Shown here piece by piece: positions 1 through 64,000 of a DNA stretch of 64,000 nt. Positions within the stretch are counted from its first letter, which is position 1, and each line of letters begins with the position of its first letter. The translations under genes were made by a program, and so were the position numbers. The stretch comes from SAR202 cluster bacterium (GTDB lineage Bacteria > Chloroflexota > Dehalococcoidia > Lucifugimonadales > UBA1123). The notes beneath the pieces are model-generated. The model did no database searches. It had not been told where the DNA came from and saw only the letters and a program-made list of their open reading frames with translations. The stretch is taken from the NCBI GenBank assembly GCA_030752795.1, contig JASMDM010000019.1, positions 1 through 64,000 of the forward strand, written 5' to 3'.

Positions 1-45
1 GACGGCGACCTGCATCGAAACAAAACGGAGCTTTTCTTATCTTCT

Positions 46-683
46 GTGTTCTCGATCACTGCTGCTCCTTCCCTGGGGACATTCTATCCCCCTGTCAGGA
101 GCTCGCTTTATCTACCGACTGTCTCTATTAATTTCAGGCCCGAATGTGTCCCATTTCCGCTGACGGTCTACAGCTTCGCGGCAGTGACTGTCGCGGTGAT
201 CGACCATCCTTGCCACGGGGGGAACGCGGCGTGCCTGACCGACACGACGCCGGACATGTCGCAGACTCAAATCCGAGTTACCAACGGAAGCACACAAACC
301 GCGCAGGCTGGAGTCGATGTTCGGGTGTGGAAGGTCCGCAGCATTTCGCCGTATCTCAGCCAGGAAATTGCATCTGGACAAACCGGCGCGGGCGGAATCT
401 TCGAGTTCGATTGGAGAGGAGACTTCAACAACTTCGACCAGCTCATGTTGGTCAAAGTATCCCCGCGGGAGGTCAGGCACGATCCAAGTGGGTGAGCGTA
501 TTCGACGCCCAAGAAGAGAAGCTTGTTCACGGACAAAACCAAATGATCGTGAATCTTGAAGTGTCGGGCGGTTCGGGATCGCCAGCCCCAGTCCCAGGCG
601 TTTCCGGCCTGGGGCTGGTTGTCATGGCACTGATCTTGGTTGGTTTCTGGTTGCGATCCTACCGGCGGTTCATACCGGCGTAG
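46..683 (+). pseudogene. Frameshifted gene with C-terminal membrane anchor
   Basis: Two overlapping reading frames look like pieces of one protein. The first (GTG at 46, stop at 495) carries a beta-rich stretch ending FNNFDQLMLVKVSP. The second, in another frame and ending at 683, supplies a C-terminus with the segment PVPGVSGLGLVVMALILVG followed by LRSYRR. A Pro-rich linker, a Ser-Gly signature, a hydrophobic helix and an Arg-rich tail is the layout of IPTL/PEP-CTERM-like sorting tails. The frames would join near 460-485. No signal peptide is visible at the N-terminus, so the true start may lie before the window. The function of the ectodomain is unknown. A single-base sequencing error is as likely as real decay. 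Confidence 0.45.
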
Positions 684-1196
684 CGGAGTTCCTCTGAATC
701 GCCACGTCGGCGCCTTAGCCGCCGCCGGGATGCCGTGTGAACAACACGCTCACGAGATGTAGAGTCCCGCTCTCGGACCGCGCCAACCCTTTGGCGTGGG
801 GCACGCCGATTCCGCCAAATCCGAGCCGTCCAGCGGCGCCAAAATGTTCGAGTAAATAACCGATTTCCTCCTCCGGTTGTAAAGTGTGTCGTCGGTCGAT
901 CGGATGACCGAATCGCCAAGTCAATATCGCAAGAACCGGCCATCGCTGGATCAGCCTGAGCCACTCGCGAGCGCTGCATTGCTGGTCGTTAACCGCCAGA
1001 CGGCGGCGGATTCGGACCCTTCCGGATCGGGATTCATCTTTGATCCTGCTCCCGCCAATCGCAACCGGAATACTTAATCACGGAAATCGACCGCGTCCCG
1101 TGGCTCGCGAACATGTTGACGCCCAAAACCGGACGGCTGTACGATTCCGCCATCCGGACGCTTCGATGGAGTACGACCTTCGCCTAGGAGGCTCAC
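684..1196. other. Intergenic region upstream of the selenoprotein pair
   Basis: About 510 bases without a convincing gene. A 69-codon minus-strand frame at 715-924 contains GIGVPHAK, faintly reminiscent of PTS EIIA domains, but it has no further support. The 3' end carries the strong ribosome binding site AGGAGG (1186-1191) of the next gene. No riboswitch was recognised. Confidence 0.5.
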
Positions 1197-2549
1197 ATGG
1201 ACAGCCCAGTCAGAGTGGTGCATTACCTGAACCAGTTCTTCGGCGGCATCGGCGGCGAAGAACATGCAAACCTGCCGGTGGAGACGCGCGGGGGCGCCGT
1301 CGGACCGGGCCGCGCGTTAAAGCAGGCTCTCGGCGATCAAGCGACCATCGTTGCGACGATCGTCGCCGGCGACAACTACTTCGTCGAAGAGGAACAGGCT
1401 TCCGCGCAATCGGCGATTTAGGCACTCAAGCAATACGACGCCGATGTCGTGGTTGCGGGTCCCGCGTTCGACGCCGGCCGATACGGCTTGGCATGCGCCC
1501 AGATGTGCAAGCTGGCCCAGGAACAGGGCGTTCCGGCCGTTACGGCCATGACCGACGACAATACGGGGATCATCACCTACGGAAATGACGTCGTTGCGAT
1601 TGCCACGGGCACAACGCCGACGGAGATGCGATCCATCATGGACCGGCTGGCGCCGGTCGCGCTCAAACTGGGCCGGGGAATTGAACTCGGTCCCGCGGAC
1701 GAAGAGGGCTATCTGCCAAGAGGAGTCCGGAAGCCGATTGTCCGCGAACGCGTTGGCGCGGCCAGGGCTGTTGACATGATCGAGGCGCGCCTTACCGGTC
1801 AGCCGTTCACCTCGGAAGTCTACGTCAAGCAGTACGATGACGTTGACCCGCCCGCGCCCATTTCGGGGTTGTCGGGGAAGACGATAGCGTTAGTGACAAG
1901 CGGCGGGATGGTGCCCCACGGCAATCCTGACCGGCTCGGCTCCGCCCGCGCGGAAGGCTTTTTCCGATACGACATCAGCGGCCTCGACGAGCTGACGGTT
2001 GGTGAATGGGAGTCGGTCCACGGCGGTTTCAACACTCAGTGGCTGAACACGAAGGATCCGGGCTACGCCCTGCCATTGCGCACCGTTCGGCAGCTTGAAT
2101 CCGAAGGCGCGATCGGCAACGTGTACGACGTGTACTTCGCGACGACAGGCAATCAGACGGCAGTCACCTCCGCACAGAAGATGGGCCGCGAGATCGCCGA
2201 GGAGTTGCGGGAACAGAAAGTCGACGCTGTCCTGCTCGTGGCGACTTGAGGAAGCTGCAATCGTTGCGGCGCAACGATCACGAAGGAGCTCGAACGAAGC
2301 GGGATTCCGGTCGCGATGATGACTGCCCTGCCGATCATTCCGATAGCCGTGGGCGCCAATCGAATCATCAGGGGCGTGCGCGTTGAACACGTGTGTGGTG
2401 ATCCGAGCCTGTCGGAGACGATGGACCGTGCGCTGACGCGGCGGATCGTCGAAACGGCGCTAGGCGCACTTCAGACTGCAGTCGACGGTCCGACACTGTT
2501 CGAACCCGCCGAACCCTCTGAAGCCAGGGAGGCAGTTCATGCGTCTTGA
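1197..2549 (+). CDS. grdB: Glycine/sarcosine/betaine reductase component B selenoprotein (GrdB-like), with in-frame TAG
   Basis: The protein is homologous along its length to GrdB/GrdF/GrdH, the selenocysteine subunit that attacks the C-N bond of glycine, sarcosine or betaine. The N-terminus VVHYLNQFFGGIGGEE and AGPAFDAGRYG are family hallmarks. Read straight through, the frame is 450 codons, close to the usual ~436. Codon 351 is TGA (2247-2249) in the motif T-U-GSCNRCGAT, which is the family's UxxCxxC site (Sec351, Cys354, Cys357), and homology continues after it to 2549. A SECIS-type hairpin follows the TGA. A second stop, TAG at codon 75 (1419-1421, in SAI*ALKQYD), lies inside conserved sequence and is not explained by recoding; nonsense mutation or sequencing error is likely. 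The ATG is fixed by AGGAGG five bases upstream. It overlaps the GrdE-like gene by 11 bases. No grdA, grdC, grdD or sel genes are in the window, so the substrate is open. Confidence 0.85.
2250..2280 (+). promoter_or_regulatory. Bacterial SECIS element for the GrdB UGA codon
   Basis: Directly after the TGA, ATCGTTGC (2260-2267) pairs perfectly with GCAACGAT (2271-2278) around a GGC loop (2268-2270). Eighteen bases separate the UGA from the loop and the loop begins with G. This meets the published bacterial SECIS pattern (apical loop 16-37 nt from UGA, stem of 4-16 bp, a G in the first two loop positions). It sits in the coding sequence, as bacterial SECIS elements do, and would bind SelB. Confidence 0.8.
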
Positions 2550-3819
2550 AGTCGGCACGTTCCCAGTCTCGGAAATCGTCGAGGGCTCGCAAACACACTG
2601 GAACGATGGCGTCCTAGAAATCGATTTGGGCGAGCTCAGGTCCATCGTCAGTGAAGACCCAAACGTCGGAAACTTCGAGATCGACATCCTTCAGCCCGGT
2701 GACGACGTTCGTGTCATCAACTACACGGACATCGTCGAGCCGAAGGTCAAGCTCGACGGGCCCGGCATCGCGTACCCAGGCATATGCGGACGCTCGACCG
2801 CTATGGTCGGCCAAGGTCGCACTCACCGGCTGGGCGGGTGTGCCGTGGTCGAGTGCATCGACACGAGTCAAGTCATCGTCGACGACCGAGTTGGATTCAC
2901 CAGAAAACAGTCAGGCTCGCCCGATCCGTTCTTCGACATGTCGGGGCGCAACGCGGTGACACCCTGGGCATTGATGCACAACATCTGCGTTTCGTTCGAA
3001 GCGCCAAGCGGCATGAACGCCGAAGACCGCCATCGCATCCTGCACTCGGCGACGCTTCGAATCAGCGACCGGCTGGCACAAACCGTAGCTGACCTAGCGC
3101 CGCCGGAGCAGGAGGTCTTCGACCTAACGCCCAAAGAGGGATTGCCGGGCGCGGTGTTCATCCCACACCTGTCGTCGACGGAGTGGTCCGTCGGAGCTCG
3201 GTCGTCGCTTGGGATGGCTGTCTATGGCCAGACGCGACTGTCAGCGCCTTGGTTGATCGAGGGCACCGAGATGCTCGACGGCGCGGTGTCCCAACGTCAC
3301 TCGTGGATGCTGGCCAACAACCCCGTGGTCCTCGACATGTGCCGCAGACACGGGAAGACCTTCAATTTCCTGAGCTGCATCATTCAACGCACCAACTGGA
3401 CGATGCAGGTCGAGAAGGAGATTGCCGCCGAACGGGTCGCCCATCTTGCAGCCAAGATCGGAGCGGGGGCGGCGATCACGACAACCGACATCCGAGGCCA
3501 ACGATTCGTGGAGACGATCCTCACGCTGCAGGCCTGCGAGCGCATGGGCATCAAGACAGTGCTGCTCACCGAGGAGGAGGATCCCGAAGGCGGAACCGCG
3601 CCTCCGTTGCTCGTGTCGCCGCCCGAGGTGGTGTCCGTGGTCAGCCTGGGGACCGGCTCCGTGCCGGACACGTTCGCGTCAGTAGGGCGTGTCGTCGGCG
3701 CTCTGTCGCACCCTGACGAGCACTGGTTCGGCGAACAGCCGCTCATCCCAGGTCGATACGGCGCTTACCACGCCCAAGACATCTTCGGCTGGGGCACGCA
3801 GAGCCTGGCGGATTATTAA
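2539..3819 (+). CDS. grdE: Glycine/betaine reductase component B proprotein-like subunit (GrdE-like), no pyruvoyl site
   Basis: 426 residues resembling GrdE/GrdG/GrdI, the partner of the GrdB selenoprotein. Matching parts are the N-terminal RLEVGTFPVSEI, a GGCAVVEC segment near residues 99-106, FFDMSGRNA (131-139), and NNPVVLDMCRRHGK followed by MGIKTVLLTEE. Clostridial GrdE is a proprotein cut at an internal cysteine that becomes a pyruvoyl group; from memory this lies in a segment containing SDNCVSACDK just before the NNPV motif. Here that segment is shortened to residues 249-259 (AVSQRHSWMLA) and has no cysteine, so processing to a pyruvoyl enzyme looks impossible. Start ATG is supported by GGGAGG (2528-2533). 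It is translationally coupled to grdB and ends 79 bases before the convergent dehydrogenase gene. Confidence 0.8.
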   Translation: MRLEVGTFPVSEIVEGSQTHWNDGVLEIDLGELRSIVSEDPNVGNFEIDILQPGDDVRVINYTDIVEPKVKLDGPGIAYPGICGRSTAMVGQGRTHRLGGCAVVECIDTSQVIVDDRVGFTRKQSGSPDPFFDMSGRNAVTPWALMHNICVSFEAPSGMNAEDRHRILHSATLRISDRLAQTVADLAPPEQEVFDLTPKEGLPGAVFIPHLSSTEWSVGARSSLGMAVYGQTRLSAPWLIEGTEMLDGAVSQRHSWMLANNPVVLDMCRRHGKTFNFLSCIIQRTNWTMQVEKEIAAERVAHLAAKIGAGAAITTTDIRGQRFVETILTLQACERMGIKTVLLTEEEDPEGGTAPPLLVSPPEVVSVVSLGTGSVPDTFASVGRVVGALSHPDEHWFGEQPLIPGRYGAYHAQDIFGWGTQSLADY

Positions 3820-3898
3820 CCGAGCCGTCCGGGCGCAACAAATTGAATCGTCGTCGCTCAGAAAGCAGTGCGTAGCGACGCGGCGACAATGCCGGTCG

Positions 3899-5083
3899 CT
3901 ACCCGTACGCAGCGTAACTCGGCTCGATGTCGCTGACCTTGATCGGTCGCGATTCCTGCGCTGAGCGGATTGCGGCTAGCGTGCAGCGGACGGCGTGAGT
4001 GCCCGCGGCGCCGTCGTAGCGAGGTTGGGTGTCGTTGACGATCGAGTCGACGAAGTGGTGGACCTGGTTGATGTGGCCTTGGCTGTAGTAAGAGATCTCG
4101 GATTGCCAGATGTCGTCGGGGCTCTCGTCGAACCGGTACGCGACCGTTTCTTTGCCGGATCGATGTAGCACCAGATGCTGCTGTTTACCGTTCCAAACCA
4201 GGCCGTGTCCGCCCTCTCCCAAAACCTCGATGGCGCTGGTTTCGCCGATGATCGTCGTGCTGAAGCCACGCATGAAGTCGAACTTGCCGTTGAGCGGTTC
4301 CGCGCGCATCCATGCGCCCTGCATCGCTGAGTTCTCGTACGTCCACGTAACGATCGGGATGTCCTGCTCGGGTTTCGCGTAGGGGTCGTGGGGGGCGCTG
4401 ACTCCCGATTGACCGGCTTCGTCCACGCGGCTCGCGAGCGAATACACTTCGGCGATCCGTGCGTCGCTGGCGAAGTATTCGGCTGCGGCGAAGAAATGGA
4501 CCGCGTGATCGAATATCCACGGGTAGGCGCCGCCCCCGGATTGCTCTGGGTCGATGCGCCAGCCTCTATCCAGCGGACCGACTGGGATCGCGGGTTGTTC
4601 TCGCGCTACCCAAGCGCCGTGTCGGTGCCGTATTTGCATCGGGCGGCCGATCTCGCCCTGGTCGATGAGCTCGCGCGCTTTGACGTGCGGAGTGACGAAC
4701 ACGTATGTCTCGCCGACGGCCAGCTTCACACCGGCCTTCGCGGCGGCCTCCGTGGCTTCGAGCCCTTCGGCCACAGTTCGACTGAACGGTTTTTCGCAGT
4801 GGACGTGCTTGCCTGCTTCGACGGCCATACGCGTCATCTGCGCATGAAGATGCGTGGGCGTCGCGATGTCGACGGCGTCGATAGCGGCATGGCGCAGCAT
4901 CTCTTCATACGATGTGTAGGTGCCCGCGATGCCGTGAATCTTTGCGAACTCGCGGACTCGCTCGGCATCCGTATCGCAGACAGCCACGATTTCAGCCCGG
5001 GGATGACTCTCGTAGCCCTTCAGGTGCGCGGAGGACACCAAGCCCAGGCCTACAATGCCTACTCTGATCTTGTCGGATTGCAT
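3899..5083 (-). CDS. Gfo/Idh/MocA family NAD(P)-dependent oxidoreductase
   Basis: 394 residues. The N-terminal Rossmann fold shows VGIVGLGLVSSAHL, and the HCEKPFSRT segment holds the EKP lysine that is conserved in this family. The C-terminal half is the alpha/beta substrate domain. Members oxidise or reduce sugars, inositols and related polyols. Start ATG has GGAGTGAGGA directly upstream. It is the last gene of a minus-strand operon behind the enolase-superfamily and ThDP enzymes (53-base gap), which points to a catabolic route for a sugar acid, inositol derivative or similar compound. The substrate cannot be read from sequence. Confidence 0.9.
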   Translation of the reverse strand: MQSDKIRVGIVGLGLVSSAHLKGYESHPRAEIVAVCDTDAERVREFAKIHGIAGTYTSYEEMLRHAAIDAVDIATPTHLHAQMTRMAVEAGKHVHCEKPFSRTVAEGLEATEAAAKAGVKLAVGETYVFVTPHVKARELIDQGEIGRPMQIRHRHGAWVAREQPAIPVGPLDRGWRIDPEQSGGGAYPWIFDHAVHFFAAAEYFASDARIAEVYSLASRVDEAGQSGVSAPHDPYAKPEQDIPIVTWTYENSAMQGAWMRAEPLNGKFDFMRGFSTTIIGETSAIEVLGEGGHGLVWNGKQQHLVLHRSGKETVAYRFDESPDDIWQSEISYYSQGHINQVHHFVDSIVNDTQPRYDGAAGTHAVRCTLAAIRSAQESRPIKVSDIEPSYAAYG

Positions 5084-5136
5084 TCCTCACTCCGTGGACG
5101 CCAGTGATCCGCCATGGCGGACCGGATTCGTGATCG

Positions 5137-7047
5137 TTAGAGCCCGATGTCGTGACGCATGGCTTGGGTTTGCTCTCCCCAGTTGCCGACGTTCCAGCGA
5201 CCGAACACGCCCATCCCGCCGAGCTCGTCGGGGCCGAAGTAGACCGGGACATGTATTAGCGACAAGCCATGATACGACCGCGCCTGACGGAGTGCATCGA
5301 CCAGCGATTCGATCGAATCCTCGACGCGAAACGCTCGAACGCCGCTGACTGCCTGCGCCCATGCAACGTAGTCGACCGCGACAGAGTCATTGGCAGCGTA
5401 CGCAGAGCCGTATTGGTCGATCTGCAGACCGGCAATCGCAGCCATCCTGCGATTGTCCAGCAGCAATATGCAGCCGCTGGCGCCGTGTTCGACGCCGTCG
5501 ATCAGGATCTGCGGGTTCATCGTGAATGAGCCGTCGCCCGTGATCCCCAGGCCGTAGAATCGCCGGCGAGCCACCGTCGTGGACAACAGCGCGGATACCG
5601 CGAAACCCATGTAGCTCGCTCCCGTTTCGGTGAACGTCCGGCCGAGCACGTCGTCCTCGACGATCTGGAATCCATTGGCCTGGGCGTCGCCGGCGTCGAA
5701 GAAAGTCACGACGTCGTTGTCGCGAGCCCAGTCGGTCGCGGATTTGATGGCGGCAGGCTGGGTGAGCACTTCCCTGCCCCACATCGGATCGAGTAGCTTG
5801 GGAGTCTGGTATCGCTGTTCTTTGAATTCGTCCCAGGCTCGTTTTCGGGCGGCGCAGTCCGTGAGCCATTCGGAAGGCGATGGGCCTCGGTTGTCGCCGC
5901 GATCCAGGAGCGAGTCGACCAGTCTTCGAACGGTCGCGGCAGCGTTGCCGACCATCGCGGTGGTCTTGCTGTAGTGGGTCGCGGTCTCTGCATCGGTATT
6001 GATGTTGATGACATGTTCGACATTCGGGTACCCGGTGCGGGAGCAATCGGATTGGCAAACAAATCGCGATCCGACGGCGATGAGCAGGTCGGCGTTCTCC
6101 ATGGCGTAGTTGCCGCTGAGCGAGCCCTTCGAGCCCCCAACCGTCATGTTGCGGGGATGGTCGTACGTAATCACGCCTGAAACCAGCGGACTCGTGACAG
6201 CCACGCCATCGGTGGCTTCCAGGAGTCTTTCGATCTCTGGTCCGGCATCTCGCGCCCCACCGCCGACACGAACCACCACCTTGCGAGCTTGACTGATGGC
6301 ACCGATCGCCTCGGCGTACGAGCCGTTGTCGGCCGCCTCGCCAAGCGGCGGGGGTGCGCCGTTGGGGAGCTCGTCCAGATTAAAGCCCTTGATCATGTTG
6401 GCCTGGGTGTTCATCGGCATCAGCAAATAGAACGGTCCAGCGCGGTGTGGATGGTCCACCGTGTTCATGCCTCGACGCAGCGCGGTCGAAACGGCCAGCG
6501 GGGTGTGGAGCGTGTACGCCTTGCCCATCGCGGAGCACAATCGCAGGAACCCGTGCTGCTCGTGAGACGGGACCTGCTGCATGTTGGGCCCTTCATCCTC
6601 GGTGGTTTCGTCTCCGAATAGATACCAGACGCCGAGTCCGTCTGAAGCAGGGGCGAGCGACGCCGCCAATGCGTGGAGCGCCCCGGGTCCGATGGATGTC
6701 ACGACTGCGGCTTTCTCGCCGGTCACCCAGCGCAACGCCGTCGCGGCGTGCGACGCTTCGATCTCGCTTCGAAGGGCGTATGCCTTGACCAGCCCGGCCT
6801 CCTGGTAGATGCGAAGAACTTCCGCCACCTCAGTGGCGCCGTGGCCGAGCACGCACAGAAAATTCGAGACGTTTTGCCGGAGAAGACCCAACACGATCGC
6901 CTCGGACAGCGTGATGTCGACACGTCTGGCCAGCGCCCCGGAGTCGAGCGCATTCTCGATGCCGCTCGCACCGGCGATTGCCGCGGCTCGTGCCTGCCTT
7001 GATGCGGTCAGTGCCGCTTGTTCGGAGATCGGGTTCGGTTCAGTCAT
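5137..7047 (-). CDS. Thiamine-diphosphate-dependent enzyme, acetolactate synthase/IolD-like
   Basis: 636 residues with the three-domain ThDP arrangement: pyrimidine-binding domain with catalytic Glu95 in RSEIEASHAA, a central domain, and a PP domain with the metal motif GDGSFTMN followed by LLLDNRRM. The length and the polyol-dehydrogenase neighbour resemble IolD (trihydroxycyclohexanedione hydrolase), but acetolactate-synthase-like or benzoylformate-decarboxylase-like carboligase/lyase functions are equally possible. Start chosen at ATG 7047 rather than TTG 7053. It lies between the enolase-superfamily gene (32-base gap) and the Gfo/Idh/MocA gene (53-base gap). The acidic ending after FGRWNVGNWGEQ is not a feature I can assign. 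Confidence 0.88.
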   Translation of the reverse strand: MTEPNPISEQAALTASRQARAAAIAGASGIENALDSGALARRVDITLSEAIVLGLLRQNVSNFLCVLGHGATEVAEVLRIYQEAGLVKAYALRSEIEASHAATALRWVTGEKAAVVTSIGPGALHALAASLAPASDGLGVWYLFGDETTEDEGPNMQQVPSHEQHGFLRLCSAMGKAYTLHTPLAVSTALRRGMNTVDHPHRAGPFYLLMPMNTQANMIKGFNLDELPNGAPPPLGEAADNGSYAEAIGAISQARKVVVRVGGGARDAGPEIERLLEATDGVAVTSPLVSGVITYDHPRNMTVGGSKGSLSGNYAMENADLLIAVGSRFVCQSDCSRTGYPNVEHVININTDAETATHYSKTTAMVGNAAATVRRLVDSLLDRGDNRGPSPSEWLTDCAARKRAWDEFKEQRYQTPKLLDPMWGREVLTQPAAIKSATDWARDNDVVTFFDAGDAQANGFQIVEDDVLGRTFTETGASYMGFAVSALLSTTVARRRFYGLGITGDGSFTMNPQILIDGVEHGASGCILLLDNRRMAAIAGLQIDQYGSAYAANDSVAVDYVAWAQAVSGVRAFRVEDSIESLVDALRQARSYHGLSLIHVPVYFGPDELGGMGVFGRWNVGNWGEQTQAMRHDIGL

Positions 7048-7079
7048 CGGCAATTTGCCCTGTCGCTGTCCATCTGTCG

Positions 7080-8183
7080 TTAAGCTACGACTGTCTGCTC
7101 TGTGACTTTTTTCGCTTCGGCGAAATCGATCCCGAAACCCAATCCTGGCTTCGTCGGCGCGTGCACGTAGCCTTCGGAGTCGAGATCCATCGGATCAAGA
7201 TAGACGCCCGGGTAGAGTTCAGTGTCGAAACACCCTTGCGGCACTGCGAGCTCGTAGTAATCGGCGTTCGTGACGGCGAGCAGAACGTGGAGGCTAGCGA
7301 TTCCGCCTCCGAAATCGTGGGGCTCCATGTTCATGTGATTGACCTCGGCGATCGCCGACAGTTTCATGAGGTCGGTAATGCCGAAGGACGCGGGTCCGGC
7401 CATTATGTCCATGCAACGGCGACGAACTAGCTCAGCGTACTCGCGGATGTCCTCTACGCGATCCGCCATGCGAACCTGCACTTTTTGGCACGCCCGAGTC
7501 AGCGCCGCGAGGCCGTCCAAGTCGGTCTTCGGCAGCGGATCTTCAAACCACCAGAAGCCGAGCTCGTCCAACACGCTGCCTACTTTGAACGCGTCATGAC
7601 GGCTGTAAGGTCCCGGGTACGCCAGCGTGTCGAGCATCAGATTCATGTCGTCGCCGACTGCTTTGCGAACCGCGTAGCACATGCGGATGTCGTGGTCCGC
7701 CGCGCTATACGGGTGCAGCTTCACCGCCGTGAACCCACGCGACTTAGCCTCGAGCGCGATCTCGACGAATCGCTCGTCCTTCGCGTGGTGCACGGTCGAG
7801 CCGTAGGCCAGCACCTTCTCTCGCGTCGCGCCCAGCAACCGATACACAGGCAGGTTGAACGCCTTGCCGGCGATGTCCCAGAGCCCGTAGTCCAGCACTC
7901 CCAGAACTCGGGCCGGCCATCCGAAACGGCGGCTGAGCACGTTCTCGATACCGCCGCGGTCCAACGGGTCCGCGCCTTCGATGTGATCTCGCGCATCTGC
8001 CCAAAGGCTCACAAGTTGTTTGGCGGTTCCCGCCAACGTCGAGACGACGCCGTCGATGCCCTCGTCGGTGGATATGACGGCGACCCCATTTTGTCGCGTC
8101 ATCGCGCTCATGTACTCGGGAGTCTCTTGGTGGGCGTTCGGCTGGGGTTCGAACGTGTGGACCGCCAATCCGGTGATCTTCAT
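7080..8183 (-). CDS. Mandelate racemase/muconate lactonizing enzyme (enolase superfamily)
   Basis: 367 residues, starting at MKITGLAVHTF behind a GGAGG site; an upstream GTG-type extension to 8237 is unlikely. The capping domain is followed by a TIM barrel with the KxH pair Lys155/His157 (AVKLHPY), metal ligands Asp185 (LMLDTLA), Glu214 (FEDPLP) and probably Asp241 or Glu244, and His289 (EPHDFGG) as the opposite-face base. These enzymes abstract a proton alpha to a carboxylate, usually dehydrating sugar acids or racemising. KxH rather than KxK departs from mandelate racemase itself. First gene of a three-gene operon. Large enolase-superfamily expansions are known from SAR202 Chloroflexota. 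Confidence 0.9.
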   Translation of the reverse strand: MKITGLAVHTFEPQPNAHQETPEYMSAMTRQNGVAVISTDEGIDGVVSTLAGTAKQLVSLWADARDHIEGADPLDRGGIENVLSRRFGWPARVLGVLDYGLWDIAGKAFNLPVYRLLGATREKVLAYGSTVHHAKDERFVEIALEAKSRGFTAVKLHPYSAADHDIRMCYAVRKAVGDDMNLMLDTLAYPGPYSRHDAFKVGSVLDELGFWWFEDPLPKTDLDGLAALTRACQKVQVRMADRVEDIREYAELVRRRCMDIMAGPASFGITDLMKLSAIAEVNHMNMEPHDFGGGIASLHVLLAVTNADYYELAVPQGCFDTELYPGVYLDPMDLDSEGYVHAPTKPGLGFGIDFAEAKKVTEQTVVA

Positions 8184-8618
8184 GGACGACGGCCTCCGTG
8201 CCAGATTCTGGGCTGCAACCGGCCCATACCGTACCACATGGCATGCGGTTGTTGTACACTTCCGATCGACTGGAACCCCCTGCCGGTTTTAGGGCGTGCG
8301 TGCTTGCCAACATGAGCTTGGGTAAGCCATACATCGTAAAAAGTGGTTGCAAACCGGCTCAGCGAATCGGGGTTTGGCGATCCAGAGTTGGTTCTCACGT
8401 CAGGTCAACTCGCCTCGATCGCAGCGAAGAAACTGACCTCGCGGCGTGGATCTGACGCGGTCATCGTCGTCCTCGACAGTCTCATTCAAGCCAAGCCGTC
8501 GCAACCGAGACTGGACTGAGGGCGATCGACAACCTGTCCGAGACGGATTGCCGAGTCCGGTCCTCAAACACTGTCCCGTTCGAGAAGTTGCAGCGTTGGA
8601 TATCTGCGGAGGTACGAC
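8184..8618. other. Divergent intergenic region
   Basis: 435 bases between the minus-strand catabolic operon and the plus-strand methyltransferase. Promoters for both should lie here, but no pair of -35/-10 boxes stands out. The right edge carries the GGAGG ribosome binding site of the methyltransferase gene. No coding frame of convincing composition was found. Confidence 0.5.
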
Positions 8619-9689
8619 ATGGACGAGAAGCCGATGGACCAGGCCCAAGCGGAAGTGTCCGCGAACACGGCATTTGTCGATGTGGCGGCGGCGTTTACCG
8701 TGACGATGTGCGCCATCGGGAACCGCTTGGGTTTATTCAAGATCCTCGGTAGCGACGGACCAGCTACAAGCAGCGAGTTGGCAAAACGGGCAGGAATCAA
8801 CGAACGGTATTCGTTGGAATGGTTGAGCGCCTTGACGTGCGCCGGCTATTTGGATTACAACCCCGACTCGCAACGGTTCGCACTTCCGCGTGAGCACGCT
8901 CCCGTCCTGGCTCACGAAGGCGGGCCACTGTTCATGGGCGGCACGCATCAGCAGATGCCACCGACGCTAAAGCCCGTCGATCAGGTTATTCAGGCATTTA
9001 GAAACGGCGGCGGCATCTCACAATCCGTGTATGGCCACGATTATTGGGTTGGTTTCGAGCGGCTGACCAACAGTTGGTTTGAAAATTTGCTGACACAACG
9101 GTGGATACCGGCCATGCCTGGACTTCAACAGAAGTTAAGGCAAGGCGCCACGGTTGCCGACGTCGGTTGTGGCAACGATCGAGCGTTGATCAAAATGGCC
9201 AAGATTTATCCAGAGTCTAGATACGTAGGATACGACAACCATCCTCCATCGATAGAATATGCAGTTAGAAATGCCCAAGAAGCCGGCGTGACCAACAAGG
9301 CCCGCTTCGTTGAGCTCGACGTGACGGATGGGTTCCCTGAGAAATACGACCTCATAACAACGTTCGACGTCATCCACGACATGGTGATTCCTCGCCGCGC
9401 GCTCAAAGCTATTTGAAATGGCCTGAAGCCTGACGGCACATATCTCCTGCTGGATTTCAATTCGTCAGACAAACTCGAAGAAGAGATCGGGCCGATTGGA
9501 ACAATGCTTTACGGGGTCAGCGTCATGTTCTGCATGACAACATCGCTGGCCGAAGGCGGCGAAGGGCTTGGTACGGCCGGATTTCATCCCAAAAAGGTGC
9601 GGGAACTGTGTTTGGAGGCAGAATTCAGTTCCGTCCGCCGACTGCCCTTGGACGACCCACTCAACATCCTGTACGAAATAAGACCATAG
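8619..9689 (+). pseudogene. SAM-dependent methyltransferase with winged-helix N-terminus, in-frame TGA
   Basis: The frame reads 8619-9689 (356 codons) but for one TGA at 9414-9416. Residues ~20-85 form a dimerisation/winged-helix region (LGLFKILGSDGPATSSELAKRAG). The Rossmann methyltransferase core follows with DVGCGNDRALIKMA, VGYDNHPP and TTFDVIHDM. Immediately after ALKAI comes TGA, then NGLKPDGTYLLLDFN, the normal continuation of the family. The expected residue is usually Arg, so CGA to TGA is a simple explanation. No SECIS-like hairpin follows and this is not a redox site, so selenocysteine is unlikely. Methyl acceptor unknown; small-molecule or O-methyltransferase type. Strong GGAGG precedes the ATG. 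Confidence 0.75.
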
Positions 9690-10072
9690 CGTCTGGTCTT
9701 GTTCCTTTGATGGCCGGAGGGCATGGTCGCGACCCGCAACTTCATCTGAAAACCTGGTGGATCGACCGTGTCCGACGTAGCGAGCGACCCTTGAAGATGT
9801 CGAGCGCCCGAATACATCGACGAGATTCTCAAGGTCGATGACGTCGACGAACGTTTCGTTCGGCGGTTAAGCGATTTGCAATCGAAGGGGCGCCCAGACC
9901 GCTCGCGTGCCTGAGGTTCGGGGAGCGATGGAAGGCGCGGCCCCAAGGATTGTAGCGATGCGCAACGTCTCGGTGTCGGCCGGTAATTTGACCCTGGAAG
10001 GGCGCCGACCGCACACTCATCCGACTCGCCCGGGCGAAGCAAAAGCCGTGTGGATGGAGTCGGTTCCCTAGG
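9690..10072. other. Intergenic region, no gene seen
   Basis: 383 bases between convergent genes. Frames here overlap each other with Arg/Ser-rich, low-quality translations. Nothing could be supported as a gene, terminator or repeat. Confidence 0.45.
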
Positions 10073-10540
10073 TCACGTGTCGGATCGATGACCTCGGTTA
10101 CGCTCCCGTCCCACAAACGAGAGCTCGTTAATGAAGGCGTCCAAAGGGCGCTCAATCCTCCAACGATTTGAGAAATGCTCGACCCGGAGCCCGCGAAACG
10201 CCCGATATGAGAACGAGTATCGCCGTCTGGTTGGCTCGTTGAAGCGGTGGTCGGAGGCGATATGAGAGCCATAACCGAGGGTGGTCGCGACCAGCCACCA
10301 AGGGAATGCCAGCACGGCGGAGGCGACCGCGAGCGCGGCAAGCCACTCCCAACCGTGGAGCGCTAGAATCGCTGCTGGCCGACGACGCAAATAAAAGTAC
10401 CAGATCTGGTCCACCCGATGTTCGGCGTCGATGAGCACGCCAGCGCCGACAGCGACCGGAATGTCCCAAGGTTCGCCGGTCAAACCCCAAGCCGCGCCGC
10501 CGACCGCGGTTGACAGCATCGCGTGGTGGATGGGTCTCAC
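10073..10540 (-). CDS. Small membrane protein, possibly YdjM/metal-dependent hydrolase-like
   Basis: 155 residues, started at GTG 10540, which has GGGAGG five bases upstream; longer frames reaching 10783 lack such a site. The N-terminus RPIHHAMLSTAVGGAAWG and the segment GAGVLIDAEHRVDQ resemble the His and DADH-type motifs of membrane-bound metal-dependent hydrolases (YdjM family). Two hydrophobic segments follow (LAALAVASAVLAFPWWLVA and neighbours), then SHIASDHRFNEP and a basic C-terminus. Resemblance is limited to short motifs, so the hydrolase label is tentative. It stands alone, divergent from the epimerase gene. Confidence 0.6.
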   Translation of the reverse strand: MRPIHHAMLSTAVGGAAWGLTGEPWDIPVAVGAGVLIDAEHRVDQIWYFYLRRRPAAILALHGWEWLAALAVASAVLAFPWWLVATTLGYGSHIASDHRFNEPTRRRYSFSYRAFRGLRVEHFSNRWRIERPLDAFINELSFVGRERNRGHRSDT

Positions 10541-10852
10541 TGTTCCTCCCGCCCAATCATGGTGGTCAATTGTAAATCCTGCCTGGCGGTTCCTGTAATC
10601 AGTCGCAGAGCCTACGAGCGACGACATTTCCGGAACCCGCACAATAGGACAGGGTACCAGGGTCGTCAGGGTGTTTGACACATTGCTTCGCTTCGTTTTC
10701 CGGAACCTTGCGACCGCAGCGCAGCCGAGGCGCTGCTTGATGTGGCTTTGACTTGACGCCAATTCCGCTGCAAATGTCGTCATCGTTTATGTATAGTAGT
10801 GAAAGATTTGAGGGCGTCGGACTAGACCGGCCTACCAGAGGGTTGAGGATTC
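10541..10852. other. Divergent intergenic region
   Basis: 312 bases between the membrane protein and the epimerase. An AT-rich stretch TATGTATAGT near 10788-10797 could be a -10 region for the epimerase. The only good -35-like hexamer (TTGACG at 10753) is too distant for a normal spacer, so no promoter is claimed. Confidence 0.4.
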
Positions 10853-11818
10853 ATGGGACATTACTTGTTGACCGGATGCGCCGGTTTCATAGCTTCGAAC
10901 GTAGCCAAAGTGCTGCTAGATCAGGGTCACTTGGTGACGGGGATCGACGACATGAGCGATGGGTACGACCCTGTGCTCAAGCATTGGCGTCTCCGGCAAT
11001 TGGAAGGAATAGAGGCGTTCCGATTTGAGCGGGCCGATATTCGCGACATCGCCGCACTGGGCCCGCTGTTCGACACGGATTTCGACGGAGTCATCAGCCT
11101 CGCGGCCAGAGCGGGCGTCAGGCAATCCGTCGACAACCCCTGGATCTACGTGGAGACGAACTACGGCGGCACGCTGAATCTTCTCGAGTTGTGCAAAGAG
11201 CGAGGAGTCGGGAAATTCGTATTGGCGTCGACGTCGAGCGTCTACGGCAACGACACGATTCCGCCGTTCAAAGAGGACGCTGCCACGTCAATGCCTCTGT
11301 CGCCATATGCCTCCACGAAGAAAGCCGCGGAGACGCTTGCCCACACCTATCACCACTTGTTCGGAATAGACGTGACCGTTCTCCGGTTTTTCACGGTGTA
11401 CGGACCGGCAGGGCGTCCGGACATGTCCGTGTATAGGTTTACGCGAGCGATAGCGGAGGACATGCCAATCCACCTATACGGCGACGGCGGCGAGCGAGAT
11501 TACACACACGTGGACGATATCGCACTGGGTGTTGCGGCATCCATTGAACCGGTTGGGTACGAGATCATCAACCTCGGAAGCGACAATCCGGCCCGCATCA
11601 CGCGCGTAATATCCATCATCGAAAATACGCTGGGCAAGAAAGCTGCCGTGGAGCATCAATCTCGACATTCAGCAGATGTTCAGTCGACGTGGGCTGACAT
11701 CACGAAAGCCGCCAGACTTCTGGATTGGCGTCCCCAGACCGGCCTGGAAACGGGCGTCGAAGGGGCCGTAAAATGGTATATGGACCAACGCGACTGGGCG
11801 AAGGACATCGTTGCCTGA
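10853..11818 (+). CDS. NAD-dependent nucleotide-sugar epimerase/dehydratase (UDP-glucuronate/glucose 4-epimerase-like)
   Basis: 321 residues of an extended short-chain dehydrogenase. NAD binds the N-terminal LLTGCAGFIASN motif; the catalytic triad is Ser in STSSVYG and the YASTK Tyr/Lys pair. The segment VYGPAGRPDM is typical of UDP-glucuronate 4-epimerases, although UDP-glucose 4-epimerase or dTDP-glucose dehydratase activity is possible. The reaction supplies sugar nucleotides for surface polysaccharide. The Wzy-like polymerase gene downstream on the other strand fits that role. Start ATG follows a GAGG-containing leader. Full-length, no anomalies. Confidence 0.9.
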   Translation: MGHYLLTGCAGFIASNVAKVLLDQGHLVTGIDDMSDGYDPVLKHWRLRQLEGIEAFRFERADIRDIAALGPLFDTDFDGVISLAARAGVRQSVDNPWIYVETNYGGTLNLLELCKERGVGKFVLASTSSVYGNDTIPPFKEDAATSMPLSPYASTKKAAETLAHTYHHLFGIDVTVLRFFTVYGPAGRPDMSVYRFTRAIAEDMPIHLYGDGGERDYTHVDDIALGVAASIEPVGYEIINLGSDNPARITRVISIIENTLGKKAAVEHQSRHSADVQSTWADITKAARLLDWRPQTGLETGVEGAVKWYMDQRDWAKDIVA

Positions 11819-12292
11819 CCCCATCGGCTATCCGGCCCCGGCATTCCAGCATATCAAGATGCCTTTGTCGCACTCACGCGTCGTTACTGGTATTCTCGCG
11901 GTAGACAGGCAGATGCCTGGATACAAAGCCGAAGGCGCAAATCCACCAGGTCGAAGCCCGCACTCAATTGTTGTGCATAGCCGGTCGCCTAGCACTCCAA
12001 TCCTCTGAACCTAAATGTGACCGGCGTGAATTTCGACCGCACAGCGGTTTTCCGAAAAAACGATCTCGATCGTGTGCAATCGATTCTGGATTGACGGTCG
12101 CGGCTACCAATTCAACGGCATCGCCCCGACAATCTGTCTTTGTGGCAACACTCATCATGCTGAGCGGATTCAGCGTTTGACCGGTTCGGCCCGACGCAGC
12201 GGAGTTAGTCATGGATTCGATGTTGGGGCCCGCGACGCTGCAACCGGCAAACGGCCAATTGACTAGTCACACGCTTCCAACCGTGTGTGTTA
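11819..12292. other. Intergenic region between convergent genes
   Basis: 474 bases of lower GC content than the surrounding genes. Plus-strand frames at 11811-12266 have no homology that I recognise. No clear terminator hairpin was found for either flanking gene. Confidence 0.45.
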
Positions 12293-14350
12293 TCAGGGGC
12301 GAGCGGCCTCAAGTCGCTCCTGCTCTCTGCGAGTCGAATCGGCTTCCAGTGTCCTAGGCGCCAACTTGATGCCTTCGTCCAAATGCTCTCTGGCCGCGTC
12401 AAGAAAATCAGGATTTGCCTGGGATAACAGTTGATAAAACCGAGCCATCGACAAATGGACTCGCCAACTTTCCGGTTCATCTTCGATCGCCCGAATCCCT
12501 TCTCGTTCGATCATACCCAAAGCGGACGTCAATTCATCAGTTGTCAAAGATCCGATATTGTTCGTCACTTGACTCAACAACAGCAGACGAGGGTAGTTTG
12601 CCAATCCAGGAAAATCGTCGATTGACTCTTCGAAATATCCAAATCGTTCATCCCATGAGATCTGGGGATTAGTCGTTTGTACCACTGCTGTGGCTGCAGT
12701 AAATGCTCGAATGTTAAAAAATACTAAAGCGGCGGTAACCAAAGCAGCCAGAGTGATCGCGCCCACAATCCCGCCCACCGGCGTCCTCAACAGGACGCCC
12801 ACGTTCCGTGCCAAGGACGAATCGAAGGACAAGAATCCGGTGGATCGGCGGTCGGGTTCGCTGGCTTCATTGGTGCGCCTCTGCCATTGCTCTTCGGCAG
12901 CAACGAAAGCCACCATCATTGCGAACTGGAATGCCGTCACTGGCGAATCGAACAGAAACATGTTTTGCGCGAAGAAGCCCACAAGGGCGGCGCCGACAAA
13001 CGCGACCATAATCTTGTCAGCCCGATCACGGCGCCGCATGGCTATGACTATAATCCACCCCATTGCTGCCCAGATCCAAACGTAGGCAGCCAAGCCAAAC
13101 GCGCCTTTTGTCGTGAGCTCCTCGGCCAGTTTGTTGTGGGCTTGGTCGAACCGTTCCACTACTCCGGATTCCATGTCAAAGTACCTGCCCCAGGCAATAA
13201 GGTAATTTTCCGGTCCCCAGCCAAAGAACGGTTTGTCTAGGTACGCTCGGAGGCCCGCGCCCACCGCGATCGTTCTTCCTTTCAGGCTAGCGTCCTCCAG
13301 GTTTACCGTCGTTATTCGCCGAAGCGTGGTGCTGGAATCCACAATCGGATCGACCCAAGGCGTCGTCATGGCGACGATGACGAAGATTGTGGCCACAGCA
13401 GCAATTCCCAATATGGCATACACGACTTTCCGCAACACATCTGCGGCCCCCCACAAAACATACATGCTTGCGAAAGCCAATGTTCCAGCAGCCATACCCA
13501 CGAATGATCCTCTGGTGCCAGCCAGCCAGAATGCACACAGATTGATGCCTATGGAGGATATCCAGAAAACGGACAACCAAATTCGAGCATCCGAGCGCGA
13601 CTCTGATCTTCGTGCCGAACGCCTGCGGCGGCGGCGAGCCGCCCCGTGAGACGTGGAAGCAGCGTTGTCTTGCCAAGCGTGGGGCATCAAGCCGATGGCG
13701 ATCAGGACATTGACCATCGTGTAGGCGCCAACGTACGTCGCGTTGCCAAGGGTTGATTGAATCCTCGTACCCGTTCCGATCAGATCAGATTCCCATATGT
13801 CAATATATGCACCGATTCCGAGCACGGATACAAGTGTACTCACGCCAAGGTTCACGCTGAAAACCAGCTTCCAATCGTTGAAGTTCCGGAATGTCGTACT
13901 CAAGATTACAACGAATGCAAACCAGTGGGCGAGATCGACGATTCCCTGCATTCGCTCATATGTGGACCACAGGCTGCGTAGGAGACTCACGCCCGTGAAT
14001 CCCGCCAACAGCGAAATGATTACCCAGGCTCCGAACGCTGTAAGCACCCACGATCGGGTGGGCTTGTACTTTGGATATGCGAAGATCAACATCAGCCAAA
14101 CGGCCGCGGTGATCTCTATGACCGAGCGAGCGAACAAGGCTTTGCCGACGATAAACGGGAAGAGCGTCTGGCTCGTCACGATGAGCGGCATGAACAAGAT
14201 TGCGAGCGCGCCTGCTCTCACCGTATACAGTAGCGCGCGCTCGGAATCGGACAGCTGGGTTGTCGGATTGCCTGAAGTCAAATTGCAACGCCGGGTGGCT
14301 AAGTAAATCGTATACTTCGCGGTTCCAGGGACAAATCGGATTATAGGCAC
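12293..14350 (-). CDS. O-antigen ligase/Wzy-type polymerase family membrane protein
   Basis: Up to 685 residues with about 12 hydrophobic segments. The region near residues 370-430 (FGWGPENYLIAWG, then QAHNKLAEELTTKGAFG) is the periplasmic loop signature of the Wzy_C family, with the conserved His-Asn pair. A further membrane block follows, then a soluble tail of about 130 residues with helical-repeat character (LSMARFYQLL, AAREHLDEGIKL) that looks like TPR-type repeats. Such proteins polymerise or ligate glycans at the outer face of the membrane. The exact start is uncertain: no strong ribosome site precedes 14350, and a TTG at LTSGNPTTQ is an alternative. The epimerase gene 474 bases away may belong to the same process. 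Confidence 0.82.
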   Translation of the reverse strand: MPIIRFVPGTAKYTIYLATRRCNLTSGNPTTQLSDSERALLYTVRAGALAILFMPLIVTSQTLFPFIVGKALFARSVIEITAAVWLMLIFAYPKYKPTRSWVLTAFGAWVIISLLAGFTGVSLLRSLWSTYERMQGIVDLAHWFAFVVILSTTFRNFNDWKLVFSVNLGVSTLVSVLGIGAYIDIWESDLIGTGTRIQSTLGNATYVGAYTMVNVLIAIGLMPHAWQDNAASTSHGAARRRRRRSARRSESRSDARIWLSVFWISSIGINLCAFWLAGTRGSFVGMAAGTLAFASMYVLWGAADVLRKVVYAILGIAAVATIFVIVAMTTPWVDPIVDSSTTLRRITTVNLEDASLKGRTIAVGAGLRAYLDKPFFGWGPENYLIAWGRYFDMESGVVERFDQAHNKLAEELTTKGAFGLAAYVWIWAAMGWIIVIAMRRRDRADKIMVAFVGAALVGFFAQNMFLFDSPVTAFQFAMMVAFVAAEEQWQRRTNEASEPDRRSTGFLSFDSSLARNVGVLLRTPVGGIVGAITLAALVTAALVFFNIRAFTAATAVVQTTNPQISWDERFGYFEESIDDFPGLANYPRLLLLSQVTNNIGSLTTDELTSALGMIEREGIRAIEDEPESWRVHLSMARFYQLLSQANPDFLDAAREHLDEGIKLAPRTLEADSTRREQERLEAARP

Positions 14351-14551
14351 TCGCCGGAACCAAGGTCAACCTAAATACGCACGGCCCCCAAACAAAGCCG
14401 AACTCGTTGTTGCGAATGCAATGCGCCGACAATTACGATACTCACCCGGTCTGGTCCGCGAACTAACCAGCGCAAGAACCGTGGATGCGATTGGACCTCC
14501 CTTGGCACATCGATGCATTGTGGTTCGACTTGGCGTTGAAGGCAGTCTGTC

Positions 14552-15553
14552 CTACGCGACGACCAAGTCCGCCAGATAGTACAAGACCGCGCCGAGAACG
14601 CCGCAGATGGGGAACGTGAGAACCCAGGCGTACACAATGCTCCGTGCAACGCCCCATCTCACGGCGGAGATCCTCCGTGTCGAGCCCATTCCCAAGATCG
14701 CGGACGTTATTGTGTGGGTGGTGCTGATCGGAATGCCCATCCGCGACGCGATCGTGATGACGCCGGCGGCCGCGCCTTCAGCCGCAAAGCCGTGGATCGG
14801 TCTCATTTTGACGATTCGAACACCCAGTGTACGTATGACCCGGAAGCCTCCGAAGTAGGTGCCGGCGGCCATCACGGATCCCGAGAGAACGATGACCCAA
14901 AACGGGACTTCGAGTGCGTCGATGGACCCGTGCGTAAACAGCGCGAGCGTGATTATACCCATTGTCTTTTGGGCGTCGTTCGACCCGTGACTGAACGCCA
15001 TCCATCCCGCCGTGAATATTTGAGCCTTGGAGAAAATCGTCGTGATCATCGTCGGCGCCATCGACTTGAGTGTCCAGTAGATGGTCAGCATGACCACGTA
15101 AGCCAGAAAGAAGCCAAAGATCGGCGAGAGGACAAGCCCCTCGAGAATTCTTGTCAGCCCCGGGCCTTGGAGAAGTCCGAAACCGCCTTGCGCCACGCCA
15201 GCGCCCGCGACTCCGGCGATAAGGCTGTGGCTCCCGCTGACAGGCATCCCCCACCGACTGGCAAGGAACACCCAAAGCGCAGCGGCCGCCACACCGCCCG
15301 CGACGACCGTCTGGGTAATTCCGTCGGGGTCGACCACGCCCTTGGCGACTGCCTTTGCCACCGCGGTTCCTGAAATGGCGCCGACAAAGTTCATAACGGC
15401 GGCCATGGCCACGGCGGCTAACGGAGATAAAACACGTGTGGAGACTACTGTCGCGATTGCGTTTGCAGCATCGTTGAACCCGTTGGCAAACTCGAATGCC
15501 ATCGCAATGACGATAACGAGAATCAGGAAGCCGAGTGATGCGGATTCGATCAT
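14552..15553 (-). CDS. pit: Inorganic phosphate transporter, PiT family
   Basis: 333 residues with about ten membrane segments. Both PiT signatures are present: FANGFNDAANAIAT near the N-terminus and FSHGSNDAQKTMG in the second half, the inverted repeats that form the phosphate path. Transport is cation-coupled and low-affinity. It is the second gene of a two-gene operon, 28 bases after the DUF47 gene, a pairing seen widely in bacteria and archaea. Length is normal and nothing is disrupted. Confidence 0.95.
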   Translation of the reverse strand: MIESASLGFLILVIVIAMAFEFANGFNDAANAIATVVSTRVLSPLAAVAMAAVMNFVGAISGTAVAKAVAKGVVDPDGITQTVVAGGVAAAALWVFLASRWGMPVSGSHSLIAGVAGAGVAQGGFGLLQGPGLTRILEGLVLSPIFGFFLAYVVMLTIYWTLKSMAPTMITTIFSKAQIFTAGWMAFSHGSNDAQKTMGIITLALFTHGSIDALEVPFWVIVLSGSVMAAGTYFGGFRVIRTLGVRIVKMRPIHGFAAEGAAAGVITIASRMGIPISTTHTITSAILGMGSTRRISAVRWGVARSIVYAWVLTFPICGVLGAVLYYLADLVVA

Positions 15554-15581
15554 CGTTGTTGCGCCATCACCTTAGCGCAGA

Positions 15582-16217
15582 TCATGAGTGCTTCAGCACA
15601 ATCCCCTCGAGCACGTTCGCCGCGTCCTCCGCCCTGTCCGTGGCCTCTTCGAGATCGTCGTACACGTCGCGCCATTTGAGGATGTAGGCCATGTCGGATC
15701 CGTTGCTGAACAGCTCGCCCCTGGCTCGGCTGGTAACCTTGTCCGCCATATTCTCGAGTCGGTTGATCTCGACGGTGATCGGCAAGATGTCTCGCAGCTT
15801 TGCGTTCTTGGACGACAGCAAGGCGATTGCACGCTCCAACTCGTTGGCGCACTCCACGATGATGTCAGCGAGCTCCTGGGCGGCATGGGTCGGTTCTTCG
15901 AGCTTGTACTCCAGGATGTATTGGGCGCCCTCGTCGATCGCATCGACAACGTCATCCAGCCGTCCGGCGAGCTCGAGGATGTCTTCTCGGTCGATGGGCG
16001 TCACAAACGTTCGGTGGAGCGCTCTCGTGACGTCGTGGATGATCCGGTCGCCAAACTCCTCGCGGTCTTTGATCTCGGCTACTTTCGCCTCGACGTTGTC
16101 GAAGTCTTGCGTCAGGTCTTTCAACCGCCGCGCAACATCCTGAATGTTTGTCGCGCTCTGATGCAACAGGAAGAAGAACTTGTCTTCTTTGGGAAGAAAC
16201 GACAGCGAAAACTTCAC
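15582..16217 (-). CDS. DUF47/PhoU-like PiT accessory protein
   Basis: 211 residues, nearly all helical, with the PhoU-like bundle pattern of the DUF47 (PF01865) family. Acidic metal-binding type repeats show in ELAGRLDDVVDAIDEGA and YDDLEEATDRAEDAANVLE. The protein is cytoplasmic and is thought to tune the PiT carrier encoded immediately downstream. The co-location supports the assignment. The start ATG at MKFSLSFLPKED is preceded by GAGGTGA. Confidence 0.92.
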   Translation of the reverse strand: MKFSLSFLPKEDKFFFLLHQSATNIQDVARRLKDLTQDFDNVEAKVAEIKDREEFGDRIIHDVTRALHRTFVTPIDREDILELAGRLDDVVDAIDEGAQYILEYKLEEPTHAAQELADIIVECANELERAIALLSSKNAKLRDILPITVEINRLENMADKVTSRARGELFSNGSDMAYILKWRDVYDDLEEATDRAEDAANVLEGIVLKHS

Positions 16218-16371
16218 AATTCACCTCTGAATGCAGTGATCGATACCGTTGAGAGTTCGCGCGGAACGACAAGCGTACGGGACCGCTGAGAGTGCGAGGA
16301 ATAATCAAACCACCTGGGCAGAGATGCCGTCTCCCCCATGTCGCACGAAACGAGTGTACGATCTTGGATGG

Positions 16372-16611
16372 TTAACCTCTGTTGAGCGAAATGCAGGTCA
16401 AAGTGCGGGCTACGCCTTTGATCTTGTGGACTTGGCTGGCCAGGATTTCGCTAACCGCGTTCATATCCGATGCGGACACGGTGGCGATGACGTCGTACGG
16501 GCCGATCACGATGTCGACCGCGGTTACACCGGCGGTGGACCGTAGCGTCGCGGCCACCTCGTTGACTTTGCCCACGCTGGTTTCGATCATGATGTACGCG
16601 GTGGTGCTCAT
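16372..16611 (-). CDS. Stand-alone Lrp/AsnC ligand-binding (RAM) domain protein
   Basis: 79 residues starting at MSTTAYIMIETSVGK, chosen because GGGAGG lies 6 bases upstream. The sequence is a single alpha-beta RAM domain (GPYDVIATVSASDMNAV). There is no helix-turn-helix, so it cannot bind DNA alone. Such proteins form dimers or larger rings that bind amino acids or other small ligands, sometimes with full Lrp proteins. It sits 154 bases upstream of the DUF47-PiT pair on the same strand, which may or may not be meaningful. Confidence 0.88.
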   Translation of the reverse strand: MSTTAYIMIETSVGKVNEVAATLRSTAGVTAVDIVIGPYDVIATVSASDMNAVSEILASQVHKIKGVARTLTCISLNRG

Positions 16612-16800
16612 CAGGTCCTCCCACCCAGCGTCACGCCAGAACCATTCTTTGTCCATGGATCACGGCTGACCCGTTTTTCCGGTGCGGAACGAATCTGATT
16701 GTACAGGAATCGAGACTTGAAATGCGACCTGCCTGCACGCCTAACCCGACGATCCGTGCGACGAACTCACGATTGCAGTATTGTTGCGCGACGATCAACC

Positions 16801-18264
16801 TTAGCCCGCCCGCCAGAGCACGCGGGTCCGCAGGGAGAAGGCGATGACGACGACGACGATGACGATGCTCGCGATCGTCGTTGCCAGCGGGGCGCCCCAT
16901 TTCTGTGCGACCATGCCCGCTGTCAGGCTTCCTATGGGGAGCAAGCCGAAGGTTAAAGCGTATAGAGACGAAACCCTGCCCCTGAATTCGTCGGGCACCA
17001 TGCTCTGTATCAGGGCGCTGGTTGCTGCGAAGAACAGCATCATCCCGACGCTGACAAGCATCAAGGCAGGGATCGCCCATTCCAACGATCTGACAACCGA
17101 AAACACGAGCATGGCGATGCCGGTCCATACGACTGCGATGGTGATAAGGCGCCCTTTGCGTCGGACATCGCCAAGGGAGGCGAGCAACAGCGTTCCAACC
17201 ACTGAACCGGCGCCGAGCGAGGACATCAGCAACCCTAGGCCTACTGAGCCCGTTTGGAACACCTCAGCCGCGAAGACGGGCATCAGTCCGCTCACATAAG
17301 GGAACGAAATCAGCGGCGGCAGCACACCCAGGATCATCGCACTGAGGACGACGGGTTGTGACCTCACATAACGGACCCCCTCCGCCAGCTCGCTCAGGGC
17401 GCTGCTCAGCCTTAGCTTCCCGCGGTCGATTTTGGGTAGCCGGATCGCCAATGCCGCCGTCACGGCAGCAAGCTGTAGGGCCGCTTCGCCTACCAGCGCC
17501 GGACCCGGACCCACCAGCGCGAGCACGGCCCCTCCGATGACCGGCGCAGCCAGGCGCGTGGCGCTGAACCCCAACGAGTTCAATGCGAACGCGTTGACCA
17601 GGTTTTCTTTAGGCACAGAATTCGGGATTAGGGACATTCTCGCCGGATCGAGGATGACCCACGCCATGCCCATCATCAGAATGTAGGCAAAAATATGAAC
17701 GGTCTCGGTCGCGCCCGTCCAGACTACGGCTGCAAACGCCAGGGTAATTGTCGCCTGATACGTTAGGACCCCCGCCAACAACAGTCTGCGATCGACTTTG
17801 TCGGCTAGGAGCCCGCCCAACGGACCGATGAACAAGATGGGGAGCGCGTCCAATCCCATGGCAAGCGTCGTCAGAAACGCGGATTGTGTGATGTCGTAGG
17901 TCAGCCAACCGATGACTATCTGCTGGAGCCAGAATCCGCCTGAAGAGAAGAACGTGCTGGCCCAGAGAAATCTGTAGCTGCGGTACCTGAACGACTCGAA
18001 GGTGTGAACGGGGACTTGCACCCGCATCCGGCGACGACGTTTGACGCGTGGAGCCGCAGAGGCGTGATCCGGGGCGGGCTGAGTATCGCGAGTAGAGGAC
18101 GGATCCGCAAGCCCAACCGGTTGAGCATCCGAGGTTCGCAGCTCGGCGAGCGAAGCCGCGTGATTCGCCGCCGGCTCCGACCTCAACTGGCCGTGGGCAT
18201 CGTTCGAGAGACGATGGTCCGCTTCCGACGGTGAGCGCGGGTTTTGCGGTTCGTTGATGTTCAA
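16801..18264 (-). CDS. MFS transporter, MFS_3 / enterobactin-exporter type
   Basis: 487 residues. After a ~90-residue polar, Pro/Ser/Ala-rich cytosolic extension ending in RVKRRRR come twelve predicted membrane helices. The first loop holds GPLGGLLADKVDRRLLL, the MFS motif A. FRYRSYRFLWASTFFSSGGFW is the usual start of the EntS/MFS_3 group. Substrate unknown; drug or siderophore export is typical. The long extension is unusual, and a start nearer the basic stretch cannot be excluded as no clear ribosome site marks the first ATG. The next gene upstream is a paralogue. Confidence 0.85.
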   Translation of the reverse strand: MNINEPQNPRSPSEADHRLSNDAHGQLRSEPAANHAASLAELRTSDAQPVGLADPSSTRDTQPAPDHASAAPRVKRRRRMRVQVPVHTFESFRYRSYRFLWASTFFSSGGFWLQQIVIGWLTYDITQSAFLTTLAMGLDALPILFIGPLGGLLADKVDRRLLLAGVLTYQATITLAFAAVVWTGATETVHIFAYILMMGMAWVILDPARMSLIPNSVPKENLVNAFALNSLGFSATRLAAPVIGGAVLALVGPGPALVGEAALQLAAVTAALAIRLPKIDRGKLRLSSALSELAEGVRYVRSQPVVLSAMILGVLPPLISFPYVSGLMPVFAAEVFQTGSVGLGLLMSSLGAGSVVGTLLLASLGDVRRKGRLITIAVVWTGIAMLVFSVVRSLEWAIPALMLVSVGMMLFFAATSALIQSMVPDEFRGRVSSLYALTFGLLPIGSLTAGMVAQKWGAPLATTIASIVIVVVVIAFSLRTRVLWRAG

Positions 18265-18415
18265 CGGGCGGCTCGCGCCTCCGATGGAGAATCGACTTCA
18301 AAACGTAAGTTGAGTCATGATACAGAACTCACGAATTCCGGAACAAGGTGACTTTGGGCGGAGGTCTGACGAATTACGTCCGCAGCGTTACATGTTGTGT
18401 GTTGGGGACGCCTGG

Positions 18416-19648
18416 TTACAGCTTTCTCAGCCGCGCCGAAACCGCCACCGTGGTCGCGCCAAGCACGATCAATGCCGCGCCCTGCGAAACGAGAGTCAAC
18501 CCGACACCGATCACAGCCGCCAGCGCACCGATCTGCAAGTTGCCCAGGGGCGAGATGCCAATTGCGACGATCCAGGCGCCCATCGCACGTCCTCTGAATT
18601 CGTTGGGCACAAGCCTTTGCATAAGCGTCTGTGAAAACAGATCCGAAAGCGCCATCGAACAGGCCAGCAACAGGATCGCGGCGAGCGCCAAGTGGAACGT
18701 CGTGGCCAAACCCAGGAGTATGAGCGACAAGCCAAAGACGTGAATTACCGCCAGGAACGCCAGTCCCTGCCGGCGAAGCTCCCCGAACGGCGATATCAGC
18801 GCAATGACGATTAGGCCTCCGCCCGAATTGAAAGCGCCCATGATCCCCAATCCTTGAGGTCCAACGTCCAGAATGTCCCTTGCCAGGCTCGGCATCAGCA
18901 CTTGAGTCGAAAATCCCAGCACTTCGACCAATCCGACCACTATGACCATTATCGCCAATGCCCTGTTGCGACGGAGTTCGGAGCCGAACTCTTTTACGCT
19001 TTGCCATACGGGTTGACCGCCTTTGGGCGCAGCCTGTCCTCGAGAGCGAATCGTGGACAGAACCGACAGCGACACCAGATACCCGCCAGTGAGCACCAAG
19101 TACGCGGCGCCGGGATCAACCCTATCTATTACAAAACCGGCCATCAGCGCGCCGATCATGCCTCCGCCCCGCATCGATAGGCTGACGAACGAGAGGCCGC
19201 TGAGAACGTTCCGTTGCCCCACGATATCCCAAGCGAAAGCCTGACGCGCCGTTTGGTTCATCGTCCCCATCCCTCCGCCGACCACGGAGAGCGGGAGGAG
19301 CAGCCAGATTTCCATATGATCCAGAATCAACAGCGCGGCCAAGCACGCGGTCATGAGCGCACTTCCGACGTTCAAGATGCGCAAAACGGTCCGCCGATCC
19401 CGGGTGTCAGCTATGGCGCCGGCGAATATCCCCAGGAATAGCGCCGGTGCATTTCTCGCCCCGATGCCCAAGCCGACCATGAACGTCGAGTCGGTGATGT
19501 CCAGAATCAGCCATCCGAGGATCAGGTTTTCGCCCATGAAGCCCATCGCGTCGAACACGGTTGCCGCGCACAACAAGCGGAAGTCTCTGAATCGCAAGAC
19601 CTCGCCGCGTCGGTCGCCGATGTTCCTCGGATTGTCCGAAGGGTTCAT
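18416..19648 (-). CDS. MFS transporter, MFS_3 type (paralogue of neighbour)
   Basis: 410 residues, twelve membrane helices. LRFRDFRLLCAATVFDAMGF and the motif-A segment FAGAIADTRDRRTVLRI match the downstream MFS protein in order. The C-terminal QRLVPNEFRGRAMG aligns with SMVPDEFRGRVSS of that neighbour. The two therefore look like an old tandem duplication, 151 bases apart. It lacks the long N-terminal extension. The substrate is unknown. Confidence 0.87.
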   Translation of the reverse strand: MNPSDNPRNIGDRRGEVLRFRDFRLLCAATVFDAMGFMGENLILGWLILDITDSTFMVGLGIGARNAPALFLGIFAGAIADTRDRRTVLRILNVGSALMTACLAALLILDHMEIWLLLPLSVVGGGMGTMNQTARQAFAWDIVGQRNVLSGLSFVSLSMRGGGMIGALMAGFVIDRVDPGAAYLVLTGGYLVSLSVLSTIRSRGQAAPKGGQPVWQSVKEFGSELRRNRALAIMVIVVGLVEVLGFSTQVLMPSLARDILDVGPQGLGIMGAFNSGGGLIVIALISPFGELRRQGLAFLAVIHVFGLSLILLGLATTFHLALAAILLLACSMALSDLFSQTLMQRLVPNEFRGRAMGAWIVAIGISPLGNLQIGALAAVIGVGLTLVSQGAALIVLGATTVAVSARLRKL

Positions 19649-19709
19649 CGTCGGCCACTGCGACGACTGTCGCTGGCTGTTGAGGCGCCACGCCGAATCG
19701 GACCGAGAT

Positions 19710-21002
19710 TCAACGTGCGTACGGACTCAGGTCGCTTTCAGCAAAGCGGGAGTAGCGCATCATGTGGATGTCGGCGGACGGTTCTCCGTCGAGAATGAGC
19801 TCCGAGACCACGCGACCGGCGCCTGGTCCGAGCGCGAACCCGTGTCCGCTGAACCCGGTCGCGAACAAGAAGCCTTCGAGGCCGTCCGCCCCGCCGATTA
19901 CGGGCGTTCTGTCGGGCGTGCCGTCAATGTACCCGGCCCACGCTTTGTCGATTCGAATCTTGCCTTCGAGATGCGGATACAACCCGAGCATCGCCTTCAC
20001 GCCGTCTCGAACCTTCTTCATGTTGGGTTTCGGTTCGACCCCCACCGTGTGCGCGAACGGGTGCTTCCTGGCGCTGGACCAGGGCATTGCTCGACCGACG
20101 TCTCTGACGAACTCGGCGCCGAATCTCGGCCTGATCTTGCCGAAGTTTCGTCTGACCTCCGGCATGAACAGGCGCGTGTGCCGGAACGAATCAAGAGTCA
20201 TGTCGTGGTCGGCTGTGCCTTCGCCCGCGACAACCAACGACCCGTCGTTGCGCTGTCTGACCGCCACTCCCCCTCCCCACACGTTGATCCGGGTGAAGAT
20301 CGGCACCGGCTCGGTGCTCGCTACTGTCGCGCGAATCTTCCGTTGCGGAAGACTAATGCCGACCATGCGCCCAATCTGAGAAGACCATGCGCCGGCAGCG
20401 CATACGACGGTTTGCGCGTTGATCGTGCCGAGCTCCGTTCTCACCGATTGGACGCGGCCGCCGGACACGGCAAGGTCGTCACCCGCGCAATGCGTGTAGA
20501 TCCTGGCGCCCATCTCCTGGGCCGCCCTCGCGAACGCCGCGGTGACTTTCGCCGGCTCCGCCTGGCCGTTGGACGGGGTGTAGTACCCGCCGGTCCAGTT
20601 TCCTGCGATCTCGGGTATCAGCGCTTCCACTTCGGGCCGTGAGAGCACGCGTGAGTCGACGCCAGCGGCGTTCATGAGTTCGGCGGTGCTATGAAACTCT
20701 CGATGGTGCTCGTCGTCGTCCGACAGGTATATGCCTCCGCCCTCGACCCAGTCCAGGTCGGCGCCGAGCTCGTCGGAGAGTTCTCGCCAGATGGACTGAG
20801 ACAGCAACGCCAGTGGCGCCTCGTTGGGGTTTCGAAGCTGGCTGACCCAGCCCCAATTTCGGCTCGACTGCTCGTCGGCGATCTCACCTTTCTCGACCAG
20901 CACCACGGACGCGCCGCGCTTCGCCAGATAATACGCTGTCGCACAACCGACGATGCCGCCGCCTATGACGACAACATCGGCTGTGGATTCGATTGAAGTC
21001 AT
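19710..21002 (-). CDS. FAD-dependent oxidoreductase, DAO family (glycine/D-amino-acid or sarcosine oxidase-like)
   Basis: 430 residues with the FAD dinucleotide motif VVIGGGIVGCATAYYLAKRG at the N-terminus and GFSGHGFALGPGAGR near the C-terminus, both standard in the DAO fold. Members oxidise secondary or primary amines of small amino acids (sarcosine, glycine, D-amino acids, dimethylglycine). The reaction here is not decidable. Start ATG follows AGGAGG. It stands between an MFS carrier and an RND pump, neither obviously linked. Confidence 0.9.
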   Translation of the reverse strand: MTSIESTADVVVIGGGIVGCATAYYLAKRGASVVLVEKGEIADEQSSRNWGWVSQLRNPNEAPLALLSQSIWRELSDELGADLDWVEGGGIYLSDDDEHHREFHSTAELMNAAGVDSRVLSRPEVEALIPEIAGNWTGGYYTPSNGQAEPAKVTAAFARAAQEMGARIYTHCAGDDLAVSGGRVQSVRTELGTINAQTVVCAAGAWSSQIGRMVGISLPQRKIRATVASTEPVPIFTRINVWGGGVAVRQRNDGSLVVAGEGTADHDMTLDSFRHTRLFMPEVRRNFGKIRPRFGAEFVRDVGRAMPWSSARKHPFAHTVGVEPKPNMKKVRDGVKAMLGLYPHLEGKIRIDKAWAGYIDGTPDRTPVIGGADGLEGFLFATGFSGHGFALGPGAGRVVSELILDGEPSADIHMMRYSRFAESDLSPYAR

Positions 21003-21232
21003 GACGTCCTCCTGTGCGTAGCCTGAATCGCCGAGCTCGGACGAAACGTTGCGATGAGAATTCGCTGCGCAACGTTGGACCGTCGTTGGGTGGATGCGGT
21101 TCGATTCCCGTGCGGCACGAGAATCGAGCGCGCTCGACTCAAAGCGAGCCGCGTCGAGTCTAACATCCGTGGCGGGTCAGCACCACCGAAGGCCTTAATC
21201 GGCTCCGGCGCAACGTCGAGCAGTCGAGCCCG

Positions 21233-24200
21233 TTACGCCTGTGCCGCGTCTACGTCCGAGGCTGTTCGCCTGAAGATGCCAGGTATGCTGGAATGCATGA
21301 GCGTGTAGACGACAGGGATCACGATGAGCGTGAGCGCCGTCGAGCTCACCAGCCCGCCGATCACGACCGTGGCCATCTCCGCGCCGATGATGCCGCCGCT
21401 CTCGCTGGCGAATGCGGCGAGCGGGATCAGTGCGAAGGATGTGGTGAATCCGGTCATCAGAATCGGACGCAGACGCACCCTGCCTGCAAGGACAAGAGCT
21501 TCACGGATGTCGCGACCTGACTCGCGCATCTGTTCGACGAAGGCTATCAGCACGATCGCATTGGTCACGACGATGCCGATCAGGAGCAGGAAGCCCATCA
21601 TCGCCGGCAATCCCAAGGCGCGACCGGTGACCGCAAGCGCCGCAAGCGCCCCGATGATGGCCAGCGGCAAACTCATGACGATCACAAACGGGTTTCGCAG
21701 CGCGCCGAGGCTCGCCGCCATGACCAGATACACCAGCACCACGCCTATGGCCATCGCTTTGAAAATGTCTTGGAACCCTTCCGTGATCTCCTGGAAGATG
21801 CCTCCAACGACCACCTCGACTCCGGGCGGCAGATCGATTGCGTCCACGCGACGTTGCACTTCCGCGCCGATGGCTTGGGTGTCGTCGGACGTCAGCCCGC
21901 CCGTGATGCTGGCGGAGCGCTGTTCGTCGGATCGGCTGATGGTCACCGGGCCCTGCTCAACGCTTACGCTGGCAACGTCTTCGAGCGCCGTCACGCCCAT
22001 CGGGCCGACGATCGTCAACTGGGATATCTTGTCGATCGAATCCACCGAGTCCGGCCGTCCGAGAAGCCTGACGTCCAGCGACGCGCCTTCGAGCTCAAGC
22101 TGAGTCACGACCTGCCCGATCATGTGCTGGCCGACCTGGAACGCGACCGCGCGGGCCGACAACCCCAGAGCGCTTGCGGCGGTCGGGTCGACGTCGATGA
22201 CCACCTCGTCTTTGCTTTCGGCGATGTTACTGGTGACGTCAATGATCCCATCGATGCGCGAGAACTCGGCGACGAGCTCGGTTGTCGCCTTCGCGATCGC
22301 CGCTTGGTCGGCTCCGGTGACCCGAACCTCCAAGCCGGTCGAAGGCGGGCCTGCTCCGATCTCAGAGATCGAAATACGCCGTTCTCCTTCAGACTCCAGA
22401 GTCTCCCTAAGCTGATCAGTGATGTCCTCGGGAGCGTCTTGGCTTGCCCTCACCAATATGTTGGCTCGGCTCGCTCCTCCGGCGCCCGCGCCTCCGCCGG
22501 GTTGAAAACCGCTTTCCGGGTTGCCGACGGTCGTCATGTACGACTCGACATCGCCAACAGCGGCGAGACCCTGCAGCACGCCCTCGATCTGGTCGACCTC
22601 TTCGAACGTCCTCTCGATCGATGTCCCGGATGGCATGGTCATGTCTATCGTCAGGAACCTCTCGCCTCCAGCCGGGAACAGGGAGATCGGGATGAACGCC
22701 ATCAGACCCACGCTCGCCACCGTGGCGACCAAGGCCGTGATCAACGCGATCGCTTTGTGATCCAGGGCAAACACCAGGACTGGCGTATACGCACGGTGGA
22801 TCCAGGTCTCTTGGAGGACCTCTCCGTCGTCTTTCTCGTCCGAATCGGGCATGTCGCCTGGCCGAACCAAGAGTGCTCCAACCACCGGCACGGCTGTCAA
22901 CGCAACGATCAGCGACGCTCCGAGAGCGAAGCTGATGGTTAGCGCGAACGGCAAGAAGAAAGCGCCAACGAGACCCTGGATGAAACCAAGTGGAACGAAC
23001 ACGACAATTGTGGTCAGCGTCGAGGCGATGATGGCCGGAGCGACCTCTCGAGTTGCCTTCAAAGCGATCTCGAAGCGGTCTTCGCCGCGCTGAACATGGC
23101 GATACACGTTTTCCAGCACGACGATGCTATCATCCACCACCCTGCCCACCGAGATCGCCAAACCGCCCAAGGTCATGAAGTTGAGGCTCATGCCTTGAGA
23201 GCCCATTATGAGGATGCCGGTGAAGATGCTCAAAGGAATCGAAAGCCCGATCACCAGCGTCGGTCGAAGCGTCAGTGTGAGCCCTTTCCAGATCGTCGGC
23301 CGAAGCGTAATCAGGAACGCGAATACGACCGCGAGCGCGAAGAGGAAGCCGAACAGAGCTTCGCGCTGCAGCGTGTCGATCTGCTCTTGGATCTGCGGTC
23401 CGTCGTTGAAAATGGTCGCCACTTCGACATCGGCCGGAAGAGCGTCGAGCGACTCGATTGCCGCCAGGACGGCTTTCGCGACTTCAACCGTGTTGGCCTC
23501 GGGCTCCTTGAGAACGCCGATGCCAAGGCTCGGCCGCCCGTTGGTGCGCGAGACGCTCGAGGCGGGGCCCGCGCCTACCGAAACCTCGGCGACGTCTGAT
23601 AGTTTGACCGGCTGAAGTTGCGGAGCACCGGGCGCCGGCGAGCCCGACTGGCCCGGACTCGGAGCGAATCCGACGACGAGCTCGTTGAGCTCCTCCAACG
23701 ATCGATAAGTGTGCATGGTCCGCACCGGAAGGGTCTGTCCGTTTTCGGTCACAGCGCCCGATGGGGCGGCCACGTTGTTCTCGCCGAGCGCCGATCCCAC
23801 TTGGAACATCGACAGTCCGAACTCGGACATTCGTTCCGGGTCCACTTTGACGAGTATCTGCCGATCCACACCGCCCGTGATTTCGAGGTCGAAGACACCG
23901 TCGATGCCGAGGATCGGGGGCAGCACGACGCTTTCGACGATCTGCTGAATCTCAGCGATGTCGCGGTCGGCGAGCACGCTGAGCTGCATCACGGGGAATG
24001 CGTCCGGGTCGATTCGCGCCACCCTGGGTTGATTCACGCCAGTCGGAAAGGTAAGGCTGCCCACCCTGCCTGAGATAGTGCGTTCCGCTTCAGCCATGTC
24101 GGTGCCGAACGTGAAGTTGGCGAGAACCATCGACACGCTCTCCGACGAGATCGACTGAACGTTTTTGACGCCTGACGTTCCCGATATCGCGCTTTCGATG

Positions 24201-24400
24201 GGCTGCGTTACGTCGGATGCCACAGCGTCCGGGTTCGCGGAGGGATAGAAAGTCATCACCGTCACGAGCGGGAATTCGATCTCAGGAAACAGCTCGACCT
24301 GCAACGACATATATGTAGCCAGTCCGCCACCGAGAACGAGCAAGATAATCAACACGGTGACAGACCTTCTGCGCAGGGCGAGTCCGGTCAAAAAGCTCAA
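21233..24400 (-). CDS. RND superfamily efflux transporter (HAE1/AcrB-like)
   Basis: 1055 residues, the usual length. It starts at TTG (ribosome site GAGGAG 8 bases upstream). The N-terminal helix LALRRRSVTVLIILLVLGGG, two large extracytoplasmic loops and twelve membrane helices follow the RND plan. The proton-relay helix reads SVGRVVDDSIVVLENVYRH with the paired aspartates. No membrane-fusion protein or TolC-like channel lies beside it. In a Chloroflexota cell with a single membrane the pump might work alone or with a distant partner. Substrate unknown. Confidence 0.93.
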   Translation of the reverse strand: MSFLTGLALRRRSVTVLIILLVLGGGLATYMSLQVELFPEIEFPLVTVMTFYPSANPDAVASDVTQPIESAISGTSGVKNVQSISSESVSMVLANFTFGTDMAEAERTISGRVGSLTFPTGVNQPRVARIDPDAFPVMQLSVLADRDIAEIQQIVESVVLPPILGIDGVFDLEITGGVDRQILVKVDPERMSEFGLSMFQVGSALGENNVAAPSGAVTENGQTLPVRTMHTYRSLEELNELVVGFAPSPGQSGSPAPGAPQLQPVKLSDVAEVSVGAGPASSVSRTNGRPSLGIGVLKEPEANTVEVAKAVLAAIESLDALPADVEVATIFNDGPQIQEQIDTLQREALFGFLFALAVVFAFLITLRPTIWKGLTLTLRPTLVIGLSIPLSIFTGILIMGSQGMSLNFMTLGGLAISVGRVVDDSIVVLENVYRHVQRGEDRFEIALKATREVAPAIIASTLTTIVVFVPLGFIQGLVGAFFLPFALTISFALGASLIVALTAVPVVGALLVRPGDMPDSDEKDDGEVLQETWIHRAYTPVLVFALDHKAIALITALVATVASVGLMAFIPISLFPAGGERFLTIDMTMPSGTSIERTFEEVDQIEGVLQGLAAVGDVESYMTTVGNPESGFQPGGGAGAGGASRANILVRASQDAPEDITDQLRETLESEGERRISISEIGAGPPSTGLEVRVTGADQAAIAKATTELVAEFSRIDGIIDVTSNIAESKDEVVIDVDPTAASALGLSARAVAFQVGQHMIGQVVTQLELEGASLDVRLLGRPDSVDSIDKISQLTIVGPMGVTALEDVASVSVEQGPVTISRSDEQRSASITGGLTSDDTQAIGAEVQRRVDAIDLPPGVEVVVGGIFQEITEGFQDIFKAMAIGVVLVYLVMAASLGALRNPFVIVMSLPLAIIGALAALAVTGRALGLPAMMGFLLLIGIVVTNAIVLIAFVEQMRESGRDIREALVLAGRVRLRPILMTGFTTSFALIPLAAFASESGGIIGAEMATVVIGGLVSSTALTLIVIPVVYTLMHSSIPGIFRRTASDVDAAQA

Positions 24401-24622
24401 TTCGTATTCTCCTCGTTATTCATCCATACAAATTCGCGCCGAAGGATACTGGCGTGCGCTGTTCGAGATGAGAGGTCCGCCACGCGTGCTATGGATCTTC
24501 TCGATTGGACAGACTGCCTGGCACGACCAACCGCGGCGAATTACTCCAATGAAAGATAGTACGAATGAGAGGGAGCGGTGTCAACGACGACGACGGTAGA
24601 CCGCAGAGTGTCCAGGCGTGAG

Positions 24623-24892
24623 TTAGGCGGCAGGCGCTGGTTCGGCGACACTCTGGAGGATCTCCATCGGGCCAAGCCACTCTAGGGTTGCCAATTGCTC
24701 CGGGTCGCGAACCAACAGCGAGCCCGCAAACCCGAGCGCATTGACCGGTATTCCCGCGAAAGCGTCGCGGCTCCGAGGCGCAAGCAGCATCCATCGCCGA
24801 GTCATCAGCAGGTCGTACGCCCCGAGCTCGCCGCCGCCAGAATCGCCCAATCCGAGCGAATGAACCAACGAGAGATAGCTGTCGAAGCCCAT
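24623..24892 (-). pseudogene. C-terminal remnant of ATP adenylyltransferase (Ap4A phosphorylase)
   Basis: 89 residues. YDLLMTRRWMLLAPRSRD, INALGFAGSLLVRD-like text (VNALGFAGSLLVRD) and EWLGPMEILQSV match the C-terminal domain of Ap4A phosphorylases, which are about 300 residues long. The N-terminal catalytic part with the HIT-like His motif is absent upstream: the adjoining frames before 24892 show nothing related. I read it as a truncated gene, though a small free-standing C-terminal domain protein is conceivable. Confidence 0.65.
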
Positions 24893-25006
24893 AGCGAACC
24901 GAACTCGAGCTTCAACTCGAAACGCGAGGCGCCTCCCTCATCGCGAGGATGCGAAACCTGTTCGGGAGTGCCGCGTTCGCCTCGATCCTCCATCGTTGTA
25001 AATTCG

Positions 25007-25528
25007 TTATCCGCGCACGTAGCCGGTTCCGAAACGTCCTCGGTGAGCGATCTCCGACAACGGCTTGCGAGCCACGCCGTTGCCTTTCGGTCCGTCATTG
25101 CGATAGCCGAACGGGAGCACCGTGATCAAAGCCATATCTTGTGGAATCTCCAGCAACTCCTTCACCTGGACTTGCTGCTTGGGCTCGCGGAAGCCCACGA
25201 AGCAGGTCCCAAGCCCTTCGGACCACGCCATGAGCTCCATCTGTTGAAGCGCTCGGCCACCGTCCAGGTCAGGTCGGGAAGCGCCCGACATGACAACGGC
25301 AATCGCCAACGGCGCTTCGCCAAGGAACGGACCCTGGGTCGCAATCGCGCCCAACTGTGCGATGGTCTCGCGGTCCTGCACAACCACAAAATGCCATGGC
25401 TGCGAGTTGCTTGAGCTCGGCGCCCATCGGGCCGCCTGCAACAGTCGCTCAACGATCTCCTCGGGGACCGGTTCGGGTTTGAACTCTCGTACCGTACGAC
25501 GATCCCTGATGCATTCGAAAACGTCCAC
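25007..25528 (-). CDS. Nitroreductase family protein (FMN-dependent)
   Basis: 173 residues. The start is taken at GTG 25528 (VDVFECIRDRRTVREF) because GGGAGG lies 7 bases upstream; that site would fall inside the gene if the ATG at 25543 were used. FMN-binding elements are RRTVREF, APSSSNSQPWHFVVV and FGYRN near the C-terminus. The family reduces nitro groups, quinones or flavins with NAD(P)H and also includes dehalogenases. It is followed by the Ap4A phosphorylase remnant. Confidence 0.9.
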   Translation of the reverse strand: MDVFECIRDRRTVREFKPEPVPEEIVERLLQAARWAPSSSNSQPWHFVVVQDRETIAQLGAIATQGPFLGEAPLAIAVVMSGASRPDLDGGRALQQMELMAWSEGLGTCFVGFREPKQQVQVKELLEIPQDMALITVLPFGYRNDGPKGNGVARKPLSEIAHRGRFGTGYVRG

Positions 25529-25835
25529 TCGTGCGCCTCCCATTGGGTTTTATTATCGAGTTGTTAGCCGTCACTTTCGCGGATGGCCAAGAGGCCGACG
25601 TTCAAGGCGAGCCTGCCGGAGCGACTTGGCGGCCGCGTGACATCCGCGAACGCAGTCTTCCACCGGAACGGTCGTCCGCGTCACCGCGCGCATGCAGTCA
25701 GTCTAAGGATACGCCGACATTACGCGTGCGTCGATAAATCTTCGTGAGGGATTCGTGCAATCGGTCGCGACGTGCTTGCATGCGCACGCGACGCCTAGGC
25801 TACCTCACCGCGGCTCCGTTTGCCCAAATCCAGGG
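25529..25835. other. Intergenic region
   Basis: 307 bases between two minus-strand genes. Overlapping short plus-strand frames are Arg-rich and unrecognisable. No hairpin or promoter stood out. Confidence 0.4.
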
Positions 25836-26747
25836 CTATCGGCCGCCAGGCAACAGCCTTTTCGCCAGCTTGCACACCATCGTGTACGCCGGGTCGAAGA
25901 AGTTGCCGACGTCATACTCGACGTGCATGCCAAGCAGGAAGTTCGCTTCGGCGGCGTCCAGACCGTAGTCCGTTTGCAGCCAGCGCAGCATCTCCGACGA
26001 AGCGTGCTGTGCGGCCTGGTCGAGCGGTCGAGCGTTGCCGGTGGTGAAAATGTAGTCGTCGTTTTCGCCGCGCGGCCAGCCGATCTCTTTGCCTTTCAGT
26101 AGTTCGAATTGCACCGTCACGTCCATTGAGATTTCGATGCCCGTGCCGAGTATCTCGCCGTCCGCCTGCCACGCGTGACCGTCGCCCATGTGGAACAGCG
26201 CGCCCTCGACGAAGACAGGCAGGTACGCGGTGACTCCGGGTGCGAACCCTTTGTAATCCATGTTGCCGCCGAATGGCCCGGATGTCGCCGTGGAGATGGC
26301 TTGTCCGCGCGCCGGGGCGGTGCCGAAGCACCCGAGCATCGGCTGAATCGGAACGGTGAGGTCTACCATCGAGCCGGGGCCGCCGTCGACGGTGGCGGTG
26401 TTGGATTCGAAATCAAGCCGGAACTGCAGACGCTCGGCGTTCGCGACGTTGCTGAGGTCGCCCGGTTCGAGGATGTGTGGCGCGATGCGTGGCGAACAAA
26501 ATCCGTGCGCACGGTTCGGCCAGATTTTGTCGAACCGCACTTTGAGCGTGTCTCCGGGCTCTGCACCTTCCACGAAAATGGGGCCGGTTTGCGGATTGCC
26601 CCGAGGGCTAATTTGATCTCCGTTGACGTCCCAGCCGCCCGCATCGATGGTCGTCGTGACGACCGTGTCGCCACTCGCGACCGTGAGCACCGCATCATGG
26701 GAACCGATCGTTGCATAGTAGATCGTCGGCGAGAATTTGTGCTCCAT
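25836..26747 (-). CDS. Acetamidase/formamidase family protein
   Basis: 303 residues of the FmdA/AmdA fold. Metal-binding and catalytic segments are visible: GGNMDYKGF near the middle and GDGHAWQADGEILGTGIE after it. Early segments GDTLKVRFDKIWP and HGFCSPRIAPH are also typical. The enzyme hydrolyses short amides to ammonia and acid. TGGAG precedes the ATG by 4 bases. A heptanucleotide repeat begins only 23 bases upstream, where its promoter would be expected. Confidence 0.92.
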   Translation of the reverse strand: MEHKFSPTIYYATIGSHDAVLTVASGDTVVTTTIDAGGWDVNGDQISPRGNPQTGPIFVEGAEPGDTLKVRFDKIWPNRAHGFCSPRIAPHILEPGDLSNVANAERLQFRLDFESNTATVDGGPGSMVDLTVPIQPMLGCFGTAPARGQAISTATSGPFGGNMDYKGFAPGVTAYLPVFVEGALFHMGDGHAWQADGEILGTGIEISMDVTVQFELLKGKEIGWPRGENDDYIFTTGNARPLDQAAQHASSEMLRWLQTDYGLDAAEANFLLGMHVEYDVGNFFDPAYTMVCKLAKRLLPGGR

Positions 26748-26770
26748 GATGCTCCAATCGTTACGACTTT

Positions 26771-26896
26771 CGGCTATCAGCTATCAGCTTTCGGCTGTCA
26801 GCTATCGGCTATCGGCTGACGGCTGACGGCTGACGGCTGGCTGCTAACGGCTGACCGCTGACCGCCGACTGCTGACTGCTGACTGCTGACTGCTTT
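26771..26896. repeat. Degenerate heptanucleotide tandem repeat (18 units)
   Basis: Eighteen contiguous 7-base units of the form CNGCTNN: CGGCTAT, CAGCTAT and CAGCTTT at the left, CGGCTGA repeated in the middle, CTGCTGA repeated at the right. The drift from one variant to the next across the array suggests growth by slippage plus point change. It resembles the STRR heptamer repeats first described in cyanobacteria and seen in other bacteria. There are no spacers, so it is not a CRISPR. Confidence 0.9.
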
Positions 26897-27143
26897 CGGG
26901 CCAGTTTACATCAAAGGTCGTTGATGCACCGTTTGCGCCAGATCGTTTCACCGAGATCGGTCGCGCGGTCGGTAATAGTGCTCGTCAGCCGGTTGACGGA
27001 CCTTGAGCAACTCACGAATGACAATCAAATGCCTGCGCGGAACCGGTAGTGGAACCTTTCCCGTTGGCGCATCGTCTGGATATATGTGACGGGCATCGGC
27101 CCGAGCATTTACGATATTGAGAAGGTTCCGGAGGAGGCAGTTG
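26897..27143. promoter_or_regulatory. Leader region of first lipoprotein gene, duplicated at 28680-28766
   Basis: Ends in GGAGGAGG before the ATG at 27144. The stretch around 27070-27100 (ATATGTGACGGGCATCGG, then CCGAGCA) reappears in altered form before the second lipoprotein gene (ATATGTATGACGGGAAACGG, then CCGAGCA at 28715-28741). The shared leader shows the duplication included upstream control sequence, and the conserved part may hold the promoter. Confidence 0.45.
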
Positions 27144-28424
27144 ATGGGTATTAAAGGTTTTGCGGCAGGCGTTGGCATCGCCGCGTTATTCGTAGTCGGT
27201 GTTGCGTGCAGTGGAAGCGACGTCGACGATCAAAAGCAGGCAGTAGTCGAAACCGCGCCTCAACCGGCGGCTGCTCCGGCGCAGGTGACCGCGGTTCCGC
27301 CGTCCCCGACGCTGCAGTCCGCTCCTGCACCCGCGGCGCCACAGCAGGGGAAGATTGCGCCAACGCCATCGGCGTCGATCGGCATACCGCCCCCTGTGTC
27401 GCTGTCAGGGCCAAGCTCGGGCTCGATGATCCCTCGCCCCGCCAACGCGGACCAACTCGTCGCTGGGTCGAGTCTGATCGTGATCGGCACGATTAACGCG
27501 GTGCTGGAAGAAAAGCAGATCGGCGGATACGGCGTCGACCGGCAATTGATACCCGCCGAGGATGGCGGCATCCCGGTTACCGACTTCGACGTACGCCCCG
27601 AGACGGTGCTCAAATCGGACGGGACGATCGTCGCTCGTGAAGGCTTCGTGCTGCGGATGCACGGCCACACGAACAACGACCCCGCGATCGTCTCGCCCGC
27701 GCAGTTCGAATTGCCGCGCGTCGGAGATCGACTGCTGTTCGCTTTGGGACGCAACCCTGACGGGACATTCGGCTCGGGCCCGGAGGGTCTCTTGGACATC
27801 AGCGATTCGTTCGTGAAGTTCGCCGATGGCGCGCCGTTTGCGATTCGGATTCCGACGGAACAGCTCTTGGACGACATCCTCGAACTATCCGGAAACGATT
27901 CGTCCCCAACACAGGGAGTGGTGCAAAGTCACGCGGACTCTACCGGCCCGGACGGAGGTCTGACCGAGGACGAGTTCGCCATCCTACTCACGGTGCAGGA
28001 CGTAACTTCGTTGTTAAGCTCTGACGTCGAGTTCGAGTCCGAGATCGGAGACGCGAAAGCGATGGCCGCCGGAGTGGACGCATCGCAGGTCGTCAACATC
28101 GATAGCTGGTACATGTTCTTGCTTGATTCCGTCGACCCTGATCGAGGGCTGACGTTCACGGTGATGGACTTCGATTCGGGCGCCTCCACCCTGGACCACT
28201 ACGACATCGCTGCTGGCGACGAATCCGGCCTCGTGGCAATGGACTCGCCAATCGGAGACGCTTCCACCAGCATCGACGTGAACTCCAACGGGATCGGCGG
28301 GATGCTTGCGTTCGTGGTCGGAGACAAACTGGTTTCGATTTACACGACTGGATGGGGCGACGAACCGCTGCTTGCGCTTTCTGACATCGAAGCACTGGGT
28401 AAGACAGTCCTTTCCAGGCTCTAA
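27144..28424 (+). CDS. Putative lipoprotein, tandem copy 1
   Basis: 426 residues starting at MGIKGFAAGVGIAALF. The first ~22 residues are a lipoprotein signal ending in the lipobox VGVAC, followed by a Pro/Ala/Gln-rich linker to about residue 90. The rest is a soluble extracytoplasmic domain with RPANADQLVAGSSLIVIGTI, DGGIPVTDFDV, HGHTNNDP and LLFALGRNPDGTFG. The block from ~75 to ~215 resembles proteins that describe a conserved beta-rich region of unknown role. No enzyme motif was recognised. Copy 2 is encoded 342 bases downstream with the same order of motifs. Function unknown. Confidence 0.8.
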   Translation: MGIKGFAAGVGIAALFVVGVACSGSDVDDQKQAVVETAPQPAAAPAQVTAVPPSPTLQSAPAPAAPQQGKIAPTPSASIGIPPPVSLSGPSSGSMIPRPANADQLVAGSSLIVIGTINAVLEEKQIGGYGVDRQLIPAEDGGIPVTDFDVRPETVLKSDGTIVAREGFVLRMHGHTNNDPAIVSPAQFELPRVGDRLLFALGRNPDGTFGSGPEGLLDISDSFVKFADGAPFAIRIPTEQLLDDILELSGNDSSPTQGVVQSHADSTGPDGGLTEDEFAILLTVQDVTSLLSSDVEFESEIGDAKAMAAGVDASQVVNIDSWYMFLLDSVDPDRGLTFTVMDFDSGASTLDHYDIAAGDESGLVAMDSPIGDASTSIDVNSNGIGGMLAFVVGDKLVSIYTTGWGDEPLLALSDIEALGKTVLSRL

Positions 28425-28766
28425 TCGGATCGCCTGGCCGATCGCTGGGGTTGGCCAGGCGAATTCCCCGTCCGAAGCCAGCTACGGCTGTCGAGAATTC
28501 TACCCGCCCGCCGCAGGACCAACCACCGGTTCACGATGGCGCGTTTCGTGCCCACCATCGTGAAACGTTCCGGTGTTGTTCCAGCTCGAGGCGCTGCGAA
28601 CCTTGAACTAGTGGACCGGCGTTTCCGGTGCTGTAATGGAGTCCTGACGGCGTGCGCTGATAGCCGCGTTCAGGATACGCTCGGAAACGTTTCCGGTCGA
28701 TTCGTCGCCTGAATATGTATGACGGGAAACGGTCCGAGCAGGTAACCTATTCGCAGGAGGTAGTTG
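28425..28766. other. Spacer between lipoprotein copies with two perfect hairpins
   Basis: Nine-base arms CGCCTGGCC (28431-28439) and GGCCAGGCG (28453-28461) begin six bases after the stop of copy 1 and probably end its transcript, although no T run follows. A second pair, TTCACGATGG (28530-28539) and CCATCGTGAA (28555-28564), lies further on. The region closes with AGGAGG (28755-28760) before copy 2. Confidence 0.6.
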
Positions 28767-29993
28767 ATGAAGATGAAATGCCCCATGGCATGCATTGGAA
28801 TTGCAGCGCTGCTCGTTGTCGGTGTGGCGTGCGGAGGAAGCGAAAGCGGCGATGAGGCGAGTGCGACGTCAGACACCGCTCTTCAATCGGCTCCTGCGCA
28901 AACGCAGATCCAACCGCAGACGGCGCCCGCGCCGTCGTCGGCAGTGCAGATTGCGCCGCCGGATTCGGCGCCCGTGCTCAGTGCTGGCTCGATGATCACA
29001 CGTGCTCTCAACGCCGAGGAGCTCTTCGCGAGCGCGCATCTGATCGTGGTCGCTACGATCAACTCGGTCCTCGAGGAGAAGCAAATCGGCGACTACGGGC
29101 CCGACGGTCAATTGATGCCAGCGGAAGACGGCGGCATTCCGGTCACCGATTTCGACGTTAGCGTTGAGACTGTCGTCAAGGATGACGGTACCGTGGGCGA
29201 TGGGGAAAGCTTCGTTCTTCGTATGCATGGCCACGCGGCCAGCGATCCTTCTGTTGGGTCGTCCGCGCTGTTCGAACTGCCCAAGGTCGGAGATCGTTTG
29301 CTGTTCGCATTGGGCCGAAACCCAGACGGGACGTTCGGATCAGGTCCCGAGGGGTTGTTGGACATCAGCGGCAGCATCGTGACGTACGCCGACGGTCAGC
29401 CGTTCGCGGCGCAGACATCGCCCGATCAGTTGATTGAAGACATACGCGGGTTTGCGGTCGAATTCGCGGCGCTCAGTGAGCAAACGGTGACAAGCCACTC
29501 TGCGACTTCTGGCGCCGACGGCGGTATGGACGAGGATGAGTTCTTGATTCTACTAACCAGACAAGACCTGGCGATGCTGATGAGCTCACAGGTTGCCCTG
29601 GTCACCGAGACAATGGACATGAAAGAGATGGCCGCCGGCGTGGACGCAACTCAACTCGAAACGATCAAGAGCTGGTTCTGGCTCGCGCTCACCGAGTTCG
29701 GCGTGGACCGCGGGCTGTCATTCGCGGTCATGGACTTCGACTCGGAGGACGCCGCTTTGGCGCAATACGGCAAAATAACAGGCGCCGAGTCCGGTTTGTT
29801 TGCGATGACCCCGCCTATCGAAAACGCATCTGCTCATCTGGATGTAAACGCCGGCGGCATCGGCGGCATGTTGGCGTTCGTTGCCGGCGACAAGCTTGTG
29901 ACGATGCACACGGCGCAATCCGAAGAACTGCTGCCGCTCGTTTCTCTGAACACCATCGAAGCCCTCGCCAAGACCGTGGAGTCCAGGTTCTAA
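28767..29993 (+). CDS. Putative lipoprotein, tandem copy 2
   Basis: 408 residues, starting at ATG 28767 six bases after AGGAGG (a TTG sits one codon earlier). The lipobox VGVACGG is followed by a Gln/Pro/Ala-rich linker and the same domain as copy 1: MITRALNAEELFASAHLIVV, DGGIPVTDFDV, RMHGHAASDP, and a near-identical LLFALGRNPDGTFGSGPEGL. C-terminal GIGGMLAFVAGDKLV also matches. The linkers differ most. Function unknown; probably membrane-attached and outward facing. It ends 14 bases from the convergent methyltransferase gene. Confidence 0.82.
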   Translation: MKMKCPMACIGIAALLVVGVACGGSESGDEASATSDTALQSAPAQTQIQPQTAPAPSSAVQIAPPDSAPVLSAGSMITRALNAEELFASAHLIVVATINSVLEEKQIGDYGPDGQLMPAEDGGIPVTDFDVSVETVVKDDGTVGDGESFVLRMHGHAASDPSVGSSALFELPKVGDRLLFALGRNPDGTFGSGPEGLLDISGSIVTYADGQPFAAQTSPDQLIEDIRGFAVEFAALSEQTVTSHSATSGADGGMDEDEFLILLTRQDLAMLMSSQVALVTETMDMKEMAAGVDATQLETIKSWFWLALTEFGVDRGLSFAVMDFDSEDAALAQYGKITGAESGLFAMTPPIENASAHLDVNAGGIGGMLAFVAGDKLVTMHTAQSEELLPLVSLNTIEALAKTVESRF

Positions 29994-30007
29994 CGGCACG
30001 CGGACGA

Positions 30008-30816
30008 CTAACCGATCAGCGCGCTGACGAACAGGTGCGCGTCGTGGCCGTCGTCGTTGTCGTCGCCATACGGCAGTTTCTCGACGTGGAACCCCGACTG
30101 GGCCAGCAGCGACACCCAGGTGTCTAGCGGGAAGAGGCCGGCTATGTGCCGGTCTTGTTCGATTCGGAGTTGACCGTCCTCTTTGATCATGTAGATGAAG
30201 ATGGTCTCTATCTTAGTCTCGGTTTGATCGGGAACGTGGCTGTAGGAGAAGTAGGTCAGTTCTTTTTCGCCGTCTCGATTCGTGTCATGCGAGGCTCGGA
30301 CCCCTGGGAACGTTTCCGCGTACCAATCCGGGGTGGTGATAAACAGACCGCTCGGTTTCAGGTGATATTTCACCGTCTCGAACGTGGCGCGCAGTTCGTC
30401 CTCTGAGACCAGGCAAGTGATCGCATCGTGAATCAGCACGGCGTCATACGTGCGTCCAAGGCGCACACTGCGCATGTCGCCAACGAGATGCTCCGCATCA
30501 GGATTGAGTTGCTTGGAACCGGCGAGCATCTTCTCTGAGATGTCCACGGCGGTCACGTCGAACTCGAATGTTGAGCCGGACGCGTTGTCGCGGCGACACC
30601 CGCACCCGTCGGGCGACGCTCGTGATCCGTCGCAACTCGGATTGAGGACGTGGTGCAGGTTGTGACCGCCTCCGACCCCAAGCTCGAGTATCTCGTGGCG
30701 ACCCGGGCCAAGGCGTGTCGTCAGCTCGGCTCGCCAAACCGTGGCTTCTGCGATTAATCGGCGTGTGGACTGATCAGAGGCCACAGGTGGGCGAACTCGT
30801 CGTACATGCGATTCAT
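30008..30816 (-). pseudogene. Class I SAM-dependent methyltransferase, frameshifted near its start
   Basis: The main frame holds the SAM motif ILELGVGGGHNLHHVL, VTAVDISEKML and DAVLIHDAITCLVSEDEL, then a C-terminal part ending PYGDDNDDGHDAHLF. The natural N-terminus is in another frame: ATG 30816 encodes MNRMYDEFAHLWPLISPHAD and stops at 30754. The main frame resumes about there with AEATVWRAEL. The order MYDE..LWPLISP..E..W matches family members, so one small indel at about 30750-30757 splits the gene. The methyl acceptor is unknown. Confidence 0.75.
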
Positions 30817-30866
30817 ATTCGCAATTATACGCAACGACGGCCGCCCGACTGCCGAGCCGATATCTC

Positions 30867-33416
30867 TTACCGGGCGCCTCCGAGTTGTTCGAGCTGCCGG
30901 GAGATCCGGCTGCCGTGGTCGCGGGCGAAGCGCTCGATGCCGTTGTAGATCGACTCCGGATCGAGATGGGCTTCCGTGATGACATCTGATTCCGTGCCTC
31001 CGGTCAGCCACTCATCGTGCCAGTCCGAAACCAGCGAGTACTCGTCCGTCAGTGGACCCAGGTTTCGCAGCGGCCAGACGCGTTTCGTTCCCGTGCTCAC
31101 AACCATCAGATCATAACGGGCTCCCGGCGGGAAGACCGAATTGCGGTACTCCTCCGGCTGGCGCTCGAAGAGCTCGTCGCTGATCGCGGCGATGACTTTC
31201 ACGTTGACGCCCGCCGCCTCTAGGCGAGGCAACACCGAGACGAGGTTTACGGTTGAAGACGAACCCTGCACTGCGACGTAGCCATGCTTCGGCTTGGACG
31301 GGTCGAAGTCGCGGATCACGTACAGCCCCTTGGCGGCGGCTTTGAGGTCAGTGTCCGCGAACGTGCTCCGGTCCGCGACGGGGAAGTCGGGACGGGCCAC
31401 CTCGAGGACGATCACGCCTACTTTCGGGTCTCGTGCCGCAATCTCGACGGCCGCGAAATAGCCGGACGCGACGTCGTTGTAGTCCCAGAAGTTCAACGTG
31501 ATCACTTGGTTGCGCGGGAACAGCTTCCACACCTGCGGCGAGAAGATGCCGAAGTGGGTACGGGCGTCGGCTGCCGTCTCGGGACCCGAGTGTCCGGCGA
31601 GAATATTCAAAACCCCGAGCCGGAACGGGCTGTCCTGGTTCTGCTGGCTCCACACCCTAGCCGGCAGATACATCAACGGCGTAAACGCGCCGTACGTGCC
31701 GGTAAGCGCCCAGACGCCGACGTGCTTGTCCGGATCGAGAGACGCCGTCTGACTGATCAGGCCGACAGCGGTCGATGCGTTTCCTGCTTCCTGGATGGCA
31801 GCCTTGAGTCGAGTCCCTGCCGGGTTTTCGACGGGGTCGTAGTGGCCCCACAGCGATCCCGCTTCCACGTTGATCGAGTCGGACAGGTCAGCGGCAATCG
31901 TGACGAACCTGTTGTCGGTGACGTGGTTCATCCATTTGATAATCTCTGAGATCGCCCGTCGCGTTCCTCTTACGTTGCCCGGCTCCTCGAACAGCTTGAT
32001 CGTCACGTCTTTCTGGTCGTTGGAGATCGGATTGTGAATCGCGAGATTCTGAGGTTCGGTCGGAAGATTGTCGACGCTGAGGCGCGAGTCCTGGAACGGG
32101 TCTGACGACCGATCGATTCGCAGCGGCATCTGGTCGCTCACCGTGTCGCCGATTTGGACCAGGCGATCGGCCAACCAATCGCCGAGGCCGTCTCGGTCAA
32201 GCACGGACATTATGACGTCGATGTTCTGCTTGAACTGGATCAGCCGCTCGCGCCAATCGGAGATCGCACCGTCCCGGATGCCTCCGAACTGAACGCCGAA
32301 GCGATGCTCGAAGGTCGACGCAAGCGCTTGGTAGTAGTCGCCATTCATCGCGAAACCGTACGGGTGGCTTTGGTAGCTGACCACCTGCTTGCCGAAACCG
32401 GGGATGTTGCCGTCTTCCGAAACCGGCCACCAGCCTTTGACGGTATTGCCTATGACGATCATCGGCCTGTCGTCGGAGCTGTCCCAGTCCTCCATCGTCT
32501 TCAGCGCGGCGACGACCTGATCGTAATCGTTGCCGTCGTCGATGGTCAGGACGTTCCAGCCGTACGACGCCCACTGGTCTTCGAGCTTATACGCGTCGTA
32601 CTGGGGCTTGATAACGCCACCTATGAGCTCGTCGTCGATTCCGGCGTTGTTGTAGGACAAGAGCAGCCTCAGACGCTTACCGACACGCTGCGCGAGGGCC
32701 TGGGTTTTGAGCTCCTGAGCATGGCCGCTCGTCAGCGCGAATTCGCCCTCGATTGCCAGTATCTTGAGCGCCTCGGGAGCGCCCATCATGTTCCAGAAAG
32801 CGGCTTTCCCGCTGGCGGTTGCGATGCCGATTCCCGAGGGACCGCCGTTCACGTCGTTGGTCAGGTCGGTGGTTTCGGCGTGACCGGCCAACGCCCGGAT
32901 GCCTCGGATCTTGGCCTGGGCCATCAGCGGATGGTCTTCGAGATCATTGTCGCTCAGAAGCGAGGCTAGGGCGTCTCGACCTCGGCGAAAGCCCAACGCA
33001 TCGATCGACATCATGCCCGTTTTCGGGTCGACCGCGTAGCGATCGTCGCCGGTTTGGCCATGCTTCCTGGCGAGCGCTTCGCCCATGATAATCCAAAGCG
33101 CGTACAGCGCTGGAACATTGTGTCCGCCAGCCAGCAGGAACTTGTCGGCGTACGGGTGTTTCGGACGACGATAATCGAAGCTCAATCCGCCGAGCTCCGG
33201 GCCGATCAAGTGAGACGCGACGGTGTACGGGGTGTATGCCAACGGGCCGCCGAAATGGCCGGTTTGGGCGTAGTTCCCGAGCGTTGTCAGCGTCATGGCG
33301 GTCAGGAATCCTATGTCCTCGACGCGAGACCTGTCGTAGTCGGGGACCGATACCGAACTGCCTTGCTGATGAGTCGACAGCGTCACGGAATTAACGTTGG
33401 CAGCGGTATTTGTCAT
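30867..33416 (-). CDS. Transketolase-like ThDP enzyme, divergent cofactor motif
   Basis: 849 residues, starting at MTNTAANVNSV (GGAG 10 bases upstream) rather than the ATG at 33440. The arrangement follows transketolase or PDH-E1: an N-terminal PP domain (FLLAGGHNVPALYALW), a Pyr domain (AADLSDSINVEAGSLWG) and a C-terminal domain. The cofactor motif that is usually GDGE..N reads IEGEFALTSG..LLSYNNAG, so the metal-binding Asp is replaced by Glu. Length exceeds standard transketolase (~660). Family membership is clear; the sugar-phosphate or 2-oxoacid substrate is not. It stands alone between a methyltransferase and a serine hydrolase gene. Confidence 0.83.
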   Translation of the reverse strand: MTNTAANVNSVTLSTHQQGSSVSVPDYDRSRVEDIGFLTAMTLTTLGNYAQTGHFGGPLAYTPYTVASHLIGPELGGLSFDYRRPKHPYADKFLLAGGHNVPALYALWIIMGEALARKHGQTGDDRYAVDPKTGMMSIDALGFRRGRDALASLLSDNDLEDHPLMAQAKIRGIRALAGHAETTDLTNDVNGGPSGIGIATASGKAAFWNMMGAPEALKILAIEGEFALTSGHAQELKTQALAQRVGKRLRLLLSYNNAGIDDELIGGVIKPQYDAYKLEDQWASYGWNVLTIDDGNDYDQVVAALKTMEDWDSSDDRPMIVIGNTVKGWWPVSEDGNIPGFGKQVVSYQSHPYGFAMNGDYYQALASTFEHRFGVQFGGIRDGAISDWRERLIQFKQNIDVIMSVLDRDGLGDWLADRLVQIGDTVSDQMPLRIDRSSDPFQDSRLSVDNLPTEPQNLAIHNPISNDQKDVTIKLFEEPGNVRGTRRAISEIIKWMNHVTDNRFVTIAADLSDSINVEAGSLWGHYDPVENPAGTRLKAAIQEAGNASTAVGLISQTASLDPDKHVGVWALTGTYGAFTPLMYLPARVWSQQNQDSPFRLGVLNILAGHSGPETAADARTHFGIFSPQVWKLFPRNQVITLNFWDYNDVASGYFAAVEIAARDPKVGVIVLEVARPDFPVADRSTFADTDLKAAAKGLYVIRDFDPSKPKHGYVAVQGSSSTVNLVSVLPRLEAAGVNVKVIAAISDELFERQPEEYRNSVFPPGARYDLMVVSTGTKRVWPLRNLGPLTDEYSLVSDWHDEWLTGGTESDVITEAHLDPESIYNGIERFARDHGSRISRQLEQLGGAR

Positions 33417-33617
33417 GATTGTTGTTCTCCAAACGTCCAACCGGAATCAGAGGAGTCAAAAACAGGGAATCGAAGGGCAACAAATGAGCCTACCTCGATG
33501 GAGTTCATGGTAGTGTTGCGCCCGATTTCAGTCAACTAAATCGTCGTTTGCTCACGCCTTGTCATTTGGGCAAGTTGACCCAGGAGAAGAAGGTCGAATT
33601 CATGACGTGATGTCCGG

Positions 33618-34705
33618 TCAACCAATCTCGCCAGATACTATCAGGGCGTGAATCTTCCGCATCGGGTCCCAGACGCCAGCCTCCATGTTGGAGAGCATGA
33701 CAACATCGATGTCCCGCCCTGGGTAATGCCGTACGAGTCCGCTGGCGCCCGCGTTGACGCCTTCTTTCTCATGGAACACCACATCTGATGTTTCGTCCAC
33801 GTGAAACCACAGTCCGTAGCCGTACATTTTCGTCCAGCCGTCCATACGGCGATCGACGACCTGTGGCGTCAGGAATGCGTGGGTCATCTTGGCCGAAAGC
33901 AATCCTCCGGCTCTGACCACTCGGAGAAAACGTTCCAGGTCGCTCGCCGTCACGCGGGCTCCGCCGTCGGGCGATCCGATCGGAGGGTAGGAATAGATGT
34001 TTTTCTTCCAACCCACAACATCGCCACTGCCGTCTCGAATGGGATCGCAACCCTCGGCGACGTTGTCATGGACCCGGTCCATGCGAAAGAACCCCGAGTC
34101 GGCCATCCCCGCTCGGTCAAAGACATTCCGTCTCACGTAATCGCGGTAGGACAACCCGGTGATCTTTTCAATCAGCAATTCCAACAAGATGTAGCCGCAG
34201 TTGCAATACCGGCTCCCCTGCCCTGGAGCGAAGTTGGGTGGTTTGTGTACGAACTGCGGAAGAAAGTCGGCCGTTGTCGTCACGGCGTAGTTGGGCTTGT
34301 GACGCCAAAGGTTCTCGTAGCTCTCGCCTGCTTCTTCATCGGCGTCGTCCCCGATTCCTGATGAATGGGTCAGCAGGTGGTGCGCGTTGGCTTCGGGCGA
34401 AATGGCGGTGTCGGCAGCTCCAGAAATTCGGTCACGCCGGTCTCAAATTCCAAGAGCCCCTGGTCGATCAATTGCAACGTGGCGGCCGCCGTGAACAACT
34501 TGGTGATCGACGCCGTGTCGAATCTGGTGGCCCGTGTGTTCTTCACGAGCCATGCACGGCTCGCATGGCCGTAGGCCTCGGAGTACAGGCGAGAACCGTC
34601 CTTCGTGATCAGCAATACGCCGGAGAACTGCGACTGCGCTTCCAACGATCGGAAGTATCGATCCAGTCTCTTTTCGAAATTGGCGCCGCGATCAGGCTCG
34701 TCGAT
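33618..34705 (-). pseudogene. Beta-lactamase-family serine hydrolase (class C/PBP-like), frameshifted
   Basis: Two frames make one protein. The N-terminal frame, which stops at 34370, has FDTASITKLFTAAATLQL with the catalytic S-x-x-K. The C-terminal frame then opens with HHLLTHSSGIGDD and carries GSRYCNCGYILLELLIEKITG, the family's Y-x-N element. The join falls near 34375-34400, inside the normally continuous V-HLLTHTSG segment, so one base has been lost or gained. No clean start codon is seen at the N-terminus, which runs into the end of the amidohydrolase gene. Such enzymes hydrolyse esters, amides or D-peptides. Confidence 0.75.
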
Positions 34706-34707
34706 CG

Positions 34708-35670
34708 CTATATTCCCATGAGCTGTTCGAGATTTTTCGCGAGGATTTTCTCTTTCTCGTCCTCGGCCAAGCTCTCGAGAGACAGAATCCACGATGCGGG
34801 CCAGTCGGTGCACATGTCGTAGGGCCAGTCGGTGCCGAACAGCACCCGGTCGACGCCGACCCTGTCGATGATGTACCTGAGTGCCTCTTCGCTGTGCGTG
34901 ATCGTGTCGTAGTAGAACTTGTCGAGGTACTCGCTGGGCGGCCGCTGCAGCTTGCCTCGCGCTTCGGGCCGGACTTGCCAGCCGCGGTCCATGCGGCCTA
35001 TGCCGAAACAGGTGTAACCGCCGCCGTGCGAGAGGCAGACACGCAGGTCGGGGCAGGCGTCCATAACGCCGCCGAACACGAAGCACGCGAACGTCACGGC
35101 GCGGTCTGCCATGTTGCCTATGGAGTTCGGCAAGTGGTACCGGCGCGAGCGCGGACTGACGATGGTCGGACCGCCCTGGTGAACTAGGATCATCGCGCCG
35201 AGGCGTTCCGCCGCCTTCCACAACGGCAGGAACTCGGGATCGTCGAAGGTCCGGCCGTTGACGTGGTCGCCGATCATTGCGCCTTTGAGGCCGAGCTCGC
35301 CCATGCATCGTTCGAGCTCCTCGATCGACGCAGGGATGTCTTGCATCGGCAGCGTGCCGAGCCCTTCGAAGCGATCCGGGTGTTCTTTCGTCAGGCCGGA
35401 GACGTAATCGTTGCAGTCCCGAGCCATGGCCGCCACGGCTTCAGCGTCTTTGTCGTAGTAGTAGAAAACCGCGTTCGTCGAGAGAACCTGCACATCGACG
35501 CCCAGCGAATCCATGTCGGCTAGTCGAGCCTCGGGCGACCAGACCGTCCTGGGGTTGTGATGATGAGACACCACCGCCTCGGACGTGATCCCATGCCAGT
35601 TTTCGCCGGTCTCGATGGCGTCGATGAATGGCTGAGGCGAGATATGGGCGTGAATGTCTATGCTTCGCAT
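34708..35670 (-). CDS. Amidohydrolase family protein (ACMSD-like)
   Basis: 320 residues of the Amidohydro_2 TIM barrel. The metal-binding HAHISP lies at the N-terminus; later ligands are His in VHQGGPT and LSHGGG, and Asp in FGTDWPYDM. Relatives include aminocarboxymuconate-semialdehyde decarboxylase and 5-carboxyvanillate decarboxylase, so decarboxylation of an aromatic or muconic acid is a reasonable guess. Start ATG at MRSIDIHAH. Complete, and followed by the frameshifted serine hydrolase with a few bases of overlap. Confidence 0.9.
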   Translation of the reverse strand: MRSIDIHAHISPQPFIDAIETGENWHGITSEAVVSHHHNPRTVWSPEARLADMDSLGVDVQVLSTNAVFYYYDKDAEAVAAMARDCNDYVSGLTKEHPDRFEGLGTLPMQDIPASIEELERCMGELGLKGAMIGDHVNGRTFDDPEFLPLWKAAERLGAMILVHQGGPTIVSPRSRRYHLPNSIGNMADRAVTFACFVFGGVMDACPDLRVCLSHGGGYTCFGIGRMDRGWQVRPEARGKLQRPPSEYLDKFYYDTITHSEEALRYIIDRVGVDRVLFGTDWPYDMCTDWPASWILSLESLAEDEKEKILAKNLEQLMGI

Positions 35671-36471
35671 GACGTCCCCGTTTCGTTGCGTTGGATTGGG
35701 TCCTATTGGCGTCGATCGGTCCTCACGACCGGTGCCGACCTTGAATGCACCTCCCGATCAAGCCGTTGATCGGCCGAGTCACGCGAAAAGGTAGCACCCT
35801 GCCCTTCCATGGTCAACCACGACACGGCGGCGGACGAAACACGCCGAATCCTGCGCAACGCGACGGCTGATTCATGGCGATCAACAAAATAAACGGCGCG
35901 AACAAAACATGTCATTCAGATCCTTCCGAGCGCGGAAGGACGAAGAATCTGGTCGCTGAAGACGCCATTTTGCCTGAGCAACCCCAAACGCTTCTCTTTC
36001 TCAGGAGCGCCCATCATGGCGAGAAACGTTGAGCACAACGTATCGGGTAAACGACCATAGCGACTTATGCGACGCTTGAGTGTGGGCGGCCCTTCGACGA
36101 GTCCCGACAACGCCGGGATCCCGATACGTCGGGACTTCCAAGTAACGGCGCCTATTCTTGCCATCCTGAGCCGCAGCGAAGGATCTGGTCGTATGCGAAA
36201 ATTGTCTCGCTGCAGGGACCGAGATTCTTCGTCCTTCCGCGCGCGGAAGGACCAGAATGGCGACACTTCAAGCGCCGTTTCTACCTCATGCGTTGTCCAT
36301 CCTGAGGACATAATCCCGATTGCATCGGGACTCAGGGCGAACGGAAGGGTGCGTGCTCGCCATGGACGGATGCTCAGCATCGCGAGATGCGTTGGGCACA
36401 ACTTATTTAGTTGATGACCATCACGCCAGGCCCGCCAAACTCTGCCTACGGTCAAGCCAACGTCTCACACG
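35671..36471. repeat. Intergenic REP-like palindrome cluster
   Basis: An 800-base gene-free stretch with many inverted repeats: near-palindrome TCCTTCCGAGCGCGGAAGGA (35921-35940), its perfect relative at 36231-36252 (arms GTCCTTCCGCG), GTCCCGAC/GTCGGGAC (36101-36108 with 36128-36135), and TCCCGAT/ATCGGGA nested in CCTGAG/CTCAGG (36301-36336). Direct repetition is also present: GTTGAGCACAACGTAT near 36030 and GTTGGGCACAACTTAT near 36390, each followed by a GA-GACCAT-type end. The motif CATCCTGAGCCGCAGCGAAG is a common bacterial intergenic repeat. A 179-codon frame over it is an artefact. Confidence 0.75.
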
Positions 36472-38082
36472 TCACCGCTCGTGAACGAGTTCGCCGTCGA
36501 CGTAGGTTTGCTCGATCAGGATGTCTCGGATGTACGACGGATCCACCGCGGTCGGATCGTGGCTGAGCACGGCGATGTCCGCTCGTTTGCCGGTTTCGAG
36601 CGAACCCACCTCGTCCTCACGCGACATCGCATACGCGGCGTTCGTAGTGTACATTCGAAGCACCTCTAGCGGGGTGAGAGCCTCCTCAGGCACGATTGGG
36701 CCCTCGCCTTTGCGGGTGATGCGCGTGACCGCGGCGTAGATGCCGGTCAGCGGCTCCAGCGGCGCGCACGGGAAATCCGAGCTGGCCGCGACCGTTACGC
36801 CCTCGTCGATCATCGTCTTGAACGGGAACACCAACGTGCCGCCGCCAACATCGTCGGCTCGCTCTTGTGCGGCAACAGCGCCGGAGAAGACGAACGGCGG
36901 CTGTACCGTCGTGATGACTCCCATGGACGCGGTGCGCCGGATCTGGTCGAGCGTCGGCAGGCTATAGTGCTCGATGCGGAAGCGGGGTTCCGGCCGATGG
37001 TGCGCCTTCTGCGCAGCTTCGAACGCATTCAACGCCTGCTCGATGCTCCACGTCCCCAGGCAGTGGATCGCCACTTGGAGGTTGCGTTTGTGAGCTTCGC
37101 GGACGAGGCTGTCCACCTCGTCCTGGGTGTAGTATCGCTCGCCAAAGTGCTCGGTGTCGCCGCGCGGGTGCGTCCGGATAAGAGCCGGGCTCGGAAACAC
37201 AGGGTCCATGAATATCTTCATCGTGCCGCCCCGGAGCCGGTCGGAGACCTGTCCATCACCGCGCTCGCCTCTGGAGGTTTCGTTGGGAGCCGCGAAGAAG
37301 CCATTGCCGCCCAGCATCTGGTGCATCAGAATCGGAATCTTGCCCTGGCTGTCCGCCGATCGATACAACTCGGCGGCGTCCGGCGTGACCAGGGCGTCGC
37401 CGACTCCGGTGATGCCGCAGGCGAGATATCGTTCAGCGTTCTGTCGGACCAGGTCTGCCGCGCCGTCGCCGTAGCGATCGAGGTGCGCACGCATCGAAAG
37501 GTTGTAGAAGGGGTTCATCGCCTCTTCCCACATGCACCCGTCCGGCTCCCTGTCGCGATCTCGCAGGATCACGCCGTGGGCCGGATCGGGCGTGTTCTGG
37601 TCGATTCCGGCCACCTTCAGCGCCGCCGAGTTCACGTAACACGCGTGGACCGAGCCGTCTTCGATGCACACGGGATTGTCCGGCGCCGCTTCGTCGAGCT
37701 CGGCGCGCGTGATGCGTCTGCCCTCACGAACCTGGGTCGACCTGAATCCCCAGCCCCAGATCCACTGCCCGTTGGGCGCGCCTTTGGCAGCGGCGGCGAT
37801 CGCGTCGACGATCTCCTGGATGCCGTTGAACGGCGGGACGCTGCAGTCAACCGACACCGGCTGAAACGCGGTCAGGCTGAAGTGATTGTGAGGATCGATG
37901 AAACCGGGGATTACGGTCCGTCCGGCCAGTTGGACTGTCTTGGTCTCGCCGCCGATTAACTTCGACACGACTCCGTTGGCGCCGAGCGCGACGATCTTGC
38001 CGCGTTCGATGCCCAGCGCTTCGACACGCGAATCCCGGCCGTCCATGGTCAGAATGTTGCCGCCCAGCAATGCCAGGTCCAT
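36472..38082 (-). CDS. Amidohydrolase 3 family protein (YtcJ-like)
   Basis: 536 residues, beginning at MDLALLGGNILTMDG with GGAGG 6 bases upstream. VIPGFIDPHNHFS holds the metal-binding H-x-H, followed by TMKIFMDP, VAIHCLGT and RIEHYSLP, and ASSDFPCAPLEPL. The C-terminal LETGKRADIAVLSHDP is the usual composite-domain ending. The family hydrolyses amide or N-formyl groups of small compounds; no substrate can be named. It lies 35 bases after the quinone oxidoreductase gene on the same strand, so the two are probably co-transcribed. Confidence 0.9.
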   Translation of the reverse strand: MDLALLGGNILTMDGRDSRVEALGIERGKIVALGANGVVSKLIGGETKTVQLAGRTVIPGFIDPHNHFSLTAFQPVSVDCSVPPFNGIQEIVDAIAAAAKGAPNGQWIWGWGFRSTQVREGRRITRAELDEAAPDNPVCIEDGSVHACYVNSAALKVAGIDQNTPDPAHGVILRDRDREPDGCMWEEAMNPFYNLSMRAHLDRYGDGAADLVRQNAERYLACGITGVGDALVTPDAAELYRSADSQGKIPILMHQMLGGNGFFAAPNETSRGERGDGQVSDRLRGGTMKIFMDPVFPSPALIRTHPRGDTEHFGERYYTQDEVDSLVREAHKRNLQVAIHCLGTWSIEQALNAFEAAQKAHHRPEPRFRIEHYSLPTLDQIRRTASMGVITTVQPPFVFSGAVAAQERADDVGGGTLVFPFKTMIDEGVTVAASSDFPCAPLEPLTGIYAAVTRITRKGEGPIVPEEALTPLEVLRMYTTNAAYAMSREDEVGSLETGKRADIAVLSHDPTAVDPSYIRDILIEQTYVDGELVHER

Positions 38083-38137
38083 TGTCTGCCTCCGAGTGTT
38101 CAATGCCGCCACCGGCCACGGTCGATACGCGTGCGCG

Positions 38138-39103
38138 TTACGGTTTGAGCAACAGCTTGCCGGTCGTCAACCTGCCCTCGAGCTGGCGGTGCGCCTCGGC
38201 GGCCTCGCTCAACGGGAACGTGCCGTGTATGCGCACGTCGAGCTGGCCGGACTGCACCCAATCGAGTATGTCGCCCGCGCGACTCAGCAGCTCTTCGCGC
38301 GTGCGGGTGTAGTGACCCAAGCCCGGTCGAGTGAGGAACAACGATTTTGCGTTGAGCACGGACACTGGCACCGGATCGACGGGTCCGCTCGCCTGGCCAT
38401 ACAAGACCATGTATCCGGTCGGCTCTAAGCAAGCGATGCCTTTATCGAACGTGGTCTTGCCGACGGAGTCGTACACGGCTTGGATTCCAGCGCCTCCGGT
38501 GATTTCGTTGACGTCCGCCTTGAAGTCGGACTCGGCGTAGTTGATGACGTGGTCCGCGCCGGCGCCACGGGCGAGCTCGGCCTTCTCCTCGGTCGAAACC
38601 GTCGCAATGACGGCGCCGCCCAACGATTTCACCATCTGGGTCAGCAGCAAGCCGACGCCGCCTGCCGCCGCGTGGACCAGCACGGTGTCGCCGAGCTTCA
38701 CCGGATAGGTCGCGTGGCACAGGTAGTGGGCGGTCATGCCCTGGAGCATCACGGCCGCACCCATATCGGCGCTGACGCCATCGGGCATCTTGACCAGGCT
38801 GGACGCCGGAGCGACCACCTTCTCTGCGTATGACGAACCGACACCGGAGTACGCGACCGTATCGCCGACAGCGACCTCGGTGACGCCTTCTCCGACCTGC
38901 GCCACCACGCCGGCGCCCTCGACGCCGGGGATCCACGGCAATGAAGGCGGATTCATGCCCGAGCGACCATACACGTCGGTGTAGTTCACGCCGATCGCCT
39001 GAATGTCTACCAACGCCTGACCCGCGCCGGGAACCGGGTCGGGTACGTCGACGTACCGCAGAACTTCCGGTCCGCCAGTCTCGGTGACCTGAGCTGCTTT
39101 CAT
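38138..39103 (-). CDS. NADPH:quinone oxidoreductase, zeta-crystallin-like MDR family
   Basis: 321 residues from MKAAQVTETGGPEVL (AGGAGG 7 bases upstream). The GroES-like N-terminal domain lacks zinc-ligand cysteines, as in zeta-crystallins. NADPH binds VLVHAAAGGVGLLLTQM, followed by GADHVINYAESDF and YDSVGKTTFDKG. The protein reduces quinones or alpha,beta-unsaturated carbonyls. It is the first gene of a likely pair with the downstream amidohydrolase and is divergent from the AGPS-like gene (252-base spacer). Confidence 0.92.
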   Translation of the reverse strand: MKAAQVTETGGPEVLRYVDVPDPVPGAGQALVDIQAIGVNYTDVYGRSGMNPPSLPWIPGVEGAGVVAQVGEGVTEVAVGDTVAYSGVGSSYAEKVVAPASSLVKMPDGVSADMGAAVMLQGMTAHYLCHATYPVKLGDTVLVHAAAGGVGLLLTQMVKSLGGAVIATVSTEEKAELARGAGADHVINYAESDFKADVNEITGGAGIQAVYDSVGKTTFDKGIACLEPTGYMVLYGQASGPVDPVPVSVLNAKSLFLTRPGLGHYTRTREELLSRAGDILDWVQSGQLDVRIHGTFPLSEAAEAHRQLEGRLTTGKLLLKP

Positions 39104-39355
39104 GGCCATCCCTCCTGACTTCGTTCGGTACACTGTAACAACGCGCCTTGCGACCCGCAACAGCGGCCGAAGGCCGTTTCAAATACACGCGGACAATGGG
39201 ATAGAACCGCACGCAACGCCGAGGCAGTATGGGCGCCGGTCTTGGGGGGATCGTTGCGGAGGCGTCGTCATCCGACGCGTGTTGCAACAGTGGTTTCAGC
39301 GGGATACCATGCGCCTTGATCCACAATTACGATTCCAGCACGATGAGGTGATCAA

Positions 39356-40957
39356 ATGGCCACACAGACAACGTCCCGGCGAAGCTTCTGGACCTGGGGA
39401 TTGGAATCGGAAGAACCCACCGATGCACAGCGTACGCAGCACGCCGCGATGCTTTCGGACCGGCATGGAGTCGAGATCGTCCCGCCACCGATCCCGAAGG
39501 CTGACGAGCTCGACCTTCGAGCGCCGCGTGTCACCGCTTCCGACAACATCGCGGCCTTCTCCTCCTCGAGCAACTACGAGCGAGCTCGGCATTCGTATAG
39601 CAACAACGACAAAGACCCAGCGGTGTTCGGCCTGTTCCCGAATCCGCCCGATGTGGTGTCTCACCCGCGCAATGAAGAAGAACTGGAGCGGGTTTTGGAT
39701 TGGTGCTCGTCGAAAGGGTACGCGGCGATCCCGTTTGGCGGCGGCTCGTCCTCGGTTGGCGGCGTCACCCCGCCCGCAGACTGGGATGCCGTGGTCACCA
39801 TCGACATGGACCAATTCAGCAAGATCCTTGAGATCGACGAAACTTCACGGGCCGCGAGAATCCAGGCCGGCGTGTACGGGCCCGACCTCGAAAGCCAGCT
39901 TCGGCCCCAGGGGTTGACGCTGCGACACTTCCCGCAGAGCTTCACCGGATCGACCCTCGGGGGATGGATCGCGACGCGTTCGGGCGGTCACTACGCTACC
40001 AACCACACGCACATCGACGATTTCGTCGAGTCGGTTCGGATGCTGACGCCGTCCGGCTGGTGGGAGAGCCGGCGCCTTCCCGGCAGCGGCGCGGGCATCG
40101 ACCCGAACCGAATCGCGCTCGGCAGCGAGGGCATCCTGGGCGTCATCAGCGAGGCGTGGATGCGCATTCAGGTGCGACCCAAGTACAGGGCCACCGCCGG
40201 CGTAGAATTCAACTCATGGGAAGAAGGCTACGAAGCGACGCGCCAGATCGTACAAGCAAAACTCTGGCCCGCGAATCTGCGCCTGCTCGACCCGCTTCTG
40301 GCGGGCGACAGCGCCGGACTAGACGGCAGCCACGCGCTGCTTGTGATCGGATTCGAGGCCGCGGAGACGCCGCAAAACTGGCCGATGGCCACGGCAGTCG
40401 AAATCGCGCGAGGCGCGGGCGGCCAGATCGACGACGAAGACATCCTGATCGACGACGGCTCCGGCATGCCCACCGGCAGGGGCGGAGCCGTCGGCGCGTG
40501 GCGTAACGCGTTCATCAGCGTTGGCGGCGGTCTGACCGCCGGGCTCGGGCTGGTAGGCGGCACGGTGGAAACGTCGATCACGTGGGAGCGCTGGCCAGCG
40601 TTCGACGCCAGTGTCCGCGAGGCGATGAACGGCGTGTTGCGGGAAGTTTGCGGCGGAGGAACGGTCAACTGCCGGTTCACGCACGTGTACCCGGACGGTC
40701 CCGCGCCGTATTACACGTACGCCGGAGCCTATCGGCTGGGCGCATACGCCGAGCAGCAAGCGGCGATCAAAAAGGCGGCGTCGGACGTGATTATGGCGGC
40801 TGGCGGAACGATCACGCACCACCACGCCGTGGGCAAGTTGCACAGGCCGTGGTACGACGGCGAACGCCCGGAGCTCTTTGCGACAGCGTTGCGCGCCACC
40901 AAGAAGGCGCTCGACCCGAATGGCGTCTTGAACCCAGGAGTGCTGCTGGACGCGTAG
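39356..40957 (+). CDS. FAD-binding oxidase, alkyldihydroxyacetonephosphate synthase-like
   Basis: 533 residues. A PCMH-type FAD domain shows AIPFGGGSSSVGG, SFTGSTLGGWIATRSGGHY and IALGSEGILGVI; the C-terminal cap has TITHHHAVGKLHRPWY and ALDPNGVLNPG. The HHHAVG-H-RPW arrangement is characteristic of alkyldihydroxyacetonephosphate synthase and close relatives, where the histidines and Tyr line the active site. Ether-lipid synthesis or oxidation of a 2-hydroxyacid are the main possibilities. ATG 39356 has a short GAGG-type site. It is convergent with another FAD-linked dehydrogenase. Confidence 0.9.
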   Translation: MATQTTSRRSFWTWGLESEEPTDAQRTQHAAMLSDRHGVEIVPPPIPKADELDLRAPRVTASDNIAAFSSSSNYERARHSYSNNDKDPAVFGLFPNPPDVVSHPRNEEELERVLDWCSSKGYAAIPFGGGSSSVGGVTPPADWDAVVTIDMDQFSKILEIDETSRAARIQAGVYGPDLESQLRPQGLTLRHFPQSFTGSTLGGWIATRSGGHYATNHTHIDDFVESVRMLTPSGWWESRRLPGSGAGIDPNRIALGSEGILGVISEAWMRIQVRPKYRATAGVEFNSWEEGYEATRQIVQAKLWPANLRLLDPLLAGDSAGLDGSHALLVIGFEAAETPQNWPMATAVEIARGAGGQIDDEDILIDDGSGMPTGRGGAVGAWRNAFISVGGGLTAGLGLVGGTVETSITWERWPAFDASVREAMNGVLREVCGGGTVNCRFTHVYPDGPAPYYTYAGAYRLGAYAEQQAAIKKAASDVIMAAGGTITHHHAVGKLHRPWYDGERPELFATALRATKKALDPNGVLNPGVLLDA

Positions 40958-41009
40958 GCGCGCTGGAACGGATCGGCAAAAGGGAAGCCAGGGACGAAAG
41001 AGACTGAAT

Positions 41010-41057
41010 AGAGCCGGGGGCGACGCTGGCCGCTACGCCCCGTACGCACTCGGCTCT
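41010..41057. terminator. Hairpin between convergent FAD-oxidase genes
   Basis: AGAGCCG (41010-41016) pairs with CGGCTCT (41051-41057), and inside it GGGGCG (41017-41022) pairs with CGCCCC (41036-41041), leaving an asymmetric bulge. It lies between two genes that converge, where a shared terminator is expected. There is no good T run on either side, so the role is inferred from position. Confidence 0.35.
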
Positions 41058-41092
41058 GAACTAACGTCACCGCGATGCGTCCGATCAGAGGA

Positions 41093-43996
41093 TCAGAGGG
41101 CGTCCGCGAGGACCTCGACTAGGTGACGGGCACGCTTGCCGGTGCCGTGCTCGATCTGTTGGCGGCAGGATGTGCCCTCGGCGACGACGACGAACTCGCC
41201 TGACTCGTCGCGAATTGTCGGAAACAGCGTCTCCTCGCCGATCTTCATCGATACGTCGTAGTGCTCGGTTTCGTATCCGAACGAGCCCGCCATGCCGCAA
41301 CATCCGGACGGTATCTCCGAGACGTTGCAGGCTTCGATGCTCCGCAGCACTTCCAAGGCCGGTCCCATGCCCACGAGCGCTTTCTGGTGGCAATGGCCGT
41401 GCACCAAGATCTTCTCCGGCAACGCGCCCTGAGCTAGATCGAGACTGGATCCGGCTTTGAGCAGCGCGTGTCGCACGAACCCTTCAACCAGCATCGTGTT
41501 GTCGGCGACGGCGCGTGTTCGCTCGTCGTGGCCGCCCAGGAGATCGACATAGTCGTCGCTGAAACTGAGGATGCAGCTAGGCTCGATGCCGACAAGTTTC
41601 GCGCCCTGGGCGACGTACTCGTACGCGGTGTCCACGTTGGCCCTGGCATTGGCTTTCGCCTGATGCATCATGCCTTTCGAGAGCATCGGCCTGCCACAGC
41701 ACTTGGTTTTGGGAACGATCACCTGGTAGCCCAGCGCCTCCATGACCTTGACCGCTGCGATGCCGAGTTCGGGATGGTTGTAGTTGGTGAACGTGTCAGG
41801 GAACAGGACCGCTTGGCCGTGCTTGGCCGCTGATTCAGGCGAGCCGCCGCGGGCTCGGAACCACTGAACGAACGACTGGCTGACGAACACCGGCAGCGGT
41901 CGCCGTTTGTCGATCCCAACCTGGGTCTCCAACATCGCACGGGCGAATCCGGGCTTGGCCATCCAGTTGGACACCGGCGCGAACATCGATCCCAATCGAC
42001 TCAGCGAGCCTATGTTTCCGAAAATCCATTCGCGCAGCGAGTGTCCGTTGGATTCGTGGTACTGATTTAGGAATTCGTACTTGATCTTGGTCATGTCGAC
42101 GTTGGACGGGCATTCAGCCTTGCAGCCCTTGCAGTCCAAGCACAGGTCCATGATCTCGAAGAGGCGGCGATCGGTCATCGTTCCGGGAGGCAGGGCGCCC
42201 GACATCGCGGCCCTGAGCGCATTGGCCCGGCCTCGGGTCGAGTGCTCCTCGTCTCTGGTCGCGACGTACGAAGGGCACATCGTTCCGCCGTGCTTGCGGC
42301 AGGCGCCTTGACCGTTGCACATCTCGATGGCCTGAGCGAAGCTGCTGTCTTCGCCGAAGTCGAACACCGATGTGAACGGCTTCGTGTTGTAGGCAGGGCC
42401 GATTCGCAGGTTGTCCGTCATCGGCGGCGAGTCGGTGATCTTGCCCGGATTCATGATGCCTTGTGGATCGAACGCCTTCTTCACGTCACGGAAGGCGCCG
42501 TATAGTTGGCTGCCGAACATCTTCTCGTTGAACCCGGACCGCACCAGCCCGTCGCCGTGCTCGCCGCTCATCGAGCCGCCGAACTCAAGCACCAGGTCGC
42601 TGATCTCGTTGGCGATGGACACCATGCGGTCCACGCCTTCTTGATTCTTCAGGTCGATAAGCGGCCGGATGTGCAGGCAACCGACACTGGCGTGCCCGTA
42701 ATAGCCGGCCTCGGTGCCATGATCGCGAACGATCTTGTCGAACCGGCGAACGAACTCCGGCAACACCTCGGGCGCGACAGCCGTGTCCTCGACGTACGGC
42801 AGAGGTTTCGCGTCGCCAGGCACGTTCATCATCAGGCCGAGGCCCGCCTTCCGAACGTCCCACACTTTCGCCTGGTCCGACGGTTTGGTCAGCCTTACGA
42901 ACGCGTATCCCAACCCGCGACGGGCCAACATTTCTTCGAGACGATCCATCTTGGACGACACCTCGGCGTCGGACTCACCGGTGAGTTCGACCGCCAAAAT
43001 CGCCTCTGGGTCGCCTTCGATGAAGTCCGTGATGCGTGCGTACGCGAGGTTCGACTTGGCTTGGCGAAGAACCATGCTGCCGATCAGTTCAACCGCGGCC
43101 GGGTCCATGTCGAGGGCCGCCACGGTCGCTTCCATCGACTCGTTCAATGTGGCGCAGTGGAGCACGCCGAGTCCGGTCGCGGTGGGCTTCGAAACCAGGC
43201 AGAGCTTGGCCTCGGTGATCGTGACCAGCGTCCCTTCCGAGCCGACGACGAACCGTGCCATGTTGAAGTCGCTGCCGCCAACGAACTCGTCGAGGTTGTA
43301 ACCGGAAACCCGCCGCTGAATTTTCGGGTAGCGCTTCAGCACTTCATCGCGGTTCGCCTCGCCGATGGCAAACAGGTCTCTGTAGATCTCGCCCTCAAGT
43401 CCGGACGCGCGCATCCTGGATTCGAGCTGTGCGCCGTCGAGCTCATTGAATCGTGCGGTGTGCCCATCTGACAGGACGACGTCGAGTTCGAGGACGTTGT
43501 CGACTGTCTTGCCCCACATTATCGAGTGAGCTCCGCACGAGTTGTTGCCCAGCGCACCGCCGATGTTGCCGCGGTTCGACGTGCTCGGATCCGGCGCGAA
43601 AAGCAGCCCGTGAGGAGCCAGTTGGCGGTTCAGTGCGTCAAGGACGATGCCGGGTTGAGTTCGGACCCACCGCTCTTCCGGATTGACCTCGATTACATTG
43701 CGCATGTACTTCGAGAAATCCATGACGACGGAGTGCCCGACGGTTTGCCCCGCAAGACTCGTACCGCCGCCCCGAGGCAGCACCGAGACGCCGTGTTGTA
43801 CCGCGGTCTCGACCACGGCGATCACGTCTTCGGCGTTTCGAGGTATGACAACGCCGATGGGTTCGATCTGATAGATGCTCGCGTCCGTGCTGTACAGGAC
43901 GCGCGTCATCTTGTCGAATCGTACTTCGCCCGAAACGCGCCGCTTCAGAGTCTCGACGAGTGCCCTTGTATCGGCTTCGGCAACTTGGGAAGTCAT
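41093..43996 (-). CDS. FAD-linked and Fe-S D-2-hydroxyacid dehydrogenase (GlcD-GlcF fusion, YdiJ-like)
   Basis: 967 residues joining two enzymes. Residues ~1-520 are a GlcD-type FAD domain (LPRGGGTSLAGQTVG, NRGNIGGALGNNSCG, VVGSEGTLVTITEA, SGEHGDGLVRS, MNPGKI). From ~560 comes a ferredoxin-like region with CNGQGACRK..MCP and CLDCKGCKAECP, then two CCG domains (KCCGRPM and GCCGMAGSFG). This plan matches YdiJ-type D-2-hydroxyglutarate/D-lactate dehydrogenases that pass electrons to the membrane quinone pool. Complete, with its own promoter region upstream. The preceding FAD-oxidase gene converges on it. Confidence 0.93.
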   Translation of the reverse strand: MTSQVAEADTRALVETLKRRVSGEVRFDKMTRVLYSTDASIYQIEPIGVVIPRNAEDVIAVVETAVQHGVSVLPRGGGTSLAGQTVGHSVVMDFSKYMRNVIEVNPEERWVRTQPGIVLDALNRQLAPHGLLFAPDPSTSNRGNIGGALGNNSCGAHSIMWGKTVDNVLELDVVLSDGHTARFNELDGAQLESRMRASGLEGEIYRDLFAIGEANRDEVLKRYPKIQRRVSGYNLDEFVGGSDFNMARFVVGSEGTLVTITEAKLCLVSKPTATGLGVLHCATLNESMEATVAALDMDPAAVELIGSMVLRQAKSNLAYARITDFIEGDPEAILAVELTGESDAEVSSKMDRLEEMLARRGLGYAFVRLTKPSDQAKVWDVRKAGLGLMMNVPGDAKPLPYVEDTAVAPEVLPEFVRRFDKIVRDHGTEAGYYGHASVGCLHIRPLIDLKNQEGVDRMVSIANEISDLVLEFGGSMSGEHGDGLVRSGFNEKMFGSQLYGAFRDVKKAFDPQGIMNPGKITDSPPMTDNLRIGPAYNTKPFTSVFDFGEDSSFAQAIEMCNGQGACRKHGGTMCPSYVATRDEEHSTRGRANALRAAMSGALPPGTMTDRRLFEIMDLCLDCKGCKAECPSNVDMTKIKYEFLNQYHESNGHSLREWIFGNIGSLSRLGSMFAPVSNWMAKPGFARAMLETQVGIDKRRPLPVFVSQSFVQWFRARGGSPESAAKHGQAVLFPDTFTNYNHPELGIAAVKVMEALGYQVIVPKTKCCGRPMLSKGMMHQAKANARANVDTAYEYVAQGAKLVGIEPSCILSFSDDYVDLLGGHDERTRAVADNTMLVEGFVRHALLKAGSSLDLAQGALPEKILVHGHCHQKALVGMGPALEVLRSIEACNVSEIPSGCCGMAGSFGYETEHYDVSMKIGEETLFPTIRDESGEFVVVAEGTSCRQQIEHGTGKRARHLVEVLADAL

Positions 43997-44126
43997 GTTG
44001 TTGAACGCTCCATAACGCCGGTGTCACTCCGGCGGGGTTGCGGCAGACTCTCTCTGTGGACGCCATGCCGCGGCGACTTGGTTCAGATTGTACTGATGCA
44101 GTCAATCTGGCGTGGTTCGAAAAACA

Positions 44127-44152
44127 ACAAAGGCCGCTTTCGCGGCCTTTGT
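44127..44152 (-). terminator. Intrinsic terminator after the GreA-fusion gene
   Basis: Eleven-base perfect stem (44127-44137 with 44142-44152) closing a GAAA loop when read on the minus strand, followed by a T-rich tract (TTGTTGTTTTT). It lies 29 bases after the stop codon of the greA-like gene. This is the best-formed Rho-independent terminator in the window apart from the one after the riboswitch. Confidence 0.9.
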
Positions 44153-44180
44153 TCGAGTGTTCATTTGGCGGAATTCCGGT

Positions 44181-45023
44181 TTAGGAGACGCTCAGAATCT
44201 TGTAGCGAACCGTGCCTCTGGGCGTTTCTGCATTTGTTTCGACACCAGAATGTTTTCCTATGAGAGCCTTGCCGATTGGGGAGACATCCGAAATCTTCGA
44301 GTCCATCGGATTGGCTTCTGACGCGCTGACAACGGTGTATCGCGATTTCCGGCCGGATTCGATGTCTTGCACCCAAACCGCGGTTCCGAGACCGACCACG
44401 ACCGAAGCCTTAGCCTTCTTGGGATCAATGATGACTGCCTGCAGTAGCGTCCCTTCGATATCCTGGATGCGACCATCGACCATTCCGAGTTGTTCGCGAG
44501 CGGCCTCCAAAGGAGAGTTTTCACGAACGTCTTTGTCGGCGGCAGCCTTCTGGATTTCGATCGCAAGCGGCGCTCTTTGGCTCTTCAATTCTTCAAGTTG
44601 CGCAACCAGTTGAGCGTGTCCCTCGGGCGTCAACCCGACTTCGTCTCTGTCAACCGCTTGGCCGCCTTGGGTTTTTCGAGCTCTGGGTTTCCGTATCCGA
44701 ACATGCTGAGCCAGATTGGTCTCAATCATGCCTTTTTTCTTGGCGTAGGTGAGGAACTTGCGAACTACCTGCAGCTTTTCGGCTGCCTGAGGAGTGGTCC
44801 CGGTGCCCGCCACGCTGTCGGCGTATCCACCGATGACCGAGGGAAGAATGCCCGCAAGGACACGCTCAGGGCCGCACCATCCGACGAAGCGCCCTAGTTC
44901 GTTGCGAACGGTGTCGTCACTTTCTTTGAGCGACCCTACATAAACGCCCACGGCTGATAAGAGCGTCGTCGGCTCGTTCAATTCCAAAGTGTCTTCACCC
45001 CTCGTCAGCGTTCGCTCCTCCAT
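44181..45023 (-). CDS. GreA-type transcription elongation factor fused to a recombinase-like core-binding domain
   Basis: 280 residues. Residues ~131-280 are a GreA: LTPEGHAQLVAQLEELKS begins the coiled coil and KDVREN keeps the two tip acids (Asp165, Glu168, matching Asp41/Glu44 of E. coli GreA) that stimulate RNA cleavage. The FKBP-like C-terminal half follows. Residues ~20-112 are extra: VGVYVGSLKESDDTVRNELG to FLTYAKKKGMIETNLAQHV has the four-helix pattern of the N-terminal SAM-like domain of tyrosine recombinases (XerC/D), which contacts DNA. The catalytic recombinase domain is absent. A basic linker RKPRARK joins the parts. Followed by a strong terminator. Confidence 0.85.
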   Translation of the reverse strand: MEERTLTRGEDTLELNEPTTLLSAVGVYVGSLKESDDTVRNELGRFVGWCGPERVLAGILPSVIGGYADSVAGTGTTPQAAEKLQVVRKFLTYAKKKGMIETNLAQHVRIRKPRARKTQGGQAVDRDEVGLTPEGHAQLVAQLEELKSQRAPLAIEIQKAAADKDVRENSPLEAAREQLGMVDGRIQDIEGTLLQAVIIDPKKAKASVVVGLGTAVWVQDIESGRKSRYTVVSASEANPMDSKISDVSPIGKALIGKHSGVETNAETPRGTVRYKILSVS

Positions 45024-45336
45024 GGTACGGTCAACCTGGAGCGCATGTCAAACGGGTCGGCCGACAGCCAATACATGAGGGGAAGCGGGGGAAACAAAGC
45101 GAGGTTGGGCCCGAAAACTATCTTCAAGACATCGTGCAATTCGCTCCGGGATCGATCTAAGACCAAGTGGGAGCGGTCTTGACGTTCTTGGCGGGGCATT
45201 TAAGGACAAACCCATTGAACCCACAACGGGCAACCCATTGTGGGTTCAACGAAGAACCAGACTGCGGTACGACCCGGCCTGCCTGATCGGAGGCAAGCCG
45301 CAGGCCAACGATGTTGGCCTGGCGGGAGCGCGGACG
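45024..45336. other. Intergenic region with two inverted repeats
   Basis: 313 bases. TTGAACCCACAA (45215-45226) and TTGTGGGTTCAA (45238-45249) form a perfect 12-bp stem with an 11-base loop. CAGGCCAAC and GTTGGCCTG (45301-45321) form a 9-bp stem with a 3-base loop, 16 bases past the lrp stop codon, and may end that transcript. The first has no T run and could be an operator or a repeat. No coding frame was supported. Confidence 0.6.
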
Positions 45337-45792
45337 CTAGAGCGTCACCGCGCCCATGTTGATGCCGTACTCTTCCTTCTTCGAGGCGAGGTTGATGAAA
45401 GTCTCCATCTTCCGCACGCCAACGATCAAGCCAACACGCTTGCGCAGGAAATCGCTAAGCGCTTCGGAAGACTTGAGGGTCGCCCAGGCGAAGATGTCGA
45501 AGGAACCGGTTGTAACCGAGACCCAAGTGACTTCGTCCATGGTCGCGAGCTCATCGGCAACGGCGTCGACTTTGTCGGCGTCGACCTGAAGGCCGATGAT
45601 CACCTGCGATTGATACCCCATTCGAACTGCGTCGGGCACCGCGACGACTTTAATAACCTTGTCCGCCATCAGCCTTTTGAGCCTGCGGCGCACCGTTTCT
45701 TCGCTCACGCCCACCTGTCTGGCTATGCCAGCGTTGGTGGCGGTGCCGTCATCCTGCAAATAGGTAATAATCCTGACATCCAGTTGGTCCAT
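45337..45792 (-). CDS. Lrp/AsnC family transcriptional regulator
   Basis: 151 residues from MDQLDVRIITYLQDDG, the usual Lrp start. An upstream start at 45828 would precede the predicted transcript, so it is rejected. Residues ~18-45 form the helix-turn-helix (TNAGIARQVGVSEETVRRRLKRL). The C-terminal RAM domain (VTTGSFDIFAWATLKSSEALS) binds the effector, typically an amino acid. Its promoter overlaps a palindrome, as expected for autoregulation. It sits alone and its targets are not evident. Confidence 0.93.
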   Translation of the reverse strand: MDQLDVRIITYLQDDGTATNAGIARQVGVSEETVRRRLKRLMADKVIKVVAVPDAVRMGYQSQVIIGLQVDADKVDAVADELATMDEVTWVSVTTGSFDIFAWATLKSSEALSDFLRKRVGLIVGVRKMETFINLASKKEEYGINMGAVTL

Positions 45793-45824
45793 CAAAAATA
45801 CCCCAATCCTCAAGGTTTTCAGCC

Positions 45825-45856
45825 ACACTATAGTGTATTGTTACGAATTCTGTCAA
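45825..45856 (-). promoter_or_regulatory. lrp promoter with overlapping palindromic operator
   Basis: On the minus strand TTGACA (45851-45856) is followed after 18 bases by TATAGT (45827-45832). A perfect palindrome ACACTATAGTGT (45825-45836) covers the -10 box. Transcription would begin near 45820, about 28 bases ahead of the ATG at 45792. The palindrome is well placed for repression by the encoded Lrp dimer. Confidence 0.75.
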
Positions 45857-46486
45857 CAAAACGCGAAAGACTCGTTTTGTTGTCACTTTTGCAATCTGGG
45901 CGCTTCCACGCGTTCAACCCAGATCGACAATATCAAACCGTTCTTCACTCGCAATCACCGCTTAATTAGCATAGCAACCTGAGGGTATGCCTCAAATAAT
46001 TTCAAGGCTGTAATGCGTCGAACCCATACGGTTATTTCTGAAAAATCCACCGACCATATTATAATTGGCCGCCGAATGAGCATTAACGCCCTTTCATGTC
46101 CTCGACTGAATCTCCGCCGACGATCAACCAAGGCCACCGCACCGCAGGTCTACGCGATGCTTGTGGAGAAGCCCGCCTTCCGCGCACGATGACCCGTCAT
46201 GCAAACTTGCGGTCGCGCATCCTTATCACTCAGCCGTTTCTGCCTAACTTCGGATGACACCACGGAGTTCGGTCCCGTCAAGATGGCAATTGCGCGAAAT
46301 GAGCAGAAAGGGACGCGATCCGGCTGTTTTAAGAAGAACGACTGTTTCACGGATTCGATTGGCACAATTCTCCAACGGGCTGTCCTACCACGATGTCGCC
46401 GGGACGACAGCCCAGTCTCAATCCCGGTGGAAACGTCGTCATGGAAGTAATACACTTGTGCAATCGAAATCAGGAGGAACCCGTCG
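45857..46486. other. Divergent intergenic region
   Basis: 630 bases between lrp and the SRPBCC gene, including an AT-rich part at 45940-46090. Several short frames exist but none has recognisable content. The right end carries AGGAGG for the TTG start of the next gene. No repeat or riboswitch was identified. Confidence 0.45.
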
Positions 46487-46918
46487 TTGAAAGTCGAACT
46501 TGAAATAATGATCGAACGCCCCGTGGATGTTGTTCTCGATTACATCACCGACATCTCGAAATTCACCCAATGGGCCGAGAACGCCGTCGAAGCGGTCCAA
46601 ACGTCCGACGGCCCTGTCGGAGTTGGCACTACTTGCCGAATCGTGAACAAGACCATGGGCAAAACCTTGGAATACGAATTCGAGGTCACGGAGTTCGATC
46701 CGGGAAACCGATACACGGCCAGCAGCACGTCCGGGCCATTTCCGATGTCGATGACGTATGTTGTCGAGCAGGTGGGTGACAAGACCAAACTCCATTCGCT
46801 GACCGAAGCCGAACCGGGTGGAATCATGGCATTGGCCGGACCGCTGATGAACCGGAAGATCAAAAAGCAGTTTGAAAGCGCCCACAAGAATCTCAAGAAG
46901 CTGCTCGAATCAGGTTAG
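46487..46918 (+). CDS. SRPBCC (START/Bet v1-like) ligand-binding protein
   Basis: 143 residues starting at TTG (KVELEIMIERPVDVVLDYI), with AGGAGG about 10 bases upstream. The pattern of an N-terminal beta strand, ITDISKFTQWAENA helix, curved sheet (TASSTSGPFPMSMTYVV) and long C-terminal helix (QFESAHKNLKKLLES) is the polyketide-cyclase/SRPBCC fold, which binds a hydrophobic ligand. No catalytic residues can be assigned. It is followed 39 bases later by the [2Fe-2S]/ASKHA gene on the same strand. Confidence 0.85.
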   Translation: MKVELEIMIERPVDVVLDYITDISKFTQWAENAVEAVQTSDGPVGVGTTCRIVNKTMGKTLEYEFEVTEFDPGNRYTASSTSGPFPMSMTYVVEQVGDKTKLHSLTEAEPGGIMALAGPLMNRKIKKQFESAHKNLKKLLESG

Positions 46919-46957
46919 GGGGCAGAAGATTTGACGCCTAATACGACCAGATAGCTC

Positions 46958-48571
46958 ATGTCGCCACTACATCATTCCGGCCGAGAACTGGAACTGACCG
47001 CCGGACGGTCTCTGTTCGACTACGCCGACAACCTCGCGTTGCGTGTGCCGACGTCGTGCGCACGCACCGGTGAGTGCCACGAGTGCATCGTAGAGATCAA
47101 GCGCGGAATGGGCGCGCTCGACCCGCCAACCGAGTCGGAGCGGTTCCTGCGCGACAACTACCGCCTCGCTTGCCAGGCGCGGATCGTCGATGCCGAAGCA
47201 GACATCGAGTTCGCGGTATTGCGCCGCCAGCCGCGGATCCTGACGGATTCGATTCGACGAGACGTCGCGCTCGACCCTCGCACGACTAGATCGGGTGACG
47301 ACGTTCGGTACCTCGGCGAACGGATCGACGCCTATCGAGGCAAGATCTACGGTTTGGCTGTCGATGTCGGCACCACCACGGTCGTCATGAACCTCGTGGA
47401 CCTCGAAAGCGGGGACGTGTTGCACACGGCGTCGTTCGAGAATCCGCAGCGTTTCGGCGGCAGCGACATCATGCATCGCATCTCTTACGACGGCGGCAGT
47501 TACAACGGTGAGCTCCGCCAGGTGATGCTGTCGTCCATCAATTTCGAGATTGGCGACATGGCCCGCACACTTGGGTTTCATCGACGCAACATCTACGAGG
47601 TCGTCATCGTGGGCAACTCCACGATGCGCGACCTGGTGTTCGGACTGGACGTGCAGCCGATCGGCGAAAAACCGTACCGATCCGTGACCGAGTTGGCACT
47701 GAAGGACGGCGAACTGGAAACGACCGCCCTTTCGCGCACCGCCCTTGAGATGGATTTGAGAGTGTTCCCAGCCGCGCACGTCTATGGCGGTCCGCTCATC
47801 GGGTGCCACGTCGGCGCCGACGTCACGGCCGACCTGCTGGCGATTGGCATCGACGAGCAGGAAGACATCGTGATGATGGTCGACGTCGGGACCAACACCG
47901 AGGTCGTCATCGGGAATCGCCACCGATTGATCGCCGCGTCGTGCCCAGCCGGTCCCGCCTTCGAGGGAGGGCAGATCGCCTACGGGATGCCCGGATACGA
48001 CGGCGCCGTGGAGTCCGTGCGAATCGACAACGGCACGGCCGCCATCGAAACGATCGGTCACGCCGAACCCCAGGGAATTTGTGGTTCCGGGCTCGTCGAC
48101 CTGCTCGCGGAGCTCCGGCGCAACGATATGATCACCGAGCTCGGCGCGTTCACCGGCGGAGAGAGCGAGTTCGTTTTCGCGCCCGAAAGGCAGATGTCGT
48201 TGAGTCGGGCCGACATCAGCTCACTGGCCCAGGCCAAATCGGCCAACTACGCGGGTCAGTTCATACTTTTGCGAGAGTACGACACTCCAATCCAACAGGT
48301 GTCTGGTTTGTATCTGGCGGGAGGATTTGCCAACTACATCAACGTCGAGAACGCGTTGGGGATCGGATTCATAGCCAACTTCCCGCCCGCGAACATCACA
48401 AAAGTAGGCAATGCGGCGCTGGAGGGGGCGACGATCATGCTCCTGTCGAATGAACTCCGACAACGGGCAGAGACAATCGCCAAAGACATTACGCACGTTG
48501 AGCTCGAGTCCATCCCCGATTTCTTTGACATATTCGTCGATGGCTGCATGTTCAGGCCCATGGCGATGTAG
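46958..48571 (+). CDS. [2Fe-2S] ferredoxin-ASKHA protein, RACo/RamA-like corrinoid activator (DUF4445)
   Basis: 537 residues. The N-terminal ferredoxin-like domain has Cys34, Cys40, Cys43 and Cys72 (C-x5-C-x2-C-x28-C) for a [2Fe-2S] cluster. After a linker comes the ATPase fold of the ASKHA group: GLAVDVGTTTVVMNL (near residue 130), VIVGNSTMRDLVFG, MMVDVGTNTEVVIGN, and QGICGSGLVDLL. This is the plan of RACo and RamA, which reductively reactivate Co(II) corrinoid proteins for methyl transfer. No corrinoid protein or methyltransferase gene of that type is in the window, so the client is unknown. The start ATG is 39 bases after the SRPBCC stop. Confidence 0.88.
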   Translation: MSPLHHSGRELELTAGRSLFDYADNLALRVPTSCARTGECHECIVEIKRGMGALDPPTESERFLRDNYRLACQARIVDAEADIEFAVLRRQPRILTDSIRRDVALDPRTTRSGDDVRYLGERIDAYRGKIYGLAVDVGTTTVVMNLVDLESGDVLHTASFENPQRFGGSDIMHRISYDGGSYNGELRQVMLSSINFEIGDMARTLGFHRRNIYEVVIVGNSTMRDLVFGLDVQPIGEKPYRSVTELALKDGELETTALSRTALEMDLRVFPAAHVYGGPLIGCHVGADVTADLLAIGIDEQEDIVMMVDVGTNTEVVIGNRHRLIAASCPAGPAFEGGQIAYGMPGYDGAVESVRIDNGTAAIETIGHAEPQGICGSGLVDLLAELRRNDMITELGAFTGGESEFVFAPERQMSLSRADISSLAQAKSANYAGQFILLREYDTPIQQVSGLYLAGGFANYINVENALGIGFIANFPPANITKVGNAALEGATIMLLSNELRQRAETIAKDITHVELESIPDFFDIFVDGCMFRPMAM

Positions 48572-48631
48572 CCGTTCGACCAGTTCATCGTCCGCAACTT
48601 CAATCTTTATCCCGATCAGAGGAGAACGATC

Positions 48632-49645
48632 ATGGCGTTCAAAGTTCTCATTACCGACCACGCGTGGCCTACCACCGAGCCCGAGCAGGCCGTGCTCAGA
48701 GACGAGGTCGGCGCCGAGTCGATCGTGGCGCCTGACGCAAGCGAAGAGACCTTAGTGTCGCTCGCGACAGACGTCGATGCGATCATGACGTGCTTTGCGC
48801 AGGTGACGCCGGCGGTGCTCCAAGCCGCGACGAAATGCGTCGCGGTGGGCAGGTTCGGGGTCGGGTTCGACAACATCGCCGTCGATACAGCGACCGAGCT
48901 CGGAATGGCGGTAACGTACGTCCCCGACTACTGCGTAGACGAGGTTTCGGATCACGTCATGGCTCTGCTCTTGACCTGGAACCGACGCGTGGCGCTACTC
49001 GACAACTCGGTCAAGACCACCGGTTGGGGAAGCGTTCCTCTGACTATGCGGATCATGCGCCTTCGCGGCAAGACGCTGGGCATCATCGGGTTCGGTAGAA
49101 TCGGCAAGTCGGTGTGCGAGAAAGCGCGCGCGTTCGGCCTCGACATTCTCGTCAGTGATCCGTACGTGTCCGCTGAAATCGTTGCCGAGCGCGGCGCCCG
49201 CATGGTCGATATGGACACGCTGCTGAGCGAGTCGGAATTCGTTTCGTTGCACTCGCCGCTCACAGACGAAACGCACAACTTGATAAGTTCCCGAGAGCTG
49301 GAGTTGATGAAGTCCGACGCGTTCTTGGTCAACTGCGCCCGAGGTCCGCTGATCGACGAAAGCGCGCTATACGACGGGCTTACGTCGGGCCAGATCGCCG
49401 GCGCGGGGTTGGACGTTATGGTCGATGCCGTTCCGCCACCGGGAACGCCGCTGCTCGGTCTCGACAACATCATCATCACGCCGCACACCGCTTTCTTCTC
49501 GCAAGAAGCGACGCTCGAGTTGGAGCAGCGCGCGGCACGCGAGGTGTGCCGCGTGTTGAAGGGCGAGATGCCCGAGAACCTCGTCAACCCCGACGTTCTC
49601 AAGCATCCGAACCCGCGACACAGCCTGCCTTCGGCGACGGAGTAG
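48632..49645 (+). CDS. D-2-hydroxyacid dehydrogenase, CtBP/phosphoglycerate-dehydrogenase-like
   Basis: 337 residues. The N-terminal catalytic domain ends with VGRFGVGFDNIAVDTATELG. The NAD domain has TLGIIGFGRIGKSVCEKA (G-x-G-x-x-G). The active site shows the Arg of NCARGPLIDESAL, a Glu between, and His in IITPHTAFFSQEA. The C-terminal-binding-protein subgroup commonly reduces 2-keto acids. ATG follows AGGAG. Same strand as the RACo-like gene, 60 bases apart, and could be co-transcribed. Confidence 0.92.
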   Translation: MAFKVLITDHAWPTTEPEQAVLRDEVGAESIVAPDASEETLVSLATDVDAIMTCFAQVTPAVLQAATKCVAVGRFGVGFDNIAVDTATELGMAVTYVPDYCVDEVSDHVMALLLTWNRRVALLDNSVKTTGWGSVPLTMRIMRLRGKTLGIIGFGRIGKSVCEKARAFGLDILVSDPYVSAEIVAERGARMVDMDTLLSESEFVSLHSPLTDETHNLISSRELELMKSDAFLVNCARGPLIDESALYDGLTSGQIAGAGLDVMVDAVPPPGTPLLGLDNIIITPHTAFFSQEATLELEQRAAREVCRVLKGEMPENLVNPDVLKHPNPRHSLPSATE

Positions 49646-49651
49646 CGAGGG

Positions 49652-50356
49652 CTAGCTGGCCACCTCAATCTTCATCGCGGCCAGGCGCTCCTCGACCGCA
49701 TTGGCATCGCCGGCTCCATCGAGGGCTGAAGCCAATGCATTGCCGTTAGTCTGCCCGGGCATCTCGAGCACGCCTAGCTGCACGAGTTCGTCGATGGCCG
49801 ACGCCTGAGCTTGCATCGACTCGGTGCGTTGTTCCGTCTGCTCGAGCGCGGCGCCAAGTCCGTTCAGGTCGTCGGACACGCCGGTCATGGCCTCACGGAC
49901 TCTGACCTGAGCCTCGGCGGTGTCGTGCCGGGCCTGCACTACTTGCTGCCGGACCTCGAATGCTCCAATCTGAGCGATGAGCCGTTCTTCCACGAGGGCA
50001 ATGGACTGTTCTTCCTGCTCCAACTCCAGTATCTGTCCATCCAAGGTTTGGACTTCCTCGGATGCGACGTGACGGAGCTGCAACGCCAATCGGGCCAAAT
50101 CCTCTCGACCGGCCGTGAGCGATTGACGAGCTCGCTCCTCCAGCTCCGGCAACCTGTCACGGACTTGCGTGGTTTTGGCCTCCAACTGGATGAGAGAGGA
50201 CGCGATGTTTTCCTTAGCTCGGCGCACGCGGGCGAGCAGCTCCCTATGTTGGCTTGCTGGTTCGACGAATGCTTGGCGCGGGTCTTCCGGCGGGGCGAGC
50301 AAAGCGCGCAACCAGTCCCGCAGAATCAACCTGACGCGACGTAGGATGCTGGTCAT
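49652..50356 (-). CDS. PspA/IM30 family protein
   Basis: 234 residues from MTSILRRVRLILRDWL, with GGGGAG upstream; a longer start at 50401 is unlikely. An amphipathic N-terminal helix is followed by a long coiled coil with regular heptads (RELLARVRRAKENIASSLIQLEAK), as in PspA and Vipp1, which stabilise stressed membranes. The C-terminal quarter (LGVLEMPGQTNGNALASAL, AMKIEV) is the loose tail. It lies downstream of two membrane-protein genes on the same strand. A hairpin separates it from them. Confidence 0.9.
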   Translation of the reverse strand: MTSILRRVRLILRDWLRALLAPPEDPRQAFVEPASQHRELLARVRRAKENIASSLIQLEAKTTQVRDRLPELEERARQSLTAGREDLARLALQLRHVASEEVQTLDGQILELEQEEQSIALVEERLIAQIGAFEVRQQVVQARHDTAEAQVRVREAMTGVSDDLNGLGAALEQTEQRTESMQAQASAIDELVQLGVLEMPGQTNGNALASALDGAGDANAVEERLAAMKIEVAS

Positions 50357-50411
50357 TGCCGTGTGCTCCCCTTTTTGGTTCGGGCTTGTGCCGTTGCCCA
50401 AAATTGATGGT

Positions 50412-50442
50412 CCCCGTCAGGATCAAGTCGATCCTGACGGGG
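50412..50442 (-). terminator. Perfect 13-bp hairpin between membrane gene and pspA
   Basis: CCCCGTCAGGATC and GATCCTGACGGGG form a perfect stem around a 5-base loop. It lies 14 bases after the stop codon of the upstream membrane gene and 56 bases before the pspA start. On the minus strand only AATTTT follows, so it could end part of the transcripts or stabilise the 3' end, letting pspA be expressed separately. Confidence 0.65.
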
Positions 50443-50455
50443 TGTGCGGGGCACG

Positions 50456-51067
50456 TTAGGCGATTGCCGCGCTGTCTTGGGCGCCGTTGCCGTTCGACCG
50501 AACCGTCTTCGCGGCAGGACGCCGGAGGCTGGTGCGCCAGTAGTAGGCCGCCAGGCCACCCATCGCGGCCAGCGTGATCGATCTCAGAATCAGCGCCTTT
50601 ACCGTAGTGACGCTCGAGAGAATCTCGGGCTCCGCCAGCACGCACACGCCAGCGAAAAGCGCCACGGTCGTCACCGTGAACGGGATCGATACTTTGGGCG
50701 GCATCACAAACGCGAATGCCAAGACGACGGGATAGTAGAGGATGAAGAATGGACTCGCGAGTCCGGTCTGCTCCGACCAGAACAGCACCAGGATCGTTAT
50801 GACTCCGATGTCGATCGCGCTCGTCAGGCCGACCAACGCTGGGTTGGCGGGTCGGTCGGCGAGCAACCGGCCGTGCAAGTAGAAGTTGATCGCCATGATC
50901 GCAACGATGGGTACGATTCCCATCACGACTTGCGATTTTTCTTCCACGGTCCACAGTATCAGGACCATTCCGGCGGCCACGATGAACCATCGAGCCCAGT
51001 TGATTACGACCTGACCGTAGAAGATGTCTTCGGCCGCTTCTCGTTTTGCGTTGTTTGAGTTTTGCAT
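50456..51067 (-). CDS. Six-helix membrane protein, sensor-kinase-like N-terminal domain, paralogue A
   Basis: 203 residues with about six hydrophobic helices (WFIVAAGMVLILW, VGIVPIVAIMAINFYL, SAIDIGVITILVLFW and others) and a short cytoplasmic C-tail. The arrangement, with FYLHGRLLADRP between helices and a charged start, resembles the membrane-sensor halves found on histidine kinases, but no kinase follows. It is 3 bases from paralogue B (51070), which has the same helix order. Both sit before the pspA gene. Function unknown. Confidence 0.7.
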   Translation of the reverse strand: MQNSNNAKREAAEDIFYGQVVINWARWFIVAAGMVLILWTVEEKSQVVMGIVPIVAIMAINFYLHGRLLADRPANPALVGLTSAIDIGVITILVLFWSEQTGLASPFFILYYPVVLAFAFVMPPKVSIPFTVTTVALFAGVCVLAEPEILSSVTTVKALILRSITLAAMGGLAAYYWRTSLRRPAAKTVRSNGNGAQDSAAIA

Positions 51068-51069
51068 CT

Positions 51070-51708
51070 CTATGCCCCTTTCGCGGTCTGGAACAGAATC
51101 GCCTCTCGCGGCAGACCGGCGACCGAAGGTTCGTCGACTACATCGTCGATCGTCTCAACTCGAACGCCGTCGATCGCGGTCCGGCGATCCCGTTGGACGT
51201 TCTGGAACGCGACGCCGCACATCGCGACGCCTGCCATCATGATCATTCTGGCAGCCAGCGTGACTTCGTCGCCTGGGTCCAGCGTGGCCATCGAAATCGC
51301 GCCGTATGCAGCGGCGGAACAAGCGGCGAATCTGCTGACGATAGCGGGCGAAAACGCGACGGAAATCGCCAACAGCGCTGGGAAATAGAAAACGTAAACG
51401 TGCGAACTGAATCCGCCTTGTGCGACCACGATGAGGGAGATGACCGCGATGTCAGCAACGCTGGCGCCGTAAAGTACGTTCCTCAACACCGGCCGATTCT
51501 TCAGGAACTGGGCCTGAAGGAAGAAATTCGCGACGGCCAGACCCAGTATCAGTACGATCTGGACGCGGAGTACACCGATGCCTGCCGGGTCCCAAAGAGC
51601 CAGCAGCAAGCCCGCCACCACCAAAACCCAACGAGCGGCAATCACCACCAGTTGTCCGTGGTCCATATCCACGGTCTTGCTTGGATCGGGAATCAGATCA
51701 CGCAGCAT
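51070..51708 (-). CDS. Six-helix membrane protein, sensor-kinase-like N-terminal domain, paralogue B
   Basis: 212 residues starting at MLRDLIPDPSKTVDM (GGAGG 4 bases upstream). Helices at LVVIAARWVLVVAGLLLALW, VQIVLILGLAVANFFL and ASVADIAVISLIVV match those of paralogue A in order. A C-terminal ~40-residue charged tail (QNVQRDRRTAIDGVRVE and on) lies in the cytoplasm and could bind a partner. No histidine-kinase catalytic domain is attached. With paralogue A and PspA it may form a membrane-stress module. Function unknown. Confidence 0.72.
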   Translation of the reverse strand: MLRDLIPDPSKTVDMDHGQLVVIAARWVLVVAGLLLALWDPAGIGVLRVQIVLILGLAVANFFLQAQFLKNRPVLRNVLYGASVADIAVISLIVVAQGGFSSHVYVFYFPALLAISVAFSPAIVSRFAACSAAAYGAISMATLDPGDEVTLAARMIMMAGVAMCGVAFQNVQRDRRTAIDGVRVETIDDVVDEPSVAGLPREAILFQTAKGA

Positions 51709-52046
51709 GACGCCTCCTTTCGCTTTAAAAACCTGCGTCGATGGCGGCGACTGATCTGTCAACCGCCCCGTGACGCGATTGTGTCAGCGGCGAGAGGCAG
51801 CGCACAGTTGCAAACGTCCCAATTATCGGTGGTACGAACCAACGATGGGCGCGAGAAATCCGCGATCGAACTGAACCGCGTCGGCAGGGTGCGATTCCGA
51901 TGCGGGACGCCGCCTCGCTGAGCCTTGAACTGCGATGCGATTTGGCGTGTTACATCACGACCCTGCTGCAAGGCCGTCAACATGAATGAGATCGCCGAAG
52001 AGTTGAGGTCGAACGGGATGGCGCCGTCGAACATCTTGCCGAAAAG

Positions 52047-52997
52047 TCAGAGCTCGACTCCGACGCCTTGGTTTCTGGCTAGTTCGTAGACGTGCTTGGC
52101 CACCGCGATGTCCTCGAGCGCGATGCCTTGCGACTCGAATAGCGTGACGTCATCGTCCGAGTTGCGGCCAGGAGTCACGCCGGCAATAACCTCCGCGAGA
52201 CCGCGAACGTTCTCCCAGCGGATCACGCCCGCGTCGATCGCGGTCAGCAGGTCGCCGCATTCGGTCTTCGCTTGGGCGATGTCGTCCGTGGCGATCACAT
52301 CGGCCCGCCGGACCGCTTCGTTGTCGAGCTCACGCCGCGTGCTGCTGTTGGCGCCGGCCGCGTTTACATGGGATCCCGAATCGAGCCATTCGCCTCGGAT
52401 GACCGGCTCCGACGCGTCCGTGATCACCGGGACGATGTCGGAATCTCGGACACAGGTCTCGGCGTCTTCGACGGCGACCACCTCCACGCCAAGTCGCTCG
52501 CTCATCTCCGACGCGTAGGTCTCTCGCCGCGATTCAGTCGGGCTGAACACTTTTACGCGAACGATGTCGCGGACGGCGCAGACGGCCTCAAGCTGGCCTC
52601 GGGACTGGTAACCGGCGCCGATGACGCCGACGGTTGTTGCGTCCTCGCGCGCCATGTATTTCGTCGCGACGCCGCTGGCCGCGCCGGTTCTTATCTGGCC
52701 GAGCGCCGACGCTTCCATGATGGCCAGAAGCTCTCCGGTCTCCGTGCTCGAGAGCTGGACGTGGAACCCGCCTCGTCGACCTCCGCCGACGCCGTATGCT
52801 TTCAACCCCATGACCCCGAGCCCCGGCGCCGCGGCCGACATCATGTTGAACGCGCCGTTTGGCAACCGCAGTCTTGTCCTCGGCACGTTGGACGCTTGGC
52901 CGTCCGCCAGAGCCCGAAACCCGGCCTCCACGGCGCTGACGGCGTCGTCCATCGTGAGCAGGCTTGTGACGTCGTTCCCGGTGAGATATATAGGCAC
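52047..52997 (-). CDS. Ornithine cyclodeaminase/mu-crystallin family protein
   Basis: 316 residues starting at GTG (PIYLTGNDVTSLLTMDDAV). The NAD-binding Rossmann part shows VGVIGAGYQSRGQLEAV, and the end of the substrate lobe has DITDASEPVIRGEWL-type text (VITDASEPVIRGEW). Members are ornithine cyclodeaminase, alanine dehydrogenase and ketimine reductases. It starts 3 bases after thiD on the same strand, so it belongs to the thiamine operon transcript although no thiamine role is known. Confidence 0.88.
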   Translation of the reverse strand: MPIYLTGNDVTSLLTMDDAVSAVEAGFRALADGQASNVPRTRLRLPNGAFNMMSAAAPGLGVMGLKAYGVGGGRRGGFHVQLSSTETGELLAIMEASALGQIRTGAASGVATKYMAREDATTVGVIGAGYQSRGQLEAVCAVRDIVRVKVFSPTESRRETYASEMSERLGVEVVAVEDAETCVRDSDIVPVITDASEPVIRGEWLDSGSHVNAAGANSSTRRELDNEAVRRADVIATDDIAQAKTECGDLLTAIDAGVIRWENVRGLAEVIAGVTPGRNSDDDVTLFESQGIALEDIAVAKHVYELARNQGVGVEL

Positions 52998-53000
52998 TGG

Positions 53001-53810
53001 TCATCCTTTCCAGAATCGATGAAAGTGGTTCAACGGACCGTGTCCCGCACCCATCGGGAACGTGTTGCGTATCGCTTCCGTTACGTACTCTTTCGCCTGG
53101 GCAACGGCGTCGTGGACGCTAAGGCCGGACGCCAAACCCGCGGCGACCGCCGACGCGAACGTGCAGCCGGTGCCGTGTGTGTTCTTGGTGTCGATGCGGG
53201 TGTGCGTGAACTCGGTGAACCCGTCGCCATCGTAGAGAACGTCGGTCGCGGGTCCTTCGAGATGGCCGCCTTTGACGACCGCGCTGCCCGCCCCGAGGTC
53301 CTCCACGAGGGTTCGGGCGGCTTTGCGCGAATCATCGACGGTCCGGATTTCCATGCCGGTCAGGACTTCGGCTTCGGGCGTGTTCGGTGTCACGACCGAC
53401 GCAAGCGGCACAAGGGCGTCTCGCAACGTGACGACGGCACGCTCTTGCAGCAGCCTGTCTCCGCCTTTGGCCACCATGACCGGGTCAACAACCACCGGCG
53501 TCAGGCCGTGGCTGCGCAATTTGGCCGCGACGGTCTCGATAATCTCGGGACTGGAAAGCATCCCGGTTTTGACCGCGTCGGTTCCGATGTCGTTGATGAT
53601 CGCATCGATCTGAGATTCGATGATGCTGATCGGCAGCTCTTGCACGTCGGTCACGCCGAGCGTGTTTTGGGCGGTTATCGCGGTGATGGCCGATGTCCCG
53701 TATACGCCCAGCGCGGCGAAGGTCTTCAGGTCGGCTTGAATGCCCGCTCCGCCGCCCGAGTCGGATCCGGCGATGGTCATGGCTCGGGGTATGTTGTGGG
53801 CGTCGGGCAT
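53001..53810 (-). CDS. thiD: Hydroxymethylpyrimidine/phosphomethylpyrimidine kinase
   Basis: 269 residues of the ribokinase fold. [19 protein letters not shown] binds the pyrimidine, [13 protein letters not shown] lines the site, and [17 protein letters not shown] is the anion-hole and ATP motif. The enzyme phosphorylates HMP twice to HMP-PP for thiamine synthesis. ATG 53810 is preceded by GAGGTGAG. It is downstream of tenA and the small basic ORF, separated from that ORF by a 233-base spacer containing a REP-like repeat. In the same transcript it would finish salvage of pyrimidine imported by ThiXYZ. Confidence 0.95.
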
Positions 53811-54043
53811 TGTGTCTCACCTCTGGATTTCCGTTTGCTTGGGTTTGTCGAGCGGTTGCGGTGGTGTATCGATTCACGGTGGAACGATCCAACGGCGGCG
53901 CCTCAACAGTGGGCATCGGTTGATTGGTCAAGGTCCTTCGACAGGCTCAGGACGAACGGATGGAGGCGGAGGTTTTGGCGGATTCTGGTGGCGTTGGAGG
54001 CTGTGCCCGCGGTTCGATTGGAGTTGTTGCAAGCCGACCGCGC
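53811..54043. repeat. Operon spacer with REP-like element
   Basis: A 233-base gap within an otherwise tight operon. GGTCCTTCGACAGGCTCAGG with GACGAACGGA (53932-53960) is a well-known intergenic repeat in many genomes, with GTCCT/AGGAC arms. Its presence suggests insertion between the small basic ORF and thiD. Confidence 0.6.
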
Positions 54044-54187
54044 CTACTTCTGTTTGGCGGCGTCGCTGCGTTTGCGAATGATGGTCAGGAGACTGCGGAC
54101 GCTCTTGCCGCTGACGCCCATCTTGCGGCGCTTTCGGCGTTTGCCTTCCCGGCGTTCCCCTTTTGTCGGCCGTTCTCGCTCTTCCAT
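54044..54187 (-). CDS. Small basic protein (47 residues), unknown
   Basis: ATG 54187 to TAG 54044, 15 bases after the tenA stop, with a CAGGGACAGGC-type leader. The predicted protein begins MEERERPTKGERREGK, has RRKRRKMGVSGKSVRS, and ends LLTIIRKRSDAAKQK. It is strongly basic (about one third Arg/Lys), with no cysteine. A frame of this length is too short to rest on size alone; support comes from its place in the thiamine operon, the spacing and an uninterrupted frame. Homologues were not recognised. A second ATG at residue 23 (MGVSGKSV) is possible. Confidence 0.5.
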   Translation of the reverse strand: MEERERPTKGERREGKRRKRRKMGVSGKSVRSLLTIIRKRSDAAKQK

Positions 54188-54202
54188 GCCTGTCCCTGCC
54201 GC

Positions 54203-54865
54203 TCAGTCGTCCGGCCAGGCGTCGCCTTCGTAGGCCACCTGCCAGAACAGATACTCGTATCGTAACGCCGTGTGGAACAACTCGTCTATGCGTCCATGCC
54301 AGGCGCCCGGGTCGGCATTGTCCAAGTACTGGCCCATCCAGGCAACCAGGTCCCCGAGCACGTCGGGGCCGTGGAGATCGATCCACTCCCGGTAGATCGG
54401 ATTGTCCGGGGGTTTGCCTTCCGCGAGCAGGCGTGTGCCCCAATCGAGGTACGTTCCCTCGGTGACGTACAGCACGGCGAGCACGTCCTCGAACCCGCCT
54501 TCGAGGCCGGTACGCACGAGGAAGTCGCCGAAGCCGCGGGTTGTTGGCGACGCGCTGGCCGACGAGTATTCGGCTTCCGAGGCGCCGAGTTCGTCGAACG
54601 CGCGCATGAACAGGTCGTTTTCCGGGTCGAGGATTCCGGTTAGGAACGCGTGCAGCCTGCTGGCCGAGTCCATGTCCGGGGCCTTGGCCATGCCCATTGA
54701 GGTCATGCTGACCAGGTCTCGAACGAAGACGTAGTCCTGAAGGAAGTAGCGTTTGAATTTCTCGGGAGGCAGCGTTCCGTCGCCCATCTCCACGACGAAC
54801 GGATGGAATACCATCTGCTCCCAGAGTTTTTCGTATTTGGATTTGAGTTGTTGCGTGAGGGGCAT
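54203..54865 (-). CDS. tenA: TenA family aminopyrimidine hydrolase, Cys-less (TenA_E type)
   Basis: 220 residues, all helical, matching TenA/thiaminase II: FVVEMGDGTLPPEKFKRYFLQDY at the N-terminus, AVLYVTEGTYLDWG in the middle and FHTALRYEYLFWQVAYEG at the C-terminus. The active-site Cys of classic TenA (in LLPCxWLY of the B. subtilis type) is replaced by VLAVLYVTEG, while the C-terminal Glu (R-Y-E-Y-L-F-W) stays. Such TenA_E proteins hydrolyse amino-HMP or its formyl form to HMP. That fits the adjacent pyrimidine importer. ATG 54865; preceded by a 155-base gap after thiY. Confidence 0.88.
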   Translation of the reverse strand: MPLTQQLKSKYEKLWEQMVFHPFVVEMGDGTLPPEKFKRYFLQDYVFVRDLVSMTSMGMAKAPDMDSASRLHAFLTGILDPENDLFMRAFDELGASEAEYSSASASPTTRGFGDFLVRTGLEGGFEDVLAVLYVTEGTYLDWGTRLLAEGKPPDNPIYREWIDLHGPDVLGDLVAWMGQYLDNADPGAWHGRIDELFHTALRYEYLFWQVAYEGDAWPDD

Positions 54866-55020
54866 ATTGGGGTTTCCATGTCGATTAGGAGTTTTGTACC
54901 GGTGTTAACGAACCTGACATTGTTGTTCGGGACCTGGATAGGTACATGGTCCGCGGGAGGGTTGGAAACTCTCTCCTACGAATTGCCGATTCTGGCCCGG
55001 CGTCCCGGATTGTGGCGCGA

Positions 55021-56016
55021 TTATTTCGCGTAGTCGCTTGAAAATGCTTTCGCCGGATCGAGTTCGCCGGTTAAGAGGCCCGCGTCTTGCATCCACTTGA
55101 CGAAGCTGGCCCAGCGCACTGAGTCTTGCTGGCCGAACTCTGCGTCGTTGGTCTTCCAGGCGGAGACCAGCAGGTCCGCGCCGGGCCGGTCGATGGCCTC
55201 GTCTATTTCGTCTTTGTTGGCCTTGACCAGGATGTCCACGCCAGCCTGGGGGTCGCTGATGGCGTCGGCATAGCCTTTCTTGATGGCTCGCACGAACCGT
55301 TCTATGACGTCGGGGTTCGAGTCGATCATCTCTTCGCTGGTCACCATCACGAGCTCGTAGTAGGCGGGGACGCCCCACTCGTCCATGCGCATGATATTGA
55401 CGGGGTGGCCCTGATTCTCGAGCAGGATGCTCTCGTGAGTCCAGTAAGCGCCGACCACCGCATCGACCGTTCCGCTGATCAGCGATTCGGCCAGGTTGAA
55501 GCCCACGTTGACGAGCTCAACGTCGGCGAGGCCTTGAGAGCCGTCGAATTTCAGCATCGTGTCGAGCAACGGCTCGTTGGTCGGTATGCCCGGATACCCG
55601 ACCTTCTTGCCGACCAGATCGGCGGGGCGTGCGATGCCCGACGATTCGAGCGCCATGACCGAGTTCAGCGGATATTGCACCATGCCGACCACGGAGACAA
55701 CGGGAACGCCCTGGGCTCTCGCTAGAAGCACGTCGGGTTGATAGCTGATCCCGAAATCGTCCGCGCCCGCTCCTACTGTCTGGAGCACAGTGGAAGGGTC
55801 GACGGGAGTGTAGAGTTCGACGTCGAGGTTCTCTTCTTCGAAGTAACCCTTGTCTTCGGCGATGTAGAGCCCCAGATGGTTGGCGTTCGGGTACCAGTCT
55901 AACGCCAGTTTGATGGAAGCCCGCTCCGACTCGTCGGAGCCGCAGGCAACCAGCAAAGCAACGATTGTCGCCACGATCACTGCCACCATTGGCTTAGGCA
56001 CGATTTTCTCGATCAC
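55021..56016 (-). CDS. thiY: ABC transporter substrate-binding lipoprotein, ThiY-like
   Basis: 331 residues if begun at GTG 56016 (GAGGT 7 bases upstream); a TTG at 56043 overlapping the permease stop is an alternative. AVIVATIVALLVACG is a lipoprotein signal with lipobox. The NMT1/ThiY domain has IKLALDWYPNANHLGLYIA, GADDFGISYQPDVLLA and GKKVGYPGIPTNEPL. These proteins capture formylaminopyrimidine (FAMP) or HMP outside the cell. Third gene behind the TPP riboswitch, consistent with vitamin-precursor uptake. Confidence 0.88.
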   Translation of the reverse strand: MIEKIVPKPMVAVIVATIVALLVACGSDESERASIKLALDWYPNANHLGLYIAEDKGYFEEENLDVELYTPVDPSTVLQTVGAGADDFGISYQPDVLLARAQGVPVVSVVGMVQYPLNSVMALESSGIARPADLVGKKVGYPGIPTNEPLLDTMLKFDGSQGLADVELVNVGFNLAESLISGTVDAVVGAYWTHESILLENQGHPVNIMRMDEWGVPAYYELVMVTSEEMIDSNPDVIERFVRAIKKGYADAISDPQAGVDILVKANKDEIDEAIDRPGADLLVSAWKTNDAEFGQQDSVRWASFVKWMQDAGLLTGELDPAKAFSSDYAK

Positions 56017-56039
56017 GATTTGCACCTCATTACCCTCAG

Positions 56040-56870
56040 TCAAATCCCATGTTGGTCGCTTGAGCTATGCTGCCACGGCAGCGCGACCCTTTCGACAATG
56101 CCCACGAGTGTGAATAGTCCGACGCCCATCGCGGACAGTATCGTGATCGCCGCGAAAACCCGTTCGGTTAGGAACAGCGGTTTGGATCGAATCATCAGAT
56201 AACCGAGCCCTTCGCTGGAGCCCACCCACTCGCCGATGACGGCGCCTATCACGCTTACGGCAATCGCCACGCGCATGCCTGAAAACAGGTATGGCAGCGA
56301 GGTGGGCGCCTGGATTTTTGCGAATATCTGCCAACGATTCGCGCCGAGAGTCCGCATGAGTGAGATCGTGTCCGCGTCAGCGGATTTCAGACCGTCGGCC
56401 ATGTTGACCGCGATCGGGAAGAAGCTAATCAACGCCACCACGATCACTTTCGGCGCCAGGCCATATCCGACCCAGATCAGGAGCATCGGCGCGATGACGA
56501 TGATCGGGATCGTTTGCGATGCGATCACGAACGGGTACAGCGCTCGTTCCACGGTCCGAGACAGACCGATGGTCGACGCCAGCGCGACGCCGGCCGCGAG
56601 CGCGAGCCCGAATCCGATGGCGATCTCTTCCAACGTCACCCAAGAATGGCGGGCGAGCAATCCGGCGCTGTCGCCAATCGTCGCCACGACCGCGGACGGC
56701 GCCGGCAAAAGCCACTTTTCGATGTCGAACACCCGGACATATCCCTCCCAGAGCACGATGATGCCAGCGACGATTGCCAGCGCGGGCAGCCACCGAGCTC
56801 CGAAAGCACGTGCCGAGGATTGCCAATCATGGCGGTTGGTCGATTCCGGGGCTACAGTCGCCCTGCTCAC
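56040..56870 (-). CDS. thiX: ABC transporter permease, ThiX-like
   Basis: 276 residues starting at GTG (GTGA overlap with the ATPase stop). Six membrane helices and the EAA-type loop LMRTLGANRWQIFAKIQAPTSLPYLF place it in the SsuC/ThiX group. GVRVAIAVSVIGAVIGEWVGS-type text follows it. It forms the membrane channel of the FAMP importer with the adjacent ATPase and lipoprotein. Stop codon overlaps the leader of thiY. Confidence 0.9.
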   Translation of the reverse strand: MSRATVAPESTNRHDWQSSARAFGARWLPALAIVAGIIVLWEGYVRVFDIEKWLLPAPSAVVATIGDSAGLLARHSWVTLEEIAIGFGLALAAGVALASTIGLSRTVERALYPFVIASQTIPIIVIAPMLLIWVGYGLAPKVIVVALISFFPIAVNMADGLKSADADTISLMRTLGANRWQIFAKIQAPTSLPYLFSGMRVAIAVSVIGAVIGEWVGSSEGLGYLMIRSKPLFLTERVFAAITILSAMGVGLFTLVGIVERVALPWQHSSSDQHGI

Positions 56871-57667
56871 GACAGATCACCCGGTTGCTTTGACGCGTCT
56901 TCGGCGCGAATCGTGGCGAGCAGCTTCGCCTTCAAATCCACGAATGCCGGCGATGTCAGCATCTCCAGCTTTCGAGGCCGTGGCAGGTCGATGGGGATGT
57001 CCAGCGTCATCGTGCCCGGTCGCGCCGACATCACGTATACTCTGTCGGACAGGAAGATCGCTTCGTCGACGTCGTGGGTGACCATCACGATTGTTTTGTT
57101 GAGCTCCCGCCACAGGCTCAGCAGCCACTCGTGTATCTGGGAGCGATTGAGCGCATCGAGCGCGCCGAACGGTTCGTCCAAGAGGAACACTTTCTGGTTC
57201 GCAAGCACCGTTCGCAAAAAGGCCGCTCGTTGCCGCATCCCGCCCGACAGCGCGCTCGGATACTCGTCCTCGAAGCCGCGCAGACCGAACTGATCCAGCA
57301 GTGCATCCGCACGGGCACGCGCTTCGCGCTTAGAGACGCCCTGCAACTCGAGCCCTATGACGGCGTTGCCCATGACGGTTCGCCAAGGCAGCAGCAGGTC
57401 CTTCTGTTGCATGTAGCCGACGGTTCCGAGACGGCGCGGATCCTGCTTGCCGTGAATCTCGAGGATCCCCGACATCGGCTCGTCGAGTCCGGCGACGATG
57501 TTGAGGAGAGTGCTCTTCCCGCAACCGCTGGGTCCGATGATGCTGACGAATTCGCCTTCGGCGGCCCGGAAGTCGACCGAATCGAGCACCGCCAATCGAT
57601 GGTCTCCCTGGTTGAACGACTTGTTCAGCGCCCGGACATCGATGATTGGTCCGGACTTGGACGGCAT
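56867..57667 (-). CDS. thiZ: ABC transporter ATP-binding protein, ThiZ-like
   Basis: 266 residues from MPSKSGPIIDVRALNKSF; an ATG at 57739 would add 24 residues and cannot be ruled out. Walker A GPSGCGKSTLL, Q-loop GYMQQKDLLLPW, signature LSGGMRQRAAFLRTV, Walker B KVFLLDEPFGALD and switch His VTHDVDEAI are all present. First gene after the TPP riboswitch and its terminator. It powers the ThiXY importer. The order Z-X-Y is tightly coupled by overlaps. Confidence 0.92.
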   Translation of the reverse strand: MPSKSGPIIDVRALNKSFNQGDHRLAVLDSVDFRAAEGEFVSIIGPSGCGKSTLLNIVAGLDEPMSGILEIHGKQDPRRLGTVGYMQQKDLLLPWRTVMGNAVIGLELQGVSKREARARADALLDQFGLRGFEDEYPSALSGGMRQRAAFLRTVLANQKVFLLDEPFGALDALNRSQIHEWLLSLWRELNKTIVMVTHDVDEAIFLSDRVYVMSARPGTMTLDIPIDLPRPRKLEMLTSPAFVDLKAKLLATIRAEDASKQPGDLS

Positions 57668-57837
57668 CGGCTCGGTCCGCTCCCGCGCATCTTGGGAGTG
57701 GCCGATCTCGTCGACTGGCTTTCGGGATGCCACCAACATTCAGTCCCCGCCGGATCGCTCCGCTCGAAGCGAACCCGGTGCTCGCTTCGTCTGTCGCGTT
57801 GTTCCACGTCATCACAAACGACAAATTGCAGCCAAAT

Positions 57838-57865
57838 AAAAAAGCCGCCCTGCCAACTGGGCGGC
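57838..57865 (-). terminator. Intrinsic terminator controlled by the TPP riboswitch
   Basis: Minus strand: GCCGCCC (57859-57865) pairs with GGGCGGC (57844-57850) around an 8-base loop, extended by weak pairs, and six T follow (57838-57843). It lies 10 bases past the riboswitch aptamer and about 100 bases before the first gene. With TPP bound, formation of this stem would end transcription. Confidence 0.88.
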
Positions 57866-57875
57866 CTTGCGAATT

Positions 57876-57977
57876 CCGGGAAACCTCGTCCCTTCGCTGG
57901 CATTACCCAGATCAGGTTCTCGGGGTCGACAGCGTCTCGGCTGCCCTCTCAGCCTGGCTTCCCAAGCTCCCCCCGGG
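57876..57977 (-). ncRNA. TPP riboswitch (THI element)
   Basis: On the minus strand the aptamer has the conserved CTGAGA (near 57947-57952) and ACCTGATCTGGGTAATGCCA followed by GCGAAGGGA (57890-57918), the canonical TPP-sensor core. P1 is formed by CCGGGGG (57971-57977) with TTCCCGG (57876-57882). It senses thiamine pyrophosphate and switches the downstream terminator, turning off the ThiZXY-TenA-ThiD salvage operon when vitamin is plentiful. Confidence 0.96.
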
Positions 57978-58000
57978 TGATCATATTTCAACTTGGGGCA

Positions 58001-58030
58001 AGTCTATCCGCGTGCCCGCATTACTGTCAA
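58001..58030 (-). promoter_or_regulatory. Promoter of the TPP-riboswitch operon
   Basis: Minus strand TTGACA (58025-58030), 18-base spacer, TAGACT (58001-58006). The -35 is consensus and the -10 matches four of six. The start of transcription would be near 57994, just ahead of the aptamer at 57977. Confidence 0.7.
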
Positions 58031-58077
58031 GCTATGTGATATCTGGCCGTCACAAGCGCTTCAAGGCACGGGACAGC

Positions 58078-58245
58078 CTAACCGCCGTGGCATTTCTTGA
58101 ACTTCTTGCCGCTGCCGCACGGGCACCGTGAGTTGCGCCCGACCTTCCCAGCCGCGCGCACCTTCTCGGTGTCTGCCCTGTTCGTTTGACAAGCGACGCA
58201 GGTGCATCCGGTCGGGTGCTCTTCTATCCAGTTCGGCCTGATCAT
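58078..58245 (-). CDS. SEC-C motif zinc-binding mini-protein
   Basis: 55 residues, ATG 58245 (GAGGT just upstream) to TAG 58078. The C-terminus [20 protein letters not shown] is the SEC-C zinc motif in which Cys41, Cys43, Cys52 and His53 hold zinc, as at the SecA C-terminus. The N-terminal third adds Cys14, Cys16 and Cys19 (GCTCVAC), which could form a second site. Such proteins may bind ribosomes or SecB-like partners, but their role is not settled. The gene sits between the thiamine promoter and the helicase, read on the minus strand. Confidence 0.85.
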
Positions 58246-58461
58246 GAGACCTCATATTAACACTTGTTGTAGCCGGCATCCCACGGTTCGACGGCGTCGC
58301 TCGCGATGCTGGAAATCCTATCGGGCATGAATACTGTACAGGACGTTGAGCAGGAGCGTCGAGCGTAGGCATTCGCCTCAAAGCCAATAGCTGTTACAAT
58401 GGTTCGTTGACGTCGATACAAATCTGAAAAAAAGACAAGACATTAGGGCTAAGAGTGTAAC

Positions 58462-60063
58462 TTGGCTCAATGCAGTCAAGGAGCACCCCAACTGAAATTC
58501 GAACAATTTGACCTAGACCGACGCATTCTCGCCGGCGTGAATGCAACGGGCTACACCGAACCCACGCCCATCCAAGAACAAGCCATCCCCGCGGTACTCG
58601 AAGGCAAAGACCTGCTGGGCGTGGCTCAAACCGGCACCGGAAAGACCGCGGCGTTCATCCTACCCCTCCTGCAGCGACTGATGACCGACTATGCGCCGCG
58701 CCGAATCAGAGCTTTGATTGTGGCGCCGACTCGCGAGTTGGCGGAGCAGATCCACCAGACAGCCGTGGATCTGGGCGCCAACACTAAAACCCGCAGCGTT
58801 GCCATATACGGCGGCGTGAGCAAGAACCCCCAGATCACGACGCTCAGGCGCGGCGTTGAGATCGTCGTCGCGTGTCCGGGCCGCCTGCTCGACCACATTC
58901 GCGACGGCAACATCGACATCTCGCAGATCGACGTGCTGGTGTTGGACGAAGCGGACATGATGTGCGACATGGGCTTTCTGCCCGACATCCGTCGCATCCT
59001 CGAATACGTTCCCGATCAACGCCAAACCTTGTTCTTCAGCGCCACGATGCCTGACGAGATCCGGGCGCTGACGAAAGACATTCTGACAAACCCGACGACC
59101 GTGCAGATCGGCATGATGGCGCCGGTCGAGACCGTCACCCACGCCCTTTACCCGGTGGGCGAACGCATGAAGACCCGCATGCTGATGGCGCTTCTGGAAA
59201 AGGAAGCCACCGGACGAGTTCTGGTGTTCACCCGCACGAAACACCGAGCTCGCAGGGTCGCGCAAGACCTGGAGCGAAAACGGTACCGCGTCGCCGCGCT
59301 GCAGGGCAACATGGCGCAGGCGCGCCGGCAAGCGGCGCTGGACGGATTCCGTGACGGCAGGTACGACATCCTGGTGGCCACGGACATTGCTTCACGCGGC
59401 ATCGACGTCTCGCAGATATCCCACGTCATCAACTACGACATGCCGATGACGGTCGACGCCTACACGCATCGCATCGGCAGGACCGGGCGCGCGCATGAAA
59501 CAGGCGAGGCGCTCACGCTGATGGTGCACGAAGACGAGTCACTGGTGCGCCGAATCGAGAAGCTTCTGCGAACCAGGATCGAGCGACGCAGGCTGCCTGA
59601 TTTCGATTATGGCGGATACTCGCCAATCCGACAATCGTCCGATGATCGGCAACCTCGCGACAATGGCAGGGGACGCCCGAGCGACAACGGATACCGGCGA
59701 AACGGCAACGCGACGTCTTACGCCAGGAGCGAACCCAGGCGGAACGGCAGAGCTCCGGTCAGGGCCCAGAACGGGGCCGACGGCGACGTGACGCCATACG
59801 ACAGGAGCGAGCCAAGGCGATACGGCAACGCAACGCCATCTGACAGGAACGAACCGAGGCGCAACGGCAGACCTCAAGTCCAGTCGAACGGCGCCGACGC
59901 CAACCCGTCTCAGACTACGCCAGGCACTGGCCGGACCGTGTACAGCGCTTCTCCTTCGAGAACGCCCAACAACGGCGCGGGTTCCAACGGGCAGCAGCAG
60001 CGTCGTCGACGGCCGCATCGCGGGAAGAGGTACGTACCGGCAGGCGGCAGGCCGCGAGCCTGA
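58462..60063 (+). CDS. DEAD-box ATP-dependent RNA helicase (RhlE/CshA-like)
   Basis: About 530 residues. Motifs run in order: Q motif GYTEPTPIQEQAI, Walker A AQTGTGKT, PTRELAEQ, DEAD in LVLDEADMMCD, SAT (FFSATMPDE), ATDIASRGID and HRIGRTGRAHE. The last ~150 residues are a Gly/Arg/Asn-rich tail with repeated RSEPRRNGR and SDRNEPRRNGR units, a probable RNA-binding tail. It may unwind RNA in ribosome assembly or cold adaptation. The frame opens at TTG 58462, but AAGGAG (58478-58483) and the family N-terminus (KFEQFDLDRRILAGV) point to a start at CTG 58492. Confidence 0.93.
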   Translation: MAQCSQGAPQLKFEQFDLDRRILAGVNATGYTEPTPIQEQAIPAVLEGKDLLGVAQTGTGKTAAFILPLLQRLMTDYAPRRIRALIVAPTRELAEQIHQTAVDLGANTKTRSVAIYGGVSKNPQITTLRRGVEIVVACPGRLLDHIRDGNIDISQIDVLVLDEADMMCDMGFLPDIRRILEYVPDQRQTLFFSATMPDEIRALTKDILTNPTTVQIGMMAPVETVTHALYPVGERMKTRMLMALLEKEATGRVLVFTRTKHRARRVAQDLERKRYRVAALQGNMAQARRQAALDGFRDGRYDILVATDIASRGIDVSQISHVINYDMPMTVDAYTHRIGRTGRAHETGEALTLMVHEDESLVRRIEKLLRTRIERRRLPDFDYGGYSPIRQSSDDRQPRDNGRGRPSDNGYRRNGNATSYARSEPRRNGRAPVRAQNGADGDVTPYDRSEPRRYGNATPSDRNEPRRNGRPQVQSNGADANPSQTTPGTGRTVYSASPSRTPNNGAGSNGQQQRRRRPHRGKRYVPAGGRPRA

Positions 60064-60071
60064 CGCTTAGG

Positions 60072-60556
60072 CTACGCCCATCGGCGCAGGATCTCTTCCA
60101 CCGGCGTGAACTCACCCGCCCACCATTCGTAGGCTTTGATGCCCTCGTCTTTGAGGACACGTCCCAGGACGAACATCGCCGGTTTCAATCGCTCGGTTAA
60201 CTCGTCGAGCTTGACGTAGGGTCGATTCCGCTTGCCGAACGCTTCGTAGCCGACGCTGTAGACAACGCCCGCCAGCGGCGTGGGCAGGATCGAACCGCTG
60301 CACAGGACGCACGGCGCCGTGCTCGAGTAGAGCGTCGATGCGGCGAGCTCATCCTCCGACAGCTCCTTGCGCGCCTCCACGACGAGCCTGTATTCGGCAT
60401 GTTGGAAGCTGTCGTCGTCGGTATTGACCGTGTTCAACGCTCGTATGACGATCTCACCGTCGCGCACCACATGGCGCCGAATGGCTCGTCGCCGGCTTTG
60501 CCAGCCTCGATCGCCAGTCTGTGGCATTCTCTGATGAATTCGTGGTGCCCTTCCAT
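60072..60556 (-). pseudogene. Cytidine/deoxycytidylate or guanine-type nucleoside deaminase, frameshifted
   Basis: The zinc deaminase motifs are in the main frame: HAEYRLVVEA (H-A-E) and APCVLCSGSI (P-C-x-x-C), with TLYSSTAPC between. The N-terminus lies in another frame, from ATG 60556 after a perfect GGGAGGTGAC, coding MEGHHEFIRECHRLA to GDEPFGAM. Just then the frame is lost at about 60468-60472, where one missing G (CATGTGGTG instead of CATGGTGGTG) restores FGAM-VVRDGEIV. Known relatives deaminate nucleosides or bases. Probably functional if the deletion is a read error. Confidence 0.75.
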
Positions 60557-60597
60557 GTCACCTCCCGATCTACTCTGCCCCGTTTTCGCCATTCGCT

Positions 60598-61896
60598 TCA
60601 ACGTTCCTTCGCGACGCCTGGTCTCAACCTTCGCGGCAACACTGGCGGTCGAGCCATGAAGACGAGCCCCATCGACACCAGTGCGGCTACTGAGAATCCG
60701 TAAAACGCCAGCTCGAAGCTGTCGGTTCGATCGAACACGAATCCCGAGATGATCGGCCCCGTGATGATTCCCGCCATCTGAACCGAGCTTCGGAATCCCT
60801 GGATCGTCGCGTATGACCTTCTGCCGAAGTAATCGGCTATCAACGACTGCGGGATGACCGATATGCCGCCCTGCGCCGCCGCGTACGCCACCAGCGCAGG
60901 AATGACCTGCGACACGCTCGACGACCTCGCCATGAAGACGATCGACACCGACATCATCGCCAACGACGCGACCATCACATAGCGCTTGTTCACGTAGTCA
61001 CCGAGCGCGCTGAGCCCGAACCGGCCCGGGATGCTCATGATCCCGACCGACCCCGCCAAAGTCGCGGCGGTTACCGCGGAAGCGCCGAGATCGACGAAGA
61101 AGGGTACGAGCCAAAGGCCAACTCCTCCGCTGACGAGAGACCTGGCCATGATCGAAAGGGTGAGGTACCAGAAGCTCGATGTGTTGAGCGCCTCTCGAGC
61201 GGTGAAGTCTTTCGACAGATCGAGCGTCGGAGGGCGTGAACCGGCTCCGCCTCCGCTCTGCTCTTCCGGCGCCCTGCCGTCCGGGTAGTATCCGTATTGC
61301 TCCGGTCTGTGCCGCATCACAGCAGCGATGGGCACGCCCAGGGCCGCGATGCCCACACCGACTATCGAGGCCGCATTCCGCCAGCCGTAATTGTTGACCA
61401 TCCAGCCAACAGCCGGCACAAGCAAACCGCCGAGGCCCACGCCCGACCACTGAATCCCAAAAGCGAGCCCTCGCCTGCGGTTGAACCAGTTGGCGACCGC
61501 GGCGGTGATGGGCGTGCTCATGCCCAAGCTGTTGCCAAGCGCGATGAGGAAGATGTAGACGATGAAGAAGGAGGCAAGCCCATTGATGCGACTCATGAGG
61601 ATGTAGCCGATACCCATGAGCGGTATGCCGACGATCATCAGCCTGCGCGGTCCGATGCGGTCGACGGCCATGCCCTCGATCGGGCCGAGCATCCCCGATT
61701 CCAGGCGCGCCACGGAAAAGACGATGGCGATTACGCCGTAGCTCCACCCGAACTCTTCGCTGAGCGGAATGATGAAGTTGCCGAAGCCGTGGAAATTGAT
61801 GCCCGAGGAGATCGCCATGCCAAATCCGCCGGCGATGACGATCCACCAACCGTAGAAGAACTTGTTCTTTGGCTGAATCTCCGTCGGTGAGGCCAT
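60598..61896 (-). CDS. MFS transporter, monocarboxylate/OFA-like
   Basis: 432 residues, ATG 61896 after GGAGGAG. Twelve membrane helices with FYGWWIVIAGGFGMAISSG near the start, typical of the OFA/monocarboxylate-porter group, and motif A GMAVDRIGPRRLM. SMAYAAAQGGIS-like text occurs late (AYAAAQGGISVIPQS). It imports or exports a small carboxylate. A formyl-CoA-transferase-like gene lies nearby on the same strand, which would fit an oxalate or formate-type substrate, but this is a guess. Confidence 0.88.
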   Translation of the reverse strand: MASPTEIQPKNKFFYGWWIVIAGGFGMAISSGINFHGFGNFIIPLSEEFGWSYGVIAIVFSVARLESGMLGPIEGMAVDRIGPRRLMIVGIPLMGIGYILMSRINGLASFFIVYIFLIALGNSLGMSTPITAAVANWFNRRRGLAFGIQWSGVGLGGLLVPAVGWMVNNYGWRNAASIVGVGIAALGVPIAAVMRHRPEQYGYYPDGRAPEEQSGGGAGSRPPTLDLSKDFTAREALNTSSFWYLTLSIMARSLVSGGVGLWLVPFFVDLGASAVTAATLAGSVGIMSIPGRFGLSALGDYVNKRYVMVASLAMMSVSIVFMARSSSVSQVIPALVAYAAAQGGISVIPQSLIADYFGRRSYATIQGFRSSVQMAGIITGPIISGFVFDRTDSFELAFYGFSVAALVSMGLVFMARPPVLPRRLRPGVAKER

Positions 61897-62119
61897 TTAC
61901 TCCTCCGCGGCCACCGCTCGGACTGCGGCCATGCTTGGCTCGACACCAAGAGGCCGTTCGGATTCTATCACCTGAGCCGATCCCGGTGCGCTTGCCGGAC
62001 CGCCGTCCAGACGGCAAAGGGGCTCGCCCCTCTGCACTCCCATTATTCCTCTGGACTGGTAAAGTGACACAATCGCTTACCGGCTAAGAAATTCAGAACA
62101 AAACCGAGGAGGGACCGAT

Positions 62120-62436
62120 ATGCAGCAACCCCAGCCATCAGGATTTTTCGCCGTAATTGCGAACACCGATCCCCGACTTTCCGATTGGTTGACCGAGGGA
62201 TGCGAGTTCATCCTGAGCGATGGCACGCTGCCGGCCAAAGTCAAGACGCTTGTGGCGATGCTGTGCGACGCACCGCTGGCCCGCGAGGACGGGGTTAAAG
62301 CGCTCTCCGACCGCGCCAGAGGGCCATGGGCGCGTCCGAGGACGAGATTTCTGAGACGATTCGCGTGGCATTCTTGATGGGTGGCCTGCCCGCCCTGTCT
62401 ACAGGCGCGAACGCATTCATGGAAGACTCAAACTAG
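62120..62436 (+). pseudogene. Carboxymuconolactone decarboxylase/AhpD-like, frameshifted
   Basis: The first frame (stop 62377) has LPAKVKTLVAMLCDAPLAREDGVKALSDRARG. The second, from about 62324 to TAG 62436, continues as MGASEDEISETIRVAFLMGG and LPALSTGANAFMED. The joined order is that of the CMD/AhpD-like fold, in which a lone Cys is common at the position of LCDA. The frame changes at about 62322-62326 (two surplus or one missing base). ATG 62120 is preceded by GAGGAGGGA. Its stop overlaps the converging CoA-transferase stop by CTAG. Confidence 0.7.
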
Positions 62437-63650
62437 AGCACAACCCGGTCACGGCGTAGCTCGTCGAGCTCGTCGGCATTGAGGCGGCCGAGCTCGGTGA
62501 AGATCTGGTCGGTATGCTCGCCATAAAGCGGAGCACGTTCGAGTTCGACCGGAGAGTCGGAGAGTCGGACAGGGCAGCCGATCATCGCGTATTCGCCGCG
62601 CTTCGGATGCTGGACGTCTGAGACGGTCTTGCGTTCCCGTAAATGGGCGTTGTCGAGCACTTCGGCTGTGTTCAACACCGCGCCGCACGGGACGCCCTCG
62701 GAAGCAAACGCTTTCATGACCGCATGTTTGTCTCGACTCGCGGCCCACTCTGCGACGATGCCGGCCAGCTCTTCGGCGCTGTTTGCGCGGTCGTCCGGTG
62801 AGGCGAAGCGCGGGTCGTCGAGCAGGTCCTCGCGGCCGATCGCGTGCATGCCAGCGGCGAACATTCCGGGGTTGTCCGGCGGCATCGTGAGGTAGACGTA
62901 GTCGTCGGGACCGCCGGGGGCGCAGGCGAACAGACCTCCGACCGAGTCCGGACGACGTCCCTCGTGGCTCGTTTGCCTCGGCTCAGGCGTGCCGTCGGTG
63001 AGCGTGCCGGTGAACCGGACGCGCGTCAGGTTAAGCACGGCCTCTTGCATCGCGACCTCGACCATCTGCCCGGTTCCGGTCGACGCTCGCTGCACGATGG
63101 CCGCCAGGATGCCGATCGCCATGTGCATCCCGGTGCCCGAGTCGCCGACGCCCGCGCCGTGCATCGCCGGAGGCCGGTCGTCGAAGCCGGTGCAGCTCAG
63201 AGCGCCGCTCGTGGCCTGCGCGACCTGCTCGAAGCACTTGTAGTCGGAGTACGGGCCGTAGCCGCCGAATCCTTTGACCGACGCGTAGATCAATCGAGGA
63301 TTGATCGCCTTTAGGTCTTCGTAGCCGAGGCCGAGACGATCCATCGCGCCCGGTCCTCTGTTCTCGACCATCACGTCGGCTTCGCGGATCAGGGTCTTGA
63401 AAAGGTCTATGCCGCGTTGATCACGGAGGTTGAGCGTGGTGCTCTTCTTGTTGTTGTTGAGGAGCAGGTAGAAGTAACTGTCGAGATCGGGGTCGTCCCG
63501 GCGCAGCCATCGAGAGCGGTCCCCACGACCGTCGGCCATCTCGATCTTGATGACCTCCGCGCCGAGCCAGGCGAGCATTTGAGTACAAGACGGCCCCGCC
63601 TGGTCGTGGGTCATATCGATAACGCGGATGCCGTCAAGTGCCTTGCTCAT
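62433..63650 (-). CDS. CaiB/BaiF CoA-transferase family protein (formyl-CoA:oxalate CoA-transferase-like)
   Basis: 405 residues. IDMTHDQAGPSCTQMLAWLGAEVIKIE is the Frc-type N-terminus. VENRGPGAMDRLGLGYEDL and the catalytic-Asp segment GVGDSGTGMHMAIGIL follow, as does LDNAHLRERKTV. The enzyme moves CoA between carboxylic acids through an Asp-CoA intermediate. The strong match to formyl-CoA transferase suggests an oxalate-like acid as acceptor, but no oxalyl-CoA decarboxylase is adjacent. Start ATG with GGAG upstream. CaiB/BaiF expansions are typical of SAR202. Confidence 0.92.
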   Translation of the reverse strand: MSKALDGIRVIDMTHDQAGPSCTQMLAWLGAEVIKIEMADGRGDRSRWLRRDDPDLDSYFYLLLNNNKKSTTLNLRDQRGIDLFKTLIREADVMVENRGPGAMDRLGLGYEDLKAINPRLIYASVKGFGGYGPYSDYKCFEQVAQATSGALSCTGFDDRPPAMHGAGVGDSGTGMHMAIGILAAIVQRASTGTGQMVEVAMQEAVLNLTRVRFTGTLTDGTPEPRQTSHEGRRPDSVGGLFACAPGGPDDYVYLTMPPDNPGMFAAGMHAIGREDLLDDPRFASPDDRANSAEELAGIVAEWAASRDKHAVMKAFASEGVPCGAVLNTAEVLDNAHLRERKTVSDVQHPKRGEYAMIGCPVRLSDSPVELERAPLYGEHTDQIFTELGRLNADELDELRRDRVVL

Positions 63651-63746
63651 TGGTTCTCCTTCGTACTTCCATATTCACGGGTTCTCGATAGGTCCTGGAT
63701 CGAGACGGTTCTGATTGGCACCACTCGATAAAACGCGCCACGGGCG

Positions 63747-64000
63747 TCAGGTCGATGGAACGTGCGCGGGCAGGCCGTCCTTAAGTGCTCGTATGTGTTC
63801 CGGCGTCGTGCCGCAGCACCCTCCGATGACCTGAACGCCCATCCGGACCCACTTCTGCGCTTCGACAAGGTAGTCTTCCGGCGACATGATGTCCTTGAAC
63901 TGCCAGTTCGGCATTACGAACCCGCCCGAATGTGGGAATGAGCCCAAAGGACCCTTCCACCGATCTCCGACCACGTTCAACACGGGAACTGTGTCATCGA
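63747..64000 (-). CDS. Homocysteine S-methyltransferase, 3' end (partial)
   Basis: The frame stays open to the window edge; the gene starts beyond 64000. The visible ~84 C-terminal residues include NVVGDRWKGPLGSFPHSGGF and VQVIGGCCGTTPEHIRALK. The paired cysteines of GGCCGTTPEH are zinc ligands of the pterin-independent homocysteine S-methyltransferase (BHMT/MmuM) family; the first zinc Cys would be upstream and out of view. It transfers a methyl group from a betaine or S-methylmethionine-type donor to homocysteine. Confidence 0.85.
   Translation of the reverse strand, partial: DDTVPVLNVVGDRWKGPLGSFPHSGGFVMPNWQFKDIMSPEDYLVEAQKWVRMGVQVIGGCCGTTPEHIRALKDGLPAHVPST

Follow-up and report, generated by a model that had tools for sequence, protein, structure and literature searches.

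The stretch of DNA analysed here (64,000 nucleotides, hereafter the window) carries near one end a grdB-like gene whose frame runs from an ATG at 1197 to a terminal TGA at 2547-2549, followed by a grdE-like gene (Table 1). A Pfam search of the 1.2 kb upstream of the grdB-like gene gave no significant match, and no transporter or other substrate-indicating gene was found near the GrdB/GrdE pair. At the contig end (1-700) two overlapping ORFs, 46-495 and 144-683, which end in a membrane anchor and have no Pfam match, look like one gene split by a frameshift near 475-490. Elsewhere the window holds a TPP riboswitch (57872-57983, minus strand, 67.6 bits) and a gene for a RACo-type corrinoid-protein activator (46955-48571), which is followed in the same frame by a 2-hydroxyacid dehydrogenase gene.

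Table 1. Coordinates of the features at the grdB-like locus.
Feature	Position	Strand	Remarks
Shine-Dalgarno-like AGGAGG 5' of the ATG	1183..1190 (approximate)	+	CCTAGGAGGCTCACATGG, from direct reading
GrdB-like selenoprotein gene	1197..2549	+	450 aa with TAG and TGA both read through; PF07355 399 bits, TIGR01918 436 bits
In-frame TAG, codon 75, premature stop	1419..1421	+	variable protein position; absent from extracted homologs
Selenocysteine codon TGA (predicted), residue 1 of UxxCxxC motif	2247..2249	+	context AT-U-GSCNRC
Bacterial SECIS hairpin (predicted), 8-bp stem and GGC loop	2260..2278	+	recoding test, covariation, reference comparison
GrdE-like partner, 426 aa	2539..3819	+	PF09338 215 bits; overlaps grdB end by 11 nt

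The GrdB-like protein is a member of the TIGR01918 subfamily (glycine/betaine/sarcosine/D-proline reductase selenoprotein B), matching the profile over its whole length (residues 6-436; 436 bits against a cut-off of 65.45). A preliminary description of the locus had claimed homology beyond the TGA at 2247 as far as 2549 and a Chloroflexota origin; the first is borne out by the full-length family match in the continuing frame, and the second by the named relatives of the window GrdB, which are Chloroflexota/Dehalococcoidia MAGs. Searches against solved structures returned no relative for GrdB and none for GrdE.

Bacterial selenocysteine insertion calls for an in-frame TGA and a hairpin with a G in a small apical loop approximately 16-37 nt downstream. 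In the window the arms ATCGTTGC (2260-2267) and GCAACGAT (2271-2278) enclose a GGC loop (2268-2270) that begins 18 nt past the TGA, and every element that had been described beforehand (the motif T-U-GSCNRC, the perfect 8-bp stem, the loop and its spacing) is present. Plain dinucleotide shuffling of the 54-nt TGA stretch was uninformative, the hairpin not being outstanding by that measure (z = -0.11), and a synonymous-codon null was adopted in its place. When the same peptide was recoded with synonymous codons, the hairpin stood out, with an energy of -8.6 kcal/mol where the recoded sequences averaged -1.3 (p = 0.003). Among 46 homologs from the bacterium's own order, 39 gave p <= 0.05 under this null. 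In 44 of the 46 a loop lies 17-18 nt past the TGA, the two exceptions (L088 and L095) each having one mismatch inside the stem. Across 37 distinct aligned sequences, 29 cells were changed on both sides of a pair compared with 11.4 in shuffles; the observed score was reached by 0 of 500 shuffles, a count that should not be read as a probability since the aligned rows are related, and sliding the pairing abolished the signal. The stem alternates between UCGUUGC/GCAACGA in the type with the Cys motif and UCGCAGC/GCUGCGA in the type with the Ser motif. Hairpins nearly identical to that of the window are found in grdF of Peptoclostridium acidaminophilum, at the same place, and in grdH of Enterococcus gilvus.

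The draft genome to which the window belongs (3.5 Mb in 116 contigs, 91% complete) contains selA (545 bits), selB, a tRNA-Sec with the anticodon TCA (UCA) and selD (C44:28477-29397, L034), whose own reading frame also contains a TGA. The organism would thus have the machinery to make selenoproteins, as had been proposed along with a search for selA, selB, selC and selD. Reading TGA 2247 as a plain stop, with the frame downstream of it a relic, could appeal to the other in-frame stops of the window; it is nevertheless highly improbable in view of this machinery, the covariation of the SECIS stem and the TGA found at the equivalent codon of the full-length homologs. No Cys form was seen among these homologs and the hairpin is conserved. 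We conclude from these comparisons that TGA 2247-2249 is a predicted selenocysteine codon in a glycine-reductase-like gene, and the earlier placement of the gene among GrdB-like selenoproteins that carry a SECIS element is upheld by the recoding test and the covariation.

The frame between the start and the Sec codon is not open, being broken by the TAG at codon 75, which was overlooked in the earlier reading of the same gene. Because of this codon a full-length protein is impossible as assembled and expression of the gene is doubtful, and the window copy is probably silent as sequenced. A comparable internal stop occurs in none of the other GrdB paralogs of the genome nor in the homologs extracted from the order (the X letters in one homolog row, L050, are unread bases). 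TAG is a normal stop in this genome, terminating 12 of 38 long ORFs, and the extensions beyond it are mostly non-coding. Its use as a sense codon is therefore unlikely, the more so as position 75 is variable and is not a Sec/Cys site; the only strong coding continuation past a TAG, at 48569-48571, turned out to be the border of two separate genes, those for the RACo-type activator and the 2-hydroxyacid dehydrogenase. Reinitiation at GTG 1449 was also rejected on sequence grounds, since a product starting there would be without the N-terminal motifs YLNQ..GGE and AGDN, and the codon has no evident ribosome-binding site. A further in-frame stop, TGA 9414-9416, lies without Sec-like context in a SAM methyltransferase gene (8619 to approximately 9683). 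Reading through it lifts the Pfam domain score from 53.9 to 67.2 bits and the coding signal continues past it; it is probably another nonsense codon or an assembly error.

Two explanations of the TAG appear about equally likely. The gene may have been inactivated recently by mutation of a sense codon to TAG, which would make it a very young pseudogene whose Sec codon and SECIS element are relics; we give this somewhat less than an even chance. Besides the in-frame TAG and its role as an ordinary stop (12 of 38 long ORFs), the truncated methyltransferase gene provides a second interrupted gene in the same window, and no ortholog of the window copy occurs in the sister genome of the genus, which does have close orthologs of four of the five other GrdB paralogs (those on contigs C66 and C83 and both on C101). 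In the rows compared, no sister copy was seen for the paralog on C107 either. Against inactivation, the protein retains every residue common to all of the other 36 type-1 homologs, its branch length is ordinary, there is no frameshift, codon use is coding-like on either side of the TAG, and both the ribosome-binding site and grdE are intact. This lack of decay would equally be expected if the gene were intact and the TAG a base error of the metagenome assembly, an explanation that is also a real possibility, though short of even. The gene starts 1.2 kb from a contig end in a 116-contig draft, and the further apparent nonsense codon, at 9414, points to noise in the sequence or to a stretch undergoing decay; however, assemblies with good coverage seldom contain single-base substitution errors. 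For annotation, the case illustrates that a genuine selenoprotein gene may still carry a second, ordinary stop.

The GrdE and GrdG subunits of glycine and sarcosine reductases are pro-proteins in which a cysteine becomes a pyruvoyl group, whereas neither the betaine-type subunit nor FarE has this cysteine (PMC10838667). In the GrdE-like protein of the window the sequence LDGAVSQRHSW has no cysteine after LDGA, where GrdG has MDGAITSGNC, and no pyruvoyl group is therefore expected. Asn-Cys after DGA is missing from all 54 GrdE-like ORFs of Chloroflexota. Among the references, SGNC follows DGA in the annotated sarcosine GrdG and in two further GrdE-like proteins, and is lacking from the E. gilvus betaine subunit and from an Acetoanaerobium subunit. 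The betaine-type cluster shows that a lost pyruvoyl cysteine is, by itself, nothing new.

The preliminary description had noted that no grdA, grdC or grdD lies nearby. This holds at the locus itself but not genome-wide, where the search that it had suggested recovered grdA and grdC, and not grdD. The genome has six GrdB-like genes, mostly on other contigs and all with a TGA at the same place. Contig C101 carries two GrdB/GrdE pairs together with the one GrdA of the genome (C101:17181-17621, with a Sec codon) and its one GrdC (component C beta; 624 bits against a cut-off of 450). A second type of GrdB-like protein, encoded on C107 (L071, 9419-10684) and at similar loci, has the motif UGTSTRS, which keeps Sec but not the cysteines of CxxC. 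On a contig of 3,034 bases (L046 / L087) two tandem GrdB-like copies are near-identical around the Sec codon, possibly through recent duplication or as an assembly artefact.

The same pattern extends across the order. GrdA was found in 19 of the 24 GrdB-bearing genomes and GrdC in 20, all 20 of which keep the FCxxP cysteine that is also present in the annotated GrdC of E. gilvus. GrdD (component C alpha), which in clostridia carries the acetyl-phosphate-forming step, was not found in the window's genome and exceeded the cut-off in none of the 24, assemblies of one to six contigs included; this absence refers to one profile only, which a diverged replacement could escape. No conserved stand-in for GrdD beside grdA/grdC was recognised by eye in 17 loci. 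A solved-structure search with GrdC matched only beta-ketoacyl synthases. A haem-copper oxidase subunit scored over its cut-off in 21 of the 24 genomes, which fits poorly with an oxygen-sensitive selenoenzyme unless it operates at low oxygen.

It is unlikely that the window pair belongs to an ordinary glycine, sarcosine or betaine reductase that yields acetyl phosphate and whose GrdD has diverged beyond the reach of the profile. As this reading would have it, GrdA and GrdC are unremarkable representatives of their families, and the highest subtype score is that for GrdF. However, that score falls far under its cut-off (NF040794, 447.6 against 800 bits), as do those for GrdB (TIGR01917, 398.9 against an equivalog cut-off of 602.2) and GrdH (NF040795, 385.8 against 775); the score for FarE is also under its cut-off (NF053623, 92.9 against 675). 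The glycine and sarcosine motifs as published, AHGGxD and IHGGYDR, require Asp (PMC9751293), whereas the window protein reads VHGGFN, and the residue is not Asp in any aligned type-1 row. The weak GrdD matches that were seen (18-29 bits) also lie outside the clusters. In an unrooted tree with references, the window clade is apart from the characterised GrdB, GrdF and GrdH, so that the comparison proposed at the outset places it outside all three.

The best explanation of the whole, and one that we hold with some confidence, is that the window carries a Sec/SECIS GrdB paralog of a GrdD-less, pyruvoyl-less variant, in a copy interrupted by the TAG. This system is best read as a substrate-divergent variant of the glycine-reductase family. 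Its substrates and product probably differ from those of the textbook enzyme, and the difference in product we infer. The preliminary description had suspected as much of the product; its argument from the absence of grdA and grdC is not supported by the genome, and the suspicion finds other support in the lack of GrdD (0/24) and of the pyruvoyl cysteine (0/54).

In the scheme that we propose, SelB and tRNA-Sec would read TGA 2247-2249 with the aid of the hairpin, and the GrdB product would make up, with the GrdE-like protein of the adjoining gene, a protein B specific for its substrate. Attack by the Sec selenolate on the leaving-group-bearing carbon of what is presumably a small carboxylate would give a selenoether; as in the betaine and fluoroacetate reductases, the attack would proceed without Schiff-base activation, there being no pyruvoyl group. 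The selenoether would then be handed to the Sec of GrdA and give rise to an acyl thioester on GrdC. As there is no GrdD, the acyl group would be released to an acceptor other than phosphate, or to water, and because the GrdC fold is ketoacyl-synthase-like, CoA acting by thiolysis is the simplest guess. We also infer the flow of electrons in this system; a DUF255 thioredoxin-like protein that recurs beside the Ser-motif type of GrdB, often with GrdA and GrdC, may serve as electron donor rather than as acyl transferase.

Textbook glycine reductase has been described in strict anaerobes, where the energy is conserved through GrdD in the form of acetyl phosphate. Tentatively, we suggest that in this order of oxidase-bearing Chloroflexota many GrdB/GrdE pairs supply a single GrdA and a single GrdC, from which acyl-CoA and not acetyl phosphate is released, each pair acting on a different small carboxylate with an alpha leaving group (betaine-like, sulfonium, halogenated or other). 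If true, the same chemistry would be put to a different use, the substrate selenoproteins being multiplied and GrdA and GrdC kept while GrdD and the pyruvoyl group are dropped, in organisms with terminal oxidases, and these uncultured Chloroflexota would become candidates for the reductive removal of alpha substituents from small acids.

Among known systems, GrdF/GrdG of P. acidaminophilum is similar in its selenoprotein (42% identity over 96% of the window GrdB), with Sec at the same place in a UGxCxRC motif and the SECIS hairpin already described. It differs in that the SGNC cysteine of GrdG becomes a pyruvoyl group, whereas the window partner has LDGAVSQRH, and in its IHGGYD, which is VHGGFN in the window protein. 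The betaine reductase GrdH/GrdI of E. gilvus pCR1A shares the Sec and SECIS and a GrdI-type partner without Asn-Cys; however, GrdH has approximately 40% identity to the window GrdB and belongs to a separate clade, and grdD, trxA, trxB and a BCCT transporter gene adjoin in its cluster. FarB/FarE of Cloacibacillus porcorum resembles the window pair in that FarE has no pyruvoyl cysteines, and is predicted to pass its selenoether to a shared GrdA/C (PMC10838667). FarB lacks CxxC, in which the UGTSTRS type of C107 resembles it as described, while the window GrdB retains UxxCxxC; beside the window pair, unlike FarB/FarE, no radical-SAM or transporter gene was recognised. Glycine reductases of Dehalococcoidia and Lithacetigenota have been reported from serpentinite waters (PMC9751293, PMC9469722), with GrdBE-type selenoproteins in Dehalococcoidia, and a GrdEBCA cluster, with GrdD not named, is listed in Lost City MAGs (PMC9469722). 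The serpentinite glycine reductases were chosen by the AHGGxD motif (PMC9751293), which the window protein does not have. The window gene adds a new member to a known family of selenoproteins, within a branch that is uncharacterised.
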